Origin: Nitrospiria bacterium
Lineage (GTDB): Bacteria > Nitrospirota > Nitrospiria > JACQBZ01
Reading direction: 5' to 3'
DNA: 64,000 nt
Assembly (NCBI GenBank): GCA_035498035.1
Contig: DATKAN010000038.1
Coordinates: forward strand, 62,001-126,000
In this document: piece by piece, positions 1 through 64,000 of the stretch
How positions within the stretch are numbered: the first letter of the stretch is position 1
Layout of the letters: every line of letters begins with the position of its first letter
Notes under the pieces: generated by a model
What the model was told of the DNA's origin: nothing
Database searches by the model: none
The model's input: the letters and a program-made list of their open reading frames with translations, nothing else
Position numbers and translations under genes: made by a program

Positions 1-14
1 TTCATGCCGGGCCA

Positions 15-323
15 TTACACCTCGACTTCGATGCTGTTGCCCGACACGCGGACCTTGTGGCTCTCGACTCCCTTGGTCGCCGGCGCCCCGAGGGCGTTTC
101 CGGTCTTGACGTCGAAGACCGCGCCGTGCCAGGGACAGGTCACTTCGTTCCCCGAAAGTTCGCCCTCCGACAGCGGACCGCCCCGGTGGGTGCAGGTGTC
201 GTCGATCGCGTAATAAGTCCCGTCGACATTGAACAGGGCGATCTTCTTTCCGCCCGCCTCGACCTTTTTTCCTTGTCCGGGGGCCAGGTCCCCCGTCGTT
301 CCGACTTTTACATATCCCGCCAT
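15..323 (-). CDS. Rieske-type [2Fe-2S] ferredoxin
   Basis: Small soluble Rieske protein of 102 aa, about the full length of the NirD/BphA3-like ferredoxin family. The two cluster-binding motifs are visible: C44-T-H46 and C63-P-W-H66, each followed by glycine. There is no signal peptide or membrane anchor, so it is probably a cytoplasmic electron carrier or oxygenase/reductase subunit. The start ATG has a strong AGGAGGT Shine-Dalgarno sequence. It lies 39 bases after the alcohol dehydrogenase gene on the same strand and may be co-transcribed. The redox partner is not identifiable from this window. Confidence 0.9.
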   Translation of the reverse strand: MAGYVKVGTTGDLAPGQGKKVEAGGKKIALFNVDGTYYAIDDTCTHRGGPLSEGELSGNEVTCPWHGAVFDVKTGNALGAPATKGVESHKVRVSGNSIEVEV

Positions 324-362
324 ACCTTACCTCCTATTATTGTTCAAACGGAGTTCATTGCG

Positions 363-1406
363 TCACAGTGTTTTCATGTCGATGCTGAAACGATACCGAA
401 CATCTCCTTTGAGGACGCGCTCGTAAGCCGCCTCGACCTGCTGGATCGGAATCACCTCGACGTCGGAGGTGATGTTCCGGGCGGCGCAATAATCCAGCAT
501 CTCCTGAGTCTCGCGAATGCCGCCGATCATCGAGCCGGCCAGTTGTCTTCTCTTGGGAATGAGCGAGAAGGCCTGAAGCTCCAACGGTTTTGCCGGCGCC
601 CCCACGAACACCAGGGCTCCGTCACGGCGCAACAGGTTCAGATACGCGTTGAGATCATGGGGAGCGGACACCGCGTCGAGAATGAAATCGAAACGGTTGG
701 CATGGGCGGTCAGGGTCTTCGGGTCCTTCGTCACAATGAATTCATGCGTACCCAGCCGGCGCGCATCCGGCTCCTTCGATTTGGAGGTGCTGAAGACCGC
801 CACCTCCGCGCCCATCGCGGCGGCCAGCTTGACGGCCATATGTCCCAAACCGCCCAGCCCGACTACGCCAACCCTCCGTCCCGGGCCGACGCCGAAATGC
901 CGGAGGGGGGAGTAGGTCGTGATTCCGGCGCAGAGAAGGGGAGCCGCGTTCGCCGGTGGAAGGTTTGCGGAAATCTTCAAGACGTAATTTTCATCCACGA
1001 CGATCTGGGACGAGTAGCCGCCGTAGGTCGGAGTTTTTCCGTCCTTCTCGCGGCTGTTGTAGGTGAAGTTCGGCCCGCGCTCGCAGTACTGCTCCAGTCC
1101 TTCCTTGCAGCTCGCGCAGGTCCGGCAGGAATCGACGAAGCATCCGACCCCGGCCAGCTCGCCCGCCTTGAACCGTTTCACGGCGGAACCGACGCGGGTC
1201 ACGCGCCCGACGATTTCATGTCCGGGGACCATCGGGTAAATGGAGCCGCCCCACTCATCCCGCGCCTGATGGATATCGGAGTGGCAGATGCCGCAGTAGA
1301 GGATTTCGATCAGCAGATCGTTGGGGCCGGGTTCGCGCCGCTCGAAATTGAACGGCTCGAATTTGGATGACGGACCTTTAACGGCGTAACCGCGCGTGGC
1401 CAACAT
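363..1406 (-). CDS. Zinc-dependent alcohol dehydrogenase (cinnamyl-alcohol dehydrogenase/YahK-like)
   Basis: Medium-chain dehydrogenase/reductase of 347 aa, full length for the family, predicted to interconvert alcohols and aldehydes with NAD(P)H. The catalytic-zinc region is CGICHSDIH followed by GHEIVG. The four-cysteine structural-zinc loop (SCRTCASCKEGLEQYC) is complete. The Rossmann nucleotide loop reads GLGGLGH. The start is preceded by AAGGAGG. A separate promoter lies upstream (1451-1479), so it is probably transcribed apart from the PBP/TPR genes. The substrate cannot be told from sequence. Confidence 0.92.
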   Translation of the reverse strand: MLATRGYAVKGPSSKFEPFNFERREPGPNDLLIEILYCGICHSDIHQARDEWGGSIYPMVPGHEIVGRVTRVGSAVKRFKAGELAGVGCFVDSCRTCASCKEGLEQYCERGPNFTYNSREKDGKTPTYGGYSSQIVVDENYVLKISANLPPANAAPLLCAGITTYSPLRHFGVGPGRRVGVVGLGGLGHMAVKLAAAMGAEVAVFSTSKSKEPDARRLGTHEFIVTKDPKTLTAHANRFDFILDAVSAPHDLNAYLNLLRRDGALVFVGAPAKPLELQAFSLIPKRRQLAGSMIGGIRETQEMLDYCAARNITSDVEVIPIQQVEAAYERVLKGDVRYRFSIDMKTL

Positions 1407-1450
1407 GACGAACCTCCTTGGTTAAAAGGGATGAAGGAGCACGAACACTC

Positions 1451-1479
1451 ACGATAATCCCGGACCGTTTCACAGTCAA
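1451..1479 (-). promoter_or_regulatory. Predicted sigma70-type promoter of the alcohol dehydrogenase gene
   Basis: Reading the minus strand, TTGACT (-35) is followed by a 17-base spacer and TATCGT (-10). It points into the dehydrogenase gene about 45 bases downstream and is the only good promoter in this short gap. Confidence 0.55.
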
Positions 1480-1503
1480 TAAAAATTTGCGTGCCGGGAG
1501 AAC

Positions 1504-2052
1504 TTATTCCGGCGGCGGGGTGGGGCTTTGAACCCGCTCCAGTCCTTCGCGGGCCTCGGAGTTGCGGGGGTCGAAGGCGAGGGCCTTTTGATATTGGTCG
1601 CGGGCCTCGTCGGGTTGCGAAAGGGCTTCATCGACCTGTCCGCGCAGGGCGTAGACCCGGGCCATCCAGACCGAATCGTCCGAGAGGTAGAGCTCGGCCT
1701 GACGGAGCGGGGCCAATGAGTGGGAATAGTCCTTCTTTAAATATCGGGCCTGGCCGAGATAATAATAGGCGTAGGGATTGTTCGGATAGAGCGAGATCGC
1801 CTTTTGAAAAACCGAGTCCGCTTCGTCCAAGCGGCCCGAAGCCAGGAGCTGGCGGCCCTCATCGGTCAATTGCAACGAGGCCTCCTGTTGCCCGGTCCGG
1901 GAGGAGTCGGTCGTGCCCTCCGTAATCGGAGGCAAGGGCGGCTCTCCCGAGGGGGGCTCCCCGGGCGACGGGATGCAGCCCGGCACTAAGGCGAGCGCGA
2001 CCGCGAGGACCCACCCGGTCCGGACCGAATGAAATTTCCGTTTCGGCATCAT
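1504..2052 (-). CDS. TPR-repeat lipoprotein
   Basis: Predicted exported lipoprotein. The N-terminus has basic residues (MMPKRKFHSVR), a hydrophobic stretch and a lipobox ending VPGC. A Pro/Gly-rich linker follows, then about three tetratricopeptide repeats (e.g. GRLDEADSVFQKAISLYPNNPYAYYYLGQA) up to a Pro-rich C-terminus. The frame is open upstream to 2079, but ATG-ATG at 2052/2049 sits just after the PBP stop codon and gives a normal signal peptide, so I place the start at 2052. Probably co-transcribed with the PBP gene and likely a periplasmic scaffold. The specific role is unknown. Confidence 0.78.
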   Translation of the reverse strand: MMPKRKFHSVRTGWVLAVALALVPGCIPSPGEPPSGEPPLPPITEGTTDSSRTGQQEASLQLTDEGRQLLASGRLDEADSVFQKAISLYPNNPYAYYYLGQARYLKKDYSHSLAPLRQAELYLSDDSVWMARVYALRGQVDEALSQPDEARDQYQKALAFDPRNSEAREGLERVQSPTPPPE

Positions 2053-2054
2053 CG

Positions 2055-4460
2055 CTACGAGATCAACTGCTTGAACCACCGGTAGATTTTATTCGGAAGC
2101 CTGTCCGGTTCGCCGCAGTGGAGCTGCGGCTGGGTCCCCTGGATGAAGGCCTCCCGGATTCCCTCCGGGCAGTCGCGGCCCGAGATCAGGCCGGAGGCCG
2201 GATCGATCGTTTCGAAGACGATCCCGGGCGGGACGGAGAAGCGGGAGACCGGCTGTCCGTCCGTGGCCTGTTTCATAAAGTCGGTCCAGATCGGGAGGGC
2301 GGCCTGCGATCCGGTCAGCTTCAGATCGGCCGGGCTCGATTCGCCCGCCGGGCCGGCGTCGAACCCGACCCAGACGAGGGAGAGAAGGTCCGGCGTGAAG
2401 CCCAGAAACCAGGCGTCCTTGTCGTTGCTGGTCGTCCCGGTCTTCCCGGCCACCGGCCGCGTGAAACCTCGGCTCACGACGCCCCGCCCCGTTCCCCGCT
2501 CGACCACGCCCTCGAGAAGCGTCGTGAGGAGAAAGGCCTGCTGGGGCGTAAGCGCGGGCGTCATATCGAGCGTTTGCCTTTCGAGCACGCGCCCGTCGGC
2601 CGAGACGACCTCTTTCACCGCGATCGGCTCGACCCGGATGCCGCCGTTCGCGATCGTGCCGTAGGCGATCGCGATCTCGAGCGGAACGACCTCGGAGGTT
2701 CCCAGGGCCAGCGAGGGGACGTTCTTCAAGGGGCTCCGGATTCCCATCGCCTGGGCCATCGCGATCACGCGCTCCGTCCCGATCGAATCGGCCAGCCGTA
2801 CGGTCGCCGCGTTCAGCGAGTTTTCGAGCGCCGTCCGCAGCGTCACCGTGCCGTGGTAAACCTTGTCGAAATTCTGGGGCGTCCAGAGCCCGTCGGGCGA
2901 GGGGAGGCTGACCGGGGTGTCCTCGATCCGCGTGGCGGCTGTGTAGGGCGAGCCGTCGGCGGTGACGGCATGGGACAGCGCGGCGGCGTAGACGAAGGGT
3001 TTGAAAAGCGATCCGGGCTGGCGTCGCGCCTGGACGGCCCGGTTGAACTGGCTGACGGCGTAGTTCCGCCCGCCCACCAGCGCCTTGATCTGGCCGGTCT
3101 GGGGCTGGACCGCGATTAGGATCCCTTGGAGCTTTGCCGCCGGGTCGCCGCGACGGAGATGGGGATAGGCCGACTCGAGCCCCCGCAAGCCCTTCGAGAG
3201 GACGGTCTCGGCCGTCCGCTGCTGCTGCGTGTCCAGCGTGGTGAAAATCCGGAAACCTTCCGAGGTCAGGACCTCGGGCTCGTAATGCTCCGCGAGCTGC
3301 TGACGGACGAAATCGACGAAGTAGGGGGCGAACCGCTCCTGCTGCACCGGCGCGCCGGAGGGCAACGGCTCGTCGAGGGCCTTGCGGTGGTCCTCCGGGC
3401 CGATCCTGTTTAGCGTGAGCATCCGGTCCAGCACATACGCCTTCCGCGCCGCGGCCCGCTTCGGGTTGTGAAACGGCGAATAGATGTTCGGCGATTTGAT
3501 CATCCCGGCCAGGAGAGCCGACTCCCCGAGGGTCAGCTCCCGGGGCGGCTTCCCGAAATAGAACCGGGAGGCCTGGCCGATGCCGTAAACCCCCATCGTC
3601 CCGCTTTGCGCGAAATAGATCTCGTTGAGGTAGGCCTCGAGGATCTCATCCTTGGGATAGCGCAGGTCGAGCAGGATCGACATGAAGATCTCGTTCAGTT
3701 TCCGGCTGAGCGTCCGCGACTGATTGAGATAAAAATTCTTGACGAGCTGCTGCGTCAGCGTGCTGCCGCCCTGGACGATCGCCCCTTCCCGGAGGTTCAC
3801 CCAGCCCGCGCGGAGCAGGCTTCGGGGCTCGATCCCGCCGTGTTGGTAGAAGCGGCTGTCCTCGGCCGCGAGGACGGCGTCGATGAGATGCCGCGGGACG
3901 TCGTCGAGCCGGACGAGGTCGCGCTCCTCCCAGGCCTGGTCGTAGAAGGCCGCGATCAGCTCGGGTTCGAGCTCGACCAGGGCCAGCCGGTTTTCGGACG
4001 GCTCCTCCCGGATCGCGGTGATCCGGCCCTTGTCGAGATCGAGCCGGACCGGAAATCCATTGAAAACATGATCCGGGTATTCGAAATCGTGGAGGTAGAG
4101 CGTGAGCGCATCCGGCTCGAGTTGGTATTCGCCGGGATGGGCGGGCGGCGTCGCGACGGGGCGGTAGTCCAGCCGCCGGAGGCGGTCCGGAAGCCGGAGG
4201 CCGTCGATTTCCTGTCCGGGATAAAGAATGAAGGAATCGGAATAAACCTTGGAGGGCAGCCGCCAGCGTTGACCTTCGAAGCGATGGGTGACGATCGCGT
4301 ACAGGACGGCCAGATAGATCGCGAACAGGATCGTCAAAAGGGGAACGACCCCGATGAGTATCCTCCGGCGGTGCTTCCAGAGCCGGGAGGTCCCGCGTGA
4401 AAGATCCCGAAAGAGGGTCTGTAGGATGTCACGAGGCAAGGACTTCCAACCTTTCTTCAA
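2055..4460 (-). CDS. mrcB: Bifunctional class A penicillin-binding protein (PBP1B-like transglycosylase/transpeptidase)
   Basis: Polymerises and cross-links peptidoglycan at the outer face of the inner membrane. The 801-aa protein has a basic N-terminus, one membrane anchor (about residues 33-55) and a UB2H-like region (WRLPSKVYSDSF onward). A GT51 glycosyltransferase domain follows with the catalytic Glu in AAEDSRFYQHGG (near 197). The transpeptidase domain has SLFKP (SxxK, near 485), SLN and KTGTT. The annotated start is a TTG overlapping the 3' end of the JAMM gene by 32 bases. A second in-frame TTG at 4439, ten bases after AAAGG, is an alternative. Symbol given by resemblance. Confidence 0.93.
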   Translation of the reverse strand: MKKGWKSLPRDILQTLFRDLSRGTSRLWKHRRRILIGVVPLLTILFAIYLAVLYAIVTHRFEGQRWRLPSKVYSDSFILYPGQEIDGLRLPDRLRRLDYRPVATPPAHPGEYQLEPDALTLYLHDFEYPDHVFNGFPVRLDLDKGRITAIREEPSENRLALVELEPELIAAFYDQAWEERDLVRLDDVPRHLIDAVLAAEDSRFYQHGGIEPRSLLRAGWVNLREGAIVQGGSTLTQQLVKNFYLNQSRTLSRKLNEIFMSILLDLRYPKDEILEAYLNEIYFAQSGTMGVYGIGQASRFYFGKPPRELTLGESALLAGMIKSPNIYSPFHNPKRAAARKAYVLDRMLTLNRIGPEDHRKALDEPLPSGAPVQQERFAPYFVDFVRQQLAEHYEPEVLTSEGFRIFTTLDTQQQRTAETVLSKGLRGLESAYPHLRRGDPAAKLQGILIAVQPQTGQIKALVGGRNYAVSQFNRAVQARRQPGSLFKPFVYAAALSHAVTADGSPYTAATRIEDTPVSLPSPDGLWTPQNFDKVYHGTVTLRTALENSLNAATVRLADSIGTERVIAMAQAMGIRSPLKNVPSLALGTSEVVPLEIAIAYGTIANGGIRVEPIAVKEVVSADGRVLERQTLDMTPALTPQQAFLLTTLLEGVVERGTGRGVVSRGFTRPVAGKTGTTSNDKDAWFLGFTPDLLSLVWVGFDAGPAGESSPADLKLTGSQAALPIWTDFMKQATDGQPVSRFSVPPGIVFETIDPASGLISGRDCPEGIREAFIQGTQPQLHCGEPDRLPNKIYRWFKQLIS

Positions 4461-4938
4461 TAAAGCGATGCCCGACGATCCGGTAGGCCTTCACGCTCGG
4501 CCGGTCCGGGGTCTCCAATGAAATGATAACATAGAGCGGTTCGGGTTGGTTCATCTTGCTCCAGTTGGGAGAAAAATCGTTGGCAATATTGATGTCGGTC
4601 GGGGAGGGGTGGTCCGGACCGTTCGGATGAGAATGATAGACAACCTGCAATTCAATTTGACGCAATCGTATGTCTTTCTGCGCAAGAGACATTTCCTGGG
4701 CGTCCATTATAAAAGCGACCTTGGCACGGTCTTTTGGAGACCGGCGTTGGAGGTCGGCGACTTTTGCATCGTCGAAGTTCGATAGTTCGGCTCCTTCCAT
4801 AGCGACGACGTTTGCAACCTTGTAACCGTGTGTAACTTGACCATCCTTCCCGGCTAGGAGGCCGCAACATTCGAAGGGAATTTCGGCCTCGGCGTGGACC
4901 AACATCTGGTCGTGGATCGCTTTCGGGATTTTCAGCAT
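4429..4938 (-). CDS. JAMM (Mov34/MPN/PAD-1) metalloprotease, Mec/HcyD-like
   Basis: Zinc isopeptidase/carboxypeptidase of 169 aa. The JAMM signature is complete: a Glu in EIPFECCGLLAG, then HSHP and SPTD, matching HxHx(n)SxxD. In Mycobacterium (Mec) and Wolinella (HcyD), relatives trim residues after, or release amino acids from, the diglycine end of sulfur-carrier proteins. It is the last gene of an operon with two E1-like enzymes and two ubiquitin-like carriers that both have post-glycine tails, so maturation of those carriers is the natural inference. The frame is open upstream to 5049, but ATG at 4938 (MLKIPKAIHDQM) starts the conserved domain and lies 13 bases after the moeB1 stop. Confidence 0.9.
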   Translation of the reverse strand: MLKIPKAIHDQMLVHAEAEIPFECCGLLAGKDGQVTHGYKVANVVAMEGAELSNFDDAKVADLQRRSPKDRAKVAFIMDAQEMSLAQKDIRLRQIELQVVYHSHPNGPDHPSPTDINIANDFSPNWSKMNQPEPLYVIISLETPDRPSVKAYRIVGHRFIEERLEVLAS

Positions 4939-4951
4939 CGGATCGGATGGA

Positions 4952-5752
4952 TCAGAGCGTGCAGGACTGTTCGTAGTCCAGGAGCTTCGTGATCCTGGGC
5001 GACTTTCCGCAGAGCGGGCAGTCCGGATCCTTGTGGACCTTGACTTCACGAAACGTCATTTCGAGCGCGTCATAGATCATCAACCGGTCGTACAACGGCC
5101 GGCCGATGCCCAGGATTTCCTTCAAGGCCTCCGTCGCCTGCAGGACGCCGACCGTCCCGGCCAGGACGCCCAGAACGCCGGCTTCCTGGCAGCTCGGCAC
5201 CAGTCCGGCCGGCGGCGGTTCATGGTAGAGGCAGCGATAGCAGGGATGCCCGGCATGGGCCTTGATCGTCGTGACCTGGCCGTCGAAGCGGAAGATGCTG
5301 GCCGAGACCAGGGTCTTCTTCGTGAAAAAACAGGCGTCGTTCATCAGGAAGCGCGTCGGAAAATTGTCCGAGCCGTCCAGCACGATGTCGTAATCCGGGA
5401 GGACCTCCATGACATTTTCCGAGGTGAGCCGCGTTGGGTACGCGCGGACCCGGACGTCCGGGTTCATGGCCGCGATCGTCTCCCGCGCCGATTCGACCTT
5501 GGGCGTGTTCAGGCGGGCGGTGGTATGGATGATCTGCCGATGGAGGTTGGACAGATCCACCGCGTCGGCGTCCACGATGCCGAGGGTTCCCACTCCGGCC
5601 GCGGCCAGGTAAAGCGCGGCGGGTGATCCCAGACCCCCGGCGCCGATGCAGAGGACCTTGGCCTTGGCGATCTTCTGCTGGCCCTTTCCCCCGATCTCTT
5701 TTAAAATGATGTGGCGGCTGTAACGCTGAACCTGTTCTTCGGAGAATTCCAT
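4952..5752 (-). CDS. E1-like adenylyltransferase, MoeB/ThiF/HesA family (copy 1)
   Basis: Activates the C-terminal glycine of a ubiquitin-like sulfur carrier by adenylation. The 266-aa protein starts MEFSEEQVQRYSRHI and has the ATP loop GAGGLGSP, the DLSNLHRQ stretch and a structural-zinc pair CYRC...CPLC. The conserved SCQEAGVLG cysteine segment is present. There is no C-terminal rhodanese domain, so sulfur must come from another donor. It is clearly paralogous to the copy at 7727-8527. Element A (5766-5890) lies directly upstream, and TATAAA occurs seven bases before the ATG. moeB, thiF and hcyF cannot be told apart by sequence alone. Confidence 0.92.
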   Translation of the reverse strand: MEFSEEQVQRYSRHIILKEIGGKGQQKIAKAKVLCIGAGGLGSPAALYLAAAGVGTLGIVDADAVDLSNLHRQIIHTTARLNTPKVESARETIAAMNPDVRVRAYPTRLTSENVMEVLPDYDIVLDGSDNFPTRFLMNDACFFTKKTLVSASIFRFDGQVTTIKAHAGHPCYRCLYHEPPPAGLVPSCQEAGVLGVLAGTVGVLQATEALKEILGIGRPLYDRLMIYDALEMTFREVKVHKDPDCPLCGKSPRITKLLDYEQSCTL

Positions 5753-5765
5753 TTTGTTATTTATA

Positions 5766-5890
5766 GGGGCTCACGTCGCCTCCTCCACACATCGGCTGCA
5801 AACCGCCGAGTGCAGGCCGGCAAAGCCGGATGGAGCGACTCGACTGAGCTCGTCGAAGTTCTCACCCTCTCGCGAGCTGTGCTCGCTGAT
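5766..5890 (-). repeat. Dispersed intergenic element, family 1, copy A (upstream of moeB1)
   Basis: A 125-base element in the NIL-moeB1 gap, long form, oriented 5' to 3' with transcription. It holds a stem-loop around TCGAC-GAGCTCA-GTCGA, a CCGGC-TTT-GCCGG hairpin and a final GGC-GACGTGA-GCC hairpin that ends 13 bases before the moeB1 start codon. Near-identical segments occur at 24205-24325 (also long) and in shorter form at 8536-8628 and 9587-9671. Confidence 0.8.
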
Positions 5891-5898
5891 TTAATAAC

Positions 5899-6138
5899 TC
5901 ACTCGATGATATTTCGTTCGATGGGGTCCACCTTGACCCCCATTTTCTTGAGGCCTTCCACGGCCCGTTCGATTTCCTTCGGGTCACCGGTCAGCTCCAG
6001 GTCCACCCATCCCGTCTTTTCCGTGACATCGGCCCTACGGATATTCGTGATCACCTTATAGTTCTGGCCGATCTGGTAGATGACCGGCTCTTTGATCTTG
6101 TTTTCCGGAAACGTGATATGGACCTTTATGCTGGCCAT
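5899..6138 (-). CDS. NIL-domain protein
   Basis: A 79-aa stand-alone NIL domain, the ferredoxin-like fold found at the C-terminus of methionine ABC-transporter ATPases and fused to ferredoxins in homocysteine biosynthesis proteins. Typical features are the KVHITFPENKIKEPVIYQIGQ start and a TGDPKEIERAVEGLKKMGVKVDPIE end. The start overlaps the end of the moaD-like gene by 13 bases, implying translational coupling. In this setting it probably senses or binds methionine or a related thiol compound, or serves as an accessory to sulfur transfer. No enzymatic residues are evident. Confidence 0.85.
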   Translation of the reverse strand: MASIKVHITFPENKIKEPVIYQIGQNYKVITNIRRADVTEKTGWVDLELTGDPKEIERAVEGLKKMGVKVDPIERNIIE

Positions 6139-6431
6139 CGAACGACCTCCCCGTCGGCGCCGCCCGCGATCGCCGGGATGATCGAGACTTCATCCCCTTC
6201 GTTGAGAACGGTCGCCTGCCCCTGTTTGAACCGGATGTCCTCCTCGTTCACATAGATGTTGACAAAGCGCCGGATCTGATTCGCTTCGTCGCAAATTCGG
6301 TTCTTGATGCCGGGGTACTGTTTTTCCAGGCGCTCGATCACCTCTCCGACATCTTTCCCGGCCACCTCCACCACGCTTTGTCCGGCGGTGAGCGACCGCA
6401 GCGGCGTTGGAATTCGAACCTTCACCGACAT
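6126..6431 (-). CDS. MoaD/ThiS-family ubiquitin-like sulfur carrier with a post-diglycine tail
   Basis: A beta-grasp sulfur carrier of 101 aa (MSVKVRIPTPLRSLTAG...). The canonical C-terminus (SIIPAIAGG) is present but followed by ten more residues (ADGEVVRWPA), so the glycine cannot be adenylated until the tail is removed. Wolinella HcyS is an example of a carrier trimmed by a JAMM protease, and such a protease is encoded in this operon. Its start shares one base with the threonine synthase stop (TAATG) and its end overlaps the NIL gene, so the three are tightly coupled. Molybdopterin synthesis is less likely: no other moa gene is present. Confidence 0.9.
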   Translation of the reverse strand: MSVKVRIPTPLRSLTAGQSVVEVAGKDVGEVIERLEKQYPGIKNRICDEANQIRRFVNIYVNEEDIRFKQGQATVLNEGDEVSIIPAIAGGADGEVVRWPA

Positions 6432-7675
6432 TACGCATTCCTCCGCTTGATGTTCTGAAAAGTATCTTCAAAGCTGGTCAGGCTGGGCTGAATCCGGAAC
6501 GGGGAACCCACGGCCTCCAGGACGGCCTCCTGCGTTTTCAATCCGTTTCCGGTGATGTAGGCCACCGTCAGATCCCCTTTGCGGATCACACCCTGCTCCA
6601 CCAATTTTTTCAGGACCGCGACGGTCACCCCGCCGGCGGTCTCGGCGAAAATTCCCTCGGTCTCGGCCAGCAGGGTGATGCCCTCGACGATTTCCGGGTC
6701 GGTGGCCGCCTCGATCGATCCGCCGGTCTCTTTCGCGGTTTTCAAGGCGTAATATCCGTCGGCCGGGTTTCCGATCGCCAGCGACTTGGCGATTGTCTGC
6801 GGCTTCACCGGCTTGATGAAGTCCCGTTTGGCCTTGAAGGCCTCGGCGACGGGCGAACAGCCCTCCGCCTGGGCGCCGTTGACCCGGGTTTTGACCGGCG
6901 GGATCAGTCCCAGCTGCTCAAACTCCTTCAGCCCCTTCCAGATCTTAGTCAGCAGGGACCCGGAAGCGATCGGCACGACCACGTGGTCGGGGCTTTGCCA
7001 TCCGAGTTGCTCCACCGTTTCGTAGGCCAGCGTTTTGGATCCCTCCGCGTAATACGGCCGGATGTTGATGTTCACGAAGGCCCAGGCGTATTCCGAGGCG
7101 ATCTCGCTGCATAGGCGGTTGACGTCGTCGTAGTTGCCTTCAACGGCGACGACCCGCGGCTTGTAGATCAGATTGCCGAGGATTTTGCCCGCCTCGAGAT
7201 CGCTGGGGATGAAGACGTAGCATTTCAGCCCGGCCTGCGCCGCATGGGACGAGACGGAATTGGCCAGGTTTCCGGTCGAGGCGCAGGCGACCGTGTCGAA
7301 ACCGAACTCTTTGGCCCGGGTGAGGGCCACGGCCACGACCCGGTCCTTGAAGGAAAGCGTCGGATGGTTCACCGTGTCGTTCTTGAGATACAGCGCGTCG
7401 AGCCCCAGCGCGCGCGCGAGGTTGTCGGCCCTGACCATCGGGGTGAAACCGCCGTGAAGTCCGACGGTCGGGGGGCCATCGACCGGCAGAAGGGCGGCGT
7501 ATCGCCACAGGCTTTTCGGCCCCTGCGCGATCGTTTCACGCGAGATCATTCCGCGAATCGCGTCGTAATTATAGTTCACCTCGAGCGGACCGAAGCAAAA
7601 CTCGCAGACATGGAGCGGCTCGGCCGGATACTCCTTCCGGCATTCTCGGCATTTAAGACCTTTGATCTTGGCCAT
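6431..7675 (-). CDS. thrC: Threonine synthase (zinc-ribbon type)
   Basis: Fold-type II PLP enzyme of 414 aa expected to convert O-phosphohomoserine to threonine. An N-terminal zinc ribbon (CRECRKEYP...CEFC) precedes the catalytic domain. The PLP lysine lies in HPTLSFKDR, and the phosphate-binding loop is ASTGNLANS. Length and domain order are normal for the type. Its 3' end is fused by a one-base overlap to the sulfur carrier gene and then the NIL gene, an unusual context that raises the possibility of a sulfur-dependent reaction on phosphohomoserine. That is inference; the sequence itself looks like an ordinary ThrC. Confidence 0.92.
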   Translation of the reverse strand: MAKIKGLKCRECRKEYPAEPLHVCEFCFGPLEVNYNYDAIRGMISRETIAQGPKSLWRYAALLPVDGPPTVGLHGGFTPMVRADNLARALGLDALYLKNDTVNHPTLSFKDRVVAVALTRAKEFGFDTVACASTGNLANSVSSHAAQAGLKCYVFIPSDLEAGKILGNLIYKPRVVAVEGNYDDVNRLCSEIASEYAWAFVNINIRPYYAEGSKTLAYETVEQLGWQSPDHVVVPIASGSLLTKIWKGLKEFEQLGLIPPVKTRVNGAQAEGCSPVAEAFKAKRDFIKPVKPQTIAKSLAIGNPADGYYALKTAKETGGSIEAATDPEIVEGITLLAETEGIFAETAGGVTVAVLKKLVEQGVIRKGDLTVAYITGNGLKTQEAVLEAVGSPFRIQPSLTSFEDTFQNIKRRNA

Positions 7676-7684
7676 GGTTTTGGT

Positions 7685-7712
7685 GTACGGGCGACCGGCC
7701 GGTCGCCCGTAC
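7685..7712. repeat. 28-base perfect palindrome (REP-like hairpin) upstream of thrC
   Basis: The arm GTACGGGCGACCGG is followed immediately by its exact reverse complement. The element fills most of the moeB2-thrC gap and would fold into a very stable hairpin in the transcript just before the thrC start. It resembles palindromic intergenic repeats common in GC-rich genomes. It may affect mRNA stability or thrC translation. Confidence 0.85.
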
Positions 7713-7726
7713 GGACCTCCCAGTTT

Positions 7727-8527
7727 TTATATTTCGCAGACCGGCGGTTCGTACTCGAGCAGCTCGGTAATCGTCGGTCGATCCCCGCAGAGAGGGCAAT
7801 GAATCTGACGTTTGACCCGTGCGATGCGAAAATGGGCGGTCAGCGCGTCGTAAATGAGCCAGCGGTCGGTGAGCGGCTGGCCGATGCCCAGGATGAGCTT
7901 CAGCGCCTCGGTCGCCTGAATCGTTCCGATCACCCCGGCCAAAACACCGAGCACCCCGGCCTCCTGACAGGTCGGGATCAAACCGTTCGGGGGCGGCTCG
8001 CGATGGATACAACGGTAACAGGCGCTCTGGCCCGGACGGATGGTGATCACCTGTCCGTCAAAGCGGAGGATCCCCCCGTGGATCAGCGGCTTTTTCGCAA
8101 AAAAACAGGCGTCGTTGATCAGGAATTTGGCCGGAAAATTATCCGTTCCGTCCAGGATGACGTCATAGTCGTTCAGGATCGAGAGGGCGTTCTTGGCCGT
8201 CAGCCGTTCATAATAGGTCACAACTTTCACGTCCGGGTTGATCGCGAGCATTTTGTCCTGGGCCGAGATCACTTTGGGCTGGTCCACATCCGACGTGTGA
8301 TGAAGAACCTGCCGGTGGAGGTTGGAGAGATCGACCCGATCGCCGTCGATGATCCCGATCGTTCCCAGCCCCGCGGCGGCGAGGTACAACGCCGCCGGAG
8401 AACCCAATCCGCCGGCGCCGACGATCAGGACCTTCGCCTGACAGATCCGCTTCTGCCCTTTCCCGCCGACTTCGGGAAGGATGATGTGGCGGCTGTAGCG
8501 TTGTATTTGTTGATCGTTAAATTCCAT
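7727..8527 (-). CDS. E1-like adenylyltransferase, MoeB/ThiF/HesA family (copy 2)
   Basis: A 266-aa paralogue of the moeB1 product, with the same architecture: MEFNDQQIQRYSRHIILPE start, ATP loop GAGGLGSP, DLSNLHRQ, zinc cysteines CYRC...CPLC, TCQEAGVLG segment and no rhodanese domain. Predicted to adenylate and thiocarboxylate one of the two carriers encoded in the operon. The frame is open to 8626, but that extension is encoded by repeat copy B. The ATG at 8527 aligns with the paralogue's start. Having one E1 per carrier suggests two parallel sulfur-relay branches. Confidence 0.91.
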   Translation of the reverse strand: MEFNDQQIQRYSRHIILPEVGGKGQKRICQAKVLIVGAGGLGSPAALYLAAAGLGTIGIIDGDRVDLSNLHRQVLHHTSDVDQPKVISAQDKMLAINPDVKVVTYYERLTAKNALSILNDYDVILDGTDNFPAKFLINDACFFAKKPLIHGGILRFDGQVITIRPGQSACYRCIHREPPPNGLIPTCQEAGVLGVLAGVIGTIQATEALKLILGIGQPLTDRWLIYDALTAHFRIARVKRQIHCPLCGDRPTITELLEYEPPVCEI

Positions 8528-8535
8528 ATTGATAT

Positions 8536-8628
8536 GGGCTCGCGTCGCCCCCTCCGCTGGCGGAGTCGGATGGAGCGACTCGACCGAGCTCGTCGAGGTC
8601 CTTCCCCTCCCGCTCGCTTTGCTCACCG
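8536..8628 (-). repeat. Dispersed intergenic element, family 1, copy B (upstream of moeB2)
   Basis: A short-form copy of about 93 bases between the cysteine synthase stop and moeB2. It keeps the stem CTCGAC-GAGCTCG-GTCGAG, in which C-G replaces the U-G of copy A. It also has a CTCCGC...GCGGAG hairpin in place of CCGGC...GCCGG, and the terminal GGGC-GACGCGA-GCCC hairpin eight bases before the ATG. Confidence 0.78.
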
Positions 8629-8647
8629 GGTATTCCGATTAAATATT

Positions 8648-9577
8648 TTAAATATTAAAATACTTCTCAATGCTGATATACCGCTCGCCGGTATCGGGGA
8701 GCACGGTCACGACCTGCTTCCCGGGACCGAGGGCCCTGGCCACTTTCTGGGCGGCGAAGACATTGGCTCCGGAGGAGATCCCCACCAGCAGGCCCTCTTC
8801 CCGCGCCAGAAGTTTTGCGGTGCGGTAGGCATCGTCGTCCGTCACCGTGACGATCTTGTCGAGGATGCGTCGGTTCAGCACCTTCGGAATGAAGCCGGCC
8901 CCGATGCCCTGGATTTTGTGCGGCCCCGGTTCGTTTCCGGAAAGAACGGCCGACGCCGAAGGCTCCACCGCGACGATCTGAACCTCGGAGCGGCGGGACT
9001 TAAGCACCTCGCCCACGCCCGTAATCGTGCCGCCCGTTCCGACCCCCGCCACGAAGGCGTCGATCCGGCCGTTCATCGCCTCCCAGATCTCGACCGCCGT
9101 CGTCCTGCGGTGGATCTCGGGATTCGCCGGATTGGAGAATTGATCCGGCATAAAGTAGGTCGGGTTCTGCTCGAGAAGCCGCTCCGCCTCCCGAATCGAT
9201 CCGCGCATTCCTTCCCACGCCGGCGTCAGCACCAGCTGGGCGCCGTACGAGGACAGGAGACTGGCCCGTTCCATGCTCATGCTCTCCGGCATGACGAGGA
9301 TTAACTTGTACCCGCGAACGGCCGCGATCATGGCCAGGCCGATGCCGGTGTTTCCGCTGGTCGGCTCGACCATGGTGGCGCCGGGCTTCAGCCGACCCTG
9401 CCGTTCGGCCTCTTCGATCATGTTCAGACAGATCCGGTCCTTCACGCTGCCGCCGGGGTTGAAAAATTCCACCTTGGCAAAAACGACGGCCCCGTCCGGC
9501 GGGCTCAAACGATTGAGCCGGACCATCGGCGTGCGGCCGATCAACCGTGAAATGTTATCGTGCCATTGCCCCGTCAT
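8648..9577 (-). CDS. Cysteine synthase (O-acetylserine/O-phosphoserine sulfhydrylase)
   Basis: Fold-type II PLP enzyme of 309 aa making cysteine from an activated serine and a sulfur donor. The PLP lysine lies in NPGGSVKDR, followed by the substrate loop TSGNTGIG, GTGGTITG and the GPHKIQGIGAGFIP segment typical of CysK. The start ATG at 9577 overlaps the stop of the upstream carrier gene (ATGA), so translation is coupled. The open extension to 9652 comes from repeat copy C. Beside a carrier, E1 and JAMM gene, a CysM-like use of protein thiocarboxylate instead of free sulfide is plausible. CysK versus CysM cannot be settled here. Confidence 0.9.
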   Translation of the reverse strand: MTGQWHDNISRLIGRTPMVRLNRLSPPDGAVVFAKVEFFNPGGSVKDRICLNMIEEAERQGRLKPGATMVEPTSGNTGIGLAMIAAVRGYKLILVMPESMSMERASLLSSYGAQLVLTPAWEGMRGSIREAERLLEQNPTYFMPDQFSNPANPEIHRRTTAVEIWEAMNGRIDAFVAGVGTGGTITGVGEVLKSRRSEVQIVAVEPSASAVLSGNEPGPHKIQGIGAGFIPKVLNRRILDKIVTVTDDDAYRTAKLLAREEGLLVGISSGANVFAAQKVARALGPGKQVVTVLPDTGERYISIEKYFNI

Positions 9578-9879
9578 CTTTTTTTTGGGGGCCTGCGTCG
9601 CCCCCTCCGCCGGTGGAGCGGCTCGACTGAGCTCGCCGAAGTTCTCCCCCACTCGCTCGCATTGCTCGCTGGATAAAGACCCCCGCCGCCTCCCATGAAG
9701 AAAAGCAACTCCAGCATATCGCCTTCCTTCAGCGTCGTGATGGCATAGGCCTCCCGGTCGACAATGGTTGAATTCAGTTCGACCGAGACCATACGTGGCT
9801 CGATTTCCTTCGCCCGGAGCAATTCCAGGACCGTATTCGCCTCAATTTCCTCGGGCTTGCCGTTGATTTTAATCCGCAT
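9574..9879 (-). CDS. ThiS/CysO-like ubiquitin-like sulfur carrier with a repeat-encoded C-terminal tail
   Basis: First gene of the sulfur operon. Residues 1-67 form a ThiS-type beta-grasp (MRIKINGKPEEIEANTVLELL ... LELLFFMGGG). Instead of ending at the glycines, the frame runs on for about 34 residues (LYPASNAS... PPKKR) encoded entirely by repeat copy C, and stops in an ATGA overlap with the cysteine synthase gene. Without trimming, the carrier could not be activated; the operon's JAMM protease could do this. Alternatively the original stop codon was lost and the tail is recent. Thiamine synthesis (ThiS) is possible, but no thi genes are near. Confidence 0.83.
   Translation of the reverse strand: MRIKINGKPEEIEANTVLELLRAKEIEPRMVSVELNSTIVDREAYAITTLKEGDMLELLFFMGGGGGLYPASNASEWGRTSASSVEPLHRRRGRRRPPKKR
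9587..9671 (-). repeat. Dispersed intergenic element, family 1, copy C (inside the thiS-like 3' end)
   Basis: A short-form copy just upstream of the cysteine synthase start. It carries the stem TCGGC-GAGCTCA-GTCGA, where one G-C pair of the other copies becomes G-U, and a terminal GGGGGC-GACGCAG-GCCCCC hairpin nine bases before the ATG. Unlike the other copies it is translated, as the tail of the upstream carrier protein. Confidence 0.78.
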
Positions 9880-9953
9880 AACCGATGATCCGTTACAACC
9901 CCGTGAGTCGCCACGCCGATTGGCGTACAGAATTCACCACCAAAGACCTACCA

Positions 9954-9982
9954 AGTTAACAGAAAATGACCAATACTGTCAA
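9954..9982 (-). promoter_or_regulatory. Predicted sigma70-type promoter of the sulfur operon
   Basis: On the minus strand TTGACA is followed by 17 bases and TTAACT (TAACTT with 18 bases is equivalent). It lies about 75 bases upstream of the thiS-like start and faces it. No other convincing promoter lies between here and 4429, so all eight genes may share it. Confidence 0.65.
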
Positions 9983-9989
9983 GAAGTTT

Positions 9990-10005
9990 GGTCAGGATCC
10001 TGACC
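9990..10005. promoter_or_regulatory. 16-base perfect palindrome, candidate operator of the sulfur operon
   Basis: GGTCAGGATCCTGACC is a perfect inverted repeat whose near edge is eight bases upstream of the -35 box at 9977-9982, a typical activator position. The half-site TCCTGACC recurs at 10024-10031. The binding protein is unknown. Confidence 0.5.
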
Positions 10006-10031
10006 GATGATCCCCACAGATTTGTCCTGAC

Positions 10032-10447
10032 CCGGCCAAAAAATTTGTGGGTCGAGAATATTCCGGTTGATTCCGAGGGAAGGAAAATGGGTTGGGATGG
10101 TTGAAGCCCCCCCGCGCCGAATATTCCGCCCATCCGGGTCTTCCGATCCGCGCGACGCCTGTGATCCTCCCGTCAATTATGTCGTCCGTTATGGGCGGCG
10201 ATGCCTCGCGGCGGTTCTCGGCCTTCTATGGAGGTGGAATGGGACATCGCTTGGATGTCGACCTTGTCGGCCTGCGGCGTGATCGCGTCGTCGGCCGTGA
10301 AACTTATTTTCGATTTTATTCGATCCCCTTATGATTAAATTTTCACGCCTAACAGACTACAGATCGGGGGAGCAAGCAACCCGTTACCCCAAATGTAGTG
10401 TCTGATCCAATTTGATAATAAATTCCATTATCTAATCGTTTTTTTTC
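10032..10447. other. Non-coding gap between the sulfur operon and the dcw promoter
   Basis: Over 400 bases with no supported gene. Short open frames exist (10067-10334) but have no family resemblance and no ribosome site. The left part is GC-rich and has two GAATATTC-like words; the right part (10310-10447) is clearly AT-richer, as expected upstream of a strong promoter. No riboswitch or tRNA was recognised. Confidence 0.5.
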
Positions 10448-10475
10448 TTGACAAGAAACTCGCGAAGTGTATACT
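10448..10475 (+). promoter_or_regulatory. Near-consensus sigma70-type promoter of the dcw cluster (Pmra)
   Basis: TTGACA, a 16-base spacer and TATACT. Transcription would start near 10482, inside the array of MraZ-type repeats, about 60 bases before mraZ. Confidence 0.82.
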
Positions 10476-10477
10476 TG

Positions 10478-10530
10478 TGGCTGCAAGTGGGATAAAGTGG
10501 GATGAAATGGAGTTTCCGGGGATATAGTGG
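10478..10530 (+). promoter_or_regulatory. MraZ operator: TGG(G/A) repeats at ten-base intervals
   Basis: TGG begins at 10478, 10488, 10498, 10508 and 10528, and GGG sits at 10518, so six boxes follow an exact ten-base period. The best boxes read GTGGGAT. MraZ is known to bind direct TGGGN repeats spaced by five bases in front of its own operon. Here the array overlaps the transcription start, as expected for autorepression. Confidence 0.85.
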
Positions 10531-10545
10531 AGTAGGGTGAGGGCG

Positions 10546-10989
10546 ATGTTCCTGGGCCGGTTTCAGCATACGGTGGACTCGAAGGGCCGCGTCAGTATTC
10601 CCATTAAGTTCCGGGAAACCTTGGCCGAGCGTTACGAGGAGACCCTGATCGTGACCACCGACCTCGACCAATGCCTCGTGGCATATCCCATCGAAGAATG
10701 GCGGATCATGCAGGAAAAGGTCAAGACGATCCCGGCCATGCAGCAGGAGGTGAAGGACTGGCTGCGGTTTTTCTATTCCGGCGCGGTCGAATGTCCGTTG
10801 GACCGGCAGGGAAGGATCCTGCTTTCGCCGACCCTCCGGGAGTATGCCCGGATTACGAAAGAGATCATGATGCTGGGTATCTTCAACAAGATTGAAATCT
10901 GGGATGCCAAGCGATGGAAAGAGAAAGAGTCCCAGATGCCGAAAAACTCCGAGAAGATCGGGGCGGCCTTGTCCGGTCTCGGTCTTTAG
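10546..10989 (+). CDS. mraZ: MraZ transcriptional regulator
   Basis: First gene of the division and cell-wall cluster; a 147-aa DNA-binding regulator that forms a ring and represses its own promoter. The two AbrB-like repeats are visible: MFLGRFQHTVDSKGRVSIP near the start and VECPLDRQGRILLSPTLREYA in the second half, each with the DxxGR core. GTG at 10537 is in frame, but ATG at 10546 matches the conserved MF(L/R)G start. Its predicted operator lies immediately upstream. The rsmH frame overlaps its 3' end by 76 bases. Confidence 0.95.
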   Translation: MFLGRFQHTVDSKGRVSIPIKFRETLAERYEETLIVTTDLDQCLVAYPIEEWRIMQEKVKTIPAMQQEVKDWLRFFYSGAVECPLDRQGRILLSPTLREYARITKEIMMLGIFNKIEIWDAKRWKEKESQMPKNSEKIGAALSGLGL

Positions 10990-11936
10990 CCACGGACGAA
11001 GATCTTGGCCATATCCCGGTTCTTAAAGACGCGGTGATCCGGGCCCTTCGCCTGCGACCCCACGGAATTTGGGTGGATTGCACCCTGGGAGGCGGGGGCC
11101 ATGCCGAAGCGATCCTGGAGGCGACGGCGCCCGACGGCCTGCTCTTCGGGATTGACCGGGACGGGGAGGCGGTTCGAAGATCGGGAAAGCGGCTGGAACG
11201 GTACGGGACCCGCGTGCGGCTATTACACGACGGTTTTAAAAACCTCGGGGTGCTTCTGAGAACGCAGGGTGTTCAGGGGGTCGATGGAATCCTGATGGAT
11301 TTGGGTGTGTCCACAATGCAATTGATGGATTCCGAGCGAGGATTCAGTTTTCAAATAGACGGTCCGCTCGATATGCGCATGGACCGGAGGTCGTCCCTTA
11401 CCGCCGCGGCATTGGTGAATTCCCTTTCCGAGCCTCAACTCGTACAGATCCTGTTTGAATACGGGGAAGAACGGTGGGCCCGACGTATTACCCGGGCCAT
11501 CGTCCGTGAGCGTCAGAAGGCTCCCGTCACCCGGACCCTCCAGCTCGCCGACCTGGTCCGCCGGGCGGTTCCCCGGTTGGGGCGGGGGCAGAGAATCCAT
11601 CCGGCCACCCGAACCTTTCAAGCCTTGAGGATCGCCGTCAACCAGGAACTGGACCAGCTGGGCGCCGGGTTGTCCGAGGCCGTTACGCTTCTGAACGGCA
11701 ACGCGAGATTGTGCGTCATCTCGTTTCATTCCCTGGAGGACCGGATCGTTAAAAGGACCTTCAAGGCCCTGACCCAGGCCGAACCGGGACGGTTTCGATT
11801 GGTCACCAAGAAGCCCGTCGTTCCCGGTCCGGACGAGATTCGGATGAATCCGCGCGCCCGAAGCGCCAAGCTCCGCGGGGTGGAACGGGTTCAGGACGCG
11901 GCGGACCGGAACGATCCGGGGACGGTGTTCGGATGA
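10914..11936 (+). CDS. rsmH: 16S rRNA (cytosine1402-N4)-methyltransferase RsmH
   Basis: Methylates C1402 in the ribosomal P site. The SAM-binding Rossmann motif reads DCTLGGGGHAEAIL, followed by GIDRDGEAV, GILMDLGVSTMQLM and the C-terminal ISFHSLEDRIVKRTF. The family usually begins just before HIPVL; here the only in-frame ATG/GTG/TTG is at 10914, giving about 33 extra N-terminal residues and a 76-base overlap with mraZ. The true start may be a rarer codon closer to HIPVL. It overlaps ftsL by four bases at the 3' end. Confidence 0.94.
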   Translation: MERERVPDAEKLREDRGGLVRSRSLATDEDLGHIPVLKDAVIRALRLRPHGIWVDCTLGGGGHAEAILEATAPDGLLFGIDRDGEAVRRSGKRLERYGTRVRLLHDGFKNLGVLLRTQGVQGVDGILMDLGVSTMQLMDSERGFSFQIDGPLDMRMDRRSSLTAAALVNSLSEPQLVQILFEYGEERWARRITRAIVRERQKAPVTRTLQLADLVRRAVPRLGRGQRIHPATRTFQALRIAVNQELDQLGAGLSEAVTLLNGNARLCVISFHSLEDRIVKRTFKALTQAEPGRFRLVTKKPVVPGPDEIRMNPRARSAKLRGVERVQDAADRNDPGTVFG

Positions 11937-12256
11937 TGCTTCGGCGCATCGGGATCGGGACGGTCTTCTTTGTCGCGATCCTTCTGGATATTTGGCAGCA
12001 CGTGCATATTGTGACCATGGGATACGAGGTTGAGCAGGCCCAACAAAAACGGAAGGAGCTGCAGCAGATTCACCAGCAGCTCCTCGTCGAAGCCGAGACC
12101 CTTTCGGCCCTGGATCGCATCGAGCGGATCGCGGTCACGAAACTCGGGATGATCAAACCGCAGGAGGGGCAGGTTGTCCTGGTCCAAAAAGGTACGCCCT
12201 CCGGCGCGGTTCCCGACGGAATGACACGGCTCCAGGTCGCGAAGAAAGGACCATGA
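11933..12256 (+). CDS. ftsL: Cell division protein FtsL
   Basis: Small bitopic divisome protein of 107 aa. One membrane helix (about residues 5-22) is followed by a heptad-rich coiled coil (EVEQAQQKRKELQQIHQQLLVEAETL) and the LDRIERIAVTKLGMIKPQEGQ tail typical of FtsL. Sequence conservation is low in this family, so position between rsmH and ftsI is strong support. Overlaps both neighbours by four bases, indicating coupled translation. Confidence 0.88.
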   Translation: MMLRRIGIGTVFFVAILLDIWQHVHIVTMGYEVEQAQQKRKELQQIHQQLLVEAETLSALDRIERIAVTKLGMIKPQEGQVVLVQKGTPSGAVPDGMTRLQVAKKGP

Positions 12257-13974
12257 GATTCCTTAACGGTTCAACGGGCCGAATCTTTGTCACCGGCGTC
12301 CTTTTGGCGGTCGGATTTCTGGGGGTCGTCGTTCGTTTGTGCGCGTTGCAGGTTGTGGAGGCCAGCGATCTGTCGAAACGCGCCGAACGACAGCACGAGA
12401 AGAGCGTTACCCTGGAAGGGGAACGCGGAACCATTTTTGACCGGAAGGGCCGAATCTTGGCCACCAACGTCGAAGTTCCTTCCATCTATGCGATCCCATC
12501 TCTGATCGCCGATCGCAAAGCGGTGGCGCCCGAACTGGCCCGGGTTTTACGATCCGATTCCCGGTCGATATTAAAACGTCTGGACGGCAATAAGAACTTC
12601 GTCTGGATCGAACGCAAGGTCAGCCCCGCCGTGGCGCAAAGCGTGAAGGAGCTGGGGATTGAAGGCGTGGGCATCTTAAATGAAAGTCAGCGGTTCTATC
12701 CTAAACGAAATTTGATGAGCCAGCTGTTGGGATTCGCCGGCGTGGATAATCAAGGGCTCGAGGGCATCGAGCGGGCCTATAACCAAGTCCTTCAGGGGGG
12801 GAAGGAATGGGCGGTTGTGGAGCGTGATGCGTTCGGCCACCCGATTTTCCAGAAGGGGTTGGATTATGCCGCCCCTTCCCGAGGGAAGGATATGACGCTG
12901 ACGATCGATGAGGTGATCCAGCACATCGCCGAGACCGAGCTGGACGCCGTGATGGAACAGACCCGTGCGGACGACGGCTCGGTGATCGTGATGGATCCCA
13001 AAACGGGCGAGATTCTGGCCATGGCCGTCCGTCCGGAGTTCAATCCCAACCGCGTTGAATCGCAGCATCCCGAGGTATGGCGAAACCGGGCCGTGACCGA
13101 CCCCTACGAGCCGGGCTCGACGTATAAAATCATCACGGCGTCCGCGGCGCTGGAGGAGCATGTGGCCAACCCGGACGACATTTTTTACTGTGAAGAAGGA
13201 CGAATGGCCATCGCCGGCGGCGTCTTCCGGGATCATGAGAAAGAAGGCTACCTGACGTTTCGGGAGGTGATCCAAAAATCCAGCAACATCGGGATGGCCA
13301 AGATCGCCTCGCGGCTGGATGAGGACCGGTTGTACCGATACAGTCGTGCCTTTGGAATCGGCGAAAAGTCCGGGATCGATCTCGAAGGCGAATCGCCCGG
13401 AATGATCAGGGAGCCGCGGTACTGGTCGGGGCGCTCGCTGGCCTCGATCGCGATCGGACAGGAGGTGGCCGCCACGCCGCTTCAGATCGTCACGGCGGCT
13501 TCGGCCATTGCCAACCGGGGCCTGCTGATGCGCCCGCATCTCGTTTCGGAGATCCGGGATGCGAACGGCCATGTGGTTCAGTCCTTTCCTCCCGAAATCA
13601 GACGGCGTGCCGTGTCTTCCGAAACGGCCGATCGAATGATAGACATCCTGGAGGGAACGGTATCGAAACGCGGCACGGGAGAGAAGGCGGCGATCCCCGG
13701 TTATCGGGTGGCCGGAAAAACGGGAACGGCTCAGAAGATTGATCCCGTGACGAAGCAATATTCGAACCAGGACACGGTCACTTCCTTTGTCGGCATCGTG
13801 CCGGCGGATGATCCCCGGATTGTGGTGCTCGTCGTGGTGGACGATCCCAAGGGGGCGGCCTGGGGGGGCACCGTGGCGGCTCCCGTATTCAGGAATATCG
13901 CGGAGCAGGTCCTTCGATACCTCGGGGTTCCGCCGCGGTCGCAGGAGCGCATCTTGCTGACCTCGGCCGGTTAG
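12253..13974 (+). CDS. ftsI: Peptidoglycan D,D-transpeptidase FtsI (PBP3)
   Basis: Septal class B penicillin-binding protein of 573 aa. It has one N-terminal membrane helix, a dimerisation domain (EGERGTIFDRKGRILATNVEVPSIYA) and the transpeptidase domain. The three catalytic motifs are STYK (nucleophile Ser in EPGSTYKI), SSN (QKSSNIG) and KTGT (GKTGTAQ). No C-terminal PASTA domain. It acts with FtsW, encoded further along the operon. Start overlaps ftsL by four bases. Confidence 0.95.
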   Translation: MRFLNGSTGRIFVTGVLLAVGFLGVVVRLCALQVVEASDLSKRAERQHEKSVTLEGERGTIFDRKGRILATNVEVPSIYAIPSLIADRKAVAPELARVLRSDSRSILKRLDGNKNFVWIERKVSPAVAQSVKELGIEGVGILNESQRFYPKRNLMSQLLGFAGVDNQGLEGIERAYNQVLQGGKEWAVVERDAFGHPIFQKGLDYAAPSRGKDMTLTIDEVIQHIAETELDAVMEQTRADDGSVIVMDPKTGEILAMAVRPEFNPNRVESQHPEVWRNRAVTDPYEPGSTYKIITASAALEEHVANPDDIFYCEEGRMAIAGGVFRDHEKEGYLTFREVIQKSSNIGMAKIASRLDEDRLYRYSRAFGIGEKSGIDLEGESPGMIREPRYWSGRSLASIAIGQEVAATPLQIVTAASAIANRGLLMRPHLVSEIRDANGHVVQSFPPEIRRRAVSSETADRMIDILEGTVSKRGTGEKAAIPGYRVAGKTGTAQKIDPVTKQYSNQDTVTSFVGIVPADDPRIVVLVVVDDPKGAAWGGTVAAPVFRNIAEQVLRYLGVPPRSQERILLTSAG

Positions 13975-13979
13975 GCGCT

Positions 13980-15533
13980 GTGGCTGTCATGGAGACCCGG
14001 CGATTGGATAGGCTGTTGGAGGGGATTCCGGAAGCGCGTCTCGTCCTCAAAGACGAAAGTCGGTTGCCGGAGATCCGTCAGGTGGTTTCGGACTCCCGAC
14101 AGGTCGGGCCCGGCAGTTTATTTGTCGCCGTGCGCGGCGGGCATTCCGACGGACATGTCTTTATCAAGGAGGCGCTGGAACGGGGAGCCGTGGCCGTTGT
14201 CATCGAGGAATCGGCGTCGCCGCCCGGGCTGACAGGAGAGGTTCCGGTCATCCGGGTGAGGGACTCCCGATCCGCTCTGGCGCGTCTGGCGGAACGGTTC
14301 TACGGCTATCCCTCGTCGCATCTTCGCGTTATCGGGGTGACGGGCACCAACGGTAAAACCACCGTCACCTATGTGATCCGAAGCATTCTTCAGGCGGCCG
14401 GTTTCCGCGTCGGGTTATTCGGCACCGTGGCCTACGATCTGGCGGGAGAAATGATTCCTTCCACACACACCACGCCCGAATCCCACATCCTGCAGGGGCT
14501 GTTGGCGAGGTTGGTCGAAAAAGGGGCCGGATACGCGGTGATGGAAGTTTCCTCGCACGCGTTGGCGCTCCATCGGGTCGAGGGATGCGAATTCGACGTG
14601 GGGGTCTTTACCAACCTGACCCAGGATCATCTGGACTTTCATCACACCATGGAGGAATATTTCGAATCCAAACGCAGGCTGTTCTTGGGGTTGACCTCGA
14701 CATCGCGAAAGGCGTTCCCCAAGCGTGCCGTCATCAATCGGGACGACGTCTGGGGAGATCGTTTGGCCGGATCCATCACCGCGCCGGTTTGGACCTACGG
14801 CCTTGACCGTCGGGCCGACTTGACCGCCCTGGACCTGCAAAGCAGTCTGGATGGGTTGACCTTCACGGCCGTTACGCCGGCGGGATCCTTTCCCGTCCGA
14901 ACCCGTTTGGTGGGCCAATACAATGTCTATAACCTGTTGGCGGCGATCGGCACGGCGCTCCATCTGGAAATCCGATCGGAACACATCCAACAGGGGATCG
15001 CGTCGCTGCCGGGCGTGCCGGGCCGGTTCGAACGACTCGATTCAGGACAGGGGTTCAAGGTGATCGTCGACTATGCGCATACCGAGGATGCCTTGGACCG
15101 TCTCCTTCGGGCCGTTGCGGAATTGACCCCCGTACGGGTCATTACGGTCTTCGGCTGCGGCGGGGACCGGGATCGGGGAAAGCGCGCCCCCATGGGTCGG
15201 GTCGCGGCCCGCTACAGCGACGTGGTCGTGATCACTTCCGACAATCCCCGCAGCGAGGATCCCGTCGGGATCATGAAAGAGGTGGAGGCGGGTGTGCGCG
15301 AGGGCTCGGCTCTTAAAAAAAATCCCGTTCAGGTGCTCCCGATCGTAGGCCGCCTGGAAGCGATCGAGCAGGCCTTAAGTCTGGCCCGGCCGGGAGACAC
15401 CGTCGTCTTGGCAGGGAAAGGCCATGAGGAATACCAGATCATCGGCGATCGGGTGATCCCGTTCAACGATCGACGGATTGCCAGCGACTGGATTCAAAGG
15501 AGTCGATCCGGAGGTCTCGCGAGTGGGTCTTGA
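13980..15533 (+). CDS. murE: UDP-MurNAc-L-Ala-D-Glu:meso-diaminopimelate ligase MurE
   Basis: Adds the third stem-peptide residue in the cytoplasm. The ATP loop is GVTGTNGKTT, and the C-terminal domain carries the DNPR motif (TSDNPRSEDP) that specifies meso-DAP over lysine, consistent with dapA/B/L elsewhere in the window. 517 aa from a GTG at 13980; ATG at 13989 is an alternative. Its end overlaps murF by 11 bases. Confidence 0.95.
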   Translation: MAVMETRRLDRLLEGIPEARLVLKDESRLPEIRQVVSDSRQVGPGSLFVAVRGGHSDGHVFIKEALERGAVAVVIEESASPPGLTGEVPVIRVRDSRSALARLAERFYGYPSSHLRVIGVTGTNGKTTVTYVIRSILQAAGFRVGLFGTVAYDLAGEMIPSTHTTPESHILQGLLARLVEKGAGYAVMEVSSHALALHRVEGCEFDVGVFTNLTQDHLDFHHTMEEYFESKRRLFLGLTSTSRKAFPKRAVINRDDVWGDRLAGSITAPVWTYGLDRRADLTALDLQSSLDGLTFTAVTPAGSFPVRTRLVGQYNVYNLLAAIGTALHLEIRSEHIQQGIASLPGVPGRFERLDSGQGFKVIVDYAHTEDALDRLLRAVAELTPVRVITVFGCGGDRDRGKRAPMGRVAARYSDVVVITSDNPRSEDPVGIMKEVEAGVREGSALKKNPVQVLPIVGRLEAIEQALSLARPGDTVVLAGKGHEEYQIIGDRVIPFNDRRIASDWIQRSRSGGLASGS

Positions 15534-17049
15534 AGCGGTTGGAATGGAGACATTGTTTACAGCGGCCGAGATCGTATCGGCCACCGGCGGCCGCTTGATG
15601 CGGGGTGAGCCGTCCCAGGGCGTTCCGGGGCTCTCCATCGACTCGAGAACGATCCGGCCGGGAGAGTTGTTCCTGGCGATCCGGGGAGAACGGTTTGACG
15701 GACACCAGTTCGTCTACGATGCGCTGGGGCGCGGAGCCTGCGGGGTGGTGGTGAACGTATCGGCCCATCGCATTCCAAAGACGGCGGAAGAAGAGACGCT
15801 GCTCCGGGGTAAAATCCTCATCGGGGTCACGGACACCCTGGCGGCGTTGCAGGAAATTTCGCGGTTTCACCGACGGCGGTGGTCCCTGCCCGTGATGGGC
15901 GTGACCGGCAGCAATGGCAAGACCACGACCAAGGAGATGACGGCCGGGGTTTTGACCGAGCGGTATGTCACGCTGAAGAACGAAGGGAACCTGAATAACC
16001 AGATCGGCGTTCCGCTCACGCTGCTCCGTTTGACCGCGCGCCATCAGGCCGCCGTTCTGGAGATGGGGATCAGCCGGGCCGGCGAGCTGCGGCGTCTGTG
16101 CGAGGTGGCGATTCCGCGCGTGGGGCTGATCACCAATATCGGCCCGACCCATCTCGAAACCCTGGGGAGCGTGGAGGCGGTCGCCTCCGCCAAGGCCGAA
16201 CTGTTGGAGGCGCTTTCCCCATCGGAAGGGGTGGCCATTCTGAATCGGGATGATCCGTTTTTCCCCTATCTTCGAACCCGCGCCCCCGGCCGTGTCGTGA
16301 CGTTCGGGCTGAGCCCCGATGCGGATGTCTCCGCCGGAGAAATCCGTGAGGCCGATTCCCTGACCCGAATGGCCTTGACCTGTGTCCCTTCGATCGTCGG
16401 GATCGGGCGATCCGCGTCACGATCCGTCCGCGGATCGGGGCGCACCGGGTCGGAAGCGCCAAGCTCCATTGGAGCCGATCGAATCCGAATCTCGGTCAGC
16501 CTGCCGGCGGTCGGTCGCCATAATGCACTGAACGCCGCGGCCGCGGCCGCCGCGGGACTGGTCTTGGGCTGCGGGCCGGAAGAAATCAGGCGGGGGCTTG
16601 AAGCCTTCCGGCCGGTGGCCATGCGTTCGGAATTAATCGGATGGGAGGGACGGACCGTTCTGTATGACGTCTACAATGCCAATCCGGCCTCCGTCCAGGC
16701 CGCCCTGGAAACCTTGATCGGTTTCGCCGGTCGCGGCCGGCGGATTGCGGTGCTGGGGGATATGCTGGAGCTGGGGGCGGCCGCGACCGACGCCCATCGA
16801 CAGATCGGCCGGGGGGTGGTTTCCTCTGGAGTCCACGTTCTGATCACCTTGGGGAAACTCGGGGCCGTCATCGCGGAAGAGGCCCAGGCCCAGGGGATGG
16901 ACCGGAATCGGGTCAGGGTCTGTCAGGAAGCGTCGCAGGCGGCGCAGAGCCTGAAAGAAATGACGGAAGAGGGCGACGTGATTTTGCTCAAAGGTTCGAG
17001 GGGCATGCGGATGGAACGAATCCTGGACCATCTTTCGACTAAACGGTAG
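15523..17049 (+). CDS. murF: UDP-MurNAc-tripeptide:D-Ala-D-Ala ligase MurF
   Basis: Adds D-Ala-D-Ala to complete the UDP-MurNAc pentapeptide. The ATP loop is GVTGSNGKTTTKEM. The frame is open from 15478, but GTG at 15523 has a GGAGG eight bases upstream and is the likely start (508 aa). That is about 50 residues longer than usual, because a Ser/Arg/Gly-rich segment (about residues 286-322, containing GIGRSASRSVRGSGRTGSEA) interrupts the central domain, just before the conserved LPAVGRHNALNA. The insertion looks low-complexity and probably forms a surface loop. Confidence 0.93.
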   Translation: MGLEAVGMETLFTAAEIVSATGGRLMRGEPSQGVPGLSIDSRTIRPGELFLAIRGERFDGHQFVYDALGRGACGVVVNVSAHRIPKTAEEETLLRGKILIGVTDTLAALQEISRFHRRRWSLPVMGVTGSNGKTTTKEMTAGVLTERYVTLKNEGNLNNQIGVPLTLLRLTARHQAAVLEMGISRAGELRRLCEVAIPRVGLITNIGPTHLETLGSVEAVASAKAELLEALSPSEGVAILNRDDPFFPYLRTRAPGRVVTFGLSPDADVSAGEIREADSLTRMALTCVPSIVGIGRSASRSVRGSGRTGSEAPSSIGADRIRISVSLPAVGRHNALNAAAAAAAGLVLGCGPEEIRRGLEAFRPVAMRSELIGWEGRTVLYDVYNANPASVQAALETLIGFAGRGRRIAVLGDMLELGAAATDAHRQIGRGVVSSGVHVLITLGKLGAVIAEEAQAQGMDRNRVRVCQEASQAAQSLKEMTEEGDVILLKGSRGMRMERILDHLSTKR

Positions 17050-17055
17050 GAAGCC

Positions 17056-18132
17056 ATGCTGTATCACCTCTTGTTTTCCATCCATGTGGTTCACCCTTTT
17101 TTTAATGTCTTCCGGTACATCACCTTCCGGACCAGCTACGCCGTTCTGACCGCTTTTCTGATCAGTTTTTTAATCGGTCCTATGGTGATCCGGCAGCTTC
17201 GGCAATCCCAGATCGGGCAGCAAATCCGAAACGAGGGTCCGAAGTCCCATCTTTCCAAGGCCGGGACGCCGACGATGGGCGGACTGCTCATCCTGGTGGC
17301 TGTGTTGGGGGCCACGTGGCTATGGGCCGATCTCCAGAGTCCCTATGTCTGGCTGCTCGTCTTGTCGCTGGTGTTATTCGGCTTGATCGGATTTCTCGAT
17401 GATTATCTCAAGTTCGTGAAAAAACATTCCGCGGGATTATGGCCAAGATACAAATTGGCGGCCCAGACGGCCGTGGCCGCAGGAATCGTGGGCATCCTTT
17501 ACGGAGCGTTGAATTATTCGACGCAGTTGAGCCTGCCGTTCTTTAAAAACATACATCCCGATCTTGGATTGTTTTATCTCCCCTTCGCCGTGGTGGTGAT
17601 CGTGGGGGCCTCGAATGCCGTGAATCTAACGGACGGCCTGGACGGTCTGGCCACCGGCCCGGTGGCCGTCGCGGCCGTGGCCTACACCATCGTGACCTAC
17701 GTGACCGGCAACCGTATCTTCGCCGATTACCTTTTGATCCCCTACATCGACGGGGCCGGGGAACTGGCCGTGGTTTGCGGCGCGCTTTTCGGGGCCTGCC
17801 TGGGATTCCTGTGGTATAACAGCTATCCGGCCTCCGTCTTCATGGGCGACGTCGGCTCATTGCCGCTCGGGGGAATGTTGGGAACCGTGGCCGTGATCAC
17901 CAAGCATGAATTTCTTCTTCTGTTCGTCGGAGGGTTGTTTGTAATCGAGGCCCTGTCGGTCATCCTGCAGGTAGGGTCTTTTAAGATGCGGGCCAAAAGG
18001 ATCTTTTTGATGGCTCCGTTGCATCATCACTTTGAACTCAAAGGATGGGCGGAGCCCAAGGTGGTGATTCGGTTCTGGATCATCGCCATCGTAATGGCGC
18101 TTCTGAGTCTGAGCACCTTGAAGCTGAGGTGA
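17056..18132 (+). CDS. mraY: Phospho-MurNAc-pentapeptide transferase MraY
   Basis: Integral membrane enzyme making lipid I from UDP-MurNAc-pentapeptide and undecaprenyl phosphate. At 358 aa with about ten hydrophobic helices it is full length. Conserved elements include [19 protein letters not shown] (catalytic Asp pair), [13 protein letters not shown] and [23 protein letters not shown] Shine-Dalgarno AGGAAG precedes the ATG, seven bases after murF. Confidence 0.96.
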
Positions 18133-18136
18133 TCGG

Positions 18137-19504
18137 ATGGCGCTGGACGTGGAGGGGAAAAAGGTCACGGTCGTGGGCCTGGGGCGGAGCGGTGAGGCCG
18201 CGGCGCGCTTGTTGGTTCAGCGGGGGGCGTGGGTGACGGTGACGGACCGTCGGTCCGAGGCCGAGCTGGAAGGGCCCTTGACGACATTAAAAAAAGAGGG
18301 CTCGGTTCGATATCGGATCGGCGGACATCCTGAATCGGCATTTCAGGAGGCGGAGCTGATCGTAATAAGCCCCGGGATTCCGCTCGAGGGGGTGGAGGAA
18401 GTTCAGGCGGCGCAGGCCGGGGGTGTGCCGGTGATCGGAGAGATCGAACTGGGATACGGATTCGCGAAGGCCCCGATCGTAGCGGTCACCGGAACCAACG
18501 GTAAGAGCACCACCGCCGCGCTGACGGGTGAAATCCTGAAGGCTGCGGGGCGCCGGGTCTTTGTCGGAGGGAATCTGGGCCGGCCGCTGTGCGAAGCCGT
18601 CCTGGAACGGACCGAATGGGATTGGATCGTTGTGGAGGTCAGCAGTTTTCAACTCGAAACCGTCCGGACCTTCCGGCCTCGGGTGGCGGCGCTGCTCAAC
18701 GTCACGCCCAATCACCTGGATCGCTATCGGAGTTTTGAGGATTATTTGGCGGCCAAGATGAGGATATTTGAAAATCAAACGGCGGACGATACGGCCGTCG
18801 TCAATGCCGATGATGCGTTGGTTTTCGAGCGGACCGATTCGGTCCGATCGAGAAGGGTGTTCGCCGGCCGAAGCCCCCGGCCGGCACCGGGGGTGTATCT
18901 GGATTCGGAACGGCTGGTGGCCGTCGGCGTCTCGGCTCCTGCGGAGCGGGTCGAGATCCTTCGCCGGAAAGAGATCCCTTTACCGGGGTCCCACAATCTT
19001 GAGAACGTCCTGGCCGCTTCGGCCGTCGGGATCGTTTGCGGCTGCGCCCCGGATCGAATCCGGGAGGCCGTGATGGGATTTAAAGGGCTCGAGCACCGGC
19101 TGGAACCGGTTCGGATACGGAATGGGGTGCTGTACGTCAACGACTCGAAGGCGACCACCGTCGCGGCACTGGCCAAGGCCCTGGAGGCCTTTAACGAGCC
19201 CGTCGTGCTGATCGCGGGCGGCCGGGACAAGGGAGGGGATTTTACTCTTCTTCGGGATCTCATCCGCCACCGGGTGAAGTCGGCCCTCTTGATCGGCGAG
19301 GCGCGTCCGACCCTGCGGGCGGCCTGGGGAGACCTGCTGCACGTACTCGAGGCCGACAACCTGGAGGAGGCCGTCCAACGGGCCGCCCGGGAGGCGGTTT
19401 CGGGAGACGTGGTGCTCCTGTCGCCGGCCTGCAGCAGTTTTGACATGTTCCGGGATTTTGAGGACCGAGGACGTCGTTTTAGGGAGGCCGTGAACCGGCT
19501 ATAA
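18137..19504 (+). CDS. murD: UDP-MurNAc-L-alanine:D-glutamate ligase MurD
   Basis: Adds D-glutamate to UDP-MurNAc-Ala. 455 aa with the N-terminal Rossmann VVGLGRSGEAAARLL, ATP loop AVTGTNGKSTTAAL, NVTPNHLDRY in the central domain and LLSPACSSFDMFRDFEDRG at the C-terminus. Sits four bases after mraY and two before ftsW, all in one orientation. Confidence 0.96.
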   Translation: MALDVEGKKVTVVGLGRSGEAAARLLVQRGAWVTVTDRRSEAELEGPLTTLKKEGSVRYRIGGHPESAFQEAELIVISPGIPLEGVEEVQAAQAGGVPVIGEIELGYGFAKAPIVAVTGTNGKSTTAALTGEILKAAGRRVFVGGNLGRPLCEAVLERTEWDWIVVEVSSFQLETVRTFRPRVAALLNVTPNHLDRYRSFEDYLAAKMRIFENQTADDTAVVNADDALVFERTDSVRSRRVFAGRSPRPAPGVYLDSERLVAVGVSAPAERVEILRRKEIPLPGSHNLENVLAASAVGIVCGCAPDRIREAVMGFKGLEHRLEPVRIRNGVLYVNDSKATTVAALAKALEAFNEPVVLIAGGRDKGGDFTLLRDLIRHRVKSALLIGEARPTLRAAWGDLLHVLEADNLEEAVQRAAREAVSGDVVLLSPACSSFDMFRDFEDRGRRFREAVNRL

Positions 19505-19506
19505 AA

Positions 19507-20697
19507 ATGGACAAGGCCCGTGGCGACCGCTCGTTAGTCCTGCTGACCCTTTTGTTGATGCTGACCGGCGTGGTGATGATCTACAGCGCCAGCGCCGTTT
19601 TGGCCGGACACCAGTACGGCGACTCGCTTTTTTTCTTCAAGCGGCAGATGCTTTGGGCCGTCGTTGGAGTGGCCGCGATGGTGGCGGTGTCGCATGTCCC
19701 CTACGAGTTTTGGAATCGGATGGCCTTGCCGCTGGTTCTGGGAGCGGTGGTTCTGCTGGGCTTGGTTCTCATCCCGGGCATCGGCATCGAGCTGAACGGA
19801 TCCCGCCGGTGGATTCGATTGGGCTCCTTGACCCTTCAACCCTCGGAGGCGGCGCGTATTTGCGGCGTGATCTACCTGGCTCGGTATTTGATGAAAAAGC
19901 GGGACCGCCTGGACGAATTTTTCCGGGATTTTCTGCCCCCGATGGTCGTGATCGGGGTTTTGCTGGCCTTGATCATGGGGGAGTCGGACCTGGGGACGGC
20001 CGCCGTGATGGGTTTGGTGGCCGGTCTCATGCTGTTCATCGGCGGCGCGAGGTGGCGGCATCTCTGGGTCATGGTACTGTTGGCGGCGCCGGTCTTGTAC
20101 GCCATGATCATGAAGATCGGCTACCGACGCCAACGGTGGATGGCCTTTCTGGATCCATGGCGGGACCCGACCGACACGGGATTTCAGATGATCCAGTCTT
20201 TCTTGGCGCTGGGGGGAGGCGGAACGGTCGGAATGGGATTGGGGGAGGGGCGGCAGAAACTTTTTTTTCTTCCGTACCCGCATACCGATTTTATATTTGC
20301 GGTGATCGGCGAGGAGTTGGGCTTGCTGGGAACCCTGAGTGTTCTGGTCCTGTTCGGAATGCTGGCCTGGCGGGGGCTGTCGATCAGTTTGAAGGCTCCG
20401 GATCCCTTCGGACGGCATCTGGCCTTCGGCCTTACGATGATGATCATTGTTCAGGCCGTGGTCAACATGGCCGTTGTGACCGGCCTGCTGCCGACGAAAG
20501 GTCTGACGCTGCCGTTCTTAAGCTACGGCGGGTCCTCGCTCGTCGTGAATTTTACGGCGATCGGCATCCTCTGGAATATTTCAAGGACCGTTCCGGCCGG
20601 GCGATCGATCCTCTCCCGTGAGGGGATCCGATCCGGATGGAAAACCAAGCCGGCGGTCCGGTCGGATCGGCGCGAACGCGGGCTGAGGGGGTCCTAG
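19507..20697 (+). CDS. ftsW: SEDS glycosyltransferase FtsW
   Basis: Septal peptidoglycan polymerase that pairs with FtsI. 396 aa, about ten membrane helices. SEDS signatures visible: LQPSEAARI, the large loop region with GFQMIQSFLALGGGG, FLPYPHTDFIFAVIGEELG and GLLPTKGLTLPFLSYGGSSL. The C-terminal tail is short, basic and cytoplasmic. Confidence 0.95.
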   Translation: MDKARGDRSLVLLTLLLMLTGVVMIYSASAVLAGHQYGDSLFFFKRQMLWAVVGVAAMVAVSHVPYEFWNRMALPLVLGAVVLLGLVLIPGIGIELNGSRRWIRLGSLTLQPSEAARICGVIYLARYLMKKRDRLDEFFRDFLPPMVVIGVLLALIMGESDLGTAAVMGLVAGLMLFIGGARWRHLWVMVLLAAPVLYAMIMKIGYRRQRWMAFLDPWRDPTDTGFQMIQSFLALGGGGTVGMGLGEGRQKLFFLPYPHTDFIFAVIGEELGLLGTLSVLVLFGMLAWRGLSISLKAPDPFGRHLAFGLTMMIIVQAVVNMAVVTGLLPTKGLTLPFLSYGGSSLVVNFTAIGILWNISRTVPAGRSILSREGIRSGWKTKPAVRSDRRERGLRGS

Positions 20698-20701
20698 CGG
20701 G

Positions 20702-21793
20702 GTGCGCATCGTGATCGCGGGCGGTGGAACGGGCGGCCATCTCTTCCCGGGCGTCGCGCTGGCGCACGAATTCCAACGGCAGCGCCCCGGCGCCGGCGTC
20801 CTGTTCGTTGGGACCGCCCGAGGACTTGAGACCAAGATCATTCCTCGGGAAGGGTTCGATCTTCGGCTGGTCCCCATCGGGGGTTGGGTCGGGAAGGTAG
20901 GATGGCGCAAAATGAAGACGCTGTTAGAGATACCGGCGGGCCTCTGGCGATCCTGGAGGATTTTGAGAGAAGTCCGTCCCGATCTTGTCATCGGGGTGGG
21001 GGGGTATGCCTCCGGTCCGATTATGGCGATGGCCGCCGTGATGCGATTGGCGCGCGTCCTGGTGGAACCGAATGCGGTGCCGGGCCTGACCAACCGAATC
21101 CTCGGGTCGTGGGTGGATCGGATCTATCTGTCGTTCGAGGAGACGCGGAACTGGTTTAAGGATCGGGCGAAGCCCGGATCGATCCGGGTTTTTGGAAACC
21201 CGGTTCGTCGGGACATCCTGGGGATGGGGGATCGGCCCTCCGGGAAATCCGGAAAAGCGACGGTCCTGGTGATGGGGGGCAGCCAGGGGTCCCGGGCCAT
21301 CAATCGGGTCATGATGGAAGCCCTGACCGGATTGGACGCTTGGAAGACCAAGATCCGAATTATCCACCAGTCGGGGGAGAAGGATGCCGGATGGCTCCAG
21401 GAGGGATACACCGGTAGGGGGTTTGACGCCGTGGTCTCGCCGTTCCTGGCGCCGGTCTCGGAGGCCTACCGCGCGGCCGATCTGGTCGTCTGCCGTTCCG
21501 GTGCGACGACCGTGGCCGAGTTGACCGCCCGCGGTCTTCCCGCGATCCTGATCCCGTTTCCCTTTGCGACCCATGGGCATCAGGAAAAAAACGCACGCGC
21601 CTTGGCCGAGGCCGGCGCGGCGGAGGTGATTCTGGAGCGGGACCTGACGGGCGAACGGATGGCCGGGTCGATCACGACCTTATTGACCCATCCGGGCCGG
21701 CTGGATCAAATGGCCGAGCGGAGCCGACGGCTGGGCCGTCCGGAGGCGGCCGAGAAGATCGTCGCAGACTGCCTGCAGCTCATCGGGGCATAA
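20702..21793 (+). CDS. murG: UDP-GlcNAc:lipid I N-acetylglucosaminyltransferase MurG
   Basis: Makes lipid II on the cytoplasmic face of the membrane. 363 aa, GT28 family. The N-terminal AGGGTGGHLFPG loop, GVGGYASGP, the acceptor-domain GGSQGSRAIN and the donor-binding CRSGATTVAELTARGLPAILIPFP are all present. GTG start, four bases after ftsW. The gap to murC (87 bases) carries a family 2 repeat. Confidence 0.95.
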   Translation: MRIVIAGGGTGGHLFPGVALAHEFQRQRPGAGVLFVGTARGLETKIIPREGFDLRLVPIGGWVGKVGWRKMKTLLEIPAGLWRSWRILREVRPDLVIGVGGYASGPIMAMAAVMRLARVLVEPNAVPGLTNRILGSWVDRIYLSFEETRNWFKDRAKPGSIRVFGNPVRRDILGMGDRPSGKSGKATVLVMGGSQGSRAINRVMMEALTGLDAWKTKIRIIHQSGEKDAGWLQEGYTGRGFDAVVSPFLAPVSEAYRAADLVVCRSGATTVAELTARGLPAILIPFPFATHGHQEKNARALAEAGAAEVILERDLTGERMAGSITTLLTHPGRLDQMAERSRRLGRPEAAEKIVADCLQLIGA

Positions 21794-21822
21794 ACGGCAT
21801 GCACGGTCTCAAATACAAGCGA

Positions 21823-21870
21823 GCCTCCGGCCGGGCCGGTTCGAGCGCCGCCGGTGGGAGTATCGGAGGA
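21823..21870 (+). repeat. Family 2 intergenic element upstream of murC
   Basis: About 48 bases: a CCGGC-CGG-GCCGG hairpin, a GAGCGC segment and GTGGGAGTATCGGAGGA at the 3' end. It aligns along its length with 27595-27642, in front of ftsZ. The hairpin module also resembles CCGGC...GCCGG of the long family 1 elements. Confidence 0.6.
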
Positions 21871-21880
21871 TCCATGAGTC

Positions 21881-23260
21881 ATGTTTCGTAAGATTCAGCA
21901 GATTCACTTTGTGGGCATCGGGGGGGCCGGGATGAGCGGTATCGCCGAGGTCCTTCTCAATATGGGGTATCGCGTGACGGGTTCCGATCTTTCCCATTCC
22001 GAGACGGTCAAGCGATTGGAGGCGATCGGCGGCAAGATCTCCATCGGACACCGTCCCTCGAATCTCGGTCAGGCCCAGGTGGTGGTCGTTTCCTCCGCCG
22101 TTTCGCCGCAGAATCCGGAGGTCCTGGCGGCGCGGGAACGTTTAATCCCCGTGATCCCGCGCGCCGCGATGCTGGCCGAACTGATGCGACTCAAATACGG
22201 AGTCGCGATCGCCGGCGCGCACGGCAAGACCACGACGACATCGCTGGTGGCCTCGGTCCTGGCGGAAGGCGGGCTGGACCCGACGGCCGTGATCGGCGGC
22301 AAGCTCAACCGCTTTGGAAGCCATGCCAAGCTGGGCCAGGGTGAGTTGCTGGTGGCCGAGGCGGACGAGAGCGACGGGTCGTTCCTGCGGCTTTCCCCGA
22401 CCATCGCGGTGGTGACGACGATCGATCGGGAGCATCTCGAATACTACCGGGACCTAGACCAGATCCAGCGGGCCTTCCTGGATTTCTTGAACAAGGTGCC
22501 CTTCTACGGATTGGCCGTGGTTTGCCTGGATCAGGAGTCGATTCAGCAGATCATCCCGCAACTCAATGTCCGGTATCTGACCTACGGGATGACGACGCAG
22601 GCCGATCTGGTGGGCGGCGAGGTGGAGCTCAAGGGGTGGGAATCGGAATTTTCGGTTCATTTCCGTAATAAGAGGCTGGGGCGTTTCCGCCTCGCCCTTC
22701 CGGGAATGCACAACATCTACAACGCCCTGGCCGCCATCGCGGTCGGGATGGAACTGGAGGTCGGTCTCGAGGCGATCCAAAAGGCACTGGCCGAGTTTGC
22801 GGGCGTGGAGCGTCGATTCCATCCGGTGGGCGAAAAGGGCGGGGTCATGATCGTTGACGACTACGGCCATCATCCCACCGAGATCAAGGCGACCCTGTCG
22901 GCGGCGAAAGCCGGCTTTAATCGACGGCTGCTGGTGGTTTTTCAGCCGCACCGGTACTCGCGGACGCGCGACCTGATCAAGGAATTCGGCACGGCCTTCT
23001 ATCAGGCCGACAGCCTGATCCTCACCGAAATTTATGCCGCCGGCGAGGCGCCCGTCGAGGGGATCACGGGCCGGAGTTTGTACGATCAGGTGAAGCAGCA
23101 CGGCCACAAGGATGTCCACTTTCTTGCGACACGGGATGCGATTGTGGAACAGCTTGTTTCCATGGTCCGGCCGGGCGACATGATCCTGACGCTCGGGGCG
23201 GGGGATGTCTGGAAAATCGGGAAGGCCGTGTTGGATCGATTATCGGACGGGACGGAATGA
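21881..23260 (+). CDS. murC: UDP-N-acetylmuramate:L-alanine ligase MurC
   Basis: First Mur ligase of the pathway. 459 aa with the N-terminal FVGIGGAGMSGIAEVL motif, ATP loop GAHGKTTTTSL, EADESDGSFL and C-terminal DDYGHHPTEI and FQPHRYSRT. Start ATG lies ten bases after a family 2 repeat whose GGAGGA could serve as ribosome site at a long spacing. Overlaps murB by four bases. Confidence 0.95.
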   Translation: MFRKIQQIHFVGIGGAGMSGIAEVLLNMGYRVTGSDLSHSETVKRLEAIGGKISIGHRPSNLGQAQVVVVSSAVSPQNPEVLAARERLIPVIPRAAMLAELMRLKYGVAIAGAHGKTTTTSLVASVLAEGGLDPTAVIGGKLNRFGSHAKLGQGELLVAEADESDGSFLRLSPTIAVVTTIDREHLEYYRDLDQIQRAFLDFLNKVPFYGLAVVCLDQESIQQIIPQLNVRYLTYGMTTQADLVGGEVELKGWESEFSVHFRNKRLGRFRLALPGMHNIYNALAAIAVGMELEVGLEAIQKALAEFAGVERRFHPVGEKGGVMIVDDYGHHPTEIKATLSAAKAGFNRRLLVVFQPHRYSRTRDLIKEFGTAFYQADSLILTEIYAAGEAPVEGITGRSLYDQVKQHGHKDVHFLATRDAIVEQLVSMVRPGDMILTLGAGDVWKIGKAVLDRLSDGTE

Positions 23261-24165
23261 AAAAAACCGATGAGAAAACGCTCCGCGAAGCCGTTCATGG
23301 AGTCGAAGGCGAGATGGGCTGGCAGGAGGCGTTGAGCCGCCATACGACGCTCCGGATCGGCGGACCGGCGGATGTTCTGGTGGTGCCCAAGGACCTGGAG
23401 GCCTTGGTGCGTCTGGTGCGACAGGCCCGGGAACGGGACGTGCCGGTCTTTGTCATGGGGGGATCAAACCTCTTGGTCCGGGACGGGGGGATCCGGGGGA
23501 TTGTCGTGAAGCTGTCCCGTTTTGAGAAGATCACGGACCCGAACGAAACCCAGGTCGACGCGGAGGGCGGTGTCCTTCTCTCCAACCTGGCCCGACATGC
23601 GATGAAACGGAGTTTGACCGGGCTGGAGTTCGCTCAAGGCATTCCGGGAACGGTGGGAGGGGCCGTCGTCATGAACGCCGGAACACGCGAGGGGGAAATC
23701 GCCGATCGCCTGACCGCAGTCCGGATCGTGGAGCCGACCGGGACCCTCCGGGCGGTGACCCGGAGCGAGATGGAATTCGGCTACCGGTCGTCCCGCATCC
23801 CGAAGGGGGTTATTGTCGGCGCGGTGTTTCAACTTCATCCCTCGACCCAGCCCGAGATCCAGCGGCGGATGCGGGGCTTTATCGATCGACGCAAGGCGAC
23901 TCAACCCCTCGCCCTTCCCAACGCCGGTTCCATTTTCAAGAATCCGAACGGCCATTTCGCGGCCGAGCTGGTGGAGCAGGTCGGACTGAAGGGCCATCGC
24001 ATCGGCGATGCGCAGGTCTCGGAGCGACATGCCAATTTTATCGTCAACCTCGGCCGGGCCACGGCCAAGGATGTCTTGGAGTTGATTCGAGCCGTCGGAA
24101 AGCGCGTCGAGGAGCGGACGGGGATCACCTTGGAGCTGGAACTCAGGGTGGTGGGAAGGGATTGA
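23257..24165 (+). CDS. murB: UDP-N-acetylenolpyruvoylglucosamine reductase MurB
   Basis: FAD enzyme reducing UDP-GlcNAc-enolpyruvate to UDP-MurNAc. 302 aa, matching the short type II MurB. FAD-binding features include GGSNLLVRDGGIRGIV and GIPGTVGGAVVMNAG. The catalytic region has YRSSRI and the late PNAGSIFKNP, with Ser as the proton donor. Coupled to murC by an ATGA overlap; a family 1 repeat separates it from ddl. Confidence 0.95.
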   Translation: MKKTDEKTLREAVHGVEGEMGWQEALSRHTTLRIGGPADVLVVPKDLEALVRLVRQARERDVPVFVMGGSNLLVRDGGIRGIVVKLSRFEKITDPNETQVDAEGGVLLSNLARHAMKRSLTGLEFAQGIPGTVGGAVVMNAGTREGEIADRLTAVRIVEPTGTLRAVTRSEMEFGYRSSRIPKGVIVGAVFQLHPSTQPEIQRRMRGFIDRRKATQPLALPNAGSIFKNPNGHFAAELVEQVGLKGHRIGDAQVSERHANFIVNLGRATAKDVLELIRAVGKRVEERTGITLELELRVVGRD

Positions 24166-24204
24166 CCGATTATGGGTTCGATCATCCGAGCGGGTATCCG
24201 CCCG

Positions 24205-24325
24205 GCGAGCCTGGCGAGCGGGAGGGGGAGAACTTCGACGAGCTCAGTCGAGTCGCTCCATCCGGCTTAGCCGGCCCGCACTCGGCGGTTTGCAGCCGAT
24301 GTGTGGATGGGGCGACGTGAGCCCC
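24205..24325 (+). repeat. Dispersed intergenic element, family 1, copy D (upstream of ddl)
   Basis: Long form, about 121 bases, on the opposite strand from copies A-C but again in sense orientation to the downstream gene. Contains TCGAC-GAGCTCA-GTCGA, CCGGC-TTA-GCCGG and a terminal GGGGC-GACGTGA-GCCCC hairpin ending 12 bases before the ddl ATG. Most of its length matches copy A almost base for base. Confidence 0.8.
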
Positions 24326-24337
24326 TTTAATTCATCG

Positions 24338-25270
24338 ATGTTGACGAACAAAAAAATCGCCGTCCTGATGGGCGGTGCGTCGGCCGAACGTGAAATTTCG
24401 CTGAAGAGCGGACGGGCCATGGAGGCCTCGCTCCGTCGGCAGGGCTGCACGGTGGTGGCGATCGATTTGGATGAAACAGTCGCCGAGCGGCTCCGGCGGG
24501 AAAAGATCGAGCTGGTCGTCAATGCCCTCCACGGCCGCGGGGGGGAAGACGGCGCGATTCAAGGGTTGCTCGAAATTCTCGGGATTCCCTATACCGGCTC
24601 GGGCGTGCTGGCCAGCGCAATCGGCATGAACAAGGTGATGACGAAGCGAATTCTGGAGGCCCACGGTGTTCCCACGCCGAAATACTCCGTGCTTCGGTCG
24701 GATCATCTATCCGCCTCCGGATTCCGGGAACTCCCGGAAGAGTTGGAAGGCCCGGTGGTTGTGAAGCCCGTCTCGGAGGGATCCACCATTGGAGTCACGA
24801 TCGTTCGGGACCTGGGGGCCGTCGAGGCGGCCTACCGGGAGGCGTTCCGACACGGCAATGAGATTCTTGTGGAGGAATACATCGAGGGACACGAGGTGAC
24901 CGCCGGAATTTTGGAGGAGACCCCGCTCCCGCTGATTGAGATCGTTCCCAAGGACGCTTTTTACGACTACCGGGCGAAGTACACGAAGGAAATGACGGAA
25001 TACATCGTGCCGGCCCGTTTCTCCTCGGAGGTTACGAAGGGAGTCCAGGCCCTGGCGTTGAAGACCCATCGGATCGTCGGGTGTCGGGGATGCAGTCGGG
25101 TTGATTTTCGGATCGATCGGGGCGAACGCCCGTTTGTGTTGGAGATCAATACGGTCCCCGGCATGACCGAGACGAGCCTCCTTCCCAAGGCGGCGGAGGC
25201 GGCCGGAATCTCCTATGATCAGTTGGTGGCCAAAATCGTTCATTCGGCGATCGAATCGTCACGAAGATGA
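24338..25270 (+). CDS. ddl: D-alanine:D-alanine ligase
   Basis: ATP-grasp enzyme supplying D-Ala-D-Ala to MurF. From ATG at 24338 (MLTNKKIAVLMGG) it is 310 aa, normal for DdlB. Visible are GGASAEREISLKSG, HGRGGEDGAIQGLLE, PVVVKPVSEGSTIGV and EINTVPGMTETSLLPKAA. In-frame codons at 24290 and 24299 lie inside repeat copy D and are not favoured. No Shine-Dalgarno precedes 24338; TTTAAT occurs six bases before the ATG, so a leaderless transcript or an element-dependent start is possible. ATGA overlap with ftsQ. Confidence 0.93.
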   Translation: MLTNKKIAVLMGGASAEREISLKSGRAMEASLRRQGCTVVAIDLDETVAERLRREKIELVVNALHGRGGEDGAIQGLLEILGIPYTGSGVLASAIGMNKVMTKRILEAHGVPTPKYSVLRSDHLSASGFRELPEELEGPVVVKPVSEGSTIGVTIVRDLGAVEAAYREAFRHGNEILVEEYIEGHEVTAGILEETPLPLIEIVPKDAFYDYRAKYTKEMTEYIVPARFSSEVTKGVQALALKTHRIVGCRGCSRVDFRIDRGERPFVLEINTVPGMTETSLLPKAAEAAGISYDQLVAKIVHSAIESSRR

Positions 25271-26136
25271 TGTATCGATACCATCGGTCCAGAGGAGATT
25301 TAAACTCCGTCCCTGCACAGAAAAGGGGCCAGAAAGGGGTTTCAAAACTGCGGCCGGCCCGGGCGCGCGGGAAAGGGGTTCTATGGGCCGGCCCGGGCGC
25401 GCGGGTTGCGAAGGTTCTCTTATATGCCCTGCCGTTGGCGGGTGTCGCGGGTGCGGGATTGTGGGGGTGGTACGCCTTGATGAACGGGGTGAGGCATTCA
25501 AGCCTGTTCACACTTCAGGAGGTCCGTACCGTGGGTTGGGAGCGGGCGGCAAAGCTCAAAGCCCTCGAGCGTCTTCGTTATTCTTCATCGGGATCAAGCC
25601 TCCTCGATCTGGATCTGGTTTCGCTGAAAGGGTCGTTGTTGGGCGAACCCTGGATCCGGGACGTGAACCTGCGCAAGGAATACCCGGACACCCTGTCCGT
25701 TCGGGTGACCGAGCGCCGTCCCGTTGCGGTTCTGGCCGGTCGGCAGATCGAGGCCATTGTGGATGACACCGGGACGGTGCTGGAGGAATGGCCCAACGGA
25801 GCGCAGACCCCCAATCCCTGGTCGCACCTTCCCGTCATTCATGGGGTGGAAGCGAGTTCACTACGGGACGGGGATTCTGCGGCCGTCCAACGGTTTGGAG
25901 CGGCCCTGGACGTTTTGCGCGCGGCGTCTTCATCAGCGGAGCCGGGGATGGATTTGGACGCCGGCCAATGGGACGACGTCCGGGTCCGGCGGAATGGATA
26001 CTGGATCCGGTTCGGAGAAGGATCCATTGATGAAAAGTGGCGCCGCTTCCTGTCGGTCGAGAACGAGATCGAGCGGCGGCATGAGGGGGTGCAGGAAGTC
26101 GATCTGCGGTTTCCGGCGCAGGTGGTGGTCCGATGA
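25267..26136 (+). CDS. ftsQ: Cell division protein FtsQ
   Basis: Bitopic divisome protein, 289 aa. A basic, Gly/Arg-rich cytoplasmic tail of about 45 residues precedes one membrane helix (VLLYALPLAGVAGAGLWGW). A periplasmic POTRA domain (LFTLQEVRTVGWERAAKLKALERL) and the FtsQ beta domain (PWIRDVNLRKEYPDTLSVRVTERRPVA) follow. Overlaps ddl by four bases. The following gap to ftsA is unusually long (189 bases). Confidence 0.92.
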   Translation: MMYRYHRSRGDLNSVPAQKRGQKGVSKLRPARARGKGVLWAGPGARVAKVLLYALPLAGVAGAGLWGWYALMNGVRHSSLFTLQEVRTVGWERAAKLKALERLRYSSSGSSLLDLDLVSLKGSLLGEPWIRDVNLRKEYPDTLSVRVTERRPVAVLAGRQIEAIVDDTGTVLEEWPNGAQTPNPWSHLPVIHGVEASSLRDGDSAAVQRFGAALDVLRAASSSAEPGMDLDAGQWDDVRVRRNGYWIRFGEGSIDEKWRRFLSVENEIERRHEGVQEVDLRFPAQVVVR

Positions 26137-26229
26137 AGCATGGACAACCGATTCCCAATGAATCCGTATAGTGAGCGTTATCCCCGCAGGTGAGGGCGGG
26201 GTCAGGGAGCGGATTAAGACGAGGAGACT

Positions 26230-26273
26230 CCACCCGGATCGAAGAATCCCCGGGTGGAAAGCCGGGGTTCTTC
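26230..26273 (+). promoter_or_regulatory. Two mutually exclusive hairpins in the ftsA leader
   Basis: Hairpin 1 pairs CCACCCGG (26230-26237) with CCGGGTGG (26250-26257). Hairpin 2 pairs GAAGAATCCCCGG (26241-26253) with CCGGGGTTCTTC (26262-26273) with a single bulge. They share 26250-26253, so only one can form. The arrangement resembles an attenuator or a ligand- or protein-controlled leader, about 50 bases before the ftsA start. No U-tract follows, so transcription termination is less likely than translational or stability control. Confidence 0.45.
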
Positions 26274-26325
26274 AACGACCGGCCCCGCGGCGGTCCGGGC
26301 GGCATCTGAAAGGAGGTCATCGGAA

Positions 26326-27576
26326 TTGGCGAAGCGAGAAGATATCATCGTAGGCCTTGACATCGGCACGACGAAGATCTGCGCCATCGTCGGCGAAATC
26401 AACCGCTCGTCCCGGTCGGACGGCCTTTCCGGCATCGACGTGATCGGCATCGGCACCAGTCCATCCCGCGGACTCCGAAAAGGCGTGGTGGTGAACATCG
26501 AGAGCACGGTGGAGTCGATCAAGAAGGCGGTGGAGGAGGCCGAGCTCATGGCCGGGGTTCAGATCCAGGCCGTTTATGCCGGAATCGCCGGCGGGCACGT
26601 CAAGGGCTTCAACAGCCGCGGCGTCATCGCCGTGAAGGAGAGGGAGGTGAGTCAGGCGGATGTGGAACGCGTCATCGACGCCGCACGGGCCGTCGCGATT
26701 CCCCTCGACCGCGAAGTCCTGCACGTCCTACCGCAGGAATTCATCGTGGACGATCAGGACGGGATCAAAGACCCCCTTGGAATGGCCGGCGTCCGTTTGG
26801 AAGCCGAGGTGCACATCATCACCGGGGCCGTGACCTCGGCCCAGAACATCATCAAGAGCGTGAACCGGGCCGGGCTTGAAGTGATCGACATCATCCTTCA
26901 ACCCTTAGCGTCCAGCGAGGCGGTGTTAACCCCGGAGGAGAGGGATCTGGGCGTTACGATGGTGGACATCGGGGGAGGAACGACCGATATCGCGACCTTT
27001 GTCGACGGAGGAATCTGGCATACGGCGGTATTGGGAATCGGCGGGAATCATCTGACGGGGGATGTGGCGATCGGGCTTCGGACGCCGGTGGCCGAGGCCG
27101 AGAAGATCAAGATCAAGTACGGCTGCGCCATGACCTCGATGGTGAAGGAGAATGAAACGATCGAGGTCCCCAGCGTCGGGGGCCGTCCGCCCCGGATTCT
27201 ATCGCGTCAGATCCTGTCCGAAATCATCGAGCCGAGGGCCGAGGAAATCTTCGGACTGGTGGCCCGAGAGATCAAGCGGACGGGTTACGAGGAGCGGGTG
27301 GCCTCGGGGGTGGTGATCACGGGCGGGAGCGCCACGCTGAGGGGAATGGTCGAGGTGGCCGAACGGATTTTGGATCTGCCGGTCCGTCTGGGTGCTCCGA
27401 CCAACGTGGGCGGCTTGGCGGACATCGTGAATAATCCGATGTATGCCACGGGGGTGGGACTGATCCTGTATGCGCTCAAGACGCAAGGGGAACGGGAGGT
27501 GCGGCGGTTCAAAGATCGGCGGCTGTTCTACAAAGTGGCCGGCCGGATGCGGGAATGGGTCCAGGAATTTTTTTAA
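26326..27576 (+). CDS. ftsA: Cell division protein FtsA
   Basis: Actin-like ATPase that tethers FtsZ to the membrane. The frame is open from 26254, but TTG at 26326 is preceded by a perfect AAGGAGGT eight bases upstream, giving 416 aa. ATPase motifs: IVGLDIGTTKICAIVG, MVDIGGGTTDIATF and VITGGSATLRGM. The inserted 1C domain is present (VQIQAVYAGIAGGHVKGFNSRG). The C-terminal amphipathic membrane helix is FYKVAGRMREWVQEFF. Confidence 0.95.
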   Translation: MAKREDIIVGLDIGTTKICAIVGEINRSSRSDGLSGIDVIGIGTSPSRGLRKGVVVNIESTVESIKKAVEEAELMAGVQIQAVYAGIAGGHVKGFNSRGVIAVKEREVSQADVERVIDAARAVAIPLDREVLHVLPQEFIVDDQDGIKDPLGMAGVRLEAEVHIITGAVTSAQNIIKSVNRAGLEVIDIILQPLASSEAVLTPEERDLGVTMVDIGGGTTDIATFVDGGIWHTAVLGIGGNHLTGDVAIGLRTPVAEAEKIKIKYGCAMTSMVKENETIEVPSVGGRPPRILSRQILSEIIEPRAEEIFGLVAREIKRTGYEERVASGVVITGGSATLRGMVEVAERILDLPVRLGAPTNVGGLADIVNNPMYATGVGLILYALKTQGEREVRRFKDRRLFYKVAGRMREWVQEFF

Positions 27577-27594
27577 GACAATTATAATAAGCGG

Positions 27595-27642
27595 GCATCC
27601 GGCTTTGCCGGTGCGAGCGCGGGGCGTGGGGGCATCGGAGGA
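27595..27642 (+). repeat. Family 2 intergenic element upstream of ftsZ
   Basis: Homologous to 21823-21870: a CCGGC-TTT-GCCGG hairpin, GAGCGC and a terminal GTGGGGGCATCGGAGGA. Located in the ftsA-ftsZ gap, about 50 bases before the ftsZ start. TATAAT at 27583-27588 precedes it but has no good -35 partner. Confidence 0.6.
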
Positions 27643-27693
27643 CGCGGGTCGATTTATCCGCACGGGCCCTCACACAAAAAAAGGAGGTCACGC

Positions 27694-28821
27694 ATGTTTC
27701 TCTTTGAAGAGGCCGAGATCAGGCCGGCCAAGATCAAAGTCATCGGGGTCGGGGGCAGCGGTTGCAATGCGGTGAACACGATGATCGCCTCCAAGTTTTC
27801 GGGGGTCGAATTCATCTCGGCGAATACCGATGTCCAGGCGTTGAGCCTGTCCAAGGCGCCTTGCACCCTTCCGATGGGCGCCCGATTGACCAAGGGTCTT
27901 GGGGCCGGGGCCAATCCCAACGTGGGTCGGGAGGCCGCGCTGGAGGACGCACAGAAAATCCGGGAAATGCTGGAGGGAGCCGATATGGTTTTCGTGACGG
28001 CCGGCATGGGGGGAGGGACCGGAACCGGTGCGGCGCCCATTATCGCGAATGTCGCCCGGGAACTTGGAGCCTTGACGGTGGCCGTCGTCACGAAACCGTT
28101 TCAATTCGAGGGGGCGCTTCGGATGCGTCGTGCCGAGGAAGGCATCGACGAACTGAAGAAGGTGGTCGATTCCCTGATCGTGATCCCCAACCAGCGGCTT
28201 CTGTCGATCGTGGACAAAACCGCCTCCGTGCCGAAATCCTTCAAGATGGTGGATGATGTGCTTCGCCAGGCGGTCCAGGGGATCGCGGATCTCGTGACGA
28301 CGCCCGGTCTGGTCAATGTGGATTTTGCGGATGTCCGGACCGTGATGGCCCATATGGGGCGGGCCGTGATGGGAATGGGATTCGCCCGGGGCGATCATCG
28401 CGCGGTGGAGGCGGCCCAGAGGGCGATCTCCAGTCCCCTGCTCGAGGAGGACGGGATTCATGGGGCGCGGGGGGTGCTCCTGAACATCACCGGGGGGGAA
28501 GGATTGTCCCTTCACGAGGTGAGCGAGGCCTCCACGATTATTCAGGAGGCGGCCGACCCGGAGGCCAACATTATCTTCGGCTCCGTGATCAACAAACAGA
28601 TGAAGGAGGACGTGATCGTCACCGTCATCGCCACCGGTTTCGATAAGGAATTGATTCGGGAAGAGCCCGTAAAATCCGCGGCCTCCAAACCGGTGCCTTC
28701 GAAGAGCCTGGACCGGCCCGCCTTTCTGCGAAAGGTGGCGAACAGCGGATATCCGCCGGGCGGACTCAACGTCGATGATGAATGGGACGTTCCGACCTTT
28801 TTGCGAAAACAGGCGGACTGA
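27694..28821 (+). CDS. ftsZ: Cell division GTPase FtsZ
   Basis: Tubulin-like protein forming the Z-ring. 375 aa, start preceded by AAGGAGGT. The G-box reads [10 protein letters not shown], with NTDVQAL, the T7 loop [11 protein letters not shown] and a short variable linker. The C-terminal tail motif is [11 protein letters not shown], the conserved site for FtsA/ZapD-type partners. Last gene of the dcw cluster proper. Confidence 0.97.
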
Positions 28822-28919
28822 GGTGTCTGATTCATAATTGCGGTGACGAAGGATCGGAAAAAATTCAGAGCGGAGCTTGTCTTCGCGCGGAGGGAAACTC
28901 CGCACTGTGCGGATTAAGC

Positions 28920-29699
28920 ATGTCTAAGCTCATGGATCGGCATAATGTGGTAGGTGAGATGGCGGCATCGTTTCATGTGATCGAAATCGAGGACCATCGT
29001 GCCGTGGAACTTCCATGGAAGGGCGGAAATCCCCCATGGCGGGCGCTGTTTGGTCTTCGCGGTCCTCGTCCGATGGAAATTCTGGCGAAGTATTTCGGAC
29101 TCCAAACGAACCGGATTGCGACGGTTCGCCAGGTGCACGGCGTTTCCATCTGGGTGGTCGACGCGGCCCAGGCTTCCGATCCATCCGGACCGGAACGGGA
29201 GGCGGACGCCATGATCACCAAGCGGCCTGGGATGGCGATCGCGGTCCGAACGGCCGACTGCCTGCCCATCTTGATCTGGGATGAGGTCAACAAGGTTGCC
29301 GCAGCCGTGCATGCGGGCTGGCGAGGATCGCTTAACGCGATCGCCTCCAAGGCCGTTCTGACGATGCGGTCTTCCTTCGGGAGCCATCCCGGCGATCTTC
29401 GAGTCGGAATCGGCCCGGCGATCGGGCCTTGTTGTTATGAAGTGAACGGGCCGGTGTTGACGCCGCTTCGGGAACGGTTCGGCTATTGGAGCGAGGTGGT
29501 AAGGGAGAAGGGGAACGGCAAAGGAATGCTCGACCTGGCGGGATTGAATTTCCGCCAACTGGTGGCCACGGGGGTTCCGCCGGAAGGGATCACGGTGGCC
29601 TATGCCTGCACCTTTTGTCATCCGGAACGTTTCTATTCGTTCCGACGCGACGGTGACTCGTCCGGCGGAATGATCAGCGGGATAATGATCCAAGCATGA
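28920..29699 (+). CDS. pgeF: Purine nucleoside phosphorylase/laccase-domain protein PgeF (YfiH)
   Basis: YfiH-family multicopper-fold enzyme implicated in peptidoglycan editing and acting on adenosine/inosine in characterised members. Conserved metal/active-site residues appear as VRQVHG, RTADCLPIL, AAVHAGWRGS and IGPAIGPCCYEV, and the C-terminal TFCHPERFYSFRRDG. The frame extends upstream to 28782 overlapping ftsZ. ATG at 28920 gives 259 aa; ATG at 28959 would be closest to the usual 245 aa. Conserved neighbour of ftsZ and yggS in many genomes. Confidence 0.88.
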   Translation: MSKLMDRHNVVGEMAASFHVIEIEDHRAVELPWKGGNPPWRALFGLRGPRPMEILAKYFGLQTNRIATVRQVHGVSIWVVDAAQASDPSGPEREADAMITKRPGMAIAVRTADCLPILIWDEVNKVAAAVHAGWRGSLNAIASKAVLTMRSSFGSHPGDLRVGIGPAIGPCCYEVNGPVLTPLRERFGYWSEVVREKGNGKGMLDLAGLNFRQLVATGVPPEGITVAYACTFCHPERFYSFRRDGDSSGGMISGIMIQA

Positions 29700-29767
29700 T
29701 CGTTCATCGGGACGGTTGTAAAGAGCCCAGTCGGGCAAGGCGTGCCGTGTCCCTGCCGGATGGAGAG

Positions 29768-30481
29768 ATGGATGGATCAGTCGCCGCCAATCTGCGATGG
29801 GTCCGGGAACGGATCCTCGCCGCCGCGGAACGGTCCGGACGTGATCCGAGACGGATTACGCTGGTTGTCGTCACCAAAGGGGTGAGGAGCGACCGTGTTC
29901 GGGAGGCCGTGGCGGCCGGCGCCACCGTGCTGGGCGAAAACCGGGTTCAGGAAGCCCTGCCGAAAATCAAGGCCCTTGGGGAGACGGTTCGGTGGCATCT
30001 GATCGGCCACCTTCAGAGGAATAAAGTAAAGCAGGCCGTCCCGAATTTTGATCTGATCCATTCGGTCGACAGTCCCGAGCTGGCCGAAGAGATCGAACGG
30101 CGCGCCGAGCAGGCCGGGATCCGACAAAGGGTGCTGATTCAAGTGAATGTGTCCCGCGAGCCCAGCAAACACGGGATATTACCGGAAGCGGTGGACGATT
30201 TGGTTCGGAAAACGGCGGCCCTTCCGCATCTTGTTCTGGACGGATTGATGACGATTCCGCCCCCGTCAACCGATCCGAAACGATCGAGGCCCTATTTTCG
30301 CTGGCTGGGTGAAAAAGCGGAAGAGCTCGGGCGGGCCGGACGGCCCGTTCGGGAGCTGTCGATGGGAATGTCCGGCGATTTTGAGGTGGCCATCGAGGAA
30401 GGGGCGACCCTGATTCGTGTCGGGACCGCGATTTTCGGCCCTCGGGGAATGACGGAAGGGATTGAAGGGGGACCGGCATAA
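29768..30481 (+). CDS. PLP-homeostasis protein, YggS/PLPBP family
   Basis: Alanine-racemase-like single-domain PLP-binding protein that buffers pyridoxal phosphate and influences amino-acid pools. The PLP lysine is in LVVVTKGV, followed by LGENRVQEALPKI, WHLIGHLQRNK and a phosphate-binding SMGMSGDFEVAIEEGATLIRVG. The frame is open from 29696, but ATG at 29768 with GGAGA just upstream gives the usual 237 aa. Followed two bases later by yggT. Confidence 0.93.
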   Translation: MDGSVAANLRWVRERILAAAERSGRDPRRITLVVVTKGVRSDRVREAVAAGATVLGENRVQEALPKIKALGETVRWHLIGHLQRNKVKQAVPNFDLIHSVDSPELAEEIERRAEQAGIRQRVLIQVNVSREPSKHGILPEAVDDLVRKTAALPHLVLDGLMTIPPPSTDPKRSRPYFRWLGEKAEELGRAGRPVRELSMGMSGDFEVAIEEGATLIRVGTAIFGPRGMTEGIEGGPA

Positions 30482-30483
30482 CA

Positions 30484-30783
30484 ATGTTCATCGCCGCCAA
30501 CCTGATTAAGGCCGTCGCTGAGGTGGTCAGTATCATTTTGAATTTTTACATGTGGGTGATCATTATCCGGGCCCTGATCTCTTGGGTCAATCCGGATCCC
30601 TATAACCCGATCGTCCAGTTTCTTTACAAGGTGACGGAGCCGGTGCTGCACCCCGTCCGTCGGCTCATCCCGGTGTATAATATGGGTATCGATCTTTCGC
30701 CGTTGATCGTGATCCTGATCCTAATTTTCCTGAGAAGTTTTTTGGTGGCCAGTTTGTATCAATTGGCCCTTCGGCTGCAATAA
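30484..30783 (+). CDS. YggT family membrane protein
   Basis: Small integral membrane protein (99 aa) with two hydrophobic segments separated by the family signature ALISWVNPDPYNPIVQFLYKVTEPVLHPVRRLIP. YggT proteins are linked to osmotic tolerance and, by context, to division and envelope genes. Position between yggS and divIVA is the standard arrangement. Confidence 0.92.
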   Translation: MFIAANLIKAVAEVVSIILNFYMWVIIIRALISWVNPDPYNPIVQFLYKVTEPVLHPVRRLIPVYNMGIDLSPLIVILILIFLRSFLVASLYQLALRLQ

Positions 30784-30827
30784 TCCGCCGCCGCGGGCCT
30801 CACGCACGTCAGCCAGAGGAGGATGGA

Positions 30828-31352
30828 ATGAAGATCACACCGTTGGACATTCAGCAGGCCGGTTTCAAGGTCCGGGTGCGGGGCTATGACCGGCAGGAAG
30901 TGGACAGCTTCCTCGATGCCATCACCGAGGATTACGAGGCGCTGGTCCGAGAGAACAGCACCCTTCGAGAGAAGGTGGCCGAATCGGAGAATCAACTGGC
31001 CGAGTTGCGAAAGAAAGAGGCCACCTTGAACAATACCCTGATGAAAGCTCAAGACCTGGTGGAGGAAATGAAGCACGGGGCCCAAAGAGATGCGGATCTG
31101 GTCTTGAAAGAAGCGGAGCTGAAAGCGGAGCAAATGATCCACGGGGCCCATGAAGAAATGGCCGCCATTAGACGGGAAATCCTCGATCTTCAGAAGCAAA
31201 GGGTCGTGTTCCTGGAGAAGATCCGGTCCATGATCAAGATCTTCCAGAGGGTTGTCGAACTTGAGGATCGTGAAGAGGACAAGAACGGAAAAAAAGAACG
31301 ATCGGAAGAGGAACGGGATGACAATGTCCGTCTGTTGAAACCGAAAACATAA
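30828..31352 (+). CDS. DivIVA-domain protein
   Basis: 174 aa with the DivIVA N-terminal membrane-curvature motif (TPLDIQQAGFKVRVRGYDRQEVDSFLDAI) and a long coiled coil through residues about 35-140. The tail is highly charged (DREEDKNGKKERSEEERDD). Expected to localise at the cell pole or septum as a scaffold. Start preceded by AGAGGAGG. Follows the ftsZ-pgeF-yggS-yggT series as in many bacteria. Confidence 0.9.
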   Translation: MKITPLDIQQAGFKVRVRGYDRQEVDSFLDAITEDYEALVRENSTLREKVAESENQLAELRKKEATLNNTLMKAQDLVEEMKHGAQRDADLVLKEAELKAEQMIHGAHEEMAAIRREILDLQKQRVVFLEKIRSMIKIFQRVVELEDREEDKNGKKERSEEERDDNVRLLKPKT

Positions 31353-31396
31353 CGGCGAAACCTCTCTGGCAAGCTGCGAGTTGAATACCGTGATAT

Positions 31397-31569
31397 GGCA
31401 GGCTGCTCAAAAAAAACCTGATCCCCCCTCCGGAGACTTCCGACACGATCGATCCTGGACCGGGGTTACGAGGCCGCGGCCCCGAGGGCGAGCGAGGCGC
31501 ACTCCACCGGTAGCTCGAGAAGACCGAGGGGGCGAGGACACGGCCTATGGACTTTTTCAGCCGCCGGCC
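31397..31569. mobile_element. MITE-like element with imperfect terminal inverted repeats
   Basis: The 5' end GGCAGGCTGCTCAAAA (31397-31418 region) and the 3' end TTTTTCAGCCGCCGGCC (31549-31569 region) are imperfect inverted repeats of about 21 bases. They bound roughly 130 GC-rich bases with no gene. The ends resemble the CAGGCTGCTGAAAAA-type sequence seen in short non-autonomous elements of GC-rich bacteria. It fills most of the divIVA-HicB gap. Confidence 0.5.
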
Positions 31570-31582
31570 TATGGAGGTGAAG

Positions 31583-31810
31583 ATGCATTACGATGTGTAC
31601 ATCACTCAAAAAGACCGGATCTATACGGCCATGGTTCCGGCCCTGCCCGGCTGTACGGCCCTCGGACGTTCGGAGGATGAGGTGCTGGGCAACATTCGGG
31701 ATGTGATTGAAGGGTATTTTCGATCGCTGCAGATGCAGCGAAAACCATTTCCCGACGTCAAGGTGGTGAAGATACACCATGCCCGATATCCCACCGCTCG
31801 ATCTGCGTGA
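31583..31810 (+). CDS. HicB-like (UPF0150) domain protein
   Basis: 75 aa with the partial RNase-H-like fold of HicB antitoxins: MHYDVYITQKDRIYTAMVPALPGC, then GRSEDEVLGNIRDVIEGY. The start follows a strong GGAGGTG. No HicA toxin and no DNA-binding tail are encoded here, so it is an orphan and may have a housekeeping or regulatory role. Its 3' end overlaps yggU by 32 bases. Confidence 0.8.
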   Translation: MHYDVYITQKDRIYTAMVPALPGCTALGRSEDEVLGNIRDVIEGYFRSLQMQRKPFPDVKVVKIHHARYPTARSA

Positions 31811-32090
31811 AACCGAAGAAGGCGTTGTTCTCAAAGTTTCGGTCCAGCCCAGGGCCTCCCGCCAGGAGTTGTCCGGCATCCATGACGGCGCATTGAGGTT
31901 GCGGCTGACGGTTCCTCCGGTCGAAGGCGCAGCGAACGAGGCCTGTCGGGTCTTTCTGGCGGAGTTGTTTCAGACTCCGAAAAGCCGGATCCAGATCATC
32001 CGTGGGGTGCGCTCCCGACAGAAGTGGGTTCAGATAGAGGGACTGACCTCCGACATGATTTTACGGCGGCTTGCCCAGAACCCGGATTAG
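31779..32090 (+). CDS. YggU/DUF167 family protein
   Basis: 103 aa of the DUF167 fold (GVVLKVSVQPRASRQELSGIHDGALRLRLTVPPVEGAANEAC... SRIQIIRGVRSRQKWVQIEGL). Function unknown; usually found near yggS, yggT and division genes, as here. The 3' end overlaps the convergent cytochrome gene by four bases, so transcripts must converge head-on. Confidence 0.9.
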   Translation: MPDIPPLDLRETEEGVVLKVSVQPRASRQELSGIHDGALRLRLTVPPVEGAANEACRVFLAELFQTPKSRIQIIRGVRSRQKWVQIEGLTSDMILRRLAQNPD

Positions 32091-32821
32091 CGGTCGTGAC
32101 AGACCAGGCATAGCGTCTTGATGGGGACGCGGAGAAAAGGACGGGTGTCGTTGTCGTGGGGATTGTGACAGGAATCGCAATGGATGACGCCCCGGAAGGT
32201 TCGGACCAATGTCGCGGCGGAGGCCGGATCGTTCGGGTCGATGTTTTGCAAATTCAGCGCGGCGGATTGGGGTCCGGTCGGCAAGATCACACCGCTTTCG
32301 TCACGGTCGGGAATCGACCAGTAACGTTTGAGCTTCGGATCGGGCCGATCGTTGGCGTACGTTCCGTCCGGTTGTCGTGGATACAGGATCGAATCGGGGT
32401 GGTCCGGAATTTGAAGGCCGGTCCGCAGGGCGGCGACGGCCCGGGGGTTGTAAGTCGCCGCCGACCCAGAAAACCCGAGCTGATGGATGTTGCTGCCGAG
32501 GACCCCGTCGTGGCAGGTCAAGCAGTCAAAGGAAGGCCCGAAGGGTTTTGTATCGGGGGTGCCCTTTCCTGAAGGAGGCGGGACAACGTGGGTCGTCTGA
32601 AAGGTCTTGATCGGATTATCTTTGTCCCAGGCGGCCGCGGCCTGGGAGACGGTGCCTTTAATATGGCAGGAACCACAAACCGTTTCCATCGGGGAAGCCG
32701 CGCCGGCCGGAATCACGTTGTGCTTGCTGGATAGGACCTGATCAAATCCTTGCCCGCCGGCGATGCCCCGGAGGAGAACCCCGATCGTAGTGAACACCAG
32801 CGTCCGCTGTCGAAAGGTCAT
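32087..32821 (-). CDS. Periplasmic tetrahaem cytochrome c
   Basis: 244 aa with a cleavable-looking N-terminal signal and four CxxCH haem sites: C49-H53 (CGSCH), C100-H104 (CLTCH), C215-H219 (CDSCH, followed by NPH) and C238-H242 (CLVCH). The CHNPH type and spacing resemble doubled-CxxCH electron-transfer proteins. Requires the Ccs system, of which ccsB lies at 45156. An operator-like palindrome sits inside its promoter. Redox partner unknown. Confidence 0.88.
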   Translation of the reverse strand: MTFRQRTLVFTTIGVLLRGIAGGQGFDQVLSSKHNVIPAGAASPMETVCGSCHIKGTVSQAAAAWDKDNPIKTFQTTHVVPPPSGKGTPDTKPFGPSFDCLTCHDGVLGSNIHQLGFSGSAATYNPRAVAALRTGLQIPDHPDSILYPRQPDGTYANDRPDPKLKRYWSIPDRDESGVILPTGPQSAALNLQNIDPNDPASAATLVRTFRGVIHCDSCHNPHDNDTRPFLRVPIKTLCLVCHDR

Positions 32822-32840
32822 GGCGTTTCCTCGCTAAAAA

Positions 32841-32870
32841 CCTATACCACAAACCGGTTTGTATTGTCTA
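32841..32870 (-). promoter_or_regulatory. Cytochrome promoter with an embedded 14-base palindromic operator
   Basis: On the minus strand TAGACA, an 18-base spacer and TATAGG. The perfect palindrome ACAAACCGGTTTGT (32849-32862) occupies the spacer, where a bound repressor would block RNA polymerase. The AAACCGGTTT core is like sites of several repressor families. The regulator is not encoded in the window. Confidence 0.55.
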
Positions 32871-32908
32871 TTTTTATAAGGGCTGGTTTCTTCCACTCCC
32901 CTTTGAAC

Positions 32909-34282
32909 TCATCCTTTGGCCCCTAGGGCGTCCTGAATGGTTTTCGCCAGATCGTCGGCCCATTTCCTAATTTCCGGTTCATGTTCCCCTTCGATCATGA
33001 TCCGGATGAGGGGCTCGGTTCCGGAGTAGCGGACCAAGAGCCGCCCGGAGCCGTCCAGTTTCTTTTCCAGTAGTTCGATCCGCTGCTTCACCTTCGGAAT
33101 TGTTGAGAAGTCGTGCCGTTCTTTGACCGGGACGTTGACCAGCACTTGGGGAAAATTGGTCATAACCTTGGCCAGTTCGGAAAGGGGTTTTCCGGTGGTC
33201 TTCATCAGGGCGAGGACCTGTACGGCCGTGATCAGTCCATCACCCGTGGTGTTGTAGTCCAAGAAGATCAAATGGCCGGATTGCTCCCCTCCGAAGTTAT
33301 AACCGTCGCTAAGCATTCGTTCCAGCACATACCGGTCTCCCACCGCCGTCTTCACGATCTGAATGCCGGCCGCCTTCATGGCCCGATCCAGACCCATGTT
33401 GCTCATTACGGTTGTGACCAGCGTGTTTTTGTTGAGCCGCCTCATCTTTTTCAGGGACACGGCCAAGGCCGCCATCACTTGATCTCCATTCAACAAACGG
33501 CCTTTCTCGCAGGTGAAGATCGCCCGGTCGGCATCGCCGTCATGAGCGATTCCGACATCGGCGTGCTGCTCACGGACCGCTTTTCGGATCACGTCCGGAT
33601 GGGTGGAGCCGCAGTTCCGATTGATGTTCATCCCGTCGGGTTCGTCTCCCAGGACGATCACCTTCGCATCCAGCTCCCGCAGAATCGTCGGCGCGACTTT
33701 GTAGGCCGCGCCGTTCGCGCAATCGACCACAACCGTCAAACCTTGCAGGGTCATCCCCTTCGGAAGGGAGCTCTTGACGAACTCGATGTATCGTCCCTCC
33801 GCATCGTCCACGCGGAAGGCCTTCCCGATCGCGTCTGCCGTCGGGCGGATGGCGTCGATTTTTCCCGAGAAGATGAGCGCTTCCATCTCGTGTTCCATCC
33901 GGTCCGGAAGTTTCAACCCGTCCCGGGAGAAGAATTTGATTCCGTTGTCCTGAAAGGAATTGTGCGAGGCCGAGATCACGACGCCCGCGTCCGCGCGCAG
34001 GCTCCGTGTGAGAAAGGCGATGCCGGGGGTGGGAAAGGGGCCCACCAAAAGGACGTCCACGCCCATCGAGCAGATGCCGGAGGTCAATGCGCTTTCGAGC
34101 ATGTAGCCCGACAGACGGGTATCTTTTCCGATGACGATTCGGTGACGACCGGCCTTATTCTTGAACAGGTAGGCCGCGGCCCGGCCCAATTTCATGGCCA
34201 TCTCGGAGGTCATCGGTTCTTGGTTGGCGATTCCCCGAACTCCGTCTGTTCCGAATAATTTTTTGGCCTGTCCGGGTTTCAT
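32909..34282 (-). CDS. glmM: Phosphoglucosamine mutase GlmM
   Basis: Converts glucosamine-6-phosphate to glucosamine-1-phosphate for UDP-GlcNAc. 457 aa from ATG at 34282 ([17 protein letters not shown]), which has AGGA just upstream; a TTG at 34300 is less likely. Catalytic phosphoserine loop [12 protein letters not shown], metal-binding DGDADR, sugar loop GGEQSGH and phosphate-binding [15 protein letters not shown] all present. Follows ybbR and cdaA as in Firmicutes cdaA operons. Confidence 0.95.
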
Positions 34283-34283
34283 T

Positions 34284-34946
34284 TTAATCCTGTTTGACAA
34301 AATGCACCTTTACTTGAATCGGCTGTTTTTCATCGACCCGGAGATCCTTTCCCAAAAGAATCAGCTTGGTCTCGCGGACGAGTGTTCTCCGTGCGCCGGT
34401 GACGTCGATCGGGTCCGTCATGAGTTGGGTGAGCGGATCGACGATGCTTCGGGCGCCCTCAACCGTGACCCATGCCGGCGTGACCTCCACGCGATCAATC
34501 CGATAACCCGCGGCGGGGATGCCATATACCCGGGCCGAGACCTGGACCGCCCTTTTTAACAAGGCCTCCGTGCGGATCACGACGCGTCTCGGGTTGATCC
34601 AAGTGATTTGAGTATTGGAAGGGACCGCAATGACCGAGGGATCCAAAAAATAAACGTTATCACCTTCCCGGGCCTTCGTCAAATCCAGGGCGGCGCTCAG
34701 TCGATGGCCCGTTATCTGTTGGAGAATCCGCTCGGGACCTTTGATCCGAACATTCACGTCGTTGATCATGTCTCCGACGACAACCAGGCTGGGAGGGACG
34801 TTTTGCAATTCCAACGGAACGGTCAGTTCCATCTCCACCCCGCCCTTCGAATTCACGTAGAACCAGAGGATCACCGCGAAGGCGAGCGAGGTGATCTTGA
34901 TCAGGTAGTTATCCAGCAGCAGGGCCTTCAGATGATTCAGAATCAT
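34284..34946 (-). CDS. YbbR-domain protein (CdaR-like)
   Basis: 220 aa: one N-terminal membrane segment ([18 protein letters not shown]) and two YbbR-type beta domains facing the periplasm (e.g. [14 protein letters not shown] and [31 protein letters not shown]). In Gram-positive bacteria the equivalent CdaR binds and modulates the diadenylate cyclase encoded next to it. Overlaps cdaA by four bases and is one base from glmM, so the three form a module. Confidence 0.9.
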
Positions 34947-35758
34947 TTGGAGCGGACCGGAAAGAACTCCTTTAATCGTTCAACCAGCGCCAGTCCTTCC
35001 CTTTTTTCCCGAAGGAAGATCCGGTTCAGGACCCGTCGAAGCGCGGCGGCGTCCAGTTCCCGGGTCAATTTCCCCCCGATAATGACCGAGATCGCTCCGG
35101 TTTCCTCCGAGACCACGATCACGACCGCATCGGTTTCCTCCGTGATTCCCAGCGCGGCCCGGTGACGGGTGCCGAGCATCTTGTTCACATCCGGGCTCAA
35201 CGTCAAGGGCAGGAAACACCCGGCGGCAATCAAGCGGTCTCCCTTGATGATCACAGCGCCGTCGTGAAGCGGCGAATACGGCATAAAGAGGCTCAGGAGC
35301 AGCTCCTTGGACAATTTGGCGTCCAACGCCACGCCGACCTCCACGATGTCCTTCAGTTCGATCTCCCTTTCAAGAACGATGATCGCCCCCATTCTCTTGT
35401 TGGCCATCGAGATCACCGCGCGGATGATCTCTTCGAGCGTACGGGATTCCTCGCCGGTGTTCATGGTTCGATTGAACGGGGTCTGACCGATTTGGGCGAG
35501 GGCCCGGCGGATTTCGGGCTGAAAAAGTATGACGATGACCAGGACCATTTGGGCCCAGAAACTTGTTACCAGCCAATCCACCGTATAGAGCTCGACCGAT
35601 TTGGATAGGATGGATGCGAGCAGAAGAAAGGTCAGTCCCACCAAGATCTTGAGGGCGCGTGTGCCCTTCAGGATCAGAAAAAGCCAGTACAGCATCGTGG
35701 CGACGATGGCGATGTCAAGAACATCCTGCCACCGCATGCTCAAAACCATCTCACGCAT
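34943..35758 (-). CDS. cdaA: Diadenylate cyclase CdaA (c-di-AMP synthase)
   Basis: Makes c-di-AMP from two ATP. 271 aa: three N-terminal membrane helices (about residues 12-80), then a DAC domain with the invariant DGA (SPLHDGAVII) and RHR (GTRHRAALG) motifs, so it should be active. Overlaps folP by eight bases and ybbR by four. Proximity to glmM and folP mirrors the cdaA-cdaR-glmM operons that tie c-di-AMP to cell-wall precursor supply and osmotic control. Confidence 0.95.
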   Translation of the reverse strand: MREMVLSMRWQDVLDIAIVATMLYWLFLILKGTRALKILVGLTFLLLASILSKSVELYTVDWLVTSFWAQMVLVIVILFQPEIRRALAQIGQTPFNRTMNTGEESRTLEEIIRAVISMANKRMGAIIVLEREIELKDIVEVGVALDAKLSKELLLSLFMPYSPLHDGAVIIKGDRLIAAGCFLPLTLSPDVNKMLGTRHRAALGITEETDAVVIVVSEETGAISVIIGGKLTRELDAAALRRVLNRIFLREKREGLALVERLKEFFPVRSK

Positions 35759-36641
35759 GTCGATCCCGCTTCATGGCCTCCACCATCCGGACCACGCGAA
35801 CCATGGCCCTGACGTCGTGGACGCGGATGATGGAAGCCCCGTTCAAGACCCCTACGGCCACGGCCGCCGCCGTTCCCTCGAGCCGTTCCGCGACGGGCAA
35901 CCCCAAGGCTTGACCGATAAAGGATTTACGCGACGGTCCGATCAGGAGAGGCCGGCCGATCGTGCCGAACTCCGCCAGCCGGGAGAGAATTTCCAGGTTG
36001 TGCTCGGTCGTTTTGCCGAAGCCGATGCCCGGATCCAGCACGATACGGTCCCGGGATATCCCCGACCGCTCAGCCCATTGAACCCGTGTTTCGAAAAAAT
36101 CACGGATCTCAAGGATCACATCGGTGTACATCGGATGCGCTTGCATGGTTTTGGGCGTTCCCTGCATATGCATGAGCACAACCGGAACGCCTTCCCGGGC
36201 GACGAGAGGTCCCATTTCCGGATCGAAGCGCAGCGCGCTGATGTCATTGACGATCCGCGCCCCGGCTGCAAGGGCCCGCCGGGCGACTTCGGCTTTCATC
36301 GTGTCAATGGAGATCGGGATCCTGAGACGTTTTGCGAGAGATTCAATTACCGGTACCACACGCCGAATTTCCTCCTCCACGGGAACCGAATCTGCGCCCG
36401 GCCGGGAGGATTCCCCTCCAATGTCGATGAGATCGGCCCCCTCTTCGGCCAGGACTTCGGCCCGGCGGATCGCCTCGTCCGCTTTCAGGAAGAGTCCGCC
36501 GTCGGAAAAAGAATCCGGCGTGACATTCAATATGCCCATCAAGAGGGTTCGCGGTCCCAGAGAAAGTTCCAGACCGGGCCCCCGCAGATGGAAGGTCGGG
36601 GGATGTGTGGGGATCGCATGTTGCACGGGTTGTGATGCCAA
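35751..36641 (-). CDS. folP: Dihydropteroate synthase
   Basis: Condenses p-aminobenzoate with the pterin diphosphate (made by FolK, encoded at 57180). TIM-barrel motifs: MGILNVTPDSFSDGG, DIGGESSRPGA, DTMKAEVARRAL, DPGIGFGKTTEHN and GPSRKSFIG. The frame is open upstream into ftsH, but TTG at 36641 has GGAGG five bases ahead and yields 296 aa, close to the usual size. Lies about 90 bases after ftsH. Confidence 0.93.
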   Translation of the reverse strand: MASQPVQHAIPTHPPTFHLRGPGLELSLGPRTLLMGILNVTPDSFSDGGLFLKADEAIRRAEVLAEEGADLIDIGGESSRPGADSVPVEEEIRRVVPVIESLAKRLRIPISIDTMKAEVARRALAAGARIVNDISALRFDPEMGPLVAREGVPVVLMHMQGTPKTMQAHPMYTDVILEIRDFFETRVQWAERSGISRDRIVLDPGIGFGKTTEHNLEILSRLAEFGTIGRPLLIGPSRKSFIGQALGLPVAERLEGTAAAVAVGVLNGASIIRVHDVRAMVRVVRMVEAMKRDRHA

Positions 36642-36730
36642 TCCAACCTCCTCTGCCCCGAAGCCGGCGGAAAGGGATCGAGCTGAGGATAAAAGAGGCG
36701 GGTCAGAATTGTGTGCGGGAACGATAAAGG

Positions 36731-38527
36731 TTATGCGGAAGCTCCTTCGATGAGCTTGTCTATTTCGGGCGCGTCCAGCACCTCTTTTTCCAGCAGGGCC
36801 TCCGCAATGGCCCGCAGTGCCTTTATATTCTCCCGTAGAATGTTCTTGGCCCGCTCGTAGTTGTCCATCACCAGCCGTTTCACCTCGTTGTCGATCTCGA
36901 TGGCGGTGCTTTCGCTGTAATCGCGTCGGGTCGCTATCTCGCGTCCGAGGAAGATTTCTTCGTCCTTCTTTCCGAAGGTCAAGGGACCCAGTTTCTCGCT
37001 CATACCCCATTCGCAGATCATCTTCCGGGCGAGGTCCGTGGCCCGTTCGATGTCATTGCCGGCGCCGGTCGTGATGCGATTGAGGACGATTTCTTCGGCC
37101 GCGCGGCCTCCCATCAGAATGGCGATGTTGTTGTAAAGGAACTCCCGGGGAAAGGTGTAGCGGTCGTCCGTCGGCAGTTGCATCGTCAGACCCAAGGCCC
37201 GCCCTCGGGGAATGATGGTGACCTTATGGACCGGGTCCGTTCCCGGAATCATTCGTGCGACCAAGGCATGTCCCGCTTCATGGTAGGCCGTCGTGCGCTT
37301 TTCTTCGTCGCTCAGGACCATGCTTTTCCGTTCGACACCCATAAGGACTTTGTCTTTGGCCGCCTCAAAATCGGACATCTCGACGGCCTTCTTGTCCATC
37401 CGGGCCGCCAAAAGCGCGGCCTCATTGACGAGATTGGCCAGATCGGCGCCCGAAAAACCGGGGGTCCCGCGCGCGATCACTTCGAGGTTAACGTCTTTGC
37501 CCAGAGGAAAGCGTTTGGTGTGGACCCGAAGGACCTCGAGGCGACCCCGAACGTCCGGACGGGAGACCACAACCTGGCGGTCAAAACGGCCTGGACGGAG
37601 CAAGGCCGGATCCAGAACATCCGGCCGGTTTGTGGCGGCGATGAGGATCACCCCTTCGCTTGTCTCGAAGCCGTCCATTTCGACCAGCAGTTGGTTCAAG
37701 GTTTGCTCGCGTTCATCATGGCCTCCGCCCAAACCCGCGCCGCGGAGTCGTCCGACGGCATCGATTTCATCGATGAAAATAATGCAGGGAGCATTCTTCT
37801 TACCCTGTTCAAAGAGGTCCCGCACCCGCGAGGCTCCAACCCCGACAAACATCTCCACGAAATCGGAACCGCTGATCGAGAAAAAAGGGACGCCCGCTTC
37901 ACCGGCTATGGCCTTGGCCAAGAGGGTTTTGCCCGTTCCGGGTGGGCCGACAATCAAAACCCCTTTGGGAATCCGGCCGCCCAATTTCTGGAATTTCGGA
38001 GGGTCCTTCAGAAACTCGATGATCTCCGTCACCTCTTCTTTCGCTTCATCGATTCCGGCCACGTCTGCGAAGGTGACTTTCTTCCGGTCTTCGGTCAGAA
38101 GGCGGGCCCGGCTTTTCCCGAAGGAAAGCGCCTTATTCCCGCCGATCTGCATTTGCCTCATCAGGAAGAACCATAGCACCAAAAACAGGACGAAAGGACC
38201 CCAAGTCACCAAAAAGGTGATATACCATGGACTTTCTTCCGGCGGTCGCGCCACGATCTTGACATTCTTGTCCCGCAGGAGTTTCACGAGATCCGGATAT
38301 TCGACCGTATAGGTCCTGAATTTATTGCCGTCTTTTAACACCCCGTTGATTTGATTGGGCTTCATCGTGACTTCGGTGACATCCCCCTTCTCCAAGCGGG
38401 TCATGAAATCACTAAAAATGATCTCTTCCTCCAACGATTGGCTGGGGGCTTGAAAAAGATGGAACAACAATATCATAAAAAGACCTACGAGCAGCCAAAA
38501 GATCATGTTTTTCATTCTCGAGCTCAC
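36731..38527 (-). CDS. ftsH: ATP-dependent zinc metalloprotease FtsH
   Basis: Membrane-anchored AAA+ protease for membrane proteins and regulators. 598 aa: two N-terminal membrane helices around a small periplasmic domain. Walker A is [13 protein letters not shown], Walker B is [11 protein letters not shown], followed by the second region of homology and the zinc site HEAGHAL. GTG start with AGGAGGT seven bases upstream. Gene order hpt-ftsH-folP is widespread. Confidence 0.96.
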
Positions 38528-38617
38528 TAAACCTACCTCCTAAACCCTGAAGCAATTTAGAACAATTGGTCCCGCGGCAACCGCGGAAACAACGAAAATC
38601 ATTTTAACACAGCTCCG

Positions 38618-39181
38618 TCATTCTTGCCAATAGAAAAGCTCCTCGGCTTCCGAGACCTTGTCCATCACCGCAATATAGGGAAGATTGCGATAACGGTTCT
38701 GGTAATCCAGGCCGTAGCCAACGACATATTTGTTCGGAAGAGTAAAACCCACGTAGTCGATCGAGACCCGGACCTTGCGGCGCTCCGGTTTGTCTAAGAG
38801 AGTGCAAACCTTGAGCGATTTAGGTTTCCGCGCCAAGAGCTGCTTTTTTAAAAAACTCACGGTCATCCCGGAATCGACAATGTCCTCCACGAGGAGAACG
38901 TCCTGGCCGTTCACATCCTCGGCCATATCCGACAGAATTTTGATCTTTCCTGCGACCGACCGTTTCTGTGTGGGTCGGGTGGTGACCACGATGAAGTCGA
39001 CCCGGAGCAGGAGGCGAATGGCCCGCACAAGATCGGCGTAAAAGGCGAAGGCCCCCTTGAGTACGCCCACCATCAGCAGGTTCTTGTCGGCGTAATCCAG
39101 GGTGATCTGGTTGCCCAGCTCCCGAATCCGCTTCTGCATTTCATCTTGTGTGATGATCGGTCGCCCGAAAATTCGTTCCAT
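38618..39181 (-). CDS. hpt: Hypoxanthine phosphoribosyltransferase
   Basis: Purine salvage enzyme joining PRPP to hypoxanthine/guanine. 187 aa, with the PRPP-binding signature VLLVEDIVDSGMT and the late YVVGYGLDYQNRYRNLPYIAVM segment. Start ATG follows AAAGGACC. A CCGCGG...CCGCGG hairpin (38568-38582) lies after its stop codon, before ftsH, without a T-run. Confidence 0.93.
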   Translation of the reverse strand: MERIFGRPIITQDEMQKRIRELGNQITLDYADKNLLMVGVLKGAFAFYADLVRAIRLLLRVDFIVVTTRPTQKRSVAGKIKILSDMAEDVNGQDVLLVEDIVDSGMTVSFLKKQLLARKPKSLKVCTLLDKPERRKVRVSIDYVGFTLPNKYVVGYGLDYQNRYRNLPYIAVMDKVSEAEELFYWQE

Positions 39182-39232
39182 CCCTGGTCCTTTCTTTGAT
39201 AAGGGGCCCGCGTCGCTGATTATCGGAAAACG

Positions 39233-40171
39233 TTAATAGACCGGAGTGGTCGCCAGGATCGCCTTGGCTTTCCGGATGTCCTCTTCCATGTGACGGAGCA
39301 ACTCCCGCTCGTCCTTAAACGTCTGTTCCGGTCGAATCCATTCTACAAAGGCTACCCGCAGCTGTTGATCGTATAAGTCCGGTTGAGGCTCGAATAGATG
39401 AGTCTCCACCATCCGTTCCAGCGGTCCCAGCGTGGGCTGAGTTCCGATGTAGCTTACTCCGGGCAAGGTGCGTCCTTTAAGCTCAACCTGCACCGCATAG
39501 ATGCCGTTGGAGGGAATAACGAGTTCGTTCGAGGGCCGGAAATTCGCCGTCGGATACCCCAGGGCCCTTCCCCTTCGTGTTCCGGGGATGACCCGACCCT
39601 CGAGTCGATAGGATCTTCCCAGAAGTTCCCTCGCGGCGGCAACCCGGCCGGCCAAAAGGCATTCACGAATACGGGATGAACTGACCGGGGATCCCGCCAC
39701 GGACACGGCCTCCACGGGATGCACCTGAAATCCCAAATCGTGCCCCAGTGCGGAAAGGTCCGTAATTGTTCCCCTTCGTTCTTTGCCAAACGCGAACTGG
39801 GCCCCCACGAATACTTCTTTTGCACCCAGGTCATCCCGGAGAATAGTTCGAGCGAATTCAGGGGGGGTCAGACTGGCGAATGAATGGGTGAAGGACACCA
39901 ATCGAACCTGCCGGATTCCCATGGTCTCCATCCAATGCAGACGCTCCTCGAACGTCATTAAAAACTTCAGGTCCATGGCGGGGGCCAAGACCTTCAGTGG
40001 ATGCGGTTCGAAGGTCAATACGATGCCGGTTCCCCCCGCGGTCTTTGCCCGATCAACCGTCTGTCTCAGAATGGCCTGATGGCCGCGATGGACTCCGTCA
40101 AAATTGCCGATGGCCACGACCGGATAAACCGGTTTCTGATCTTGTTGGGTATAATCCCGAATGATCTCCAC
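39233..40171 (-). CDS. ribF: Bifunctional riboflavin kinase/FAD synthetase
   Basis: Makes FMN and FAD. From a GTG at 40171 it is 312 aa, normal size. The N-terminal adenylyltransferase domain shows AIGNFDGVHRGHQ and the C-terminal kinase domain GRALGYPTANF. The frame is open to 40303 through hemB, which I discount. Starts 18 bases after hemB; the co-transcription with haem genes groups cofactor synthesis. Confidence 0.93.
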   Translation of the reverse strand: MEIIRDYTQQDQKPVYPVVAIGNFDGVHRGHQAILRQTVDRAKTAGGTGIVLTFEPHPLKVLAPAMDLKFLMTFEERLHWMETMGIRQVRLVSFTHSFASLTPPEFARTILRDDLGAKEVFVGAQFAFGKERRGTITDLSALGHDLGFQVHPVEAVSVAGSPVSSSRIRECLLAGRVAAARELLGRSYRLEGRVIPGTRRGRALGYPTANFRPSNELVIPSNGIYAVQVELKGRTLPGVSYIGTQPTLGPLERMVETHLFEPQPDLYDQQLRVAFVEWIRPEQTFKDERELLRHMEEDIRKAKAILATTPVY

Positions 40172-40188
40172 GAACGGACATCGCCTTC

Positions 40189-41163
40189 TCAAGGCCGCAG
40201 AAGCCGGGCCGCATCTTTGGCATAATAGGTCAGGATCAGGTCTGCGCCGGCCCGTCGGATCGAGGTGAGCGTTTCCATCATCACCCGGTTCTCGTCCAGC
40301 CACTTTAATCGCGCGGCCGCTTTCAGCATGGCATATTCACCGCTGACATGGTAGGCTGCCACCGGTACATTGAACGCGCTCCGGACGCGATAGATCACAT
40401 CCAAATAGGGGAGCGCCGGTTTGACCATCACGATATCCGCGCCTTCATCGATGTCCATCGCGACCTCCCGCAGCGCCTCGCGGACATTGGGCGGATCCAT
40501 CTGATACGATTTTCGGTCCCCGAATTGGGGCATCGAATCGGCCGCTTCCCGAAACGGCCCGTAGAAAGCCGAGGCATATTTGGCCGCATAGGACAGGATC
40601 GGGGTCATTTCGAAGCCTTCGCGGTCCAGCGCCGAGCGAATGGCCTGGACTCGACCGTCCATCATATCGGACGGCGCGACCAGGTCCGCTCCGGCCTTGG
40701 CATGAGAAACCGCTTCGCGGGCCAACAATTCCAATGTCGGATCGTTCAGGACGCGGTTTCCTTTCACCACGCCGCAATGACCATGATTCGTGTATTCGCA
40801 AAGACAGACATCCGTGATCACGACGAGATCGGGCACGCGATCCTTGAGGGCCGTTACGGCCTGTTGGATGATGCCGGTCGGGGAATAGGCCTCTGAACCG
40901 CGTCCATCTTTTTTCCGGGGGATTCCGAACAAAATGACGGCCGGGATACCCAGGTTTAGGATTTCCTGAGACTCTTTGATCAGAGAATCGATCGAAAGCT
41001 GATAGGTGCCCGGCATCGAGGCGATCTCTTTTCGGACCCCCTTCCCGTGAGTGACGAATAGGGGGCAGATGAGGTTTTCGACAGATAGCGCCGTTTCCTG
41101 GACCATTTTCCGGAGCAGGGGCGACTGTCGGAGTCTTCGCGGGCGTGATTGGGGAAAAGACAT
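40189..41163 (-). CDS. hemB: Porphobilinogen synthase (delta-aminolevulinate dehydratase)
   Basis: Condenses two aminolevulinates into porphobilinogen. 324 aa. Cysteine-rich zinc site [14 protein letters not shown] indicates the zinc-dependent type. The catalytic lysines lie in [15 protein letters not shown] and [14 protein letters not shown]. Located between cobA/hemD and ribF. Confidence 0.95.
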
Positions 41164-41179
41164 CGGTTCTCGGAACCTT

Positions 41180-42718
41180 TCAGCTCGCCGGCTTTGTAAA
41201 ATGTTCCACGATGGCCTGTGCCAGAGAGGGAATGGTGGAATCTTTGGGTAAAATCTGCACGGTCATTCCGTACTCTTCGACCGTCTTGGCCGTGATCGGC
41301 CCGATGCAGGCCACTACCACGCCGTCTAAGAGACGCCGGGTGTCTTCCGGCCCGAACATCTCGACGAAATTTCTGACGGTGGATGAACTGGTGAATGTTA
41401 TAACAGAAATTTGACGGCCTTGCAAAAGATTTTTGACCCAATCCAGGTCACGGACCGGACGAACGGTGCGGTAGGCCGTTACCACATCCACCAGGGCTCC
41501 CATCCGGGTCAAGGCTTCCGGCAAGACGTCGCGAGCCACCTCCGCCCTCGGAATCAGGATCCGTTGGCCTTTGAGGCGCTGTAGGCCCATTTGCTCGATC
41601 AGGGCCTCGGCGACATATTCCTCCGGCATCAAGTCCACGCAGATTCCCATTCGCTCGATCTCTTGGGCGGTTCGGGGACCGATGGCGCAGAGTTTGATTC
41701 CCTTCAGCGCCCGGACGTCCTTTCCACCGGCCTTAAGGCGCTCGAGAAAGTAAAGGACACCGTTGACGCTGGTAAATATCAGCCAGTGGTATTCTTCGAT
41801 CTTGCGGATCGCGCCGTCCAAGGCCGTCCACGACTCCGGCGGAACCACCTCGATGGTGGGAAATTCCACGGGGTCGGCCCCGTAGAGTTTGAGGAGATCG
41901 GTAAACTCGGTCGCCTGGTCCCGTGCCCGCGTCACAAGAACGCGCTTTCCGAACAACGGTCGGCCTTCGAACCAATTGAGTTTTTCCCGCAACTTAACCA
42001 CCTCCCCTACGATGATCAGCCCCGGCGGTTTGAGTGCCTCGTCCCGAACCCTGCCGACGATGGTTTCCATCGTGCCCACCACCGTTCGCTGTTCCGGCTT
42101 TGTTCCCCAGCGAATGACGGCCACCGGTGTCTGAGGCGTCCGGCCGTGCCGGGTCAGTTGCCGCACGATTTCCGGAAGGTTGCTCAGGCCCATAAAAAAC
42201 ACCAACGTTCCCCGGTCGGGGAGTTGATCCCAAGGCACATGTCCGTCCCGCTTGTCCGGATCTTCATGTCCGGTGACAAAGGTCACGATGGAGGCGACGT
42301 CCCGATGAGTCAAGGGAATTCCGGCATAGGCCGGTACTCCGACGGCCGCCGTTACCCCCGGAACGATTTCAAACGGAATTCCCGCGGCGGATGCGGCCGC
42401 GGCTTCTTCGCCGCCCCGGCCGAAAATAAAGGGATCGCCGCCCTTGAGCCGCACCACGATATTTCCCCGACGGGCTTTCTCGATTAATAGGTGATTGATT
42501 TCCTCCTGACCGAGATGGGCTTCCCCTCCCTTTTTGCCGACGAATATCCGTTCGACCTGGGGTCGGGTGTATCGAAGAAATTCCTCGTTGGCCAGGTAAT
42601 CGTAAACGATGACGTCGGCCTGTTCGATGCAGGCCTTGCCTTTGATGGTTAAAAGACCCGGGTCGCCGGGTCCGGCACCGATCAGGTATATTCTTCCGGT
42701 CCGGTCGATGGGACGCAT
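41180..42718 (-). CDS. Fused uroporphyrinogen-III C-methyltransferase/uroporphyrinogen-III synthase
   Basis: A CobA-HemD fusion of 512 aa. The N-terminal half ([20 protein letters not shown] ... [17 protein letters not shown] ... [10 protein letters not shown]) is a SAM-dependent methyltransferase leading to sirohaem/cobalamin. The C-terminal half (about residues 255-512; [18 protein letters not shown] ... [16 protein letters not shown]) closes the uroporphyrinogen III ring. Such fusions are common in anaerobe-related lineages. ATG at 42718 lies just after hemC; upstream in-frame codons would overlap it. Confidence 0.95.
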
Positions 42719-42722
42719 GGCC

Positions 42723-43649
42723 TCATTGGTAAATTTCCCGTAAGATGGCCTCTGCGCCTTGCGCCAAAAGACGTTCCGCAAGGTCAAGACCCAGCGTTTC
42801 CGGCTGCTCGGGATCGCCGGCTATACCGTCACGAATCACCCGCTTTCCATCCACACTCGCCACCAGGCCTTCCAGGACCAAGCGCTCCTCGTCCCGGATC
42901 TGAGCATAGGCTGCGACCGGCACTTGGCAGCCGCCTTCCAGCCGTTTCAAGAAGGCCCGCTCGGCCCGCACGCACCGGCTGGTGATCGCATGGTTAAACC
43001 GGATCAGAATTGAATTGATCTCTTGATTCGAGACGTGGCATTCCAGACCCAAGGCCCCCTGACCGATGGCCGGAACACAGAGCTCGGGGTCCAGATATTC
43101 CGTGATCCGGTCTTCCCATCCCATTCGACGCATCCCGGCCGCCGCCAAGACAATCGCGGCCAGCCCTTCCTTTTCTATCTTCTTGAGGCGGGTATCGAGA
43201 TTGCCTCGTAACGGAACGATTTCAAAATCCGGCCGCCGATGTCGGATTTGGGACTGTCGGCGAAGGCTGCTGGTGCCGATTCGAGCCCCATGCGGCAGAT
43301 CCAAAAGTCGTTTGCCGTCCCGGCTGATGACGGCGTCCCGCGGATCTTCCCGACGGGTAATGGCGGCCAGATGAAGGCCTTCCGGGAGGAAGGTGGGCAC
43401 ATCCTTCATGCTGTGGACGGCCAGTGCGATCTCTTCGCGGAACAGGGCTTCCTCGATCTCTTTTACGAACAGACCTTTTCCGCCAACCTTGGCTAGGGGA
43501 ACGTCCGTGATCTTGTCTCCGGTCGTCTTGATTTTTTTCAGTCGAACCTCCAGATTCGGGAAGGCCGCCTCGATCCCTTCCTTTATCAGATTCGCCTGGC
43601 AAAGCGCCAAAGCGCTTCCCCGCGTGCCGATGATGAGTTTCCGTGACAT
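42723..43649 (-). CDS. hemC: Porphobilinogen deaminase (hydroxymethylbilane synthase)
   Basis: Polymerises four porphobilinogens. 308 aa with IIGTRGSALALCQ at the N-terminus, the GTSSLRRQSQI motif and the dipyrromethane-binding cysteine region LKRLEGGCQVPVAAYA. Between hemA and cobA/hemD. Confidence 0.96.
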   Translation of the reverse strand: MSRKLIIGTRGSALALCQANLIKEGIEAAFPNLEVRLKKIKTTGDKITDVPLAKVGGKGLFVKEIEEALFREEIALAVHSMKDVPTFLPEGLHLAAITRREDPRDAVISRDGKRLLDLPHGARIGTSSLRRQSQIRHRRPDFEIVPLRGNLDTRLKKIEKEGLAAIVLAAAGMRRMGWEDRITEYLDPELCVPAIGQGALGLECHVSNQEINSILIRFNHAITSRCVRAERAFLKRLEGGCQVPVAAYAQIRDEERLVLEGLVASVDGKRVIRDGIAGDPEQPETLGLDLAERLLAQGAEAILREIYQ

Positions 43650-43725
43650 GGGCTGAATCCACGCCTCTTACTTTTCCCGACGGCCCTCCGGGTGTCGATT
43701 TCGGATCCCGGCGCAGATCGAATGA

Positions 43726-45078
43726 TTATTTCGTTTCTGCGTCTTCTCCCGGATCGGCCGATTCTTCTTTATCGGAGGCTGCGGGTTGGGAGCGGCGGTG
43801 AAGGTCTTTATCCAGATTGAATAACCGGCGGACGGCTTCCGCATACAGAGCGCCGTTTTTCGAACGGGCTTCGTCTTTTAAGGCCACCAGCGGAGAGTGA
43901 AGGAGCTTGTTGATAACCGAAGCGACCAATCCGTCCACCACCTCCCGTTGTTCGGGAGAAAGGCGGCCCAGTTTCGAAATAAATTTATTTACTTCCGCTC
44001 GACGGATCTCCTCGGCTTTTTCTCGAAGCGCCATGATCGTCGGGACCACCTCCAGGGACTTGAGCCATTTGTTGATCGCCTGGAGTTCTTCGGAAAGGAT
44101 CCCTTCCGCCTTAAAGGCCTCTTTTTGCCGGCCTTCCAGATTGGTGTCCACGATCAACTGGAGGTCGTCAATATCGTACAGAAAAACGTTGTCGATTCGG
44201 TTCACGTGCGGGTCGATATTCCGCGGGACCGAGATGTCGATCAAAAAGATGGGGCGGTTCTTACGGCGTTGGATGGCCTTGTCGATATGCTCCTCGGAAA
44301 TGACGTAATGCGACGCCCCCGTGGAGCAGATGAGGATATCGGCCTCGGACAAATAACGGGGGAACTCTTCCAGCCGAAGCGGAATGCCGTCGAACCGTTT
44401 CGCCATCTCGATGGCGTTATCGAAGTTTCGCGTGGTGATCATGACCTTCCGAACGCCGTTGTCCAGCAAGTGGCGCACCGCCAGTTCCGCCATCTCCCCG
44501 GCGCCCACAAGCAAGGCCTCCTTTCCCTCCAAGTGACCGAAAATCTTTTTGGCCAGTTCCACGGCCGCGAAGCTGATCGAAACGGCGTTCTCCGCAATTT
44601 TGGTTTCGGTTCGCACGCGCTTGGCCACCGAGATGGCCTTTCGAAAAACTTTATTCAGGATCACACCCGTCGCCTTTTGATGCATGGCGATATCAAAGGC
44701 CTCTTTAACCTGGCCCAGAATTTGCGGTTCCCCGATCACCATCGAGTCCAGACTGGACGCGACGCGAAAAACATGGCGGATGGCATCGTCCGACGAATAC
44801 AGATAAAGGCTGGCGTTCCATTCCTCGGGAGACAGACCGGCATGGTAGTCCTCGAAGAACTCTTTGATCCGCTGGAAACCGGTCTGGATCTGTTGAACCA
44901 CGGCGCAGACCTCCACCCGATTGCACGTGGACAGAATCAATGCCTCGTCGATTCCGTGATAGGATTTTAGCCGGATCAGGGCTTCACGGATCTGGGCATC
45001 GGAAATCGAAAACTTTTCGCGGATTTCTATTGGCGCGGTTCTGTGGTTTAATCCGACAACAATGATATCCAACGACAA
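43726..45078 (-). CDS. hemA: Glutamyl-tRNA reductase
   Basis: Commits glutamyl-tRNA to tetrapyrrole synthesis (C5 pathway). 450 aa: LNHRTAPIEIREKFS, catalytic cysteine in LSTCNRVEVCA, GEPQILGQVKEA and the NADPH-binding VGAGEMAELAVRHL. The start is TTG at 45078; TTG at 45072, six bases after GGAG, is an equally good choice. A segment resembling the 3' end of the family 1 element (GGCGAGGCAAGCCCC) lies just upstream. Confidence 0.95.
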   Translation of the reverse strand: MSLDIIVVGLNHRTAPIEIREKFSISDAQIREALIRLKSYHGIDEALILSTCNRVEVCAVVQQIQTGFQRIKEFFEDYHAGLSPEEWNASLYLYSSDDAIRHVFRVASSLDSMVIGEPQILGQVKEAFDIAMHQKATGVILNKVFRKAISVAKRVRTETKIAENAVSISFAAVELAKKIFGHLEGKEALLVGAGEMAELAVRHLLDNGVRKVMITTRNFDNAIEMAKRFDGIPLRLEEFPRYLSEADILICSTGASHYVISEEHIDKAIQRRKNRPIFLIDISVPRNIDPHVNRIDNVFLYDIDDLQLIVDTNLEGRQKEAFKAEGILSEELQAINKWLKSLEVVPTIMALREKAEEIRRAEVNKFISKLGRLSPEQREVVDGLVASVINKLLHSPLVALKDEARSKNGALYAEAVRRLFNLDKDLHRRSQPAASDKEESADPGEDAETK

Positions 45079-45155
45079 CTCCGTTAATAGGGGCTTGCCT
45101 CGCCGTCAAATTCGGTGGGAGCCCTGCGGATCATGCTGAGGAAGCAGGCTGATGT

Positions 45156-45968
45156 TTAGAGAAAGGCGTGCTGCCCTTTCCAAACCAAATCTACACCCAC
45201 AAAGGAGAAGATCACTCCGATGAAACCGATGATGGCGAGATAGGCGGCTTTCTTGGCCCGCCATCCGACCGTGATCCGCCCGTGCAGCACAATCAGGTAA
45301 AAGAGCCAAATCGCCAGCGTGAAGATCTCACGCGGGTCCCAGTACCATCCCGATACATATCCCGCGCCCCACGCGCCGATGATAATTCCCAGCGTGAGAA
45401 GGCCGAAACCCAGAATGATGGCTTTATGATTCAGATCATCCAGGATATCCAATGATGGGAGTTTATTGTAAAGATTGTTAAATTGTTTGGATTTAAGCAG
45501 GCGTTCCTGAATGAGATACATGACCCCCACTAAAAAGGCGATGGCGAAGGCCACGGCGCCCAACAGGGCCAAGGCGGTGTGAGTATAAACCCAGGCCGTG
45601 CGCATAGCCATATCCGGAGACCGCATTTCGGTGGGCAGCATGGCACCCGACAACAGCGAGATCAAAGCCAACGGCAGGACAAAGGAGCCCAGGATGTGAA
45701 TGCGAAAGCGCAGTTCCACAAGCAGAAAAACCAGAACGAGGGCCCAAGCAAAGAAGGCCATCGCATCAAAAAGACGGGTCAGTGAGACATAACCCGCCTC
45801 AATCATGCGGTTCAGAAGCGTTATGGTGTGGAATACAAAACCGATCCCGGTCAGCACCAGGGAAAACCTGGAGAACGACTCCTTTTTTCCGGCAAGTAGA
45901 TAGATGAGGAAAGTCACGGTGCCGAAAAAATAGAAAGCAAGGGTAATTTTAAAGAAAAGGACATTCAT
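45156..45968 (-). CDS. Cytochrome c biogenesis protein, CcsA/CcsB (HemX-like) family
   Basis: Membrane haem-handling protein of 270 aa with about eight hydrophobic helices. The tryptophan-rich haem-binding segment reads GAWGAGYVSGWYWDPREI, flanked by conserved histidines (HTALALLG and VLHGRITVGW). In System II it delivers haem for cytochrome c maturation; the HemX form also sits ahead of hemA and may tune GluTR levels, which suits its place as first gene of this haem operon. Confidence 0.9.
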   Translation of the reverse strand: MNVLFFKITLAFYFFGTVTFLIYLLAGKKESFSRFSLVLTGIGFVFHTITLLNRMIEAGYVSLTRLFDAMAFFAWALVLVFLLVELRFRIHILGSFVLPLALISLLSGAMLPTEMRSPDMAMRTAWVYTHTALALLGAVAFAIAFLVGVMYLIQERLLKSKQFNNLYNKLPSLDILDDLNHKAIILGFGLLTLGIIIGAWGAGYVSGWYWDPREIFTLAIWLFYLIVLHGRITVGWRAKKAAYLAIIGFIGVIFSFVGVDLVWKGQHAFL

Positions 45969-45993
45969 TATTATTGACCTCGCATGGTAAGCG

Positions 45994-46023
45994 ATTATAA
46001 CTGTTTAAAAAAGTCCATGTCAA
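45994..46023 (-). promoter_or_regulatory. Consensus sigma70-type promoter of the haem operon
   Basis: On the minus strand TTGACA, 18 bases, TATAAT: both hexamers perfect. It faces ccsB 25 bases downstream and probably drives the run ccsB-hemA-hemC-cobA/hemD-hemB-ribF and beyond. Confidence 0.8.
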
Positions 46024-46117
46024 GGTTCGCAAGACATCCCTTGGTTGAAGCACAACTTATGGATAATTCATGAAAAATAATAAGCACTTTTCAAGGTGAA
46101 ACCGCCGAAAAAACGTG

Positions 46118-46146
46118 TTGAAATAACCCCCGCATTATTATATATT
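46118..46146 (+). promoter_or_regulatory. Sigma70-type promoter of the DUF151 operon
   Basis: TTGAAA, 17 bases, TATATT, divergent from the haem promoter. The expected start near 46153 is followed at once by a stem-loop (46162-46195). Confidence 0.72.
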
Positions 46147-46161
46147 ATATTTCAGTCACAA

Positions 46162-46195
46162 AGAGCCGGGAAGGCAATCATTCCGGGCCGGCTCT
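46162..46195 (+). other. 5' stem-loop in the DUF151 leader
   Basis: AGAGCCGG (46162-46169) pairs with CCGGCTCT (46188-46195) around an 18-base loop that can itself pair GAA with TTC. Located at the predicted 5' end of the transcript, so it may stabilise the mRNA. No T-run follows, so it is not a terminator. Confidence 0.4.
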
Positions 46196-46230
46196 CGCGT
46201 GAATGAAAAAGTGAATTCTCGAGGTGGGCT

Positions 46231-46683
46231 GTGCTCCAGATGAAAGTTAGAGGGTTGATGTACGACCCTTTCAATAATGCCTTCATTATCATTTTGCGAG
46301 ATGATCAGGAAAAAGAGGTTTTACCGATCTGGATTGGGAAGCCGGAAGCCGGCGCGATCAGTTTTGCATTGGAAGGGGTTTTTACCCCACGCCCCATGAC
46401 CCATGACCTGATGAAGAACATCCTGGAAAGCAGCAATGCCAAGGTGATCAGTGTCGTCCTCACGGACCTGAAAGACAACACTTATTTCGCAAAGATTCAT
46501 GTTTTCTACGGGGATTCGGAATATACGATTGATTCACGTCCCAGCGATGCCATCGCACTGGCCCTCCGGGTGGACGCGCCCATTTTTGCAACCGAGGATG
46601 TGATTCAGAAACACAGCACGGAGGAGCTCGATCGCTGGTTGGACAATCTTCGTCCGGAAGATTTCGGAAAATACGACGCATAG
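46231..46683 (+). CDS. Bifunctional nuclease family (DUF151) protein, copy 1
   Basis: 150 aa. The DUF151 core is complete: EVLPIWIGKPEAGAISFALEG, RPMTHDLMKNIL and DSRPSDAIALALR. The plant member has RNase and DNase activity; bacterial roles are unsettled. GTG start in an AT-rich leader. Paralogous to the gene at 47382, with a lipoprotein gene between. Confidence 0.9.
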   Translation: MLQMKVRGLMYDPFNNAFIIILRDDQEKEVLPIWIGKPEAGAISFALEGVFTPRPMTHDLMKNILESSNAKVISVVLTDLKDNTYFAKIHVFYGDSEYTIDSRPSDAIALALRVDAPIFATEDVIQKHSTEELDRWLDNLRPEDFGKYDA

Positions 46684-46689
46684 GTCGGG

Positions 46690-47361
46690 ATGAGAAAAAG
46701 ACAATCCGGCGTAAATGGTCTCGGATGCGTTCGCGAAAGGGAAATTCGGTTCAATCATTTTGGGATTGGATCAGGCCTCATGGCATGCCTGGTGGCGTGG
46801 TTGACGCTGGGCTGTGCCACCATCGACGATCTCTCTACGGAATCCTATCGCGAAGTGGGTCTTCCGCCCAATCTGTTTGAACAACAGGCCTTGGGGCTGC
46901 TTCCTCTCTTTGGCCACGGCACACTCCGTGGTTACCTTTCCACGGCGGACGGGATCTTTCTGGAGAGTTTCCGGCAGCACCGAGCCGGCCAAACCTGGAT
47001 CGATCCTCACGAAACCCTGAAGCGCATTCGCGAAGCCGGTCTTGAGGGGGTTTATCAAAATTTGGTGAAAGAATATTCGGTCCAGCAACCTCCCCAGCAG
47101 GATCCGCTTCAGCAGATCGGCAAGGCGGTGGGAACCCGGTACCTGCTTCTGACCGAGTTGCAAAGACTTGAAATGACCGAAGGGGCGACACAGGTCCAGC
47201 TGAACGGTCGTGTTTGGGATACCGAAAAAGGTGAAATCCTCTGGGAGGGCACCGGCGAAAGCCGCGGCTATGTCTTTTTGATTTTCCCCCGGGCCCCTTC
47301 CAGTTTTGAGAAGACGATGGCGGTCGCGAGCGACGGTCTGATTCAGCGCCTGCCATTTTAA
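46690..47361 (+). CDS. Putative lipoprotein of unknown function
   Basis: 223 aa with a basic N-terminal region, a hydrophobic stretch and a lipobox (AWLTLGC, Cys near residue 42). The rest has no motif I recognise. The segment GTRYLLLTELQRLEMTEGATQVQLNGRVWDTEKGEILWEG resembles the fold of periplasmic CsgG/LPS-assembly-type small lipoproteins, but only loosely. ATG at 46780 is a shorter alternative, which would leave too little signal sequence. Six bases after DUF151 copy 1, so likely co-transcribed. Confidence 0.7.
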   Translation: MRKRQSGVNGLGCVREREIRFNHFGIGSGLMACLVAWLTLGCATIDDLSTESYREVGLPPNLFEQQALGLLPLFGHGTLRGYLSTADGIFLESFRQHRAGQTWIDPHETLKRIREAGLEGVYQNLVKEYSVQQPPQQDPLQQIGKAVGTRYLLLTELQRLEMTEGATQVQLNGRVWDTEKGEILWEGTGESRGYVFLIFPRAPSSFEKTMAVASDGLIQRLPF

Positions 47362-47381
47362 CGACGGGGAACCGAATTACA

Positions 47382-47837
47382 ATGGATATCAAATTAAGTG
47401 TGCAGAGTGTGTTGACCGATCCCAAGACCGAAACCCAAGTGGTGCTGTTGCGGGCGGAGGGCAACAAAGAGGTCTTGCCGATCTGGGTCGGGGTTACGGA
47501 AGGGAGCGCGATCAAGTTCGCGCTGGAGGGGATCCTTCCGACCCGCCCGATGACGCACGATCTCCTCAAGAACGTCCTGGATCATCTGGGTCTCCGGGTC
47601 CAGAAGGTGATCATTACGGAAATCAAGAACAACACGTACTATGCCTTGGTCTATATCGAATCGCACGGCAGCCTGCTGAGCATCGACGCCCGTCCCAGCG
47701 ATGCCATCGCCTTGGCCCTCCGCACCCATGTGCCGATTTATGCCGCCAATGAAGTCTTCAAGGAAAGGGGGGGCGAAAGCCTTGATGCCTGGCTGGAAAA
47801 GTTGGGACCGAAAGACTCAGGGGAACATACCGTGTAA
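47382..47837 (+). CDS. Bifunctional nuclease family (DUF151) protein, copy 2
   Basis: 151 aa, same core as copy 1 (EVLPIWVGVTEGSAIKFALEG, RPMTHDLLKNVL, DARPSDAIALALR), clearly a paralogue diverged mostly in the N- and C-termini. Twenty bases after the lipoprotein gene. Retention of two copies around one lipoprotein suggests a joint function. Confidence 0.9.
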   Translation: MDIKLSVQSVLTDPKTETQVVLLRAEGNKEVLPIWVGVTEGSAIKFALEGILPTRPMTHDLLKNVLDHLGLRVQKVIITEIKNNTYYALVYIESHGSLLSIDARPSDAIALALRTHVPIYAANEVFKERGGESLDAWLEKLGPKDSGEHTV

Positions 47838-48028
47838 CGATCGCTTTCCTTGCTGCCCCCGCCCTTTTTTGATTCCTGCCTCAGAAGCACCTCAACGCCG
47901 ATATGAACGCCGAGTTCGACCCAGATCTTCATCCTGAACGCCTGAACAGACTGTTTTTTTGCAACACGCCTTTTCTGTTCGGATAACGCCTTAGGGCTCA
48001 ACCTTCCGCACGGGGAACCGTGAATGCG

Positions 48029-48045
48029 TTGGCATAATCCTTGCT
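48029..48045 (+). promoter_or_regulatory. Sigma54-type (-24/-12) promoter upstream of comEC
   Basis: TTGGCATAATCCTTGCT matches the TGGCAC-N5-TTGCW consensus with the obligatory GG and GC twelve bases apart. Predicted start near 48057, giving a very short leader with the AAGGAG ribosome site at about 48060. Sigma54 often controls pilus genes, consistent with the downstream PilB-like ATPase. Confidence 0.65.
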
Positions 48046-48074
48046 GCAGTAGGATTGCACAAGGAGCCGACTCG

Positions 48075-50603
48075 ATGTCAAGACCCTTAGTGGGGATGGC
48101 CGTTTGCTATCTGACAGGCAGCGCTCTTGGTGAAGCCTGGACTTATTATCCATTGACCACGATCGGATTTGCAAGCGTCGGAGCCGTGCTGATCTCCGCT
48201 TTGCGACCCCGGCGGGAAAATCTCATCCAGGTCGGGGGAGCTGTCTTATTGATTTGTTTGGGAGCGGTTCGATTCCAAAGCGTTGCGCGGATAAATCCAG
48301 CTGATGATCTGGCCCGATTCACATCCGGGGAAGCGGTACGATTCGTCGGGGTTATCGAAGAGCCGCTTCAACACGGGCCGGAGTCCACGCGTCTTCTTCT
48401 GAAGGCCCGTTCGGTCCTTCAAAACGGGAAGGAATATCCGGTCCGTGGAATGCTGCGGCTTATCGTCCGAGATTTTGTCCCGGAACTGCGCTACGGTGAT
48501 CAGATCTCAGCCGATCTACGGCTGCGTCCGGTTTCCGGACTCCACAATCCGGGAGGCTTCGATTATTCGGCCTACTTGTACAGAGAAGGAATTCGCGCTC
48601 TGGCCGTCGTTCATCGCCCGGAGTCAATCTCGCGGCTGTCGGTCGGCGGGTTTGTGCCGTTGCGCAGGATCTATGACTGGAGAGAGCGAATTCGGAATGT
48701 GTTGAACGGGTCTCTTTCACCGGCCTCGTCCGCCATGTATCAAGCGATGCTCATCGGAGAGACCGGAGCATTGAGTCCCGAGATCCGTGAGGCTTTCATG
48801 ATCTCGGGCACGACCCACCTGCTATCGATTTCGGGTTCCCATCTGGCGTTGGTGGCTTTGGTTGTCTTTCATCTGTCGGTCCGGATTTTTCGGCAAATGC
48901 CAGCCCAATGGCTTTTGTCCGTCAGCCGGCGATGGACCGTCACGCGGTTCGGGATCCTGGCCACCCTTGCCCCGGTTGTATTCTATACGCTCCTGGCCGG
49001 CGCGCAGATCGCGACGGTTCGCTCTCTCATCATGATCCTCATCTATCTCACCGCCCTATGGTTCCAGCGGGCCGACGATCCATTGAATGCGTTGGCTGTG
49101 GCAGCTCTCCTCAGCGTACTTTGGGATCCTCAGGCGCTCTTCTCGATCTCCTTTCAACTTTCTTACCTGGCGGTCCTTGCGATGGCTCTGGCCGGCGGGG
49201 ATCAGGTTTCGGTTCGGGAAACCGGAGAAATCAGGGCCCAGGACCCGGGAGGTGAATCCTCATGGGTGGGACGGTCATTGCAGAGGATCCGGGTCTATTT
49301 TTTGATAACGCTCGTGGCCGGGTCTGTCACGGTTCCGTTGACGGCGTTCTATTTTAACCAGATAAGCTGGGTGGGTTTTCTGTCCAATCCGATCGTGGTT
49401 CCCTTTGTGGGAATGTTGATCGTCCCGCTGGGGTTGGTCTGCTCGGTCGGGGCGATTCTCTTTGACCGGACGACATTGCCGTTGTCCGGACTGAACGATG
49501 TTCTGGCAGGCGCACTTTACTCCTTGGTTCAATGGTTCGCTCGGCTCCCGGCGGCCGAGGTGCATGTTCCATCCCCTCCGGTCCTGGTCTTGGCGGTGGT
49601 CTACCTCACGGGGGCCCTCGTGTTTTCCCTCAGAGTAGATCGCGTCTTGAAGTGGACCGCGATCGGTTTGTGCGTTCTAATCACGACGGTATGGATCGTG
49701 AGGTTGTTGGAGTCCCGGCCGGAGGGGCGGCTGCGCGTGACCTTTCTCGATGTGGGACAGGGGGATGCCGCGTGGATTGAAATGCCGGATGGAAAAACGA
49801 TGCTGATCGACGGTGGCGGCGCGTACGGCAACTATGATCTCGGTCGATTGGCCGTTGCCCCCTATCTCTGGAACGCCGGTCATTGGCGGATCGATTACCT
49901 GGTCGCGAGCCATCCTCAGCTGGATCACATGGGCGGGCTGGTCTATATCGCGCGGAAATTTCAAGTGGGCGAACTTTGGACGAACGGCCTGCAGAAAGAG
50001 GCGGTTTTTTATGACCGGTTTCGCCAGGTTGTGTCGGCCAAGGCGATTCCGGAAAAACAGGTTACGGGAAGTGGATTTCCGTTGCTGGGGGGCCCGGTGC
50101 GGATCGTGCCGCTGCATCCCCAAATGGCGGACCCTGATGGACCTGATAACGATCAATCCCTGGTCCTGCGTGTTGCGTACGGACGGGAGGCGCTTTTGTT
50201 CACCGGAGACATCGAAAAAGCGGCGGAGAGGGAACTTCTCCGGTGGGGGAATCTTCTCAAAAACACGGTCCTGAAAGTTCCGCACCATGGCAGCCGGACC
50301 TCGATCGATCCCGACTTTCTGGCCCGAGTGGCCCCGGATGTGGCGGTGATTTCGGTCGGTGCAAATAATCCTTATCGCCACCCGTCGCCGGAGACATTGT
50401 CCGTGTATCACGCCTTGAAGACGAAGGTCTACCGTACGGATCAGGACGGGGCGGTTCTGCTTGAGACGGACGGAAAAGGCCGAAGGGTTTGGACCTATCA
50501 AGACAGCGTTTCCCATCCGGTGGCGTGGGGACGTGGAATGGCGGCGGCTGAGGCCTCCAATCTCATGAAGGTATTCCATCGGTACTGGTTTGGTCCGGCT
50601 TGA
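48075..50603 (+). CDS. comEC: DNA-uptake channel protein ComEC/Rec2
   Basis: Inner-membrane channel for transforming DNA. From ATG at 48075 (AAGGAG nine bases upstream) 842 aa. N-terminal hydrophobic segments and DUF4131 region, then the Competence domain (MLIGETGALSPEIREAFMISGTTHLLSISGSHLAL) with multiple helices. The C-terminal metallo-beta-lactamase domain reads TFLDVGQGDAAWI, ASHPQLDHMGG and KVPHHGSRTS, with zinc ligands present, so nuclease activity is plausible. Confidence 0.94.
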   Translation: MSRPLVGMAVCYLTGSALGEAWTYYPLTTIGFASVGAVLISALRPRRENLIQVGGAVLLICLGAVRFQSVARINPADDLARFTSGEAVRFVGVIEEPLQHGPESTRLLLKARSVLQNGKEYPVRGMLRLIVRDFVPELRYGDQISADLRLRPVSGLHNPGGFDYSAYLYREGIRALAVVHRPESISRLSVGGFVPLRRIYDWRERIRNVLNGSLSPASSAMYQAMLIGETGALSPEIREAFMISGTTHLLSISGSHLALVALVVFHLSVRIFRQMPAQWLLSVSRRWTVTRFGILATLAPVVFYTLLAGAQIATVRSLIMILIYLTALWFQRADDPLNALAVAALLSVLWDPQALFSISFQLSYLAVLAMALAGGDQVSVRETGEIRAQDPGGESSWVGRSLQRIRVYFLITLVAGSVTVPLTAFYFNQISWVGFLSNPIVVPFVGMLIVPLGLVCSVGAILFDRTTLPLSGLNDVLAGALYSLVQWFARLPAAEVHVPSPPVLVLAVVYLTGALVFSLRVDRVLKWTAIGLCVLITTVWIVRLLESRPEGRLRVTFLDVGQGDAAWIEMPDGKTMLIDGGGAYGNYDLGRLAVAPYLWNAGHWRIDYLVASHPQLDHMGGLVYIARKFQVGELWTNGLQKEAVFYDRFRQVVSAKAIPEKQVTGSGFPLLGGPVRIVPLHPQMADPDGPDNDQSLVLRVAYGREALLFTGDIEKAAERELLRWGNLLKNTVLKVPHHGSRTSIDPDFLARVAPDVAVISVGANNPYRHPSPETLSVYHALKTKVYRTDQDGAVLLETDGKGRRVWTYQDSVSHPVAWGRGMAAAEASNLMKVFHRYWFGPA

Positions 50604-50627
50604 CAAAGGACGGGTCTATAGTAGAAT
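50600..50627 (+). promoter_or_regulatory. Sigma70-type promoter of the PilB/GspE-like gene
   Basis: TTGACA, 16 bases, TAGAAT, overlapping the comEC stop codon. The ATPase gene may therefore be expressed both from here and from comEC read-through. Confidence 0.6.
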
Positions 50628-50658
50628 TTAATTGACCATTTTCAAATAAAGGTGATCC

Positions 50659-52611
50659 GTGTCCGAGAAGGAATCCCAGAAAAACGGAGTGGAGTTCAAA
50701 AACAAAAAGCGCTTGGGCGATTTTCTGTTCGATGCGGGGCTGATCACCCGCGACCAACTCCAACGCGCCTTGAACGAGCAGAAACGGTTGGGAAAGAAGT
50801 TGGGAGAGACGCTCATCACCCTGCGCATCATTTCGGATGAGGCCCTGGCGCAGGCGCTCTCCACGCAACTGGGCTACCCCTTCGTGGATCTGAGCACAAC
50901 GGCGCTTGAGCCGGACATCGTCATGGCCATCCCGGAAGCTCTGGCCAGCAAACAGTGCGCCATCCCGGTTTCGCTGGAAAATAAAACGATGACCGTGGCG
51001 ATGGTCGATCCCCTCGACTATGAATGTCTGCGGGACCTCGGCTTTGCCAGCGGATTCCGGATCCAGCCGGTCATCGCGACGCGCAGGGATATCCTGGAAG
51101 CGATCGAGCGGTATTACAACATGAATACGTCGGTGGAGAGCATCGTTAAGGAAACGGCCCAGCAGTACGATGATTCCGTTCTCCAGATCATTCCGGAAAT
51201 CGGCTCCGCGGTGGCCGATGCCCAATCTCTGGAAGAACGGAGCCGCCTGGCGCCGGTGATCCGCTTGGCCAATTTGATCATGACCAAGGCCATTCGGCAG
51301 CGCGCCAGCGATATTCACATTGAGCCCACCGCGCGGGATTTCCGCGTGCGGTATCGGATCGATGGCCTGCTCAAGGAAGACCTCCGGTTGCCGAAGTGGA
51401 TCCACGGGGCGTTGATATCCCGCATGAAGATTTTAGGGCAGCTGAACATCGCCGAGCGGCGGTTGCCGCAGGACGGTTCGGTGCGCGTGCGATCGGATAA
51501 CCGGGAGATCGATCTGAGGCTCTCCACTCTCCCGACCCAGTACGGGGAGAAAATGGTGATCCGCGTACTGGATCAGGGAAGGCTGGTGGTGGCGCTCGAT
51601 ACGCTGGGGGTGTCGCCCCAGAATTTATCCAAGATTCACTCGCTGATGCGGTGCAGAAGGGGCATCATCCTGGTCACCGGCCCGACCGGAAGCGGAAAGA
51701 CGACGACCTTGTACTCCATGATCCATGCCATGCGGGATGAGGTGACGAACATCGTGACGGTGGAGAATCCCATCGAATATAACCTGGAAGGGGTGAATCA
51801 GGTTCAGATCAACACGGACATCGGTCTCACGTTTGCCCACTGTTTAAGGGCGATCCTCCGGCAGGACCCGAACGTGATCCTGATCGGCGAGATCCGGGAC
51901 TTGGAAACGGCCGAGATTGCTTGCCGGGCGGCCATGACCGGCCACCTCGTGCTTTCAACAGTTCATACAAACGACGCGCCTTCCACGATCACGCGATTGG
52001 TCGACCTTGGCATACCGCGTTATCTGGTGGGATCGCTCGTCATGGGTGTCATTGCCCAACGCCTGGTGAGAAGCGTCTGCCCGCGGTGTAAAACCGTCAC
52101 GCCGCCCCCCGTGGAAAGTCTGGTAAGTCTGCACATTCCCTTGGATTCGGTGAAGAGCGTGGATTTCTACTACGGCAAGGGTTGCAGCTACTGCCACTAC
52201 ATCGGCTATCAGGGCCGGACCGGGCTGTATGAAATCTTGGAAATGACGCCGCGGCTGAGAGAACTGGTCGTGTCCGGCGCGGCCGAACAGGACATCCGGT
52301 CCGCGGCCTTGGCTGCGAAGATGACATCGCTGGGGGAGGACGGCCTGAACAAAGTCAAGGCGGGTATCACGACGATCGAGGAGCTGGTGCGCGTGATCGA
52401 GGTCCGCGAGGATCTTCAAACTTTTTGTACGCATTGCGGACAGTCCATTCACATCGATTTCCAGGTCTGTCCGTATTGCGCTCATCCGGTGTCCCATCAC
52501 TGTCATGCCTGCGGCAAACCGCTTCAGCCGGAATGGATCGTCTGCCCCTACTGCCGGATCCGCGTCGGCGAAGCCCCGCCGGCCCGTTTTTCCAAGGCGA
52601 AGCCCGCATAA
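50659..52611 (+). CDS. Type IV pilus/type II secretion ATPase (PilB/GspE family) with extra C-terminal zinc ribbons
   Basis: Hexameric motor that extends pili or drives secretion. 650 aa: GspE N-terminal domain (LGDFLFDAGLITRDQLQRAL), Walker A GPTGSGKTTTLYSM (about 341-354), Asp box and Walker B (RAILRQDPNVILIGEIRD), His box and the usual four-Cys zinc site (CPRC...CSYC). Unusually, the last 70 residues add two more zinc-ribbon pairs (CTHCG...CPYC and CHACG...CPYC). GTG start. Sits after comEC, hinting at a competence pilus. Confidence 0.93.
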   Translation: MSEKESQKNGVEFKNKKRLGDFLFDAGLITRDQLQRALNEQKRLGKKLGETLITLRIISDEALAQALSTQLGYPFVDLSTTALEPDIVMAIPEALASKQCAIPVSLENKTMTVAMVDPLDYECLRDLGFASGFRIQPVIATRRDILEAIERYYNMNTSVESIVKETAQQYDDSVLQIIPEIGSAVADAQSLEERSRLAPVIRLANLIMTKAIRQRASDIHIEPTARDFRVRYRIDGLLKEDLRLPKWIHGALISRMKILGQLNIAERRLPQDGSVRVRSDNREIDLRLSTLPTQYGEKMVIRVLDQGRLVVALDTLGVSPQNLSKIHSLMRCRRGIILVTGPTGSGKTTTLYSMIHAMRDEVTNIVTVENPIEYNLEGVNQVQINTDIGLTFAHCLRAILRQDPNVILIGEIRDLETAEIACRAAMTGHLVLSTVHTNDAPSTITRLVDLGIPRYLVGSLVMGVIAQRLVRSVCPRCKTVTPPPVESLVSLHIPLDSVKSVDFYYGKGCSYCHYIGYQGRTGLYEILEMTPRLRELVVSGAAEQDIRSAALAAKMTSLGEDGLNKVKAGITTIEELVRVIEVREDLQTFCTHCGQSIHIDFQVCPYCAHPVSHHCHACGKPLQPEWIVCPYCRIRVGEAPPARFSKAKPA

Positions 52612-52697
52612 TCACCCCAGGCACGATGCCTCTCTTTAATGTATATCCCTTCCGGCTTCCGCCCGCGGACCGGTAGAGATGACCGGGTTCAATCGGC

Positions 52698-52703
52698 TAT
52701 AAT
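52698..52703 (+). promoter_or_regulatory. Probable leaderless promoter (-10 box) of putA
   Basis: TATAAT followed by six bases and the putA ATG, so transcription would begin at the start codon. No Shine-Dalgarno and no good -35 are seen. Confidence 0.5.
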
Positions 52704-52709
52704 GATTCT

Positions 52710-55652
52710 ATGGACTCATCCGAGATCGAACGCGAGGCTCAGCGAGTCGGTCGGGAAATTCTGACCCGCATGAAACGGGAGCGCCACTCCCTTTTTGAAA
52801 AAGAGTGGTGGCAGGGCCAGGTCCTTCGCTGGTGCATGGAGAATGAGTCTTTTAAGGTTGCATTCTTTCGATTCATCGACGTTCTGCCCAACCTGAAGTC
52901 CTCTGGGGACGTGGTGCGCCTTTTCCGGGAATATTTCGACCGTCCCGGGATCAATACCCCCCCGCTTCTTTCGTTGGGAATGAAGACCTTGATTCCGGGA
53001 TCGCCCGCCGTTCCGCTGGCCGCCAAGGCCATCCGTGCCAATGTCGAAATGATGGCCCGATCTTTTATCGCCGGCCGGGATCTAGATACGGCCCGCCCCC
53101 ACCTGGAGAAACTGAACCGTTCGGGCGCCGCCTGGTCGGTCTCGATGTTGGGGGAGGTGGCCGTCAGCGAGGAGGAATCCGAGGCGTACTTCCGTCGCTA
53201 CCTGGATGCGATCGAACAACTCGCGGGCTTTTCAACCGATGATTTGTCATCGGCAATCTCGGGAGACCGGTTCGGTACGATCCCGCGCGCCAACCTTGCC
53301 GTCAAGCTTTCGTCGCTGTATTCCCAAACGGATCCTCTGGACTGGGAAGGGAGCCTTTCCGTCCTGACCGAGCGTCTTGTCCGCCTGCTGATCCTTGCCC
53401 GAGAGCGGGGCGCGCACATTCATCTTGACATGGAACATTACGCGATCAAGGGTCTTATCCTGGAGGCCTTCTCCCGCGCGATGAATCGCCCGGAGCTTTC
53501 GGGATTCAGAGACGCCGGGATCGTGATCCAGGCCTACCTTCGCGATTCGGAAGAGGACCTCGAACGAATCCTGGCCTGGGCCGCTAAACACCGGTGCGGG
53601 ATTACCGTCCGCCTGGTGCGCGGCGCATACTGGGACTATGAATCGGTGACCCATCGCCAGAACGGCTGGACGGTCCCGGTCTATCTCGTCAAGGGGGAGA
53701 CGGATGCCAACTACGAACGTCTCGCGGACCGGTTGCTTGCGGCGTCCGATACGGTGCGCGCGGCGTTCGGCACCCACAATGTCCGCAGCCTCGCGTCGGT
53801 CATTGCGACGGCCCGCAGCCGCGGGATCTCCGAGCGGGACTTCGAGATTCAAATGCTTTTCGGAATGGCCGGTCCGCTGCAGGATGCGCTGACCGGAATG
53901 GGATTTCGGGTCCGGATCTACACGCCGGTGGGTGAACTGATCACCGGAATGGCCTATTTGGTCCGCCGACTGCTCGAGAACACCTCGAATGAATCATTCC
54001 TTCGAAGCTATTTTGTGGAGGGTCAATCTCCCGAGTCCGTGTTGGCCGCGCCGGCCGCCGCGCCACTGCGCGAGCCGAAGATCGAGAGTTTTCAAAACGA
54101 GCCCCCTCTGGATTTCCGGGTCGACCGGGTCCGTTCCCAATTCTCCGATGCGGTCGCATCCGTGCGCGGACAACTTGGACGGGATTATCCGCTTTGGATC
54201 GCCGGGGAGGCGGTTCGGACCGACGACTGGATCGTGTCGATCAATCCGGCCCATCCCTCCGAAGTGGTGGGACGGTCCGCATCGGCGGGGACACAGGAAG
54301 CCGACCGGGCGATCGCCGCGGCCGAGGCGGCCGTAATGGAATGGTCCCGCCAACCGGCCGGGGAGCGGGCCGGGATACTTCGGCGCGCCGCCGAGAGCCT
54401 TCGGACGCGACGGATGGAATTATCCGCCTGGGAGGTGTTCGAGGTCGGCAAAACATGGCGGGAGGCCGATCGGGATGTGAACGAGGCCATCGATTTTCTT
54501 CGGTACTATGCCGATGAGATCGAGCGGAAAGCGCCCTCCCGTCGGCTGGGAGACTATCCGGGAGAGCGGAATCTCTATTCCTATGTCCCGATCGGGATCG
54601 GGGTCGTGATCGCGCCCTGGAACTTTCCGCTGGCGATCCCGGCCGGAATGGTCTCGGCCGCCCTGGCGGCCGGCAACGCAGTTTTGTTCAAACCCTCGGA
54701 ACTGTCACCCGTCATGGGGTACCATCTGGTCAAAGCTTTTACGGAGGCCGGCCTCCCGGAGGGCGTCTTGGCCTATCTTCCCGGACGGGGCGAGATCGTG
54801 GGGGACTATCTCGTTCGCCATCCCGCCATCGGCTATATCACCTTCACCGGTTCCCGGGAAGTGGGCCTCGGAATCATCGAGCGGGCGGCCCGGCCGGCCG
54901 AGGGCCAGCGGCATGTCAAGCGGGTTGTGGCGGAGATGGGCGGAAAGAACGCCATTATTGTCGACGAGACGGCCGATTTGGACCTCGCCGTGCCGGGCGT
55001 GGTCCAGTCCGCGGTCGGCTTTCAGGGCCAGAAGTGCTCGGCCTGCTCACGCGCAATCGTCCTGGAGTCGGTTTATGACGCATTTCTCGGTCGGCTGATC
55101 GGGGCTTTGAAATCGCTTCGCATCGGTCCGCCGGAAGATCCGGCGACCGAGCTCGGGCCGGTCATCGATGCGGCGGCCCAGCGGCGGCTCCGGACGGCCA
55201 TCGAGGAAGGAGCCCGGGAAGGACGGCTGATCCTTCAGGTGACGGAGGTCCCGCCGGAAGGTTTCTACGTCGGACCGGCCGTGATCGCGGATCTCGCCCC
55301 GGAATGCCGGATCGCTCGGGAAGAGCTTTTCGGTCCGGTTGTGGCCGTCCTGCGCGCGAAAAATCTGGACGAGGCGATCCGGATCGCCAATAACACGGAC
55401 TACGCCCTGACCGGCGGGTTGTATTCGCGCAGCCCGGCCGCCATCGAGCGCGTGTCGAGGGAAATGACGGCGGGCAATCTCTACATCAACCGGGGTATCA
55501 CGGGGGCCCTGGTCGGCCGGCAACCGTTCGGAGGCTATCGCCTATCGGGGGTGGGGTCAAAGGCGGGGGGGCCGGATTACCTGCTTCAGTTCATGATCCC
55601 GAAAGTGGTGACCGAAAACACGATGCGACGAGGTTTTGACTCAGCCGACTAA
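52710..55652 (+). CDS. putA: Bifunctional proline dehydrogenase/1-pyrroline-5-carboxylate dehydrogenase
   Basis: Oxidises proline to glutamate. 980 aa: a minimal PutA without the DNA-binding domain of enteric forms. The FAD-dependent proline dehydrogenase barrel covers about residues 100-450 (VRLVRGAYWDYE; FGTHNVRSL). The aldehyde dehydrogenase spans about 480-980, with WNFPLAIPAGM, catalytic Glu in VVAEMGGKNA and catalytic Cys in FQGQKCSACSR. No ribosome site precedes the ATG. Convergent with panC, 13 bases away. Confidence 0.95.
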   Translation: MDSSEIEREAQRVGREILTRMKRERHSLFEKEWWQGQVLRWCMENESFKVAFFRFIDVLPNLKSSGDVVRLFREYFDRPGINTPPLLSLGMKTLIPGSPAVPLAAKAIRANVEMMARSFIAGRDLDTARPHLEKLNRSGAAWSVSMLGEVAVSEEESEAYFRRYLDAIEQLAGFSTDDLSSAISGDRFGTIPRANLAVKLSSLYSQTDPLDWEGSLSVLTERLVRLLILARERGAHIHLDMEHYAIKGLILEAFSRAMNRPELSGFRDAGIVIQAYLRDSEEDLERILAWAAKHRCGITVRLVRGAYWDYESVTHRQNGWTVPVYLVKGETDANYERLADRLLAASDTVRAAFGTHNVRSLASVIATARSRGISERDFEIQMLFGMAGPLQDALTGMGFRVRIYTPVGELITGMAYLVRRLLENTSNESFLRSYFVEGQSPESVLAAPAAAPLREPKIESFQNEPPLDFRVDRVRSQFSDAVASVRGQLGRDYPLWIAGEAVRTDDWIVSINPAHPSEVVGRSASAGTQEADRAIAAAEAAVMEWSRQPAGERAGILRRAAESLRTRRMELSAWEVFEVGKTWREADRDVNEAIDFLRYYADEIERKAPSRRLGDYPGERNLYSYVPIGIGVVIAPWNFPLAIPAGMVSAALAAGNAVLFKPSELSPVMGYHLVKAFTEAGLPEGVLAYLPGRGEIVGDYLVRHPAIGYITFTGSREVGLGIIERAARPAEGQRHVKRVVAEMGGKNAIIVDETADLDLAVPGVVQSAVGFQGQKCSACSRAIVLESVYDAFLGRLIGALKSLRIGPPEDPATELGPVIDAAAQRRLRTAIEEGAREGRLILQVTEVPPEGFYVGPAVIADLAPECRIAREELFGPVVAVLRAKNLDEAIRIANNTDYALTGGLYSRSPAAIERVSREMTAGNLYINRGITGALVGRQPFGGYRLSGVGSKAGGPDYLLQFMIPKVVTENTMRRGFDSAD

Positions 55653-55665
55653 TCCCTTCCGGGGT

Positions 55666-56508
55666 TTAAGGTTTAACCAATGCATTATCGATCAGACGGG
55701 TCTTGCCGATCCAGACCGCCAGCAACAAAACGACCGGTCCTTCAATCCGGCCCACCACGCTCAAGGTATCGGGATGAACGATCGCTACATAGTCGATTCG
55801 GGCCAACGGTTCTTCCTGGATCAATAGGGCCATGGCCTCCCGGACCGCCCCCGCGTCGCGCTCGCCCCGGTCAATTTGCGCCCTTCCGATTTGTAGGGCT
55901 CTGAATAGGACAAGAGCCGCCTTGCGCTCCTCGGCCGATAGGTAACGGTTGCGCGAGCTCAGGGCCAGCCCGTCGTTTTCACGGACGGTCGGACTCACGA
56001 CGATCCTGACCGGGAAATTCAGGTCACGCACCAGTTGCCTGATGACCACGGTCTGCTGATAATCCTTTTGTCCGAAGAAGGCGACGTCCGGCCGGACGAT
56101 CTGGAAGAGCTTCGCCACCACCGTCGCGACCCCCGAGAAGTGTCCCGGACGGAATGCACCCTCCAATATCTCGCCGATCCGTCCGACCCGGATCCGGGTG
56201 GCATGACCTTTAGGATAAACGGCGTCGGCCTCCGGCCTGAAAAGAAGGGCGGCCTTCTCGCGTCGGCAGAGGGCGGCGTCGCCCTTGGCGTCTCTTGGGT
56301 ATCGGGCATAATCTTCGTTCGGTCCGAACTGGGCGGGATTGACAAAGATGCTCACGACGACCGCGTCACATCGCCGCCGCGCCGCCCGCATGAGCGAAAG
56401 ATGCCCTTCATGCAACGCCCCCATCGTCGGGACGAAACCGATCGTCGCTCCGCTCCGCCGCCCTTCGGCCCACTTCGACATCTGGGGGATGCTTTGAATG
56501 ATTCTCAT
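55666..56508 (-). CDS. panC: Pantothenate synthetase
   Basis: Joins pantoate and beta-alanine using ATP. About 280 aa with VPTMGALHEGHLSLMRAA (HIGH-like motif), VNPAQFGPNEDYARYPR, FGQKDYQQ and ALSSRNRYLS (KMSKS-like). ATG at 56508 gives the family-like start MRIIQSI; ATG at 56520 is four residues upstream. Last gene of the dapA operon. Confidence 0.95.
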   Translation of the reverse strand: MRIIQSIPQMSKWAEGRRSGATIGFVPTMGALHEGHLSLMRAARRRCDAVVVSIFVNPAQFGPNEDYARYPRDAKGDAALCRREKAALLFRPEADAVYPKGHATRIRVGRIGEILEGAFRPGHFSGVATVVAKLFQIVRPDVAFFGQKDYQQTVVIRQLVRDLNFPVRIVVSPTVRENDGLALSSRNRYLSAEERKAALVLFRALQIGRAQIDRGERDAGAVREAMALLIQEEPLARIDYVAIVHPDTLSVVGRIEGPVVLLLAVWIGKTRLIDNALVKP

Positions 56509-56538
56509 GGAGCCATACAAAACGAAATGATTGCGGGT

Positions 56539-57177
56539 TTATTTTTTCGGAATGTAGTACTGAATTCCCTTCTTCATCTGCCGGATCTGATGGAGGAGAT
56601 CATCGAGATCGGCCCGCCGGTTCACAAAGTCGATCTCCGAGGTTTGAACAACCAGAAGCGGGGACCCGGCGTATTGGAAAAAGTAATCGTTGTAGGCCTG
56701 GTTTAAGGTCTCGAGATAGTCGGGTGTCAACGGTTTTTCGTAATCCAGGCCGCGGCGACGAACGCGGTCCATCAAAACCTCGGGGCCGGCCTGAAGATAG
56801 ATGACCAGATCCGGGGTCGGGATCGTGGGGTTCAGAAGAAAATAGAGCTGATCATACAAAGCCAGTTCGCTGGCTTCCAGGTTGATCGAGGCGAAGATCC
56901 GGTCCTTCGGGAAAAAATAGTCCGTGACCGTCGTCCGCTCGAACAGGTCCAACTGGGACAGTTCCTGGAGCTGGCGGTAACGGGAAAGGAGAAAAAAGAT
57001 CTGGGTCTGGAAGGCGAGACGCTTGGGGTCTTTGTAGAATTCCTTCAGAAACGGGTTGTCCTCGGCGCGCTCCAAAACGAGTCTCCCGCTCAGTTCGCGG
57101 GCCAGGAGTTTGGCCAAACTGGTTTTTCCGACGCCGATCGGTCCTTCGATGACCAGATATTTGGGTCCTTTCGCCAT
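56539..57177 (-). CDS. Deoxynucleoside kinase (dGK/dCK family)
   Basis: Salvage kinase phosphorylating deoxynucleosides. 212 aa: P-loop IEGPIGVGKTSLAK, an ERAEDNPFL segment, the substrate region ERTTVTDYFFPKDRIFA and the lid DRVRRRGLDYEK. The trio panC, kinase, folK is a recurrent arrangement. Two bases after folK. Confidence 0.9.
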   Translation of the reverse strand: MAKGPKYLVIEGPIGVGKTSLAKLLARELSGRLVLERAEDNPFLKEFYKDPKRLAFQTQIFFLLSRYRQLQELSQLDLFERTTVTDYFFPKDRIFASINLEASELALYDQLYFLLNPTIPTPDLVIYLQAGPEVLMDRVRRRGLDYEKPLTPDYLETLNQAYNDYFFQYAGSPLLVVQTSEIDFVNRRADLDDLLHQIRQMKKGIQYYIPKK

Positions 57178-57179
57178 CC

Positions 57180-57701
57180 CTATCCGGCCTTTTGTTCAAG
57201 GGGAAACGGCGCCCACCGGCGGACCTCCTGAAGGTCCCTGACCCCTTGCAGAAGTTGCAACGCCGTTTTGTGCAGTGTCGGGTGCTTCAGCTCCGGGGCG
57301 ATCTCGGCCAGCGGCTCCAATACAAATCGCCGTTGATGGGCCCGGGGATGCGGGATCGTCACTTCGGGTCCCTGAATGACCCGGTCTCCGTAAAACAGAA
57401 TGTCCAAATCGATGGTCCGAGGTCCGAAGCGCACGCTGCGCTTTCGGCCGAGGAACTGCTCCACCTCCTGGCAGGCCTGGAGGAGGTCGCGGGGAGAGAG
57501 CGTCGTTCGAACGGCCGTGACGCAGTTGATAAACCATTCCTGGTCCGTCCGCTCCAGAGGGGCGGTCTCGTAAAGGGATGAGACCGCGACGAGCGAGGTC
57601 TTCGGGAAACATGCGATGAACCGGACGGCCTCTTGGCAGTAGGCCTGCCGGTCGCCCATGTTGGAGCCGATTCCGATGTAAGCGATCACGGATTCCGTCA
57701 T
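57180..57701 (-). CDS. folK: 2-amino-4-hydroxy-6-hydroxymethyldihydropteridine pyrophosphokinase
   Basis: Folate pathway enzyme activating the pterin for FolP. 173 aa with YIGIGSNMGDRQAY, SSLYETAPLERTDQEWFINCV and the signature RFGPRTIDLDILFYGD. Four-base ATGA overlap with dapL shows coupled translation. Confidence 0.95.
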   Translation of the reverse strand: MTESVIAYIGIGSNMGDRQAYCQEAVRFIACFPKTSLVAVSSLYETAPLERTDQEWFINCVTAVRTTLSPRDLLQACQEVEQFLGRKRSVRFGPRTIDLDILFYGDRVIQGPEVTIPHPRAHQRRFVLEPLAEIAPELKHPTLHKTALQLLQGVRDLQEVRRWAPFPLEQKAG

Positions 57702-58867
57702 GACAGCAAACGCTCCATCCGGCCGACCGCTTCCATGAGCCGATCGTTCGGCACGGTCAGCGCCATCCGGATGTATCCCTGCCCGGATTTTCCGAATCCC
57801 GATCCGGGGGTGGTTACGATTCCGGCCCGGTCCAAAAGGTGCATCGTGAACTTCATGGCGGTGAAGCCCTTCGGAACGCCGACCCAGACATAGAACGTGG
57901 CTTTGGGCGGGTCGACCGACAGGCCGAGCCCCAAAAGACCCGAGACCAACGTGTCCCTTCGTTCCTGATAGACTTTCCGGATTTCATCCGTGATCGCTTC
58001 CCTCAAGTTCAACGCCTCAATCCCCGCCTCCTGGACGGCCTGGAAAACTCCCGAGTCGAGATTGCTTTTGACTTTTCCCAAGGCGGCCAGGATCCCGGGA
58101 TGGCCTACCGCGAATCCGATCCGCCATCCGGTCATATTGAAGGTCTTTGAAAGCGAATGAAACTCAATTCCAACTTCCTTGGCCCCGTCCAGTTCCAGGA
58201 AACTCATCGGCCGTTCCCCGTCGAAGTAAACCTCCGAATACGCATTGTCGTGACAGACGATCAGCTTGTGGCGCCGGGCCAACCGAATCGCTTCTTTAAA
58301 AAATTCCTTTCCGGCGGTAGCCGAGGTCGGGTTGTTCGGGTAGTTGATGAACAAAACCCGCGCTTTTTTTAGGATCGCCTTTGGGATTCGGCCGAAATCC
58401 GGCAGAAAATGGTTTTCCTTTCGGAGCGGCATGAAATGGGACCGGCCACCTGCGAACAGGGTCCCGGCGTGATAGACCGGGTATCCCGGATCCGGGATCA
58501 AGGCCACATCTCCGGGATTGATGAAAGCCAGCGGAGCATGGCCGATGCCCTCTTTCGATCCGATCAGGGTCAGGACCTCGTTTTTTGGATCGAGACGGAC
58601 CCCAAAGCGCCGCTGATACCAGTCGGCCGCCGCCTGTCGAAAGGTCAGCAGCCCTTCATAGGAGGGGTACTGATGATTTTTAGGGTCCTCGGAAGCGCGT
58701 TGGAGCCGCTGAATGATCGACACCGGGGTGGGGAGATCCGGGTCGCCGATTCCAAGGTTGATCAGGTCGGTTCCCTTGGCCAATGCCTTTTGCTTGAGTT
58801 GATCGATCGCCGCAAAGAGGTAGGGCGGAAGGTTTTTGATTCGATTTGCGAGATGGGGTTTCGGCAT
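57698..58867 (-). CDS. dapL: LL-diaminopimelate aminotransferase
   Basis: Converts tetrahydrodipicolinate directly to LL-diaminopimelate, bypassing the acyl-intermediate steps. 389 aa, class I/II aminotransferase; ANRIKNLPPYLFAAIDQLKQ and INLGIGDPDLPTP near the N-terminus are typical of DapL. PLP lysine in HSLSKTFNMTGWRIGF. With dapA and dapB in the same operon the DAP route to MurE is nearly complete (only dapF and the aspartate steps are missing here). Confidence 0.92.
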   Translation of the reverse strand: MPKPHLANRIKNLPPYLFAAIDQLKQKALAKGTDLINLGIGDPDLPTPVSIIQRLQRASEDPKNHQYPSYEGLLTFRQAAADWYQRRFGVRLDPKNEVLTLIGSKEGIGHAPLAFINPGDVALIPDPGYPVYHAGTLFAGGRSHFMPLRKENHFLPDFGRIPKAILKKARVLFINYPNNPTSATAGKEFFKEAIRLARRHKLIVCHDNAYSEVYFDGERPMSFLELDGAKEVGIEFHSLSKTFNMTGWRIGFAVGHPGILAALGKVKSNLDSGVFQAVQEAGIEALNLREAITDEIRKVYQERRDTLVSGLLGLGLSVDPPKATFYVWVGVPKGFTAMKFTMHLLDRAGIVTTPGSGFGKSGQGYIRMALTVPNDRLMEAVGRMERLLS

Positions 58868-58895
58868 ATAGAAAGAACCGCTCCTTTCCGTTCGA

Positions 58896-59648
58896 TTATT
58901 GTACCGGGTTTATGAGCCGGCCGATGCCTTCGATCACGATTTCGACGGTATCGCCGGATTTCATAGGACCGACGCCGGCCGGGGTTCCCGTCGCGATTAC
59001 GTCGCCGGGAAGCAGGGTCATGACCTGCGAAATGAAACTCACCAGGGCCGGCACATTAAATATGAGCTGCGCCGTGCTGGCCGCCTGACGTCGCTCCCCG
59101 TTCAGATAGCTTTCGACTTTCAGGTTGTCCGGTCGGAGATCGGTTACGATCCAGGGGCCGAGAGGCGCAAAGGTGTCGAAACCCTTGGCGCGGGTCCATT
59201 GCCCGTCCTCTTTCTGGAGGTCTCGGGCGGTGACATCGTTGATGCAGGTGTATCCCAAAATAAAATTCGGCGTTTCCCCCGGGGCGAGTTGGACTGCCCG
59301 TTTGCCGATCACGACGGCCAGTTCGGCTTCGTAATCCACGCGTCGGGATCGCGCGGGGAGACGGATCGGTTCCTGAGGATCGAGTACCGCCGTGGACGGT
59401 TTTAGAAACAGCAACGGCTCCTTGGGAAGTTCTTTCTTAAACTCCGCGGCGTGGTCCTGATAATTGACGCCGACCGCAACGATCTTGGAGGGTTCGCAAG
59501 GAGCCAACAGTCGGGCGGATTTGACGGGGACGGCTTCGTCGGTAGGCGTGTATCCAGAAAAAGGATCCCCATCGATCCGGCGGATCGTCTCGTCTTCAAG
59601 AAGACCGTAGGTGATCCTGTTGTGATGTTGAAATCGGACGAATTTCAC
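58896..59648 (-). CDS. Fumarylacetoacetate hydrolase family protein
   Basis: 250 aa, FAH fold with the metal ligands in YEAELAVVIGK and YTCINDVTARDLQ, and the late GDVIATGTPAGVG. Members hydrolyse or decarboxylate beta-diketo acids such as oxaloacetate or acylpyruvates. It lies between dapB and dapL, so removal of oxaloacetate or a pathway by-product is possible. The substrate cannot be assigned from sequence. Confidence 0.9.
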   Translation of the reverse strand: MKFVRFQHHNRITYGLLEDETIRRIDGDPFSGYTPTDEAVPVKSARLLAPCEPSKIVAVGVNYQDHAAEFKKELPKEPLLFLKPSTAVLDPQEPIRLPARSRRVDYEAELAVVIGKRAVQLAPGETPNFILGYTCINDVTARDLQKEDGQWTRAKGFDTFAPLGPWIVTDLRPDNLKVESYLNGERRQAASTAQLIFNVPALVSFISQVMTLLPGDVIATGTPAGVGPMKSGDTVEIVIEGIGRLINPVQ

Positions 59649-59651
59649 CGA

Positions 59652-60458
59652 CTATCTGAGCCCCAGGACATCCTGCATGTCGTATAGCCCGGGCGGGCGG
59701 CCTGAAACCCATCGCGCCGCGACGAGGGCGCCCCGCGCGAAATTGTCCCGGCTGTGGGCCCGGTGGGTGATCTCGATTCGTTCACCCGGCCCGGCAAAGA
59801 TCACGGTGTGCTCGCCCACCACATCGCCGGCGCGAACCGACTGGATCCCGATTTCATTTGGTTTCCGTTCGCCGATCATTCCTTTTCGCCCAAATACGCC
59901 GACCCGGTCCAGGTCGCGTTTCAATGTCCCGGCGACGACCTCGGCCATCTTCATGGCCGTCCCGCTGGGGGCGTCCTTTTTTAACCGGTGATGCACCTCG
60001 ACGATCTCGACGTCGTAGTCGTCGCCGGTCACGCGGGCCGTATCGGCCAGGATCTTGAAGACCAGGTTGACGCCCACGCTCATGTTCGGCGACAGCACGC
60101 AGGGGATCTGTTTTGCGAAGTCGCGGATTTGCCCCATTTCGGTATTGGAGAATCCGGTCGTGCCGATCACGATTGCTTTTCCCGCCTCGGCCACCTCCGG
60201 CAGGATTCCAATCGTGCCGGAGGGCTCGGTGAAATCGATCACCACATCGCCCTTCGGCAAGGCCGGTCCGATCGCATGCCCAATGGAAATCCCCATAGGC
60301 CCGCAGCCGGCGACGTCTCCCGCATCCCTGCCGACGGCCGGGAGGCCGTACTTCTCGACGGCTGCGGACAACTGCAGGCCGTTGGCCTTATCCCGCATCA
60401 AAGCGATAACCCGGCTGCCCATCTTGCCGGAAGCGCCCATGACGATGACATTGACCAT
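59652..60458 (-). CDS. dapB: 4-hydroxy-tetrahydrodipicolinate reductase
   Basis: Second committed step of DAP/lysine synthesis. 268 aa from ATG at 60458 (MVNVIVMGASGKMG), a Rossmann start; the frame extends three codons further. Catalytic segment VEVHHRLKKDAPSGTAMKMAE is intact, as are IGTTGFS and SPNMSVGVNLVF. Confidence 0.95.
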   Translation of the reverse strand: MVNVIVMGASGKMGSRVIALMRDKANGLQLSAAVEKYGLPAVGRDAGDVAGCGPMGISIGHAIGPALPKGDVVIDFTEPSGTIGILPEVAEAGKAIVIGTTGFSNTEMGQIRDFAKQIPCVLSPNMSVGVNLVFKILADTARVTGDDYDVEIVEVHHRLKKDAPSGTAMKMAEVVAGTLKRDLDRVGVFGRKGMIGERKPNEIGIQSVRAGDVVGEHTVIFAGPGERIEITHRAHSRDNFARGALVAARWVSGRPPGLYDMQDVLGLR

Positions 60459-60545
60459 CGATCCCAATCCTTTAAAATAGACGGCCCAGGACTCTTAGGG
60501 TTTGTTGAATCCGCGAATCCTGTCCTTGGGACGCCCGCCGATCGG

Positions 60546-61430
60546 CTAAAGCAGGCCGTATTCCCTCATCGCCTTTTTCAGCGCGGCCTGGTTTGTCTCC
60601 GACATCGGACAGAGCGGAAGACGGACCTCCTCGGAACATTTTCCCATCCATCCCAGCGCCGTCTTAACCGGGATCGGGTTAGTTTCCACGAAGAGTGCGT
60701 CCACCAGCGGAGACATCCCGAAATGCAGTCGTCGGGCCTTGTCCCAATCCCCTTTGAGGGCCGCCCTGACCATCTCGGCGCAGTCCTTGGGAATGAGATT
60801 GGCCGCGACCGAGATCACGCCGCGTCCACCGAGGGCGAGGATGGCCAGCGTCAGGGCGTCGTCCCCCGAAAGGACGGCCAGCCGGTCGCCGCACAGCCGC
60901 ATCACCTCGCTGATCTGTTGCAGCGACCCCGAAGATTCCTTGATCGCGACGATGTTTTTGGCTCCGGTTTTCGGGTCCACCAGCCGGGCCACGGTGGCCG
61001 GGAGCATGTTGACGCCCGTCCGTCCGGGAATATTGTACGGCATCAGCGGGAGGTTCACCGCCTTGGCGACCGTCTTGAAATGCTGGTAGAGGCCTTCCTG
61101 AGTCGGTTTGTTGTAGTAGGGACAGATCAACAGGGCCGCGTCCGCGCCGACCTTCTTGGCGTGGCGCGTGAGGGCGACGGCCTCTTCGGTGCTGTTCGAG
61201 CCGGTTCCCGCGATCACAGGCACCCGCCCGCGAACGATCTTTACGGTTGCTTCGATGACGCGGTTGTGCTCTTCATGGCTGAGCGTCGCCGATTCCCCCG
61301 TCGTTCCGCACGGAACGATTCCCGACGTGCCCCCGGCGATCTGAAACTCGATCAGTTCGGCAAAGGCCTTCTCGTCCAGTTTCCCCTTCCTGAACGGGGT
61401 GACGATCGCGACCATCGAACCTGAAAACAT
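60546..61430 (-). CDS. dapA: 4-hydroxy-tetrahydrodipicolinate synthase
   Basis: Condenses pyruvate with aspartate semialdehyde. 294 aa. Features: VPCGTTGESATLSHEEH, YYNKPTQEGLYQHF, YNIPGRTGVNM and Schiff-base lysine in VAIKESSG. First gene of the operon; AAAGGAG precedes the start. Confidence 0.96.
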   Translation of the reverse strand: MFSGSMVAIVTPFRKGKLDEKAFAELIEFQIAGGTSGIVPCGTTGESATLSHEEHNRVIEATVKIVRGRVPVIAGTGSNSTEEAVALTRHAKKVGADAALLICPYYNKPTQEGLYQHFKTVAKAVNLPLMPYNIPGRTGVNMLPATVARLVDPKTGAKNIVAIKESSGSLQQISEVMRLCGDRLAVLSGDDALTLAILALGGRGVISVAANLIPKDCAEMVRAALKGDWDKARRLHFGMSPLVDALFVETNPIPVKTALGWMGKCSEEVRLPLCPMSETNQAALKKAMREYGLL

Positions 61431-61493
61431 GGCGTATCTCCTTTAATGGGTGGAACCCGGCGAAGCCTTTCCATCCCTTTTGTAAGAGGATCT

Positions 61494-61522
61494 ATCATAC
61501 GGAAGTCGAAAGGTAAAATCAA
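61494..61522 (-). promoter_or_regulatory. Sigma70-type promoter of the dapA operon
   Basis: On the minus strand TTGATT, 17 bases, TATGAT. It starts one base after a terminator hairpin and drives dapA-dapB-FAH-dapL-folK-kinase-panC. Confidence 0.68.
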
Positions 61523-61523
61523 T

Positions 61524-61541
61524 CCGGCTCTTCAAAGCCGG
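61524..61541 (-). terminator. Probable intrinsic terminator after the VOC gene
   Basis: Minus-strand hairpin CCGGCT-TTGAAG-AGCCGG followed by ATTGATTTTA, a modestly T-rich run. It separates the VOC transcript from the dapA operon. Confidence 0.55.
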
Positions 61542-61557
61542 GCCGATGTGCTGCGGC

Positions 61558-61947
61558 TCATTTTTTCTTTTGGGGTTTCTCAATCAGCTCGATCTCGTAC
61601 CGGTCCGGGGCATCGATAAAACAGAAGCGGCTTCCCGACGAGCTGACGGTCGGTCCGTCCGTGATCGGGATCCCTTTATCTTTGAGTTGCGCGATGGTTT
61701 GATCGAGGTCGTACACCTCGAAGGCGAGATGCACAAGATCCTCCTGCACCCGGACCCTTCCGCTGGTCGGAAACGAGCAGATCTCGATCAGTTCGTCGCT
61801 GTTCGGCGTTTTAAGAAAGGCCAGCTCGGACCCCCGCGGGGACCGGCTTCGTTCCACCACCTTCAATCCCAAAATGTCCCGATAGAAACGGAGGGTCTCC
61901 TCCATGTCATTGACCCGCATCCGGGTATGAAGCAGTTTTTTGATCAT
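61558..61947 (-). CDS. Glyoxalase/VOC-family protein (lactoylglutathione lyase-like)
   Basis: 129 aa with two beta-alpha-beta-beta-beta modules. Potential metal ligands are His7 (LLHTRMRVND), Glu in LIEICS, His in DLVHLAFEV and Glu in YEIELIE. This fits glyoxalase I (GloA), which detoxifies methylglyoxal. Other VOC enzymes share the fold, so the reaction is tentative. Divergent from uvrC. Confidence 0.85.
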   Translation of the reverse strand: MIKKLLHTRMRVNDMEETLRFYRDILGLKVVERSRSPRGSELAFLKTPNSDELIEICSFPTSGRVRVQEDLVHLAFEVYDLDQTIAQLKDKGIPITDGPTVSSSGSRFCFIDAPDRYEIELIEKPQKKK

Positions 61948-61968
61948 AAGGGGCTCCGTGGCTCCTAT

Positions 61969-61997
61969 TCTATAACAGATGAGGTCGGTTCTGGCAA
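61969..61997 (-). promoter_or_regulatory. Sigma70-type promoter of the VOC gene
   Basis: On the minus strand TTGCCA, 17 bases, TATAGA, about 20 bases before the start codon; divergent from the uvrC promoter. Confidence 0.55.
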
Positions 61998-62011
61998 GCG
62001 GAACGACGGAA

Positions 62012-62041
62012 TTGATTCCAAGCGTGGTAGAGGATTATAAT
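62012..62041 (+). promoter_or_regulatory. Sigma70-type promoter of uvrC, probably leaderless
   Basis: TTGATT, 18 bases, TATAAT, then six bases and ATG at 62048, so the transcript would begin at or next to the start codon. AGAGG (62029-62033) lies within the promoter and could only serve a longer transcript. Confidence 0.6.
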
Positions 62042-62047
62042 TTGTTG

Positions 62048-63895
62048 ATGGACCTTCAACAAAAACTCACCCATCTGCCGTCTCAGTCCGGCGTCTATCT
62101 GCTGAAAGGCCGCGGGGGGACGATTCTTTACATCGGGAAGGCCAAGGTGCTTTCCGATCGCGTCCGATCTTATTTTCAAGAAGGCGCGCAGCTCACACCC
62201 CGCATCCGGAGTCTGGTGGATCACGTGGGCGACGTCGAATGCCTTGTCACGGCCACCGAACTCGAGGCGCTCATCCTGGAGAACAACCTGATCAAGAAGC
62301 ACCGCCCGAAATACAACGTCGTGCTTCGCGACGACAAGAACTACCCTTATCTGCGACTGCCGCTGCAGGACGACTACCCGCGGCTTGAGATCGTCCGACG
62401 GGTCAAGCCGGACGGCGCGCTCTATTACGGCCCGTATGTTCCGACGCACGCCCTTCGCGAGACGTTGAGGCTCCTCCGAAGGCTCTTTCCGCTTCCCAAC
62501 TGCAACATCGTCATCGACGGGACGGCGGAGCGGGCCTGCATCGAGTTCGAGATCAAACGCTGTCTGGCCCCCTGCACCGGTCATCAGAGCCGCGAAGGTT
62601 ACCGGGAGATGATGGGGCAGGTCCGCCTGTTTCTTGAAGGCAAAGACAACGAGCTTCTCAAAATTTTGAAGAACCGGATGGAGGTCGAAGCGGCCCGGCT
62701 TAATTTTGAGGAAGCAGCCCGCCTCCGGGATCAGGTCGCCCATATCGAACGGACGCTCGAACGGCAGCGAATCACCACGACCGACTTGGCCGACCTGGAT
62801 GTGATCGCGACGGCCCGCGCCGGGGAGACGCTCGATTTTCAGGTGCTGTTTATTCGCGGCGGGATGGTGGTCGGGCGAAAGGATTTTTTCATGACGATTC
62901 CCGGCGATGCATCCGAAGAGGATCTCTACGGCACGTTCATTCAGCAATTTTACAATAAGGAGGGTCTGGTCCCCCCGATCGTCGTGGCCGCGGTCGCGCC
63001 GGCCGAGTCCGGGCTGCTGGAACGATGGTTGTCGGAGAAACGCGGTACGCCGGTCCGCTTGACCGTGCCGCAGCGAGGGAAGGCGTCGCATCTGGTCGAG
63101 CTGGCGCAGGAGAACGCCCGTGTCGCGCTGGAGGAGCATCTGAGGATTGGACAGGCCGGCACGGCGGCCTCTCAGGAACTCCAGCGGATTTTGGGACTTC
63201 AAAGGCTTCCCCTGCGGATCGAGGCGTTCGATATCTCCAACATCATGGGCGATCAGGCGGTCGGGTCGCGCGTGGTCTGGGAGGACAACCGGCCTAAAAA
63301 ATCGGCCTACCGAAAATTCAAGATCCGGACAATTCGGGGCGCAAACGATTTCGGCATGATGAAGGAGGTGCTGATCCGTTGGTATTCCTGGGCGCGGACG
63401 CGGGAAGAGCCTTTGCCCGACCTCATCGTGATCGACGGGGGCCGGGGCCAGCTTTCGGCGGCGTTGGAGGCGATGCGGATCGTCGGAATGACCGACCGGG
63501 ACGTCATCGGGCTGGCCAAGGAGAAAGGGGAGAAGTTCGAGCGGGTTTTCCTTCCGGAAGCCTCCGGGGCGATCGCTCTGGAGCCGGCCTCGGCCGCGAC
63601 CCATCTCCTTCAGCGTATCCGCGACGAGGCGCACCGCTTCGCGATCACCTACCACCGAAAGCTCCGCGGGCGGGACCTTGTTTTGTCCGTTTTGGATGAG
63701 GTCGAAGGGATCGGCGAAGCCCGAAAGAAAGCCCTGCTGAAAAAATTCGGGAGCCTGGAGGCCATCCGGCATTCGTCCATCGAGGACCTGCTGTCCGTTC
63801 CGGGCCTGACCCGAAAACGGGCCGAAGCGGTGCTCAAGAAATTAAATGCGGAGGTTATTCCTCGGAACCACGAGCCGTCAGATAAATCCCGCTGA
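62048..63895 (+). CDS. uvrC: UvrABC excinuclease subunit C
   Basis: Makes both incisions in nucleotide excision repair. 615 aa from ATG at 62048 (MDLQQKLTHLPSQSGVYLL); TTG at 62042 and an open frame to 61979 are alternatives. GIY-YIG nuclease domain (GVYLL...ILYIGKAK), UVR helix pair (EAARLNFEEAARLRDQVAHIE), RNase H-like domain (IEAFDISNIMGDQAVGS; VIDGGRGQLSAA) and tandem HhH at the C-terminus. Its 3' end overlaps a convergent transporter gene by 41 bases. Confidence 0.95.
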   Translation: MDLQQKLTHLPSQSGVYLLKGRGGTILYIGKAKVLSDRVRSYFQEGAQLTPRIRSLVDHVGDVECLVTATELEALILENNLIKKHRPKYNVVLRDDKNYPYLRLPLQDDYPRLEIVRRVKPDGALYYGPYVPTHALRETLRLLRRLFPLPNCNIVIDGTAERACIEFEIKRCLAPCTGHQSREGYREMMGQVRLFLEGKDNELLKILKNRMEVEAARLNFEEAARLRDQVAHIERTLERQRITTTDLADLDVIATARAGETLDFQVLFIRGGMVVGRKDFFMTIPGDASEEDLYGTFIQQFYNKEGLVPPIVVAAVAPAESGLLERWLSEKRGTPVRLTVPQRGKASHLVELAQENARVALEEHLRIGQAGTAASQELQRILGLQRLPLRIEAFDISNIMGDQAVGSRVVWEDNRPKKSAYRKFKIRTIRGANDFGMMKEVLIRWYSWARTREEPLPDLIVIDGGRGQLSAALEAMRIVGMTDRDVIGLAKEKGEKFERVFLPEASGAIALEPASAATHLLQRIRDEAHRFAITYHRKLRGRDLVLSVLDEVEGIGEARKKALLKKFGSLEAIRHSSIEDLLSVPGLTRKRAEAVLKKLNAEVIPRNHEPSDKSR

Positions 63896-64000
63896 TCACG
63901 ACAAGCAACGCGCCGATAAGAAAGCCCGGCGTGGCCGGCTCCGACAGGAGCCAGATTCCCATCACACTGCCGACGACCGCGCCGAAGGTAGACAGGATGC
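63855..64000 (-). CDS. EamA/DMT-family transporter, 3' part only (runs off the window)
   Basis: Minus-strand frame entering from the right edge and ending at TAA 63855-63857. The 47 visible residues (ILSTFGAVVGSVMGIWLLSE, then TPGFLIGALLVVISGIYLTA and a GSEE tail) match the last two membrane helices of drug/metabolite transporters. The overlap with the uvrC 3' end is real in sequence. Substrate unknown. Confidence 0.75.
   Translation of the reverse strand, partial: ILSTFGAVVGSVMGIWLLSEPATPGFLIGALLVVISGIYLTARGSEE

Follow-up and report, generated by a model that had tools for sequence, protein, structure and literature searches.

A conserved double zinc-ribbon tail on a PilB/GspE-like ATPase of Nitrospirota, a candidate docking port of a probable auxiliary pilus motor

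The closest described counterpart of the protein reported here is cyanobacterial PilB1, a motor with regulatory partners as far as the excerpted texts of two sources go (PMC4390875, PMC12288463). In the same excerpts, its conserved tetra-Cys C-terminal domain is stated to hold Hfq and to be lacking in PilB of other bacteria (the latter in a 2015 review; PMC4390875), cyanobacterial PilB is depicted as a hub of interactions that also contacts PATAN receivers and a DnaK/DnaJ system, and RNA binding by cyanobacterial Hfq is doubted (PMC12288463). In Myxococcus xanthus, MglA and SgmX recruit PilB to the pole, direct contact between SgmX and PilB being reported as not detected in the part of the source available (PMC11580455). 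By which route signals act on the pilus extension motor is presented in these excerpts as an open question both in Myxococcus (PMC11580455) and in cyanobacteria (PMC12288463). In the titles and abstract beginnings of the open-licence literature, we found no zinc-ribbon tail on PilB, GspE or type IV pilus proteins outside cyanobacteria, nor did we find there the Nitrospirota double-ribbon subfamily, the receiver fusions or the nine-ribbon form described below. Tetra-Cys-tailed PilB is known from cyanobacteria, and these three forms are, judging from the same searches, apparently new.

An intact motor ending in two zinc ribbons

The window, i.e., the whole stretch of 64,000 nucleotides analysed, comes from an assembly of 2.67 Mb and carries on its forward strand, like the parts of this gene, the promoter-like site and comEC located below, a gene for a PilB/GspE-like ATPase with a double zinc-ribbon tail (50,659–52,611; GTG start, 650 aa). 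Its direct neighbours are comEC upstream and putA downstream, and no recognised platform, pilin or pilT/pilC gene lies beside it. The product falls within the T2SSE (PilB/GspE/PilT) family by its motor domain (Pfam PF00437, residues 196–578, positions 51,244–52,392, 427.3 bits), by its motifs and by the normal four-Cys site of the family, C474-x2-C477...C509-x2-C512 (52,078–52,194). The Asp-box region RLPQDG (residues 268–273, 51,460–51,477), Walker A GPTGSGKTT (341–349, 51,679–51,705), the Walker B region GEIRD (410–414, 51,886–51,900) and the His box TVHTN (434–438, 51,958–51,972) are all intact. In front of the motor lie an MshE-type c-di-GMP motif (NCBIfam NF053729, residues 18–70, 50,710–50,868, 69.6 bits for a cut-off of 38), from which c-di-GMP binding is predicted, and an MshEN domain (Pfam PF05157, residues 71–155, 50,869–51,123, 73.9 bits). 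The protein scores below the equivalog cut-offs of type IVa PilB (TIGR02538, 596.2 against 675.65 bits), type II GspE (TIGR02533, 562.6 against 630.25) and the competence ATPase ComGA (NF041000, 264.8 against 300), and its best PDB relatives are PilB, PilF, GspE and MshE chains.

Seven T2SSE matches were found in the genome, namely this ATPase, three further PilB/GspE-like proteins and three PilT-like ones. Since the genome has, by ORF reading, its own pilB-pilT-pilC cluster (contig C26), a gsp-like cluster with gspE and a third cluster of ATPase, platform and pilin genes elsewhere, the window ATPase is an extra motor. Moreover, because this motor is intact, bears a c-di-GMP-type front and has no recognised platform gene beside it, an auxiliary extension motor acting on a shared base is suggested.

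As a sequence-only reading of this DNA had described, the ORF ends in two Cys-pair ribbons beyond the normal four-Cys site, and their assignment to the double-zinc-ribbon type is confirmed by Pfam DZR (PF12773), which covers residues 590–632 with their eight Cys at 35.1 bits for a cut-off of 27.3 (41.2 bits when the whole genome is scanned). Ribbon 1 (CTHC-x10-CPYC, CTHCGQSIHIDFQVCPYC, residues 590–607, 52,426–52,479) and ribbon 2 (CHAC-x10-CPYC with W626, CHACGKPLQPEWIVCPYC, residues 615–632, 52,501–52,554), both delimited by DZR and the aligned tails, presumably bind zinc. They are followed by a C-terminal end (52,555–52,608) that drifts from residue 634 on. None of the matched PDB chains covers the tail, the best stretches ending at or before query residue 587. 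A full-length AlphaFold model built on 15 rows is poor, with a pLDDT of 63, and of about 55 in the tail; a Foldseek search with the modelled tail gave 212 hits at E<=10, of which not one reached E<=0.001. Fingers of the RanBP2 type in complex with Ran, considered as a fold match, stand at chance level (E ~0.6), and matches from PHROGs and PADLOC look like generic ribbon or P-loop matches; both were set aside.

Conservation and distribution of the tail

Sixteen diverse tails, aligned without gaps over 91 columns, share without exception the eight Cys, the two CP prolines and W626. We extended this comparison to a census of 61 distinct eight-Cys tails (51 non-cyanobacterial, 10 cyanobacterial) found among 115 distinct ATPase ORFs: the ribbon-2 spacing of 10, the inter-ribbon gap of 7 and the Trp three residues before the last Cys pair are constant in 61/61, and in ribbon 1 the spacing of 10 holds for 59 tails, two having 8. 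Outside the census, L123, L128, L219 and L223 obey these rules and L224 breaks them (Leu for Trp in the second ribbon, gap of 8). In five close pairs, dN/dS is 0.056, 0.097, 0.035, 0.084 and 0.170 for the ribbons and 0.083, 0.115, 0.095, 0.106 and 0.099 for the motor, so the ribbons are as constrained as the motor. Residues 634–650 reach 0.59 to 1.03 in four of these pairs, the fifth offering 12 codons, too few for a meaningful value, and a sixth pair being saturated. Invariance, census constancy and dN/dS together rule out a chance origin of the tail.

Among 40 relatives, 26 match the window ATPase at E<=1e-150 and the match spans the tail in 24, stopping short of it in G012 and G020; at this threshold, more divergent tail-bearing ATPases could be missed in the 16 negatives, of which ten from family f2 and two from family f12 are also negative for a tail profile, G012, G019, G020 and G025 being absent from the profile listing. 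The tail-bearing ATPase is thus absent from all ten f2 genomes by both searches. Using the tail profile, matches were obtained in 25 of 198 genomes of the window's phylum (E<=1e-10). Matches were also obtained in 12 of 58 genomes from the phylum of G220–G222 (E<=1e-8; one of its records, L065, is titled UBP9), eight of these 12 spanning essentially the whole profile and four being partial, and in 54 of 59 from the phylum to which an Obscuribacterales record belongs. In 299 genomes from the phylum represented by a record titled 'Proteobacteria bacterium', no match included the ribbons and a single weak partial one without them was obtained (L218), with 17 candidates scored per genome and with the reservation that the title of a record may differ from its actual phylum. 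A survey of contigs by pattern (DF[LQ][IVA]CPYC or the ribbon-2 pattern), which is non-exhaustive and in which the conserved DF is partly a product of selection, yielded 61 loci; 18 (L050–L067) encode tail-bearing ATPases, 15 with Walker A and three degenerate, and most of the others encode proteins of about 150 aa that have this ribbon pair at their end, a few being unrelated zinc-ribbon proteins.

The tail therefore marks a conserved ATPase subfamily in Nitrospirota. The sequence-only reading had proposed that the ribbons are rare in the family, and it was to fall if they proved non-conserved or missing in orthologues; this was checked and is not the case. The ribbons are conserved, and their rarity holds in part: the tail is absent from the three other PilB/GspE-like ATPases of the genome and from the 299 genomes above, but it is present in 24 of the 40 relatives, in other Nitrospirota, in the phylum of the UBP9 record and in Cyanobacteriota. 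PilB-like ATPases with such ribbons occur in Nitrospirota, at variance with the absence from other bacteria stated in the excerpted review (PMC4390875), which suggests that the tail of cyanobacterial PilB1 is no cyanobacterial peculiarity.

The same ribbon type also exists without any motor. Indeed, the proteins of about 150 aa from Actinomycetota and Chloroflexota (L069, L071, L076, L082, L099, L103 and others) end in a Trp-type double ribbon, and those inspected show by eye a hydrophobic N-terminal part and are apparently membrane-bound; L069 has a PLDc_N match of 22.5 bits, below the cut-off of 23.3. Over the 43 loci L068–L110, no T2SSE-like ORF lies in reach except at L109, where the match is an unrelated protein. 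Since the Trp-type ribbon also sits on such proteins without a pilus ATPase in reach, it is not pilus-specific.

Ribbon arrays, receiver domains and MglA

Architectures were assigned by Pfam for L066, L114, L120, L125, L128, L223, L224 and the window, and by sequence reading for the rest. The MshEN-T2SSE-DZR order of the window recurs in other Nitrospiria, L111–L113 and L130. Other proteins have a receiver in front (receiver-MshEN-T2SSE-DZR, about 800 aa; L114 by Pfam, L115–L118, L121 and L124, with L123 split over two ORFs), a double MshEN (L119, L120, L122, L129) or a receiver after the ribbons (L125, L066, L223 and L224 by Pfam; L127, L065 and L067 by sequence). In L224 (1–3273), the PilB-like ATPase is followed by nine C-x2-C-x10-C-x2-C ribbons, seven of them with Trp, and then by the receiver; some of these ribbons are separated by Pro-rich linkers. 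L128 (5636–6379) joins a receiver to a double ribbon without ATPase, beside genes of the clusters c34 and c35 that also flank the receiver-ATPase-ribbon region of L114/L115, as if the motor had been lost by a natural deletion. In L065–L067, Walker A reads GPAGSGRTST, with arginine for the lysine, and GEIRD is missing; because the motor motifs are lost and the ribbons and receiver stay, these are likely pseudo-ATPases that keep their signalling parts. The corresponding genomes, G220–G222, contain 22 to 29 T2SSE-family matches each, many of PilT-like length and score, which is an unusual expansion. Around L125 lie PilT-like, DnaJ, GGDEF and degenerate MshEN-T2SSE genes, and an MshEN-T2SSE protein with a weak motor match of 27.3 bits (3128–4549, reverse strand) is found near the DnaJ-domain, PilT-like and tail-bearing ATPase genes.

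Cyanobacterial PilB proteins are equally diverse, with a double and sometimes a third ribbon (L166–L168, L171, L174, L178, L179 and others), a single ribbon of the form C..C.{6}[ED]W..CPYC (L196–L202, L204, L205), a single ribbon placed after a long low-complexity linker (L175–L177, L193) or no tail at all (L173, L180–L184, L186–L192 and others). Ribbon number is thus one in PilB of the photosynthetic type (a class that is itself inferred), two in most proteins, three in some Cyanobacteriota and nine in L224, the ribbon type being mostly retained.

Because copy number varies, ribbons are found without motor in L128, receivers are fused to them and Hfq offers a precedent, a docking port is favoured over a structural or catalytic part. 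With a probability of about 0.58, we interpret the window protein as an auxiliary pilus-extension-type motor on whose two-ribbon tail a regulatory protein docks. The ATPase, expected from its family to be hexameric, has the full catalytic motif set behind an MshE-type c-di-GMP region; it would serve a pilus by using a shared pilus base, and the protein docked on its tail would decide when or where the motor engages the type IV pilus base. Since the tail is conserved across the lineage and resembles the partner-holding tail of cyanobacteria, it probably acts as the socket of a control protein and not in DNA uptake. The suggestion of the sequence-only reading that the tail could bind a partner is hence the one that best suits the evidence, docking being its presumed task.

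A purely structural tail, with ribbons that lend stability to the hexamer or lie against either the platform or the C-terminal domain of the motor itself, without outside regulatory partner, appears unlikely, although it has real arguments: the ribbons are constrained like the motor, ribbon-2 spacing and gap are fixed in 61/61 tails, and EpsE, in the excerpted text of PMC5061722, needs the normal metal site of the family. It fits poorly, however, with the ATPase-free ribbons of L128, with a ribbon number ranging from one to nine and with the four cyanobacterial proteins that keep one ribbon behind a long low-complexity linker.

If docking is the task of the tail, the partner may belong to a circuit of MglA and two-component proteins travelling with these ATPases. 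Of the 38 loci searched, eight have an MglA-like GTPase in reach, and these eight are the full set of receiver-first loci (L114–L118, L121, L123, L124); the 30 others have none in reach, nor has the window. The GTPase of L114 matches M. xanthus MglA with a phmmer E value of 1e-46, and kinase and receiver-HD genes are found at the same locus. In the window's genome, MglA (G000:C38:144494, E 5.7e-46; ORF L225:8465-9049, Pfam Arf 35.4 bits) is encoded about 30 kb downstream of the ATPase gene, on the same contig and not adjacent to it. Over the 40 relatives, 22 have both proteins, two the tail-bearing ATPase only (G002, G021), two MglA only (G019, G020) and 14 neither (Fisher 5.3e-7; 2.6e-6 in the 38 PilT-positive genomes); counted by family, a family being positive if any member is, the distribution is 8:0 versus 0:4 (p 0.002). 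PilT is kept in the ten f2 genomes that have neither the tail-bearing ATPase nor MglA. As 10 of the 14 double negatives come from this one family and the counts are not independent, the co-occurrence is suggestive only. The link of MglA to the ATPase consists of this suggestive co-occurrence and of nearness in the receiver-first forms, and a partner derived from MglA or from a receiver is our preferred, unproven candidate. In any event, a conserved, small and separable tail that recurs with receivers and MglA provides a concrete bait for the contact between motor and signalling.

A wider and rather speculative proposal, which we regard as improbable in its full extent, is that pilus motors generally receive input through Trp-type ribbons, one to nine of which are arrayed on motors of at least three bacterial groups. 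In Nitrospirota, these ribbons would read MglA-GTP together with a receiver-domain signal, by direct contact with the GTPase or with its effector. If it were true, the Hfq dock of cyanobacteria would be a specialised, reduced case of a wider class of signal-gated motors.

comEC, Hfq and the comparison with known motors

The position of the gene beside comEC (48,024–50,603; Pfam Competence, DUF4131 and Lactamase_B) had raised the idea of an association with comEC to be sought in other genomes. It holds in the family of the window, comEC being directly upstream of the tail-bearing ATPase in 6/6 loci (window and L050–L054), but it was seen in this family alone, other compared lineages with the same tail having other genes there, and the link is weak. 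For instance, a 6-pyruvoyl-tetrahydropterin-synthase-like gene (cluster c6, by domain scan of one member) follows the ATPase in L058–L061, L063 and L064, and glgB lies downstream on the other strand in L056, the same cluster being found again in L057, L111–L113 and L130 (L111 and L112 come from the same genomes as L057 and L056, respectively). Further upstream of comEC in the window, we observed two genes with a bifunctional-nuclease domain (BFN; 46,231–46,683 and 47,382–47,837) enclosing one ORF of 223 aa.

Zinc ribbons can bind nucleic acid, and the 6/6 adjacency would agree with a tail that binds nucleic acid on a motor that acts in competence together with the ComEC encoded next to it. We consider this very doubtful in view of the different neighbours of other lineages, of the ComGA score lying below its cut-off and of a promoter-like site, TTGACA-16-TAGAAT (50,600–50,627, a consensus match only), which separates comEC from the ATPase gene. 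Besides, ribbon 2 is not notably basic, since it has one Lys and one Glu between its Cys pairs, and none of our observations indicates binding of nucleic acid. A partnership with comEC as a general rule was rejected in view of the neighbours in the other lineages compared and of this promoter-like site.

Among cyanobacterial proteins, those from Acaryochloris marina plasmids align over residues 8–650, and seven single-ribbon cyanobacterial rows score higher than their own shuffles on the ribbon-2 profile of Nitrospirota (P 0.00025 or less), P ranging from below 0.00005 to 0.015 for all 30 cyanobacterial ribbons; this test scored non-Cys positions, kept composition and Cys, and cannot tell common descent apart from requirements that all zinc ribbons share. 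Because the ribbon type is not pilus-specific, the likeness is weaker evidence than these P values suggest. In a tree of the ATPase cores, cut by profile, a supported branch (97/94) separates the 18 tail-bearing cyanobacterial rows from the tail-bearers of Nitrospirota, on whose side four cyanobacterial rows without a tail (L173, L180, L185, L192) are placed; the degenerate UBP9 row, a very long branch, was left out of a second tree. One clade of all tail-bearing ATPases was rejected (AU p 0.00197, 55 rows versus 19; least changes 4), in a test whose group was named after the first tree was seen and which has an arbitrary root, long branches and two possibly false joins. It follows from this rejection that two or more branches of the family bear the tail, as a result of either repeated gain or loss.

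Canonical Hfq was found by PF17209 in five of the 40 relatives, and the cyanobacterial-type model PF21979, which as a positive control matches in Synechococcus elongatus, finds the same five, all below its cut-off. That the tail docks Hfq as in PilB1 is, despite a ribbon pattern and spacing identical to those of single-ribbon cyanobacterial tails, nearly refuted for this genome and was rejected, since both models find Hfq in 0/7 genomes of the window's family and the cores that bear a tail fail to form a single clade (AU p 0.002).

Set against known systems, the window ATPase has in common with MshE, and with PilB proteins bearing MshEN, the N-terminal c-di-GMP-type region and the T2SSE motor, and differs in its ribbon tail, which none of the matched PDB chains covers. 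With GspE/EpsE it shares the normal four-Cys metal site and the motor motifs, but it scores below the GspE equivalog cut-off and its extra ribbons form a separate unit after residue 588. The Actinomycetota and Chloroflexota proteins of about 150 aa have the same ribbon pair, DF..CPYC and W..CPYC (the DF being part of the search pattern), on a hydrophobic N-terminal part in place of an ATPase domain. Finally, cyanobacterial PilB1 combines, like the window ATPase, a PilB-type ATPase with a C-terminal C-x2-C-x10-CPYC ribbon whose Trp stands three residues before the last pair; whereas PilB1 of the photosynthetic type has one such ribbon, with two or three elsewhere in the phylum, the window ATPase has two and lies outside any pilus cluster.
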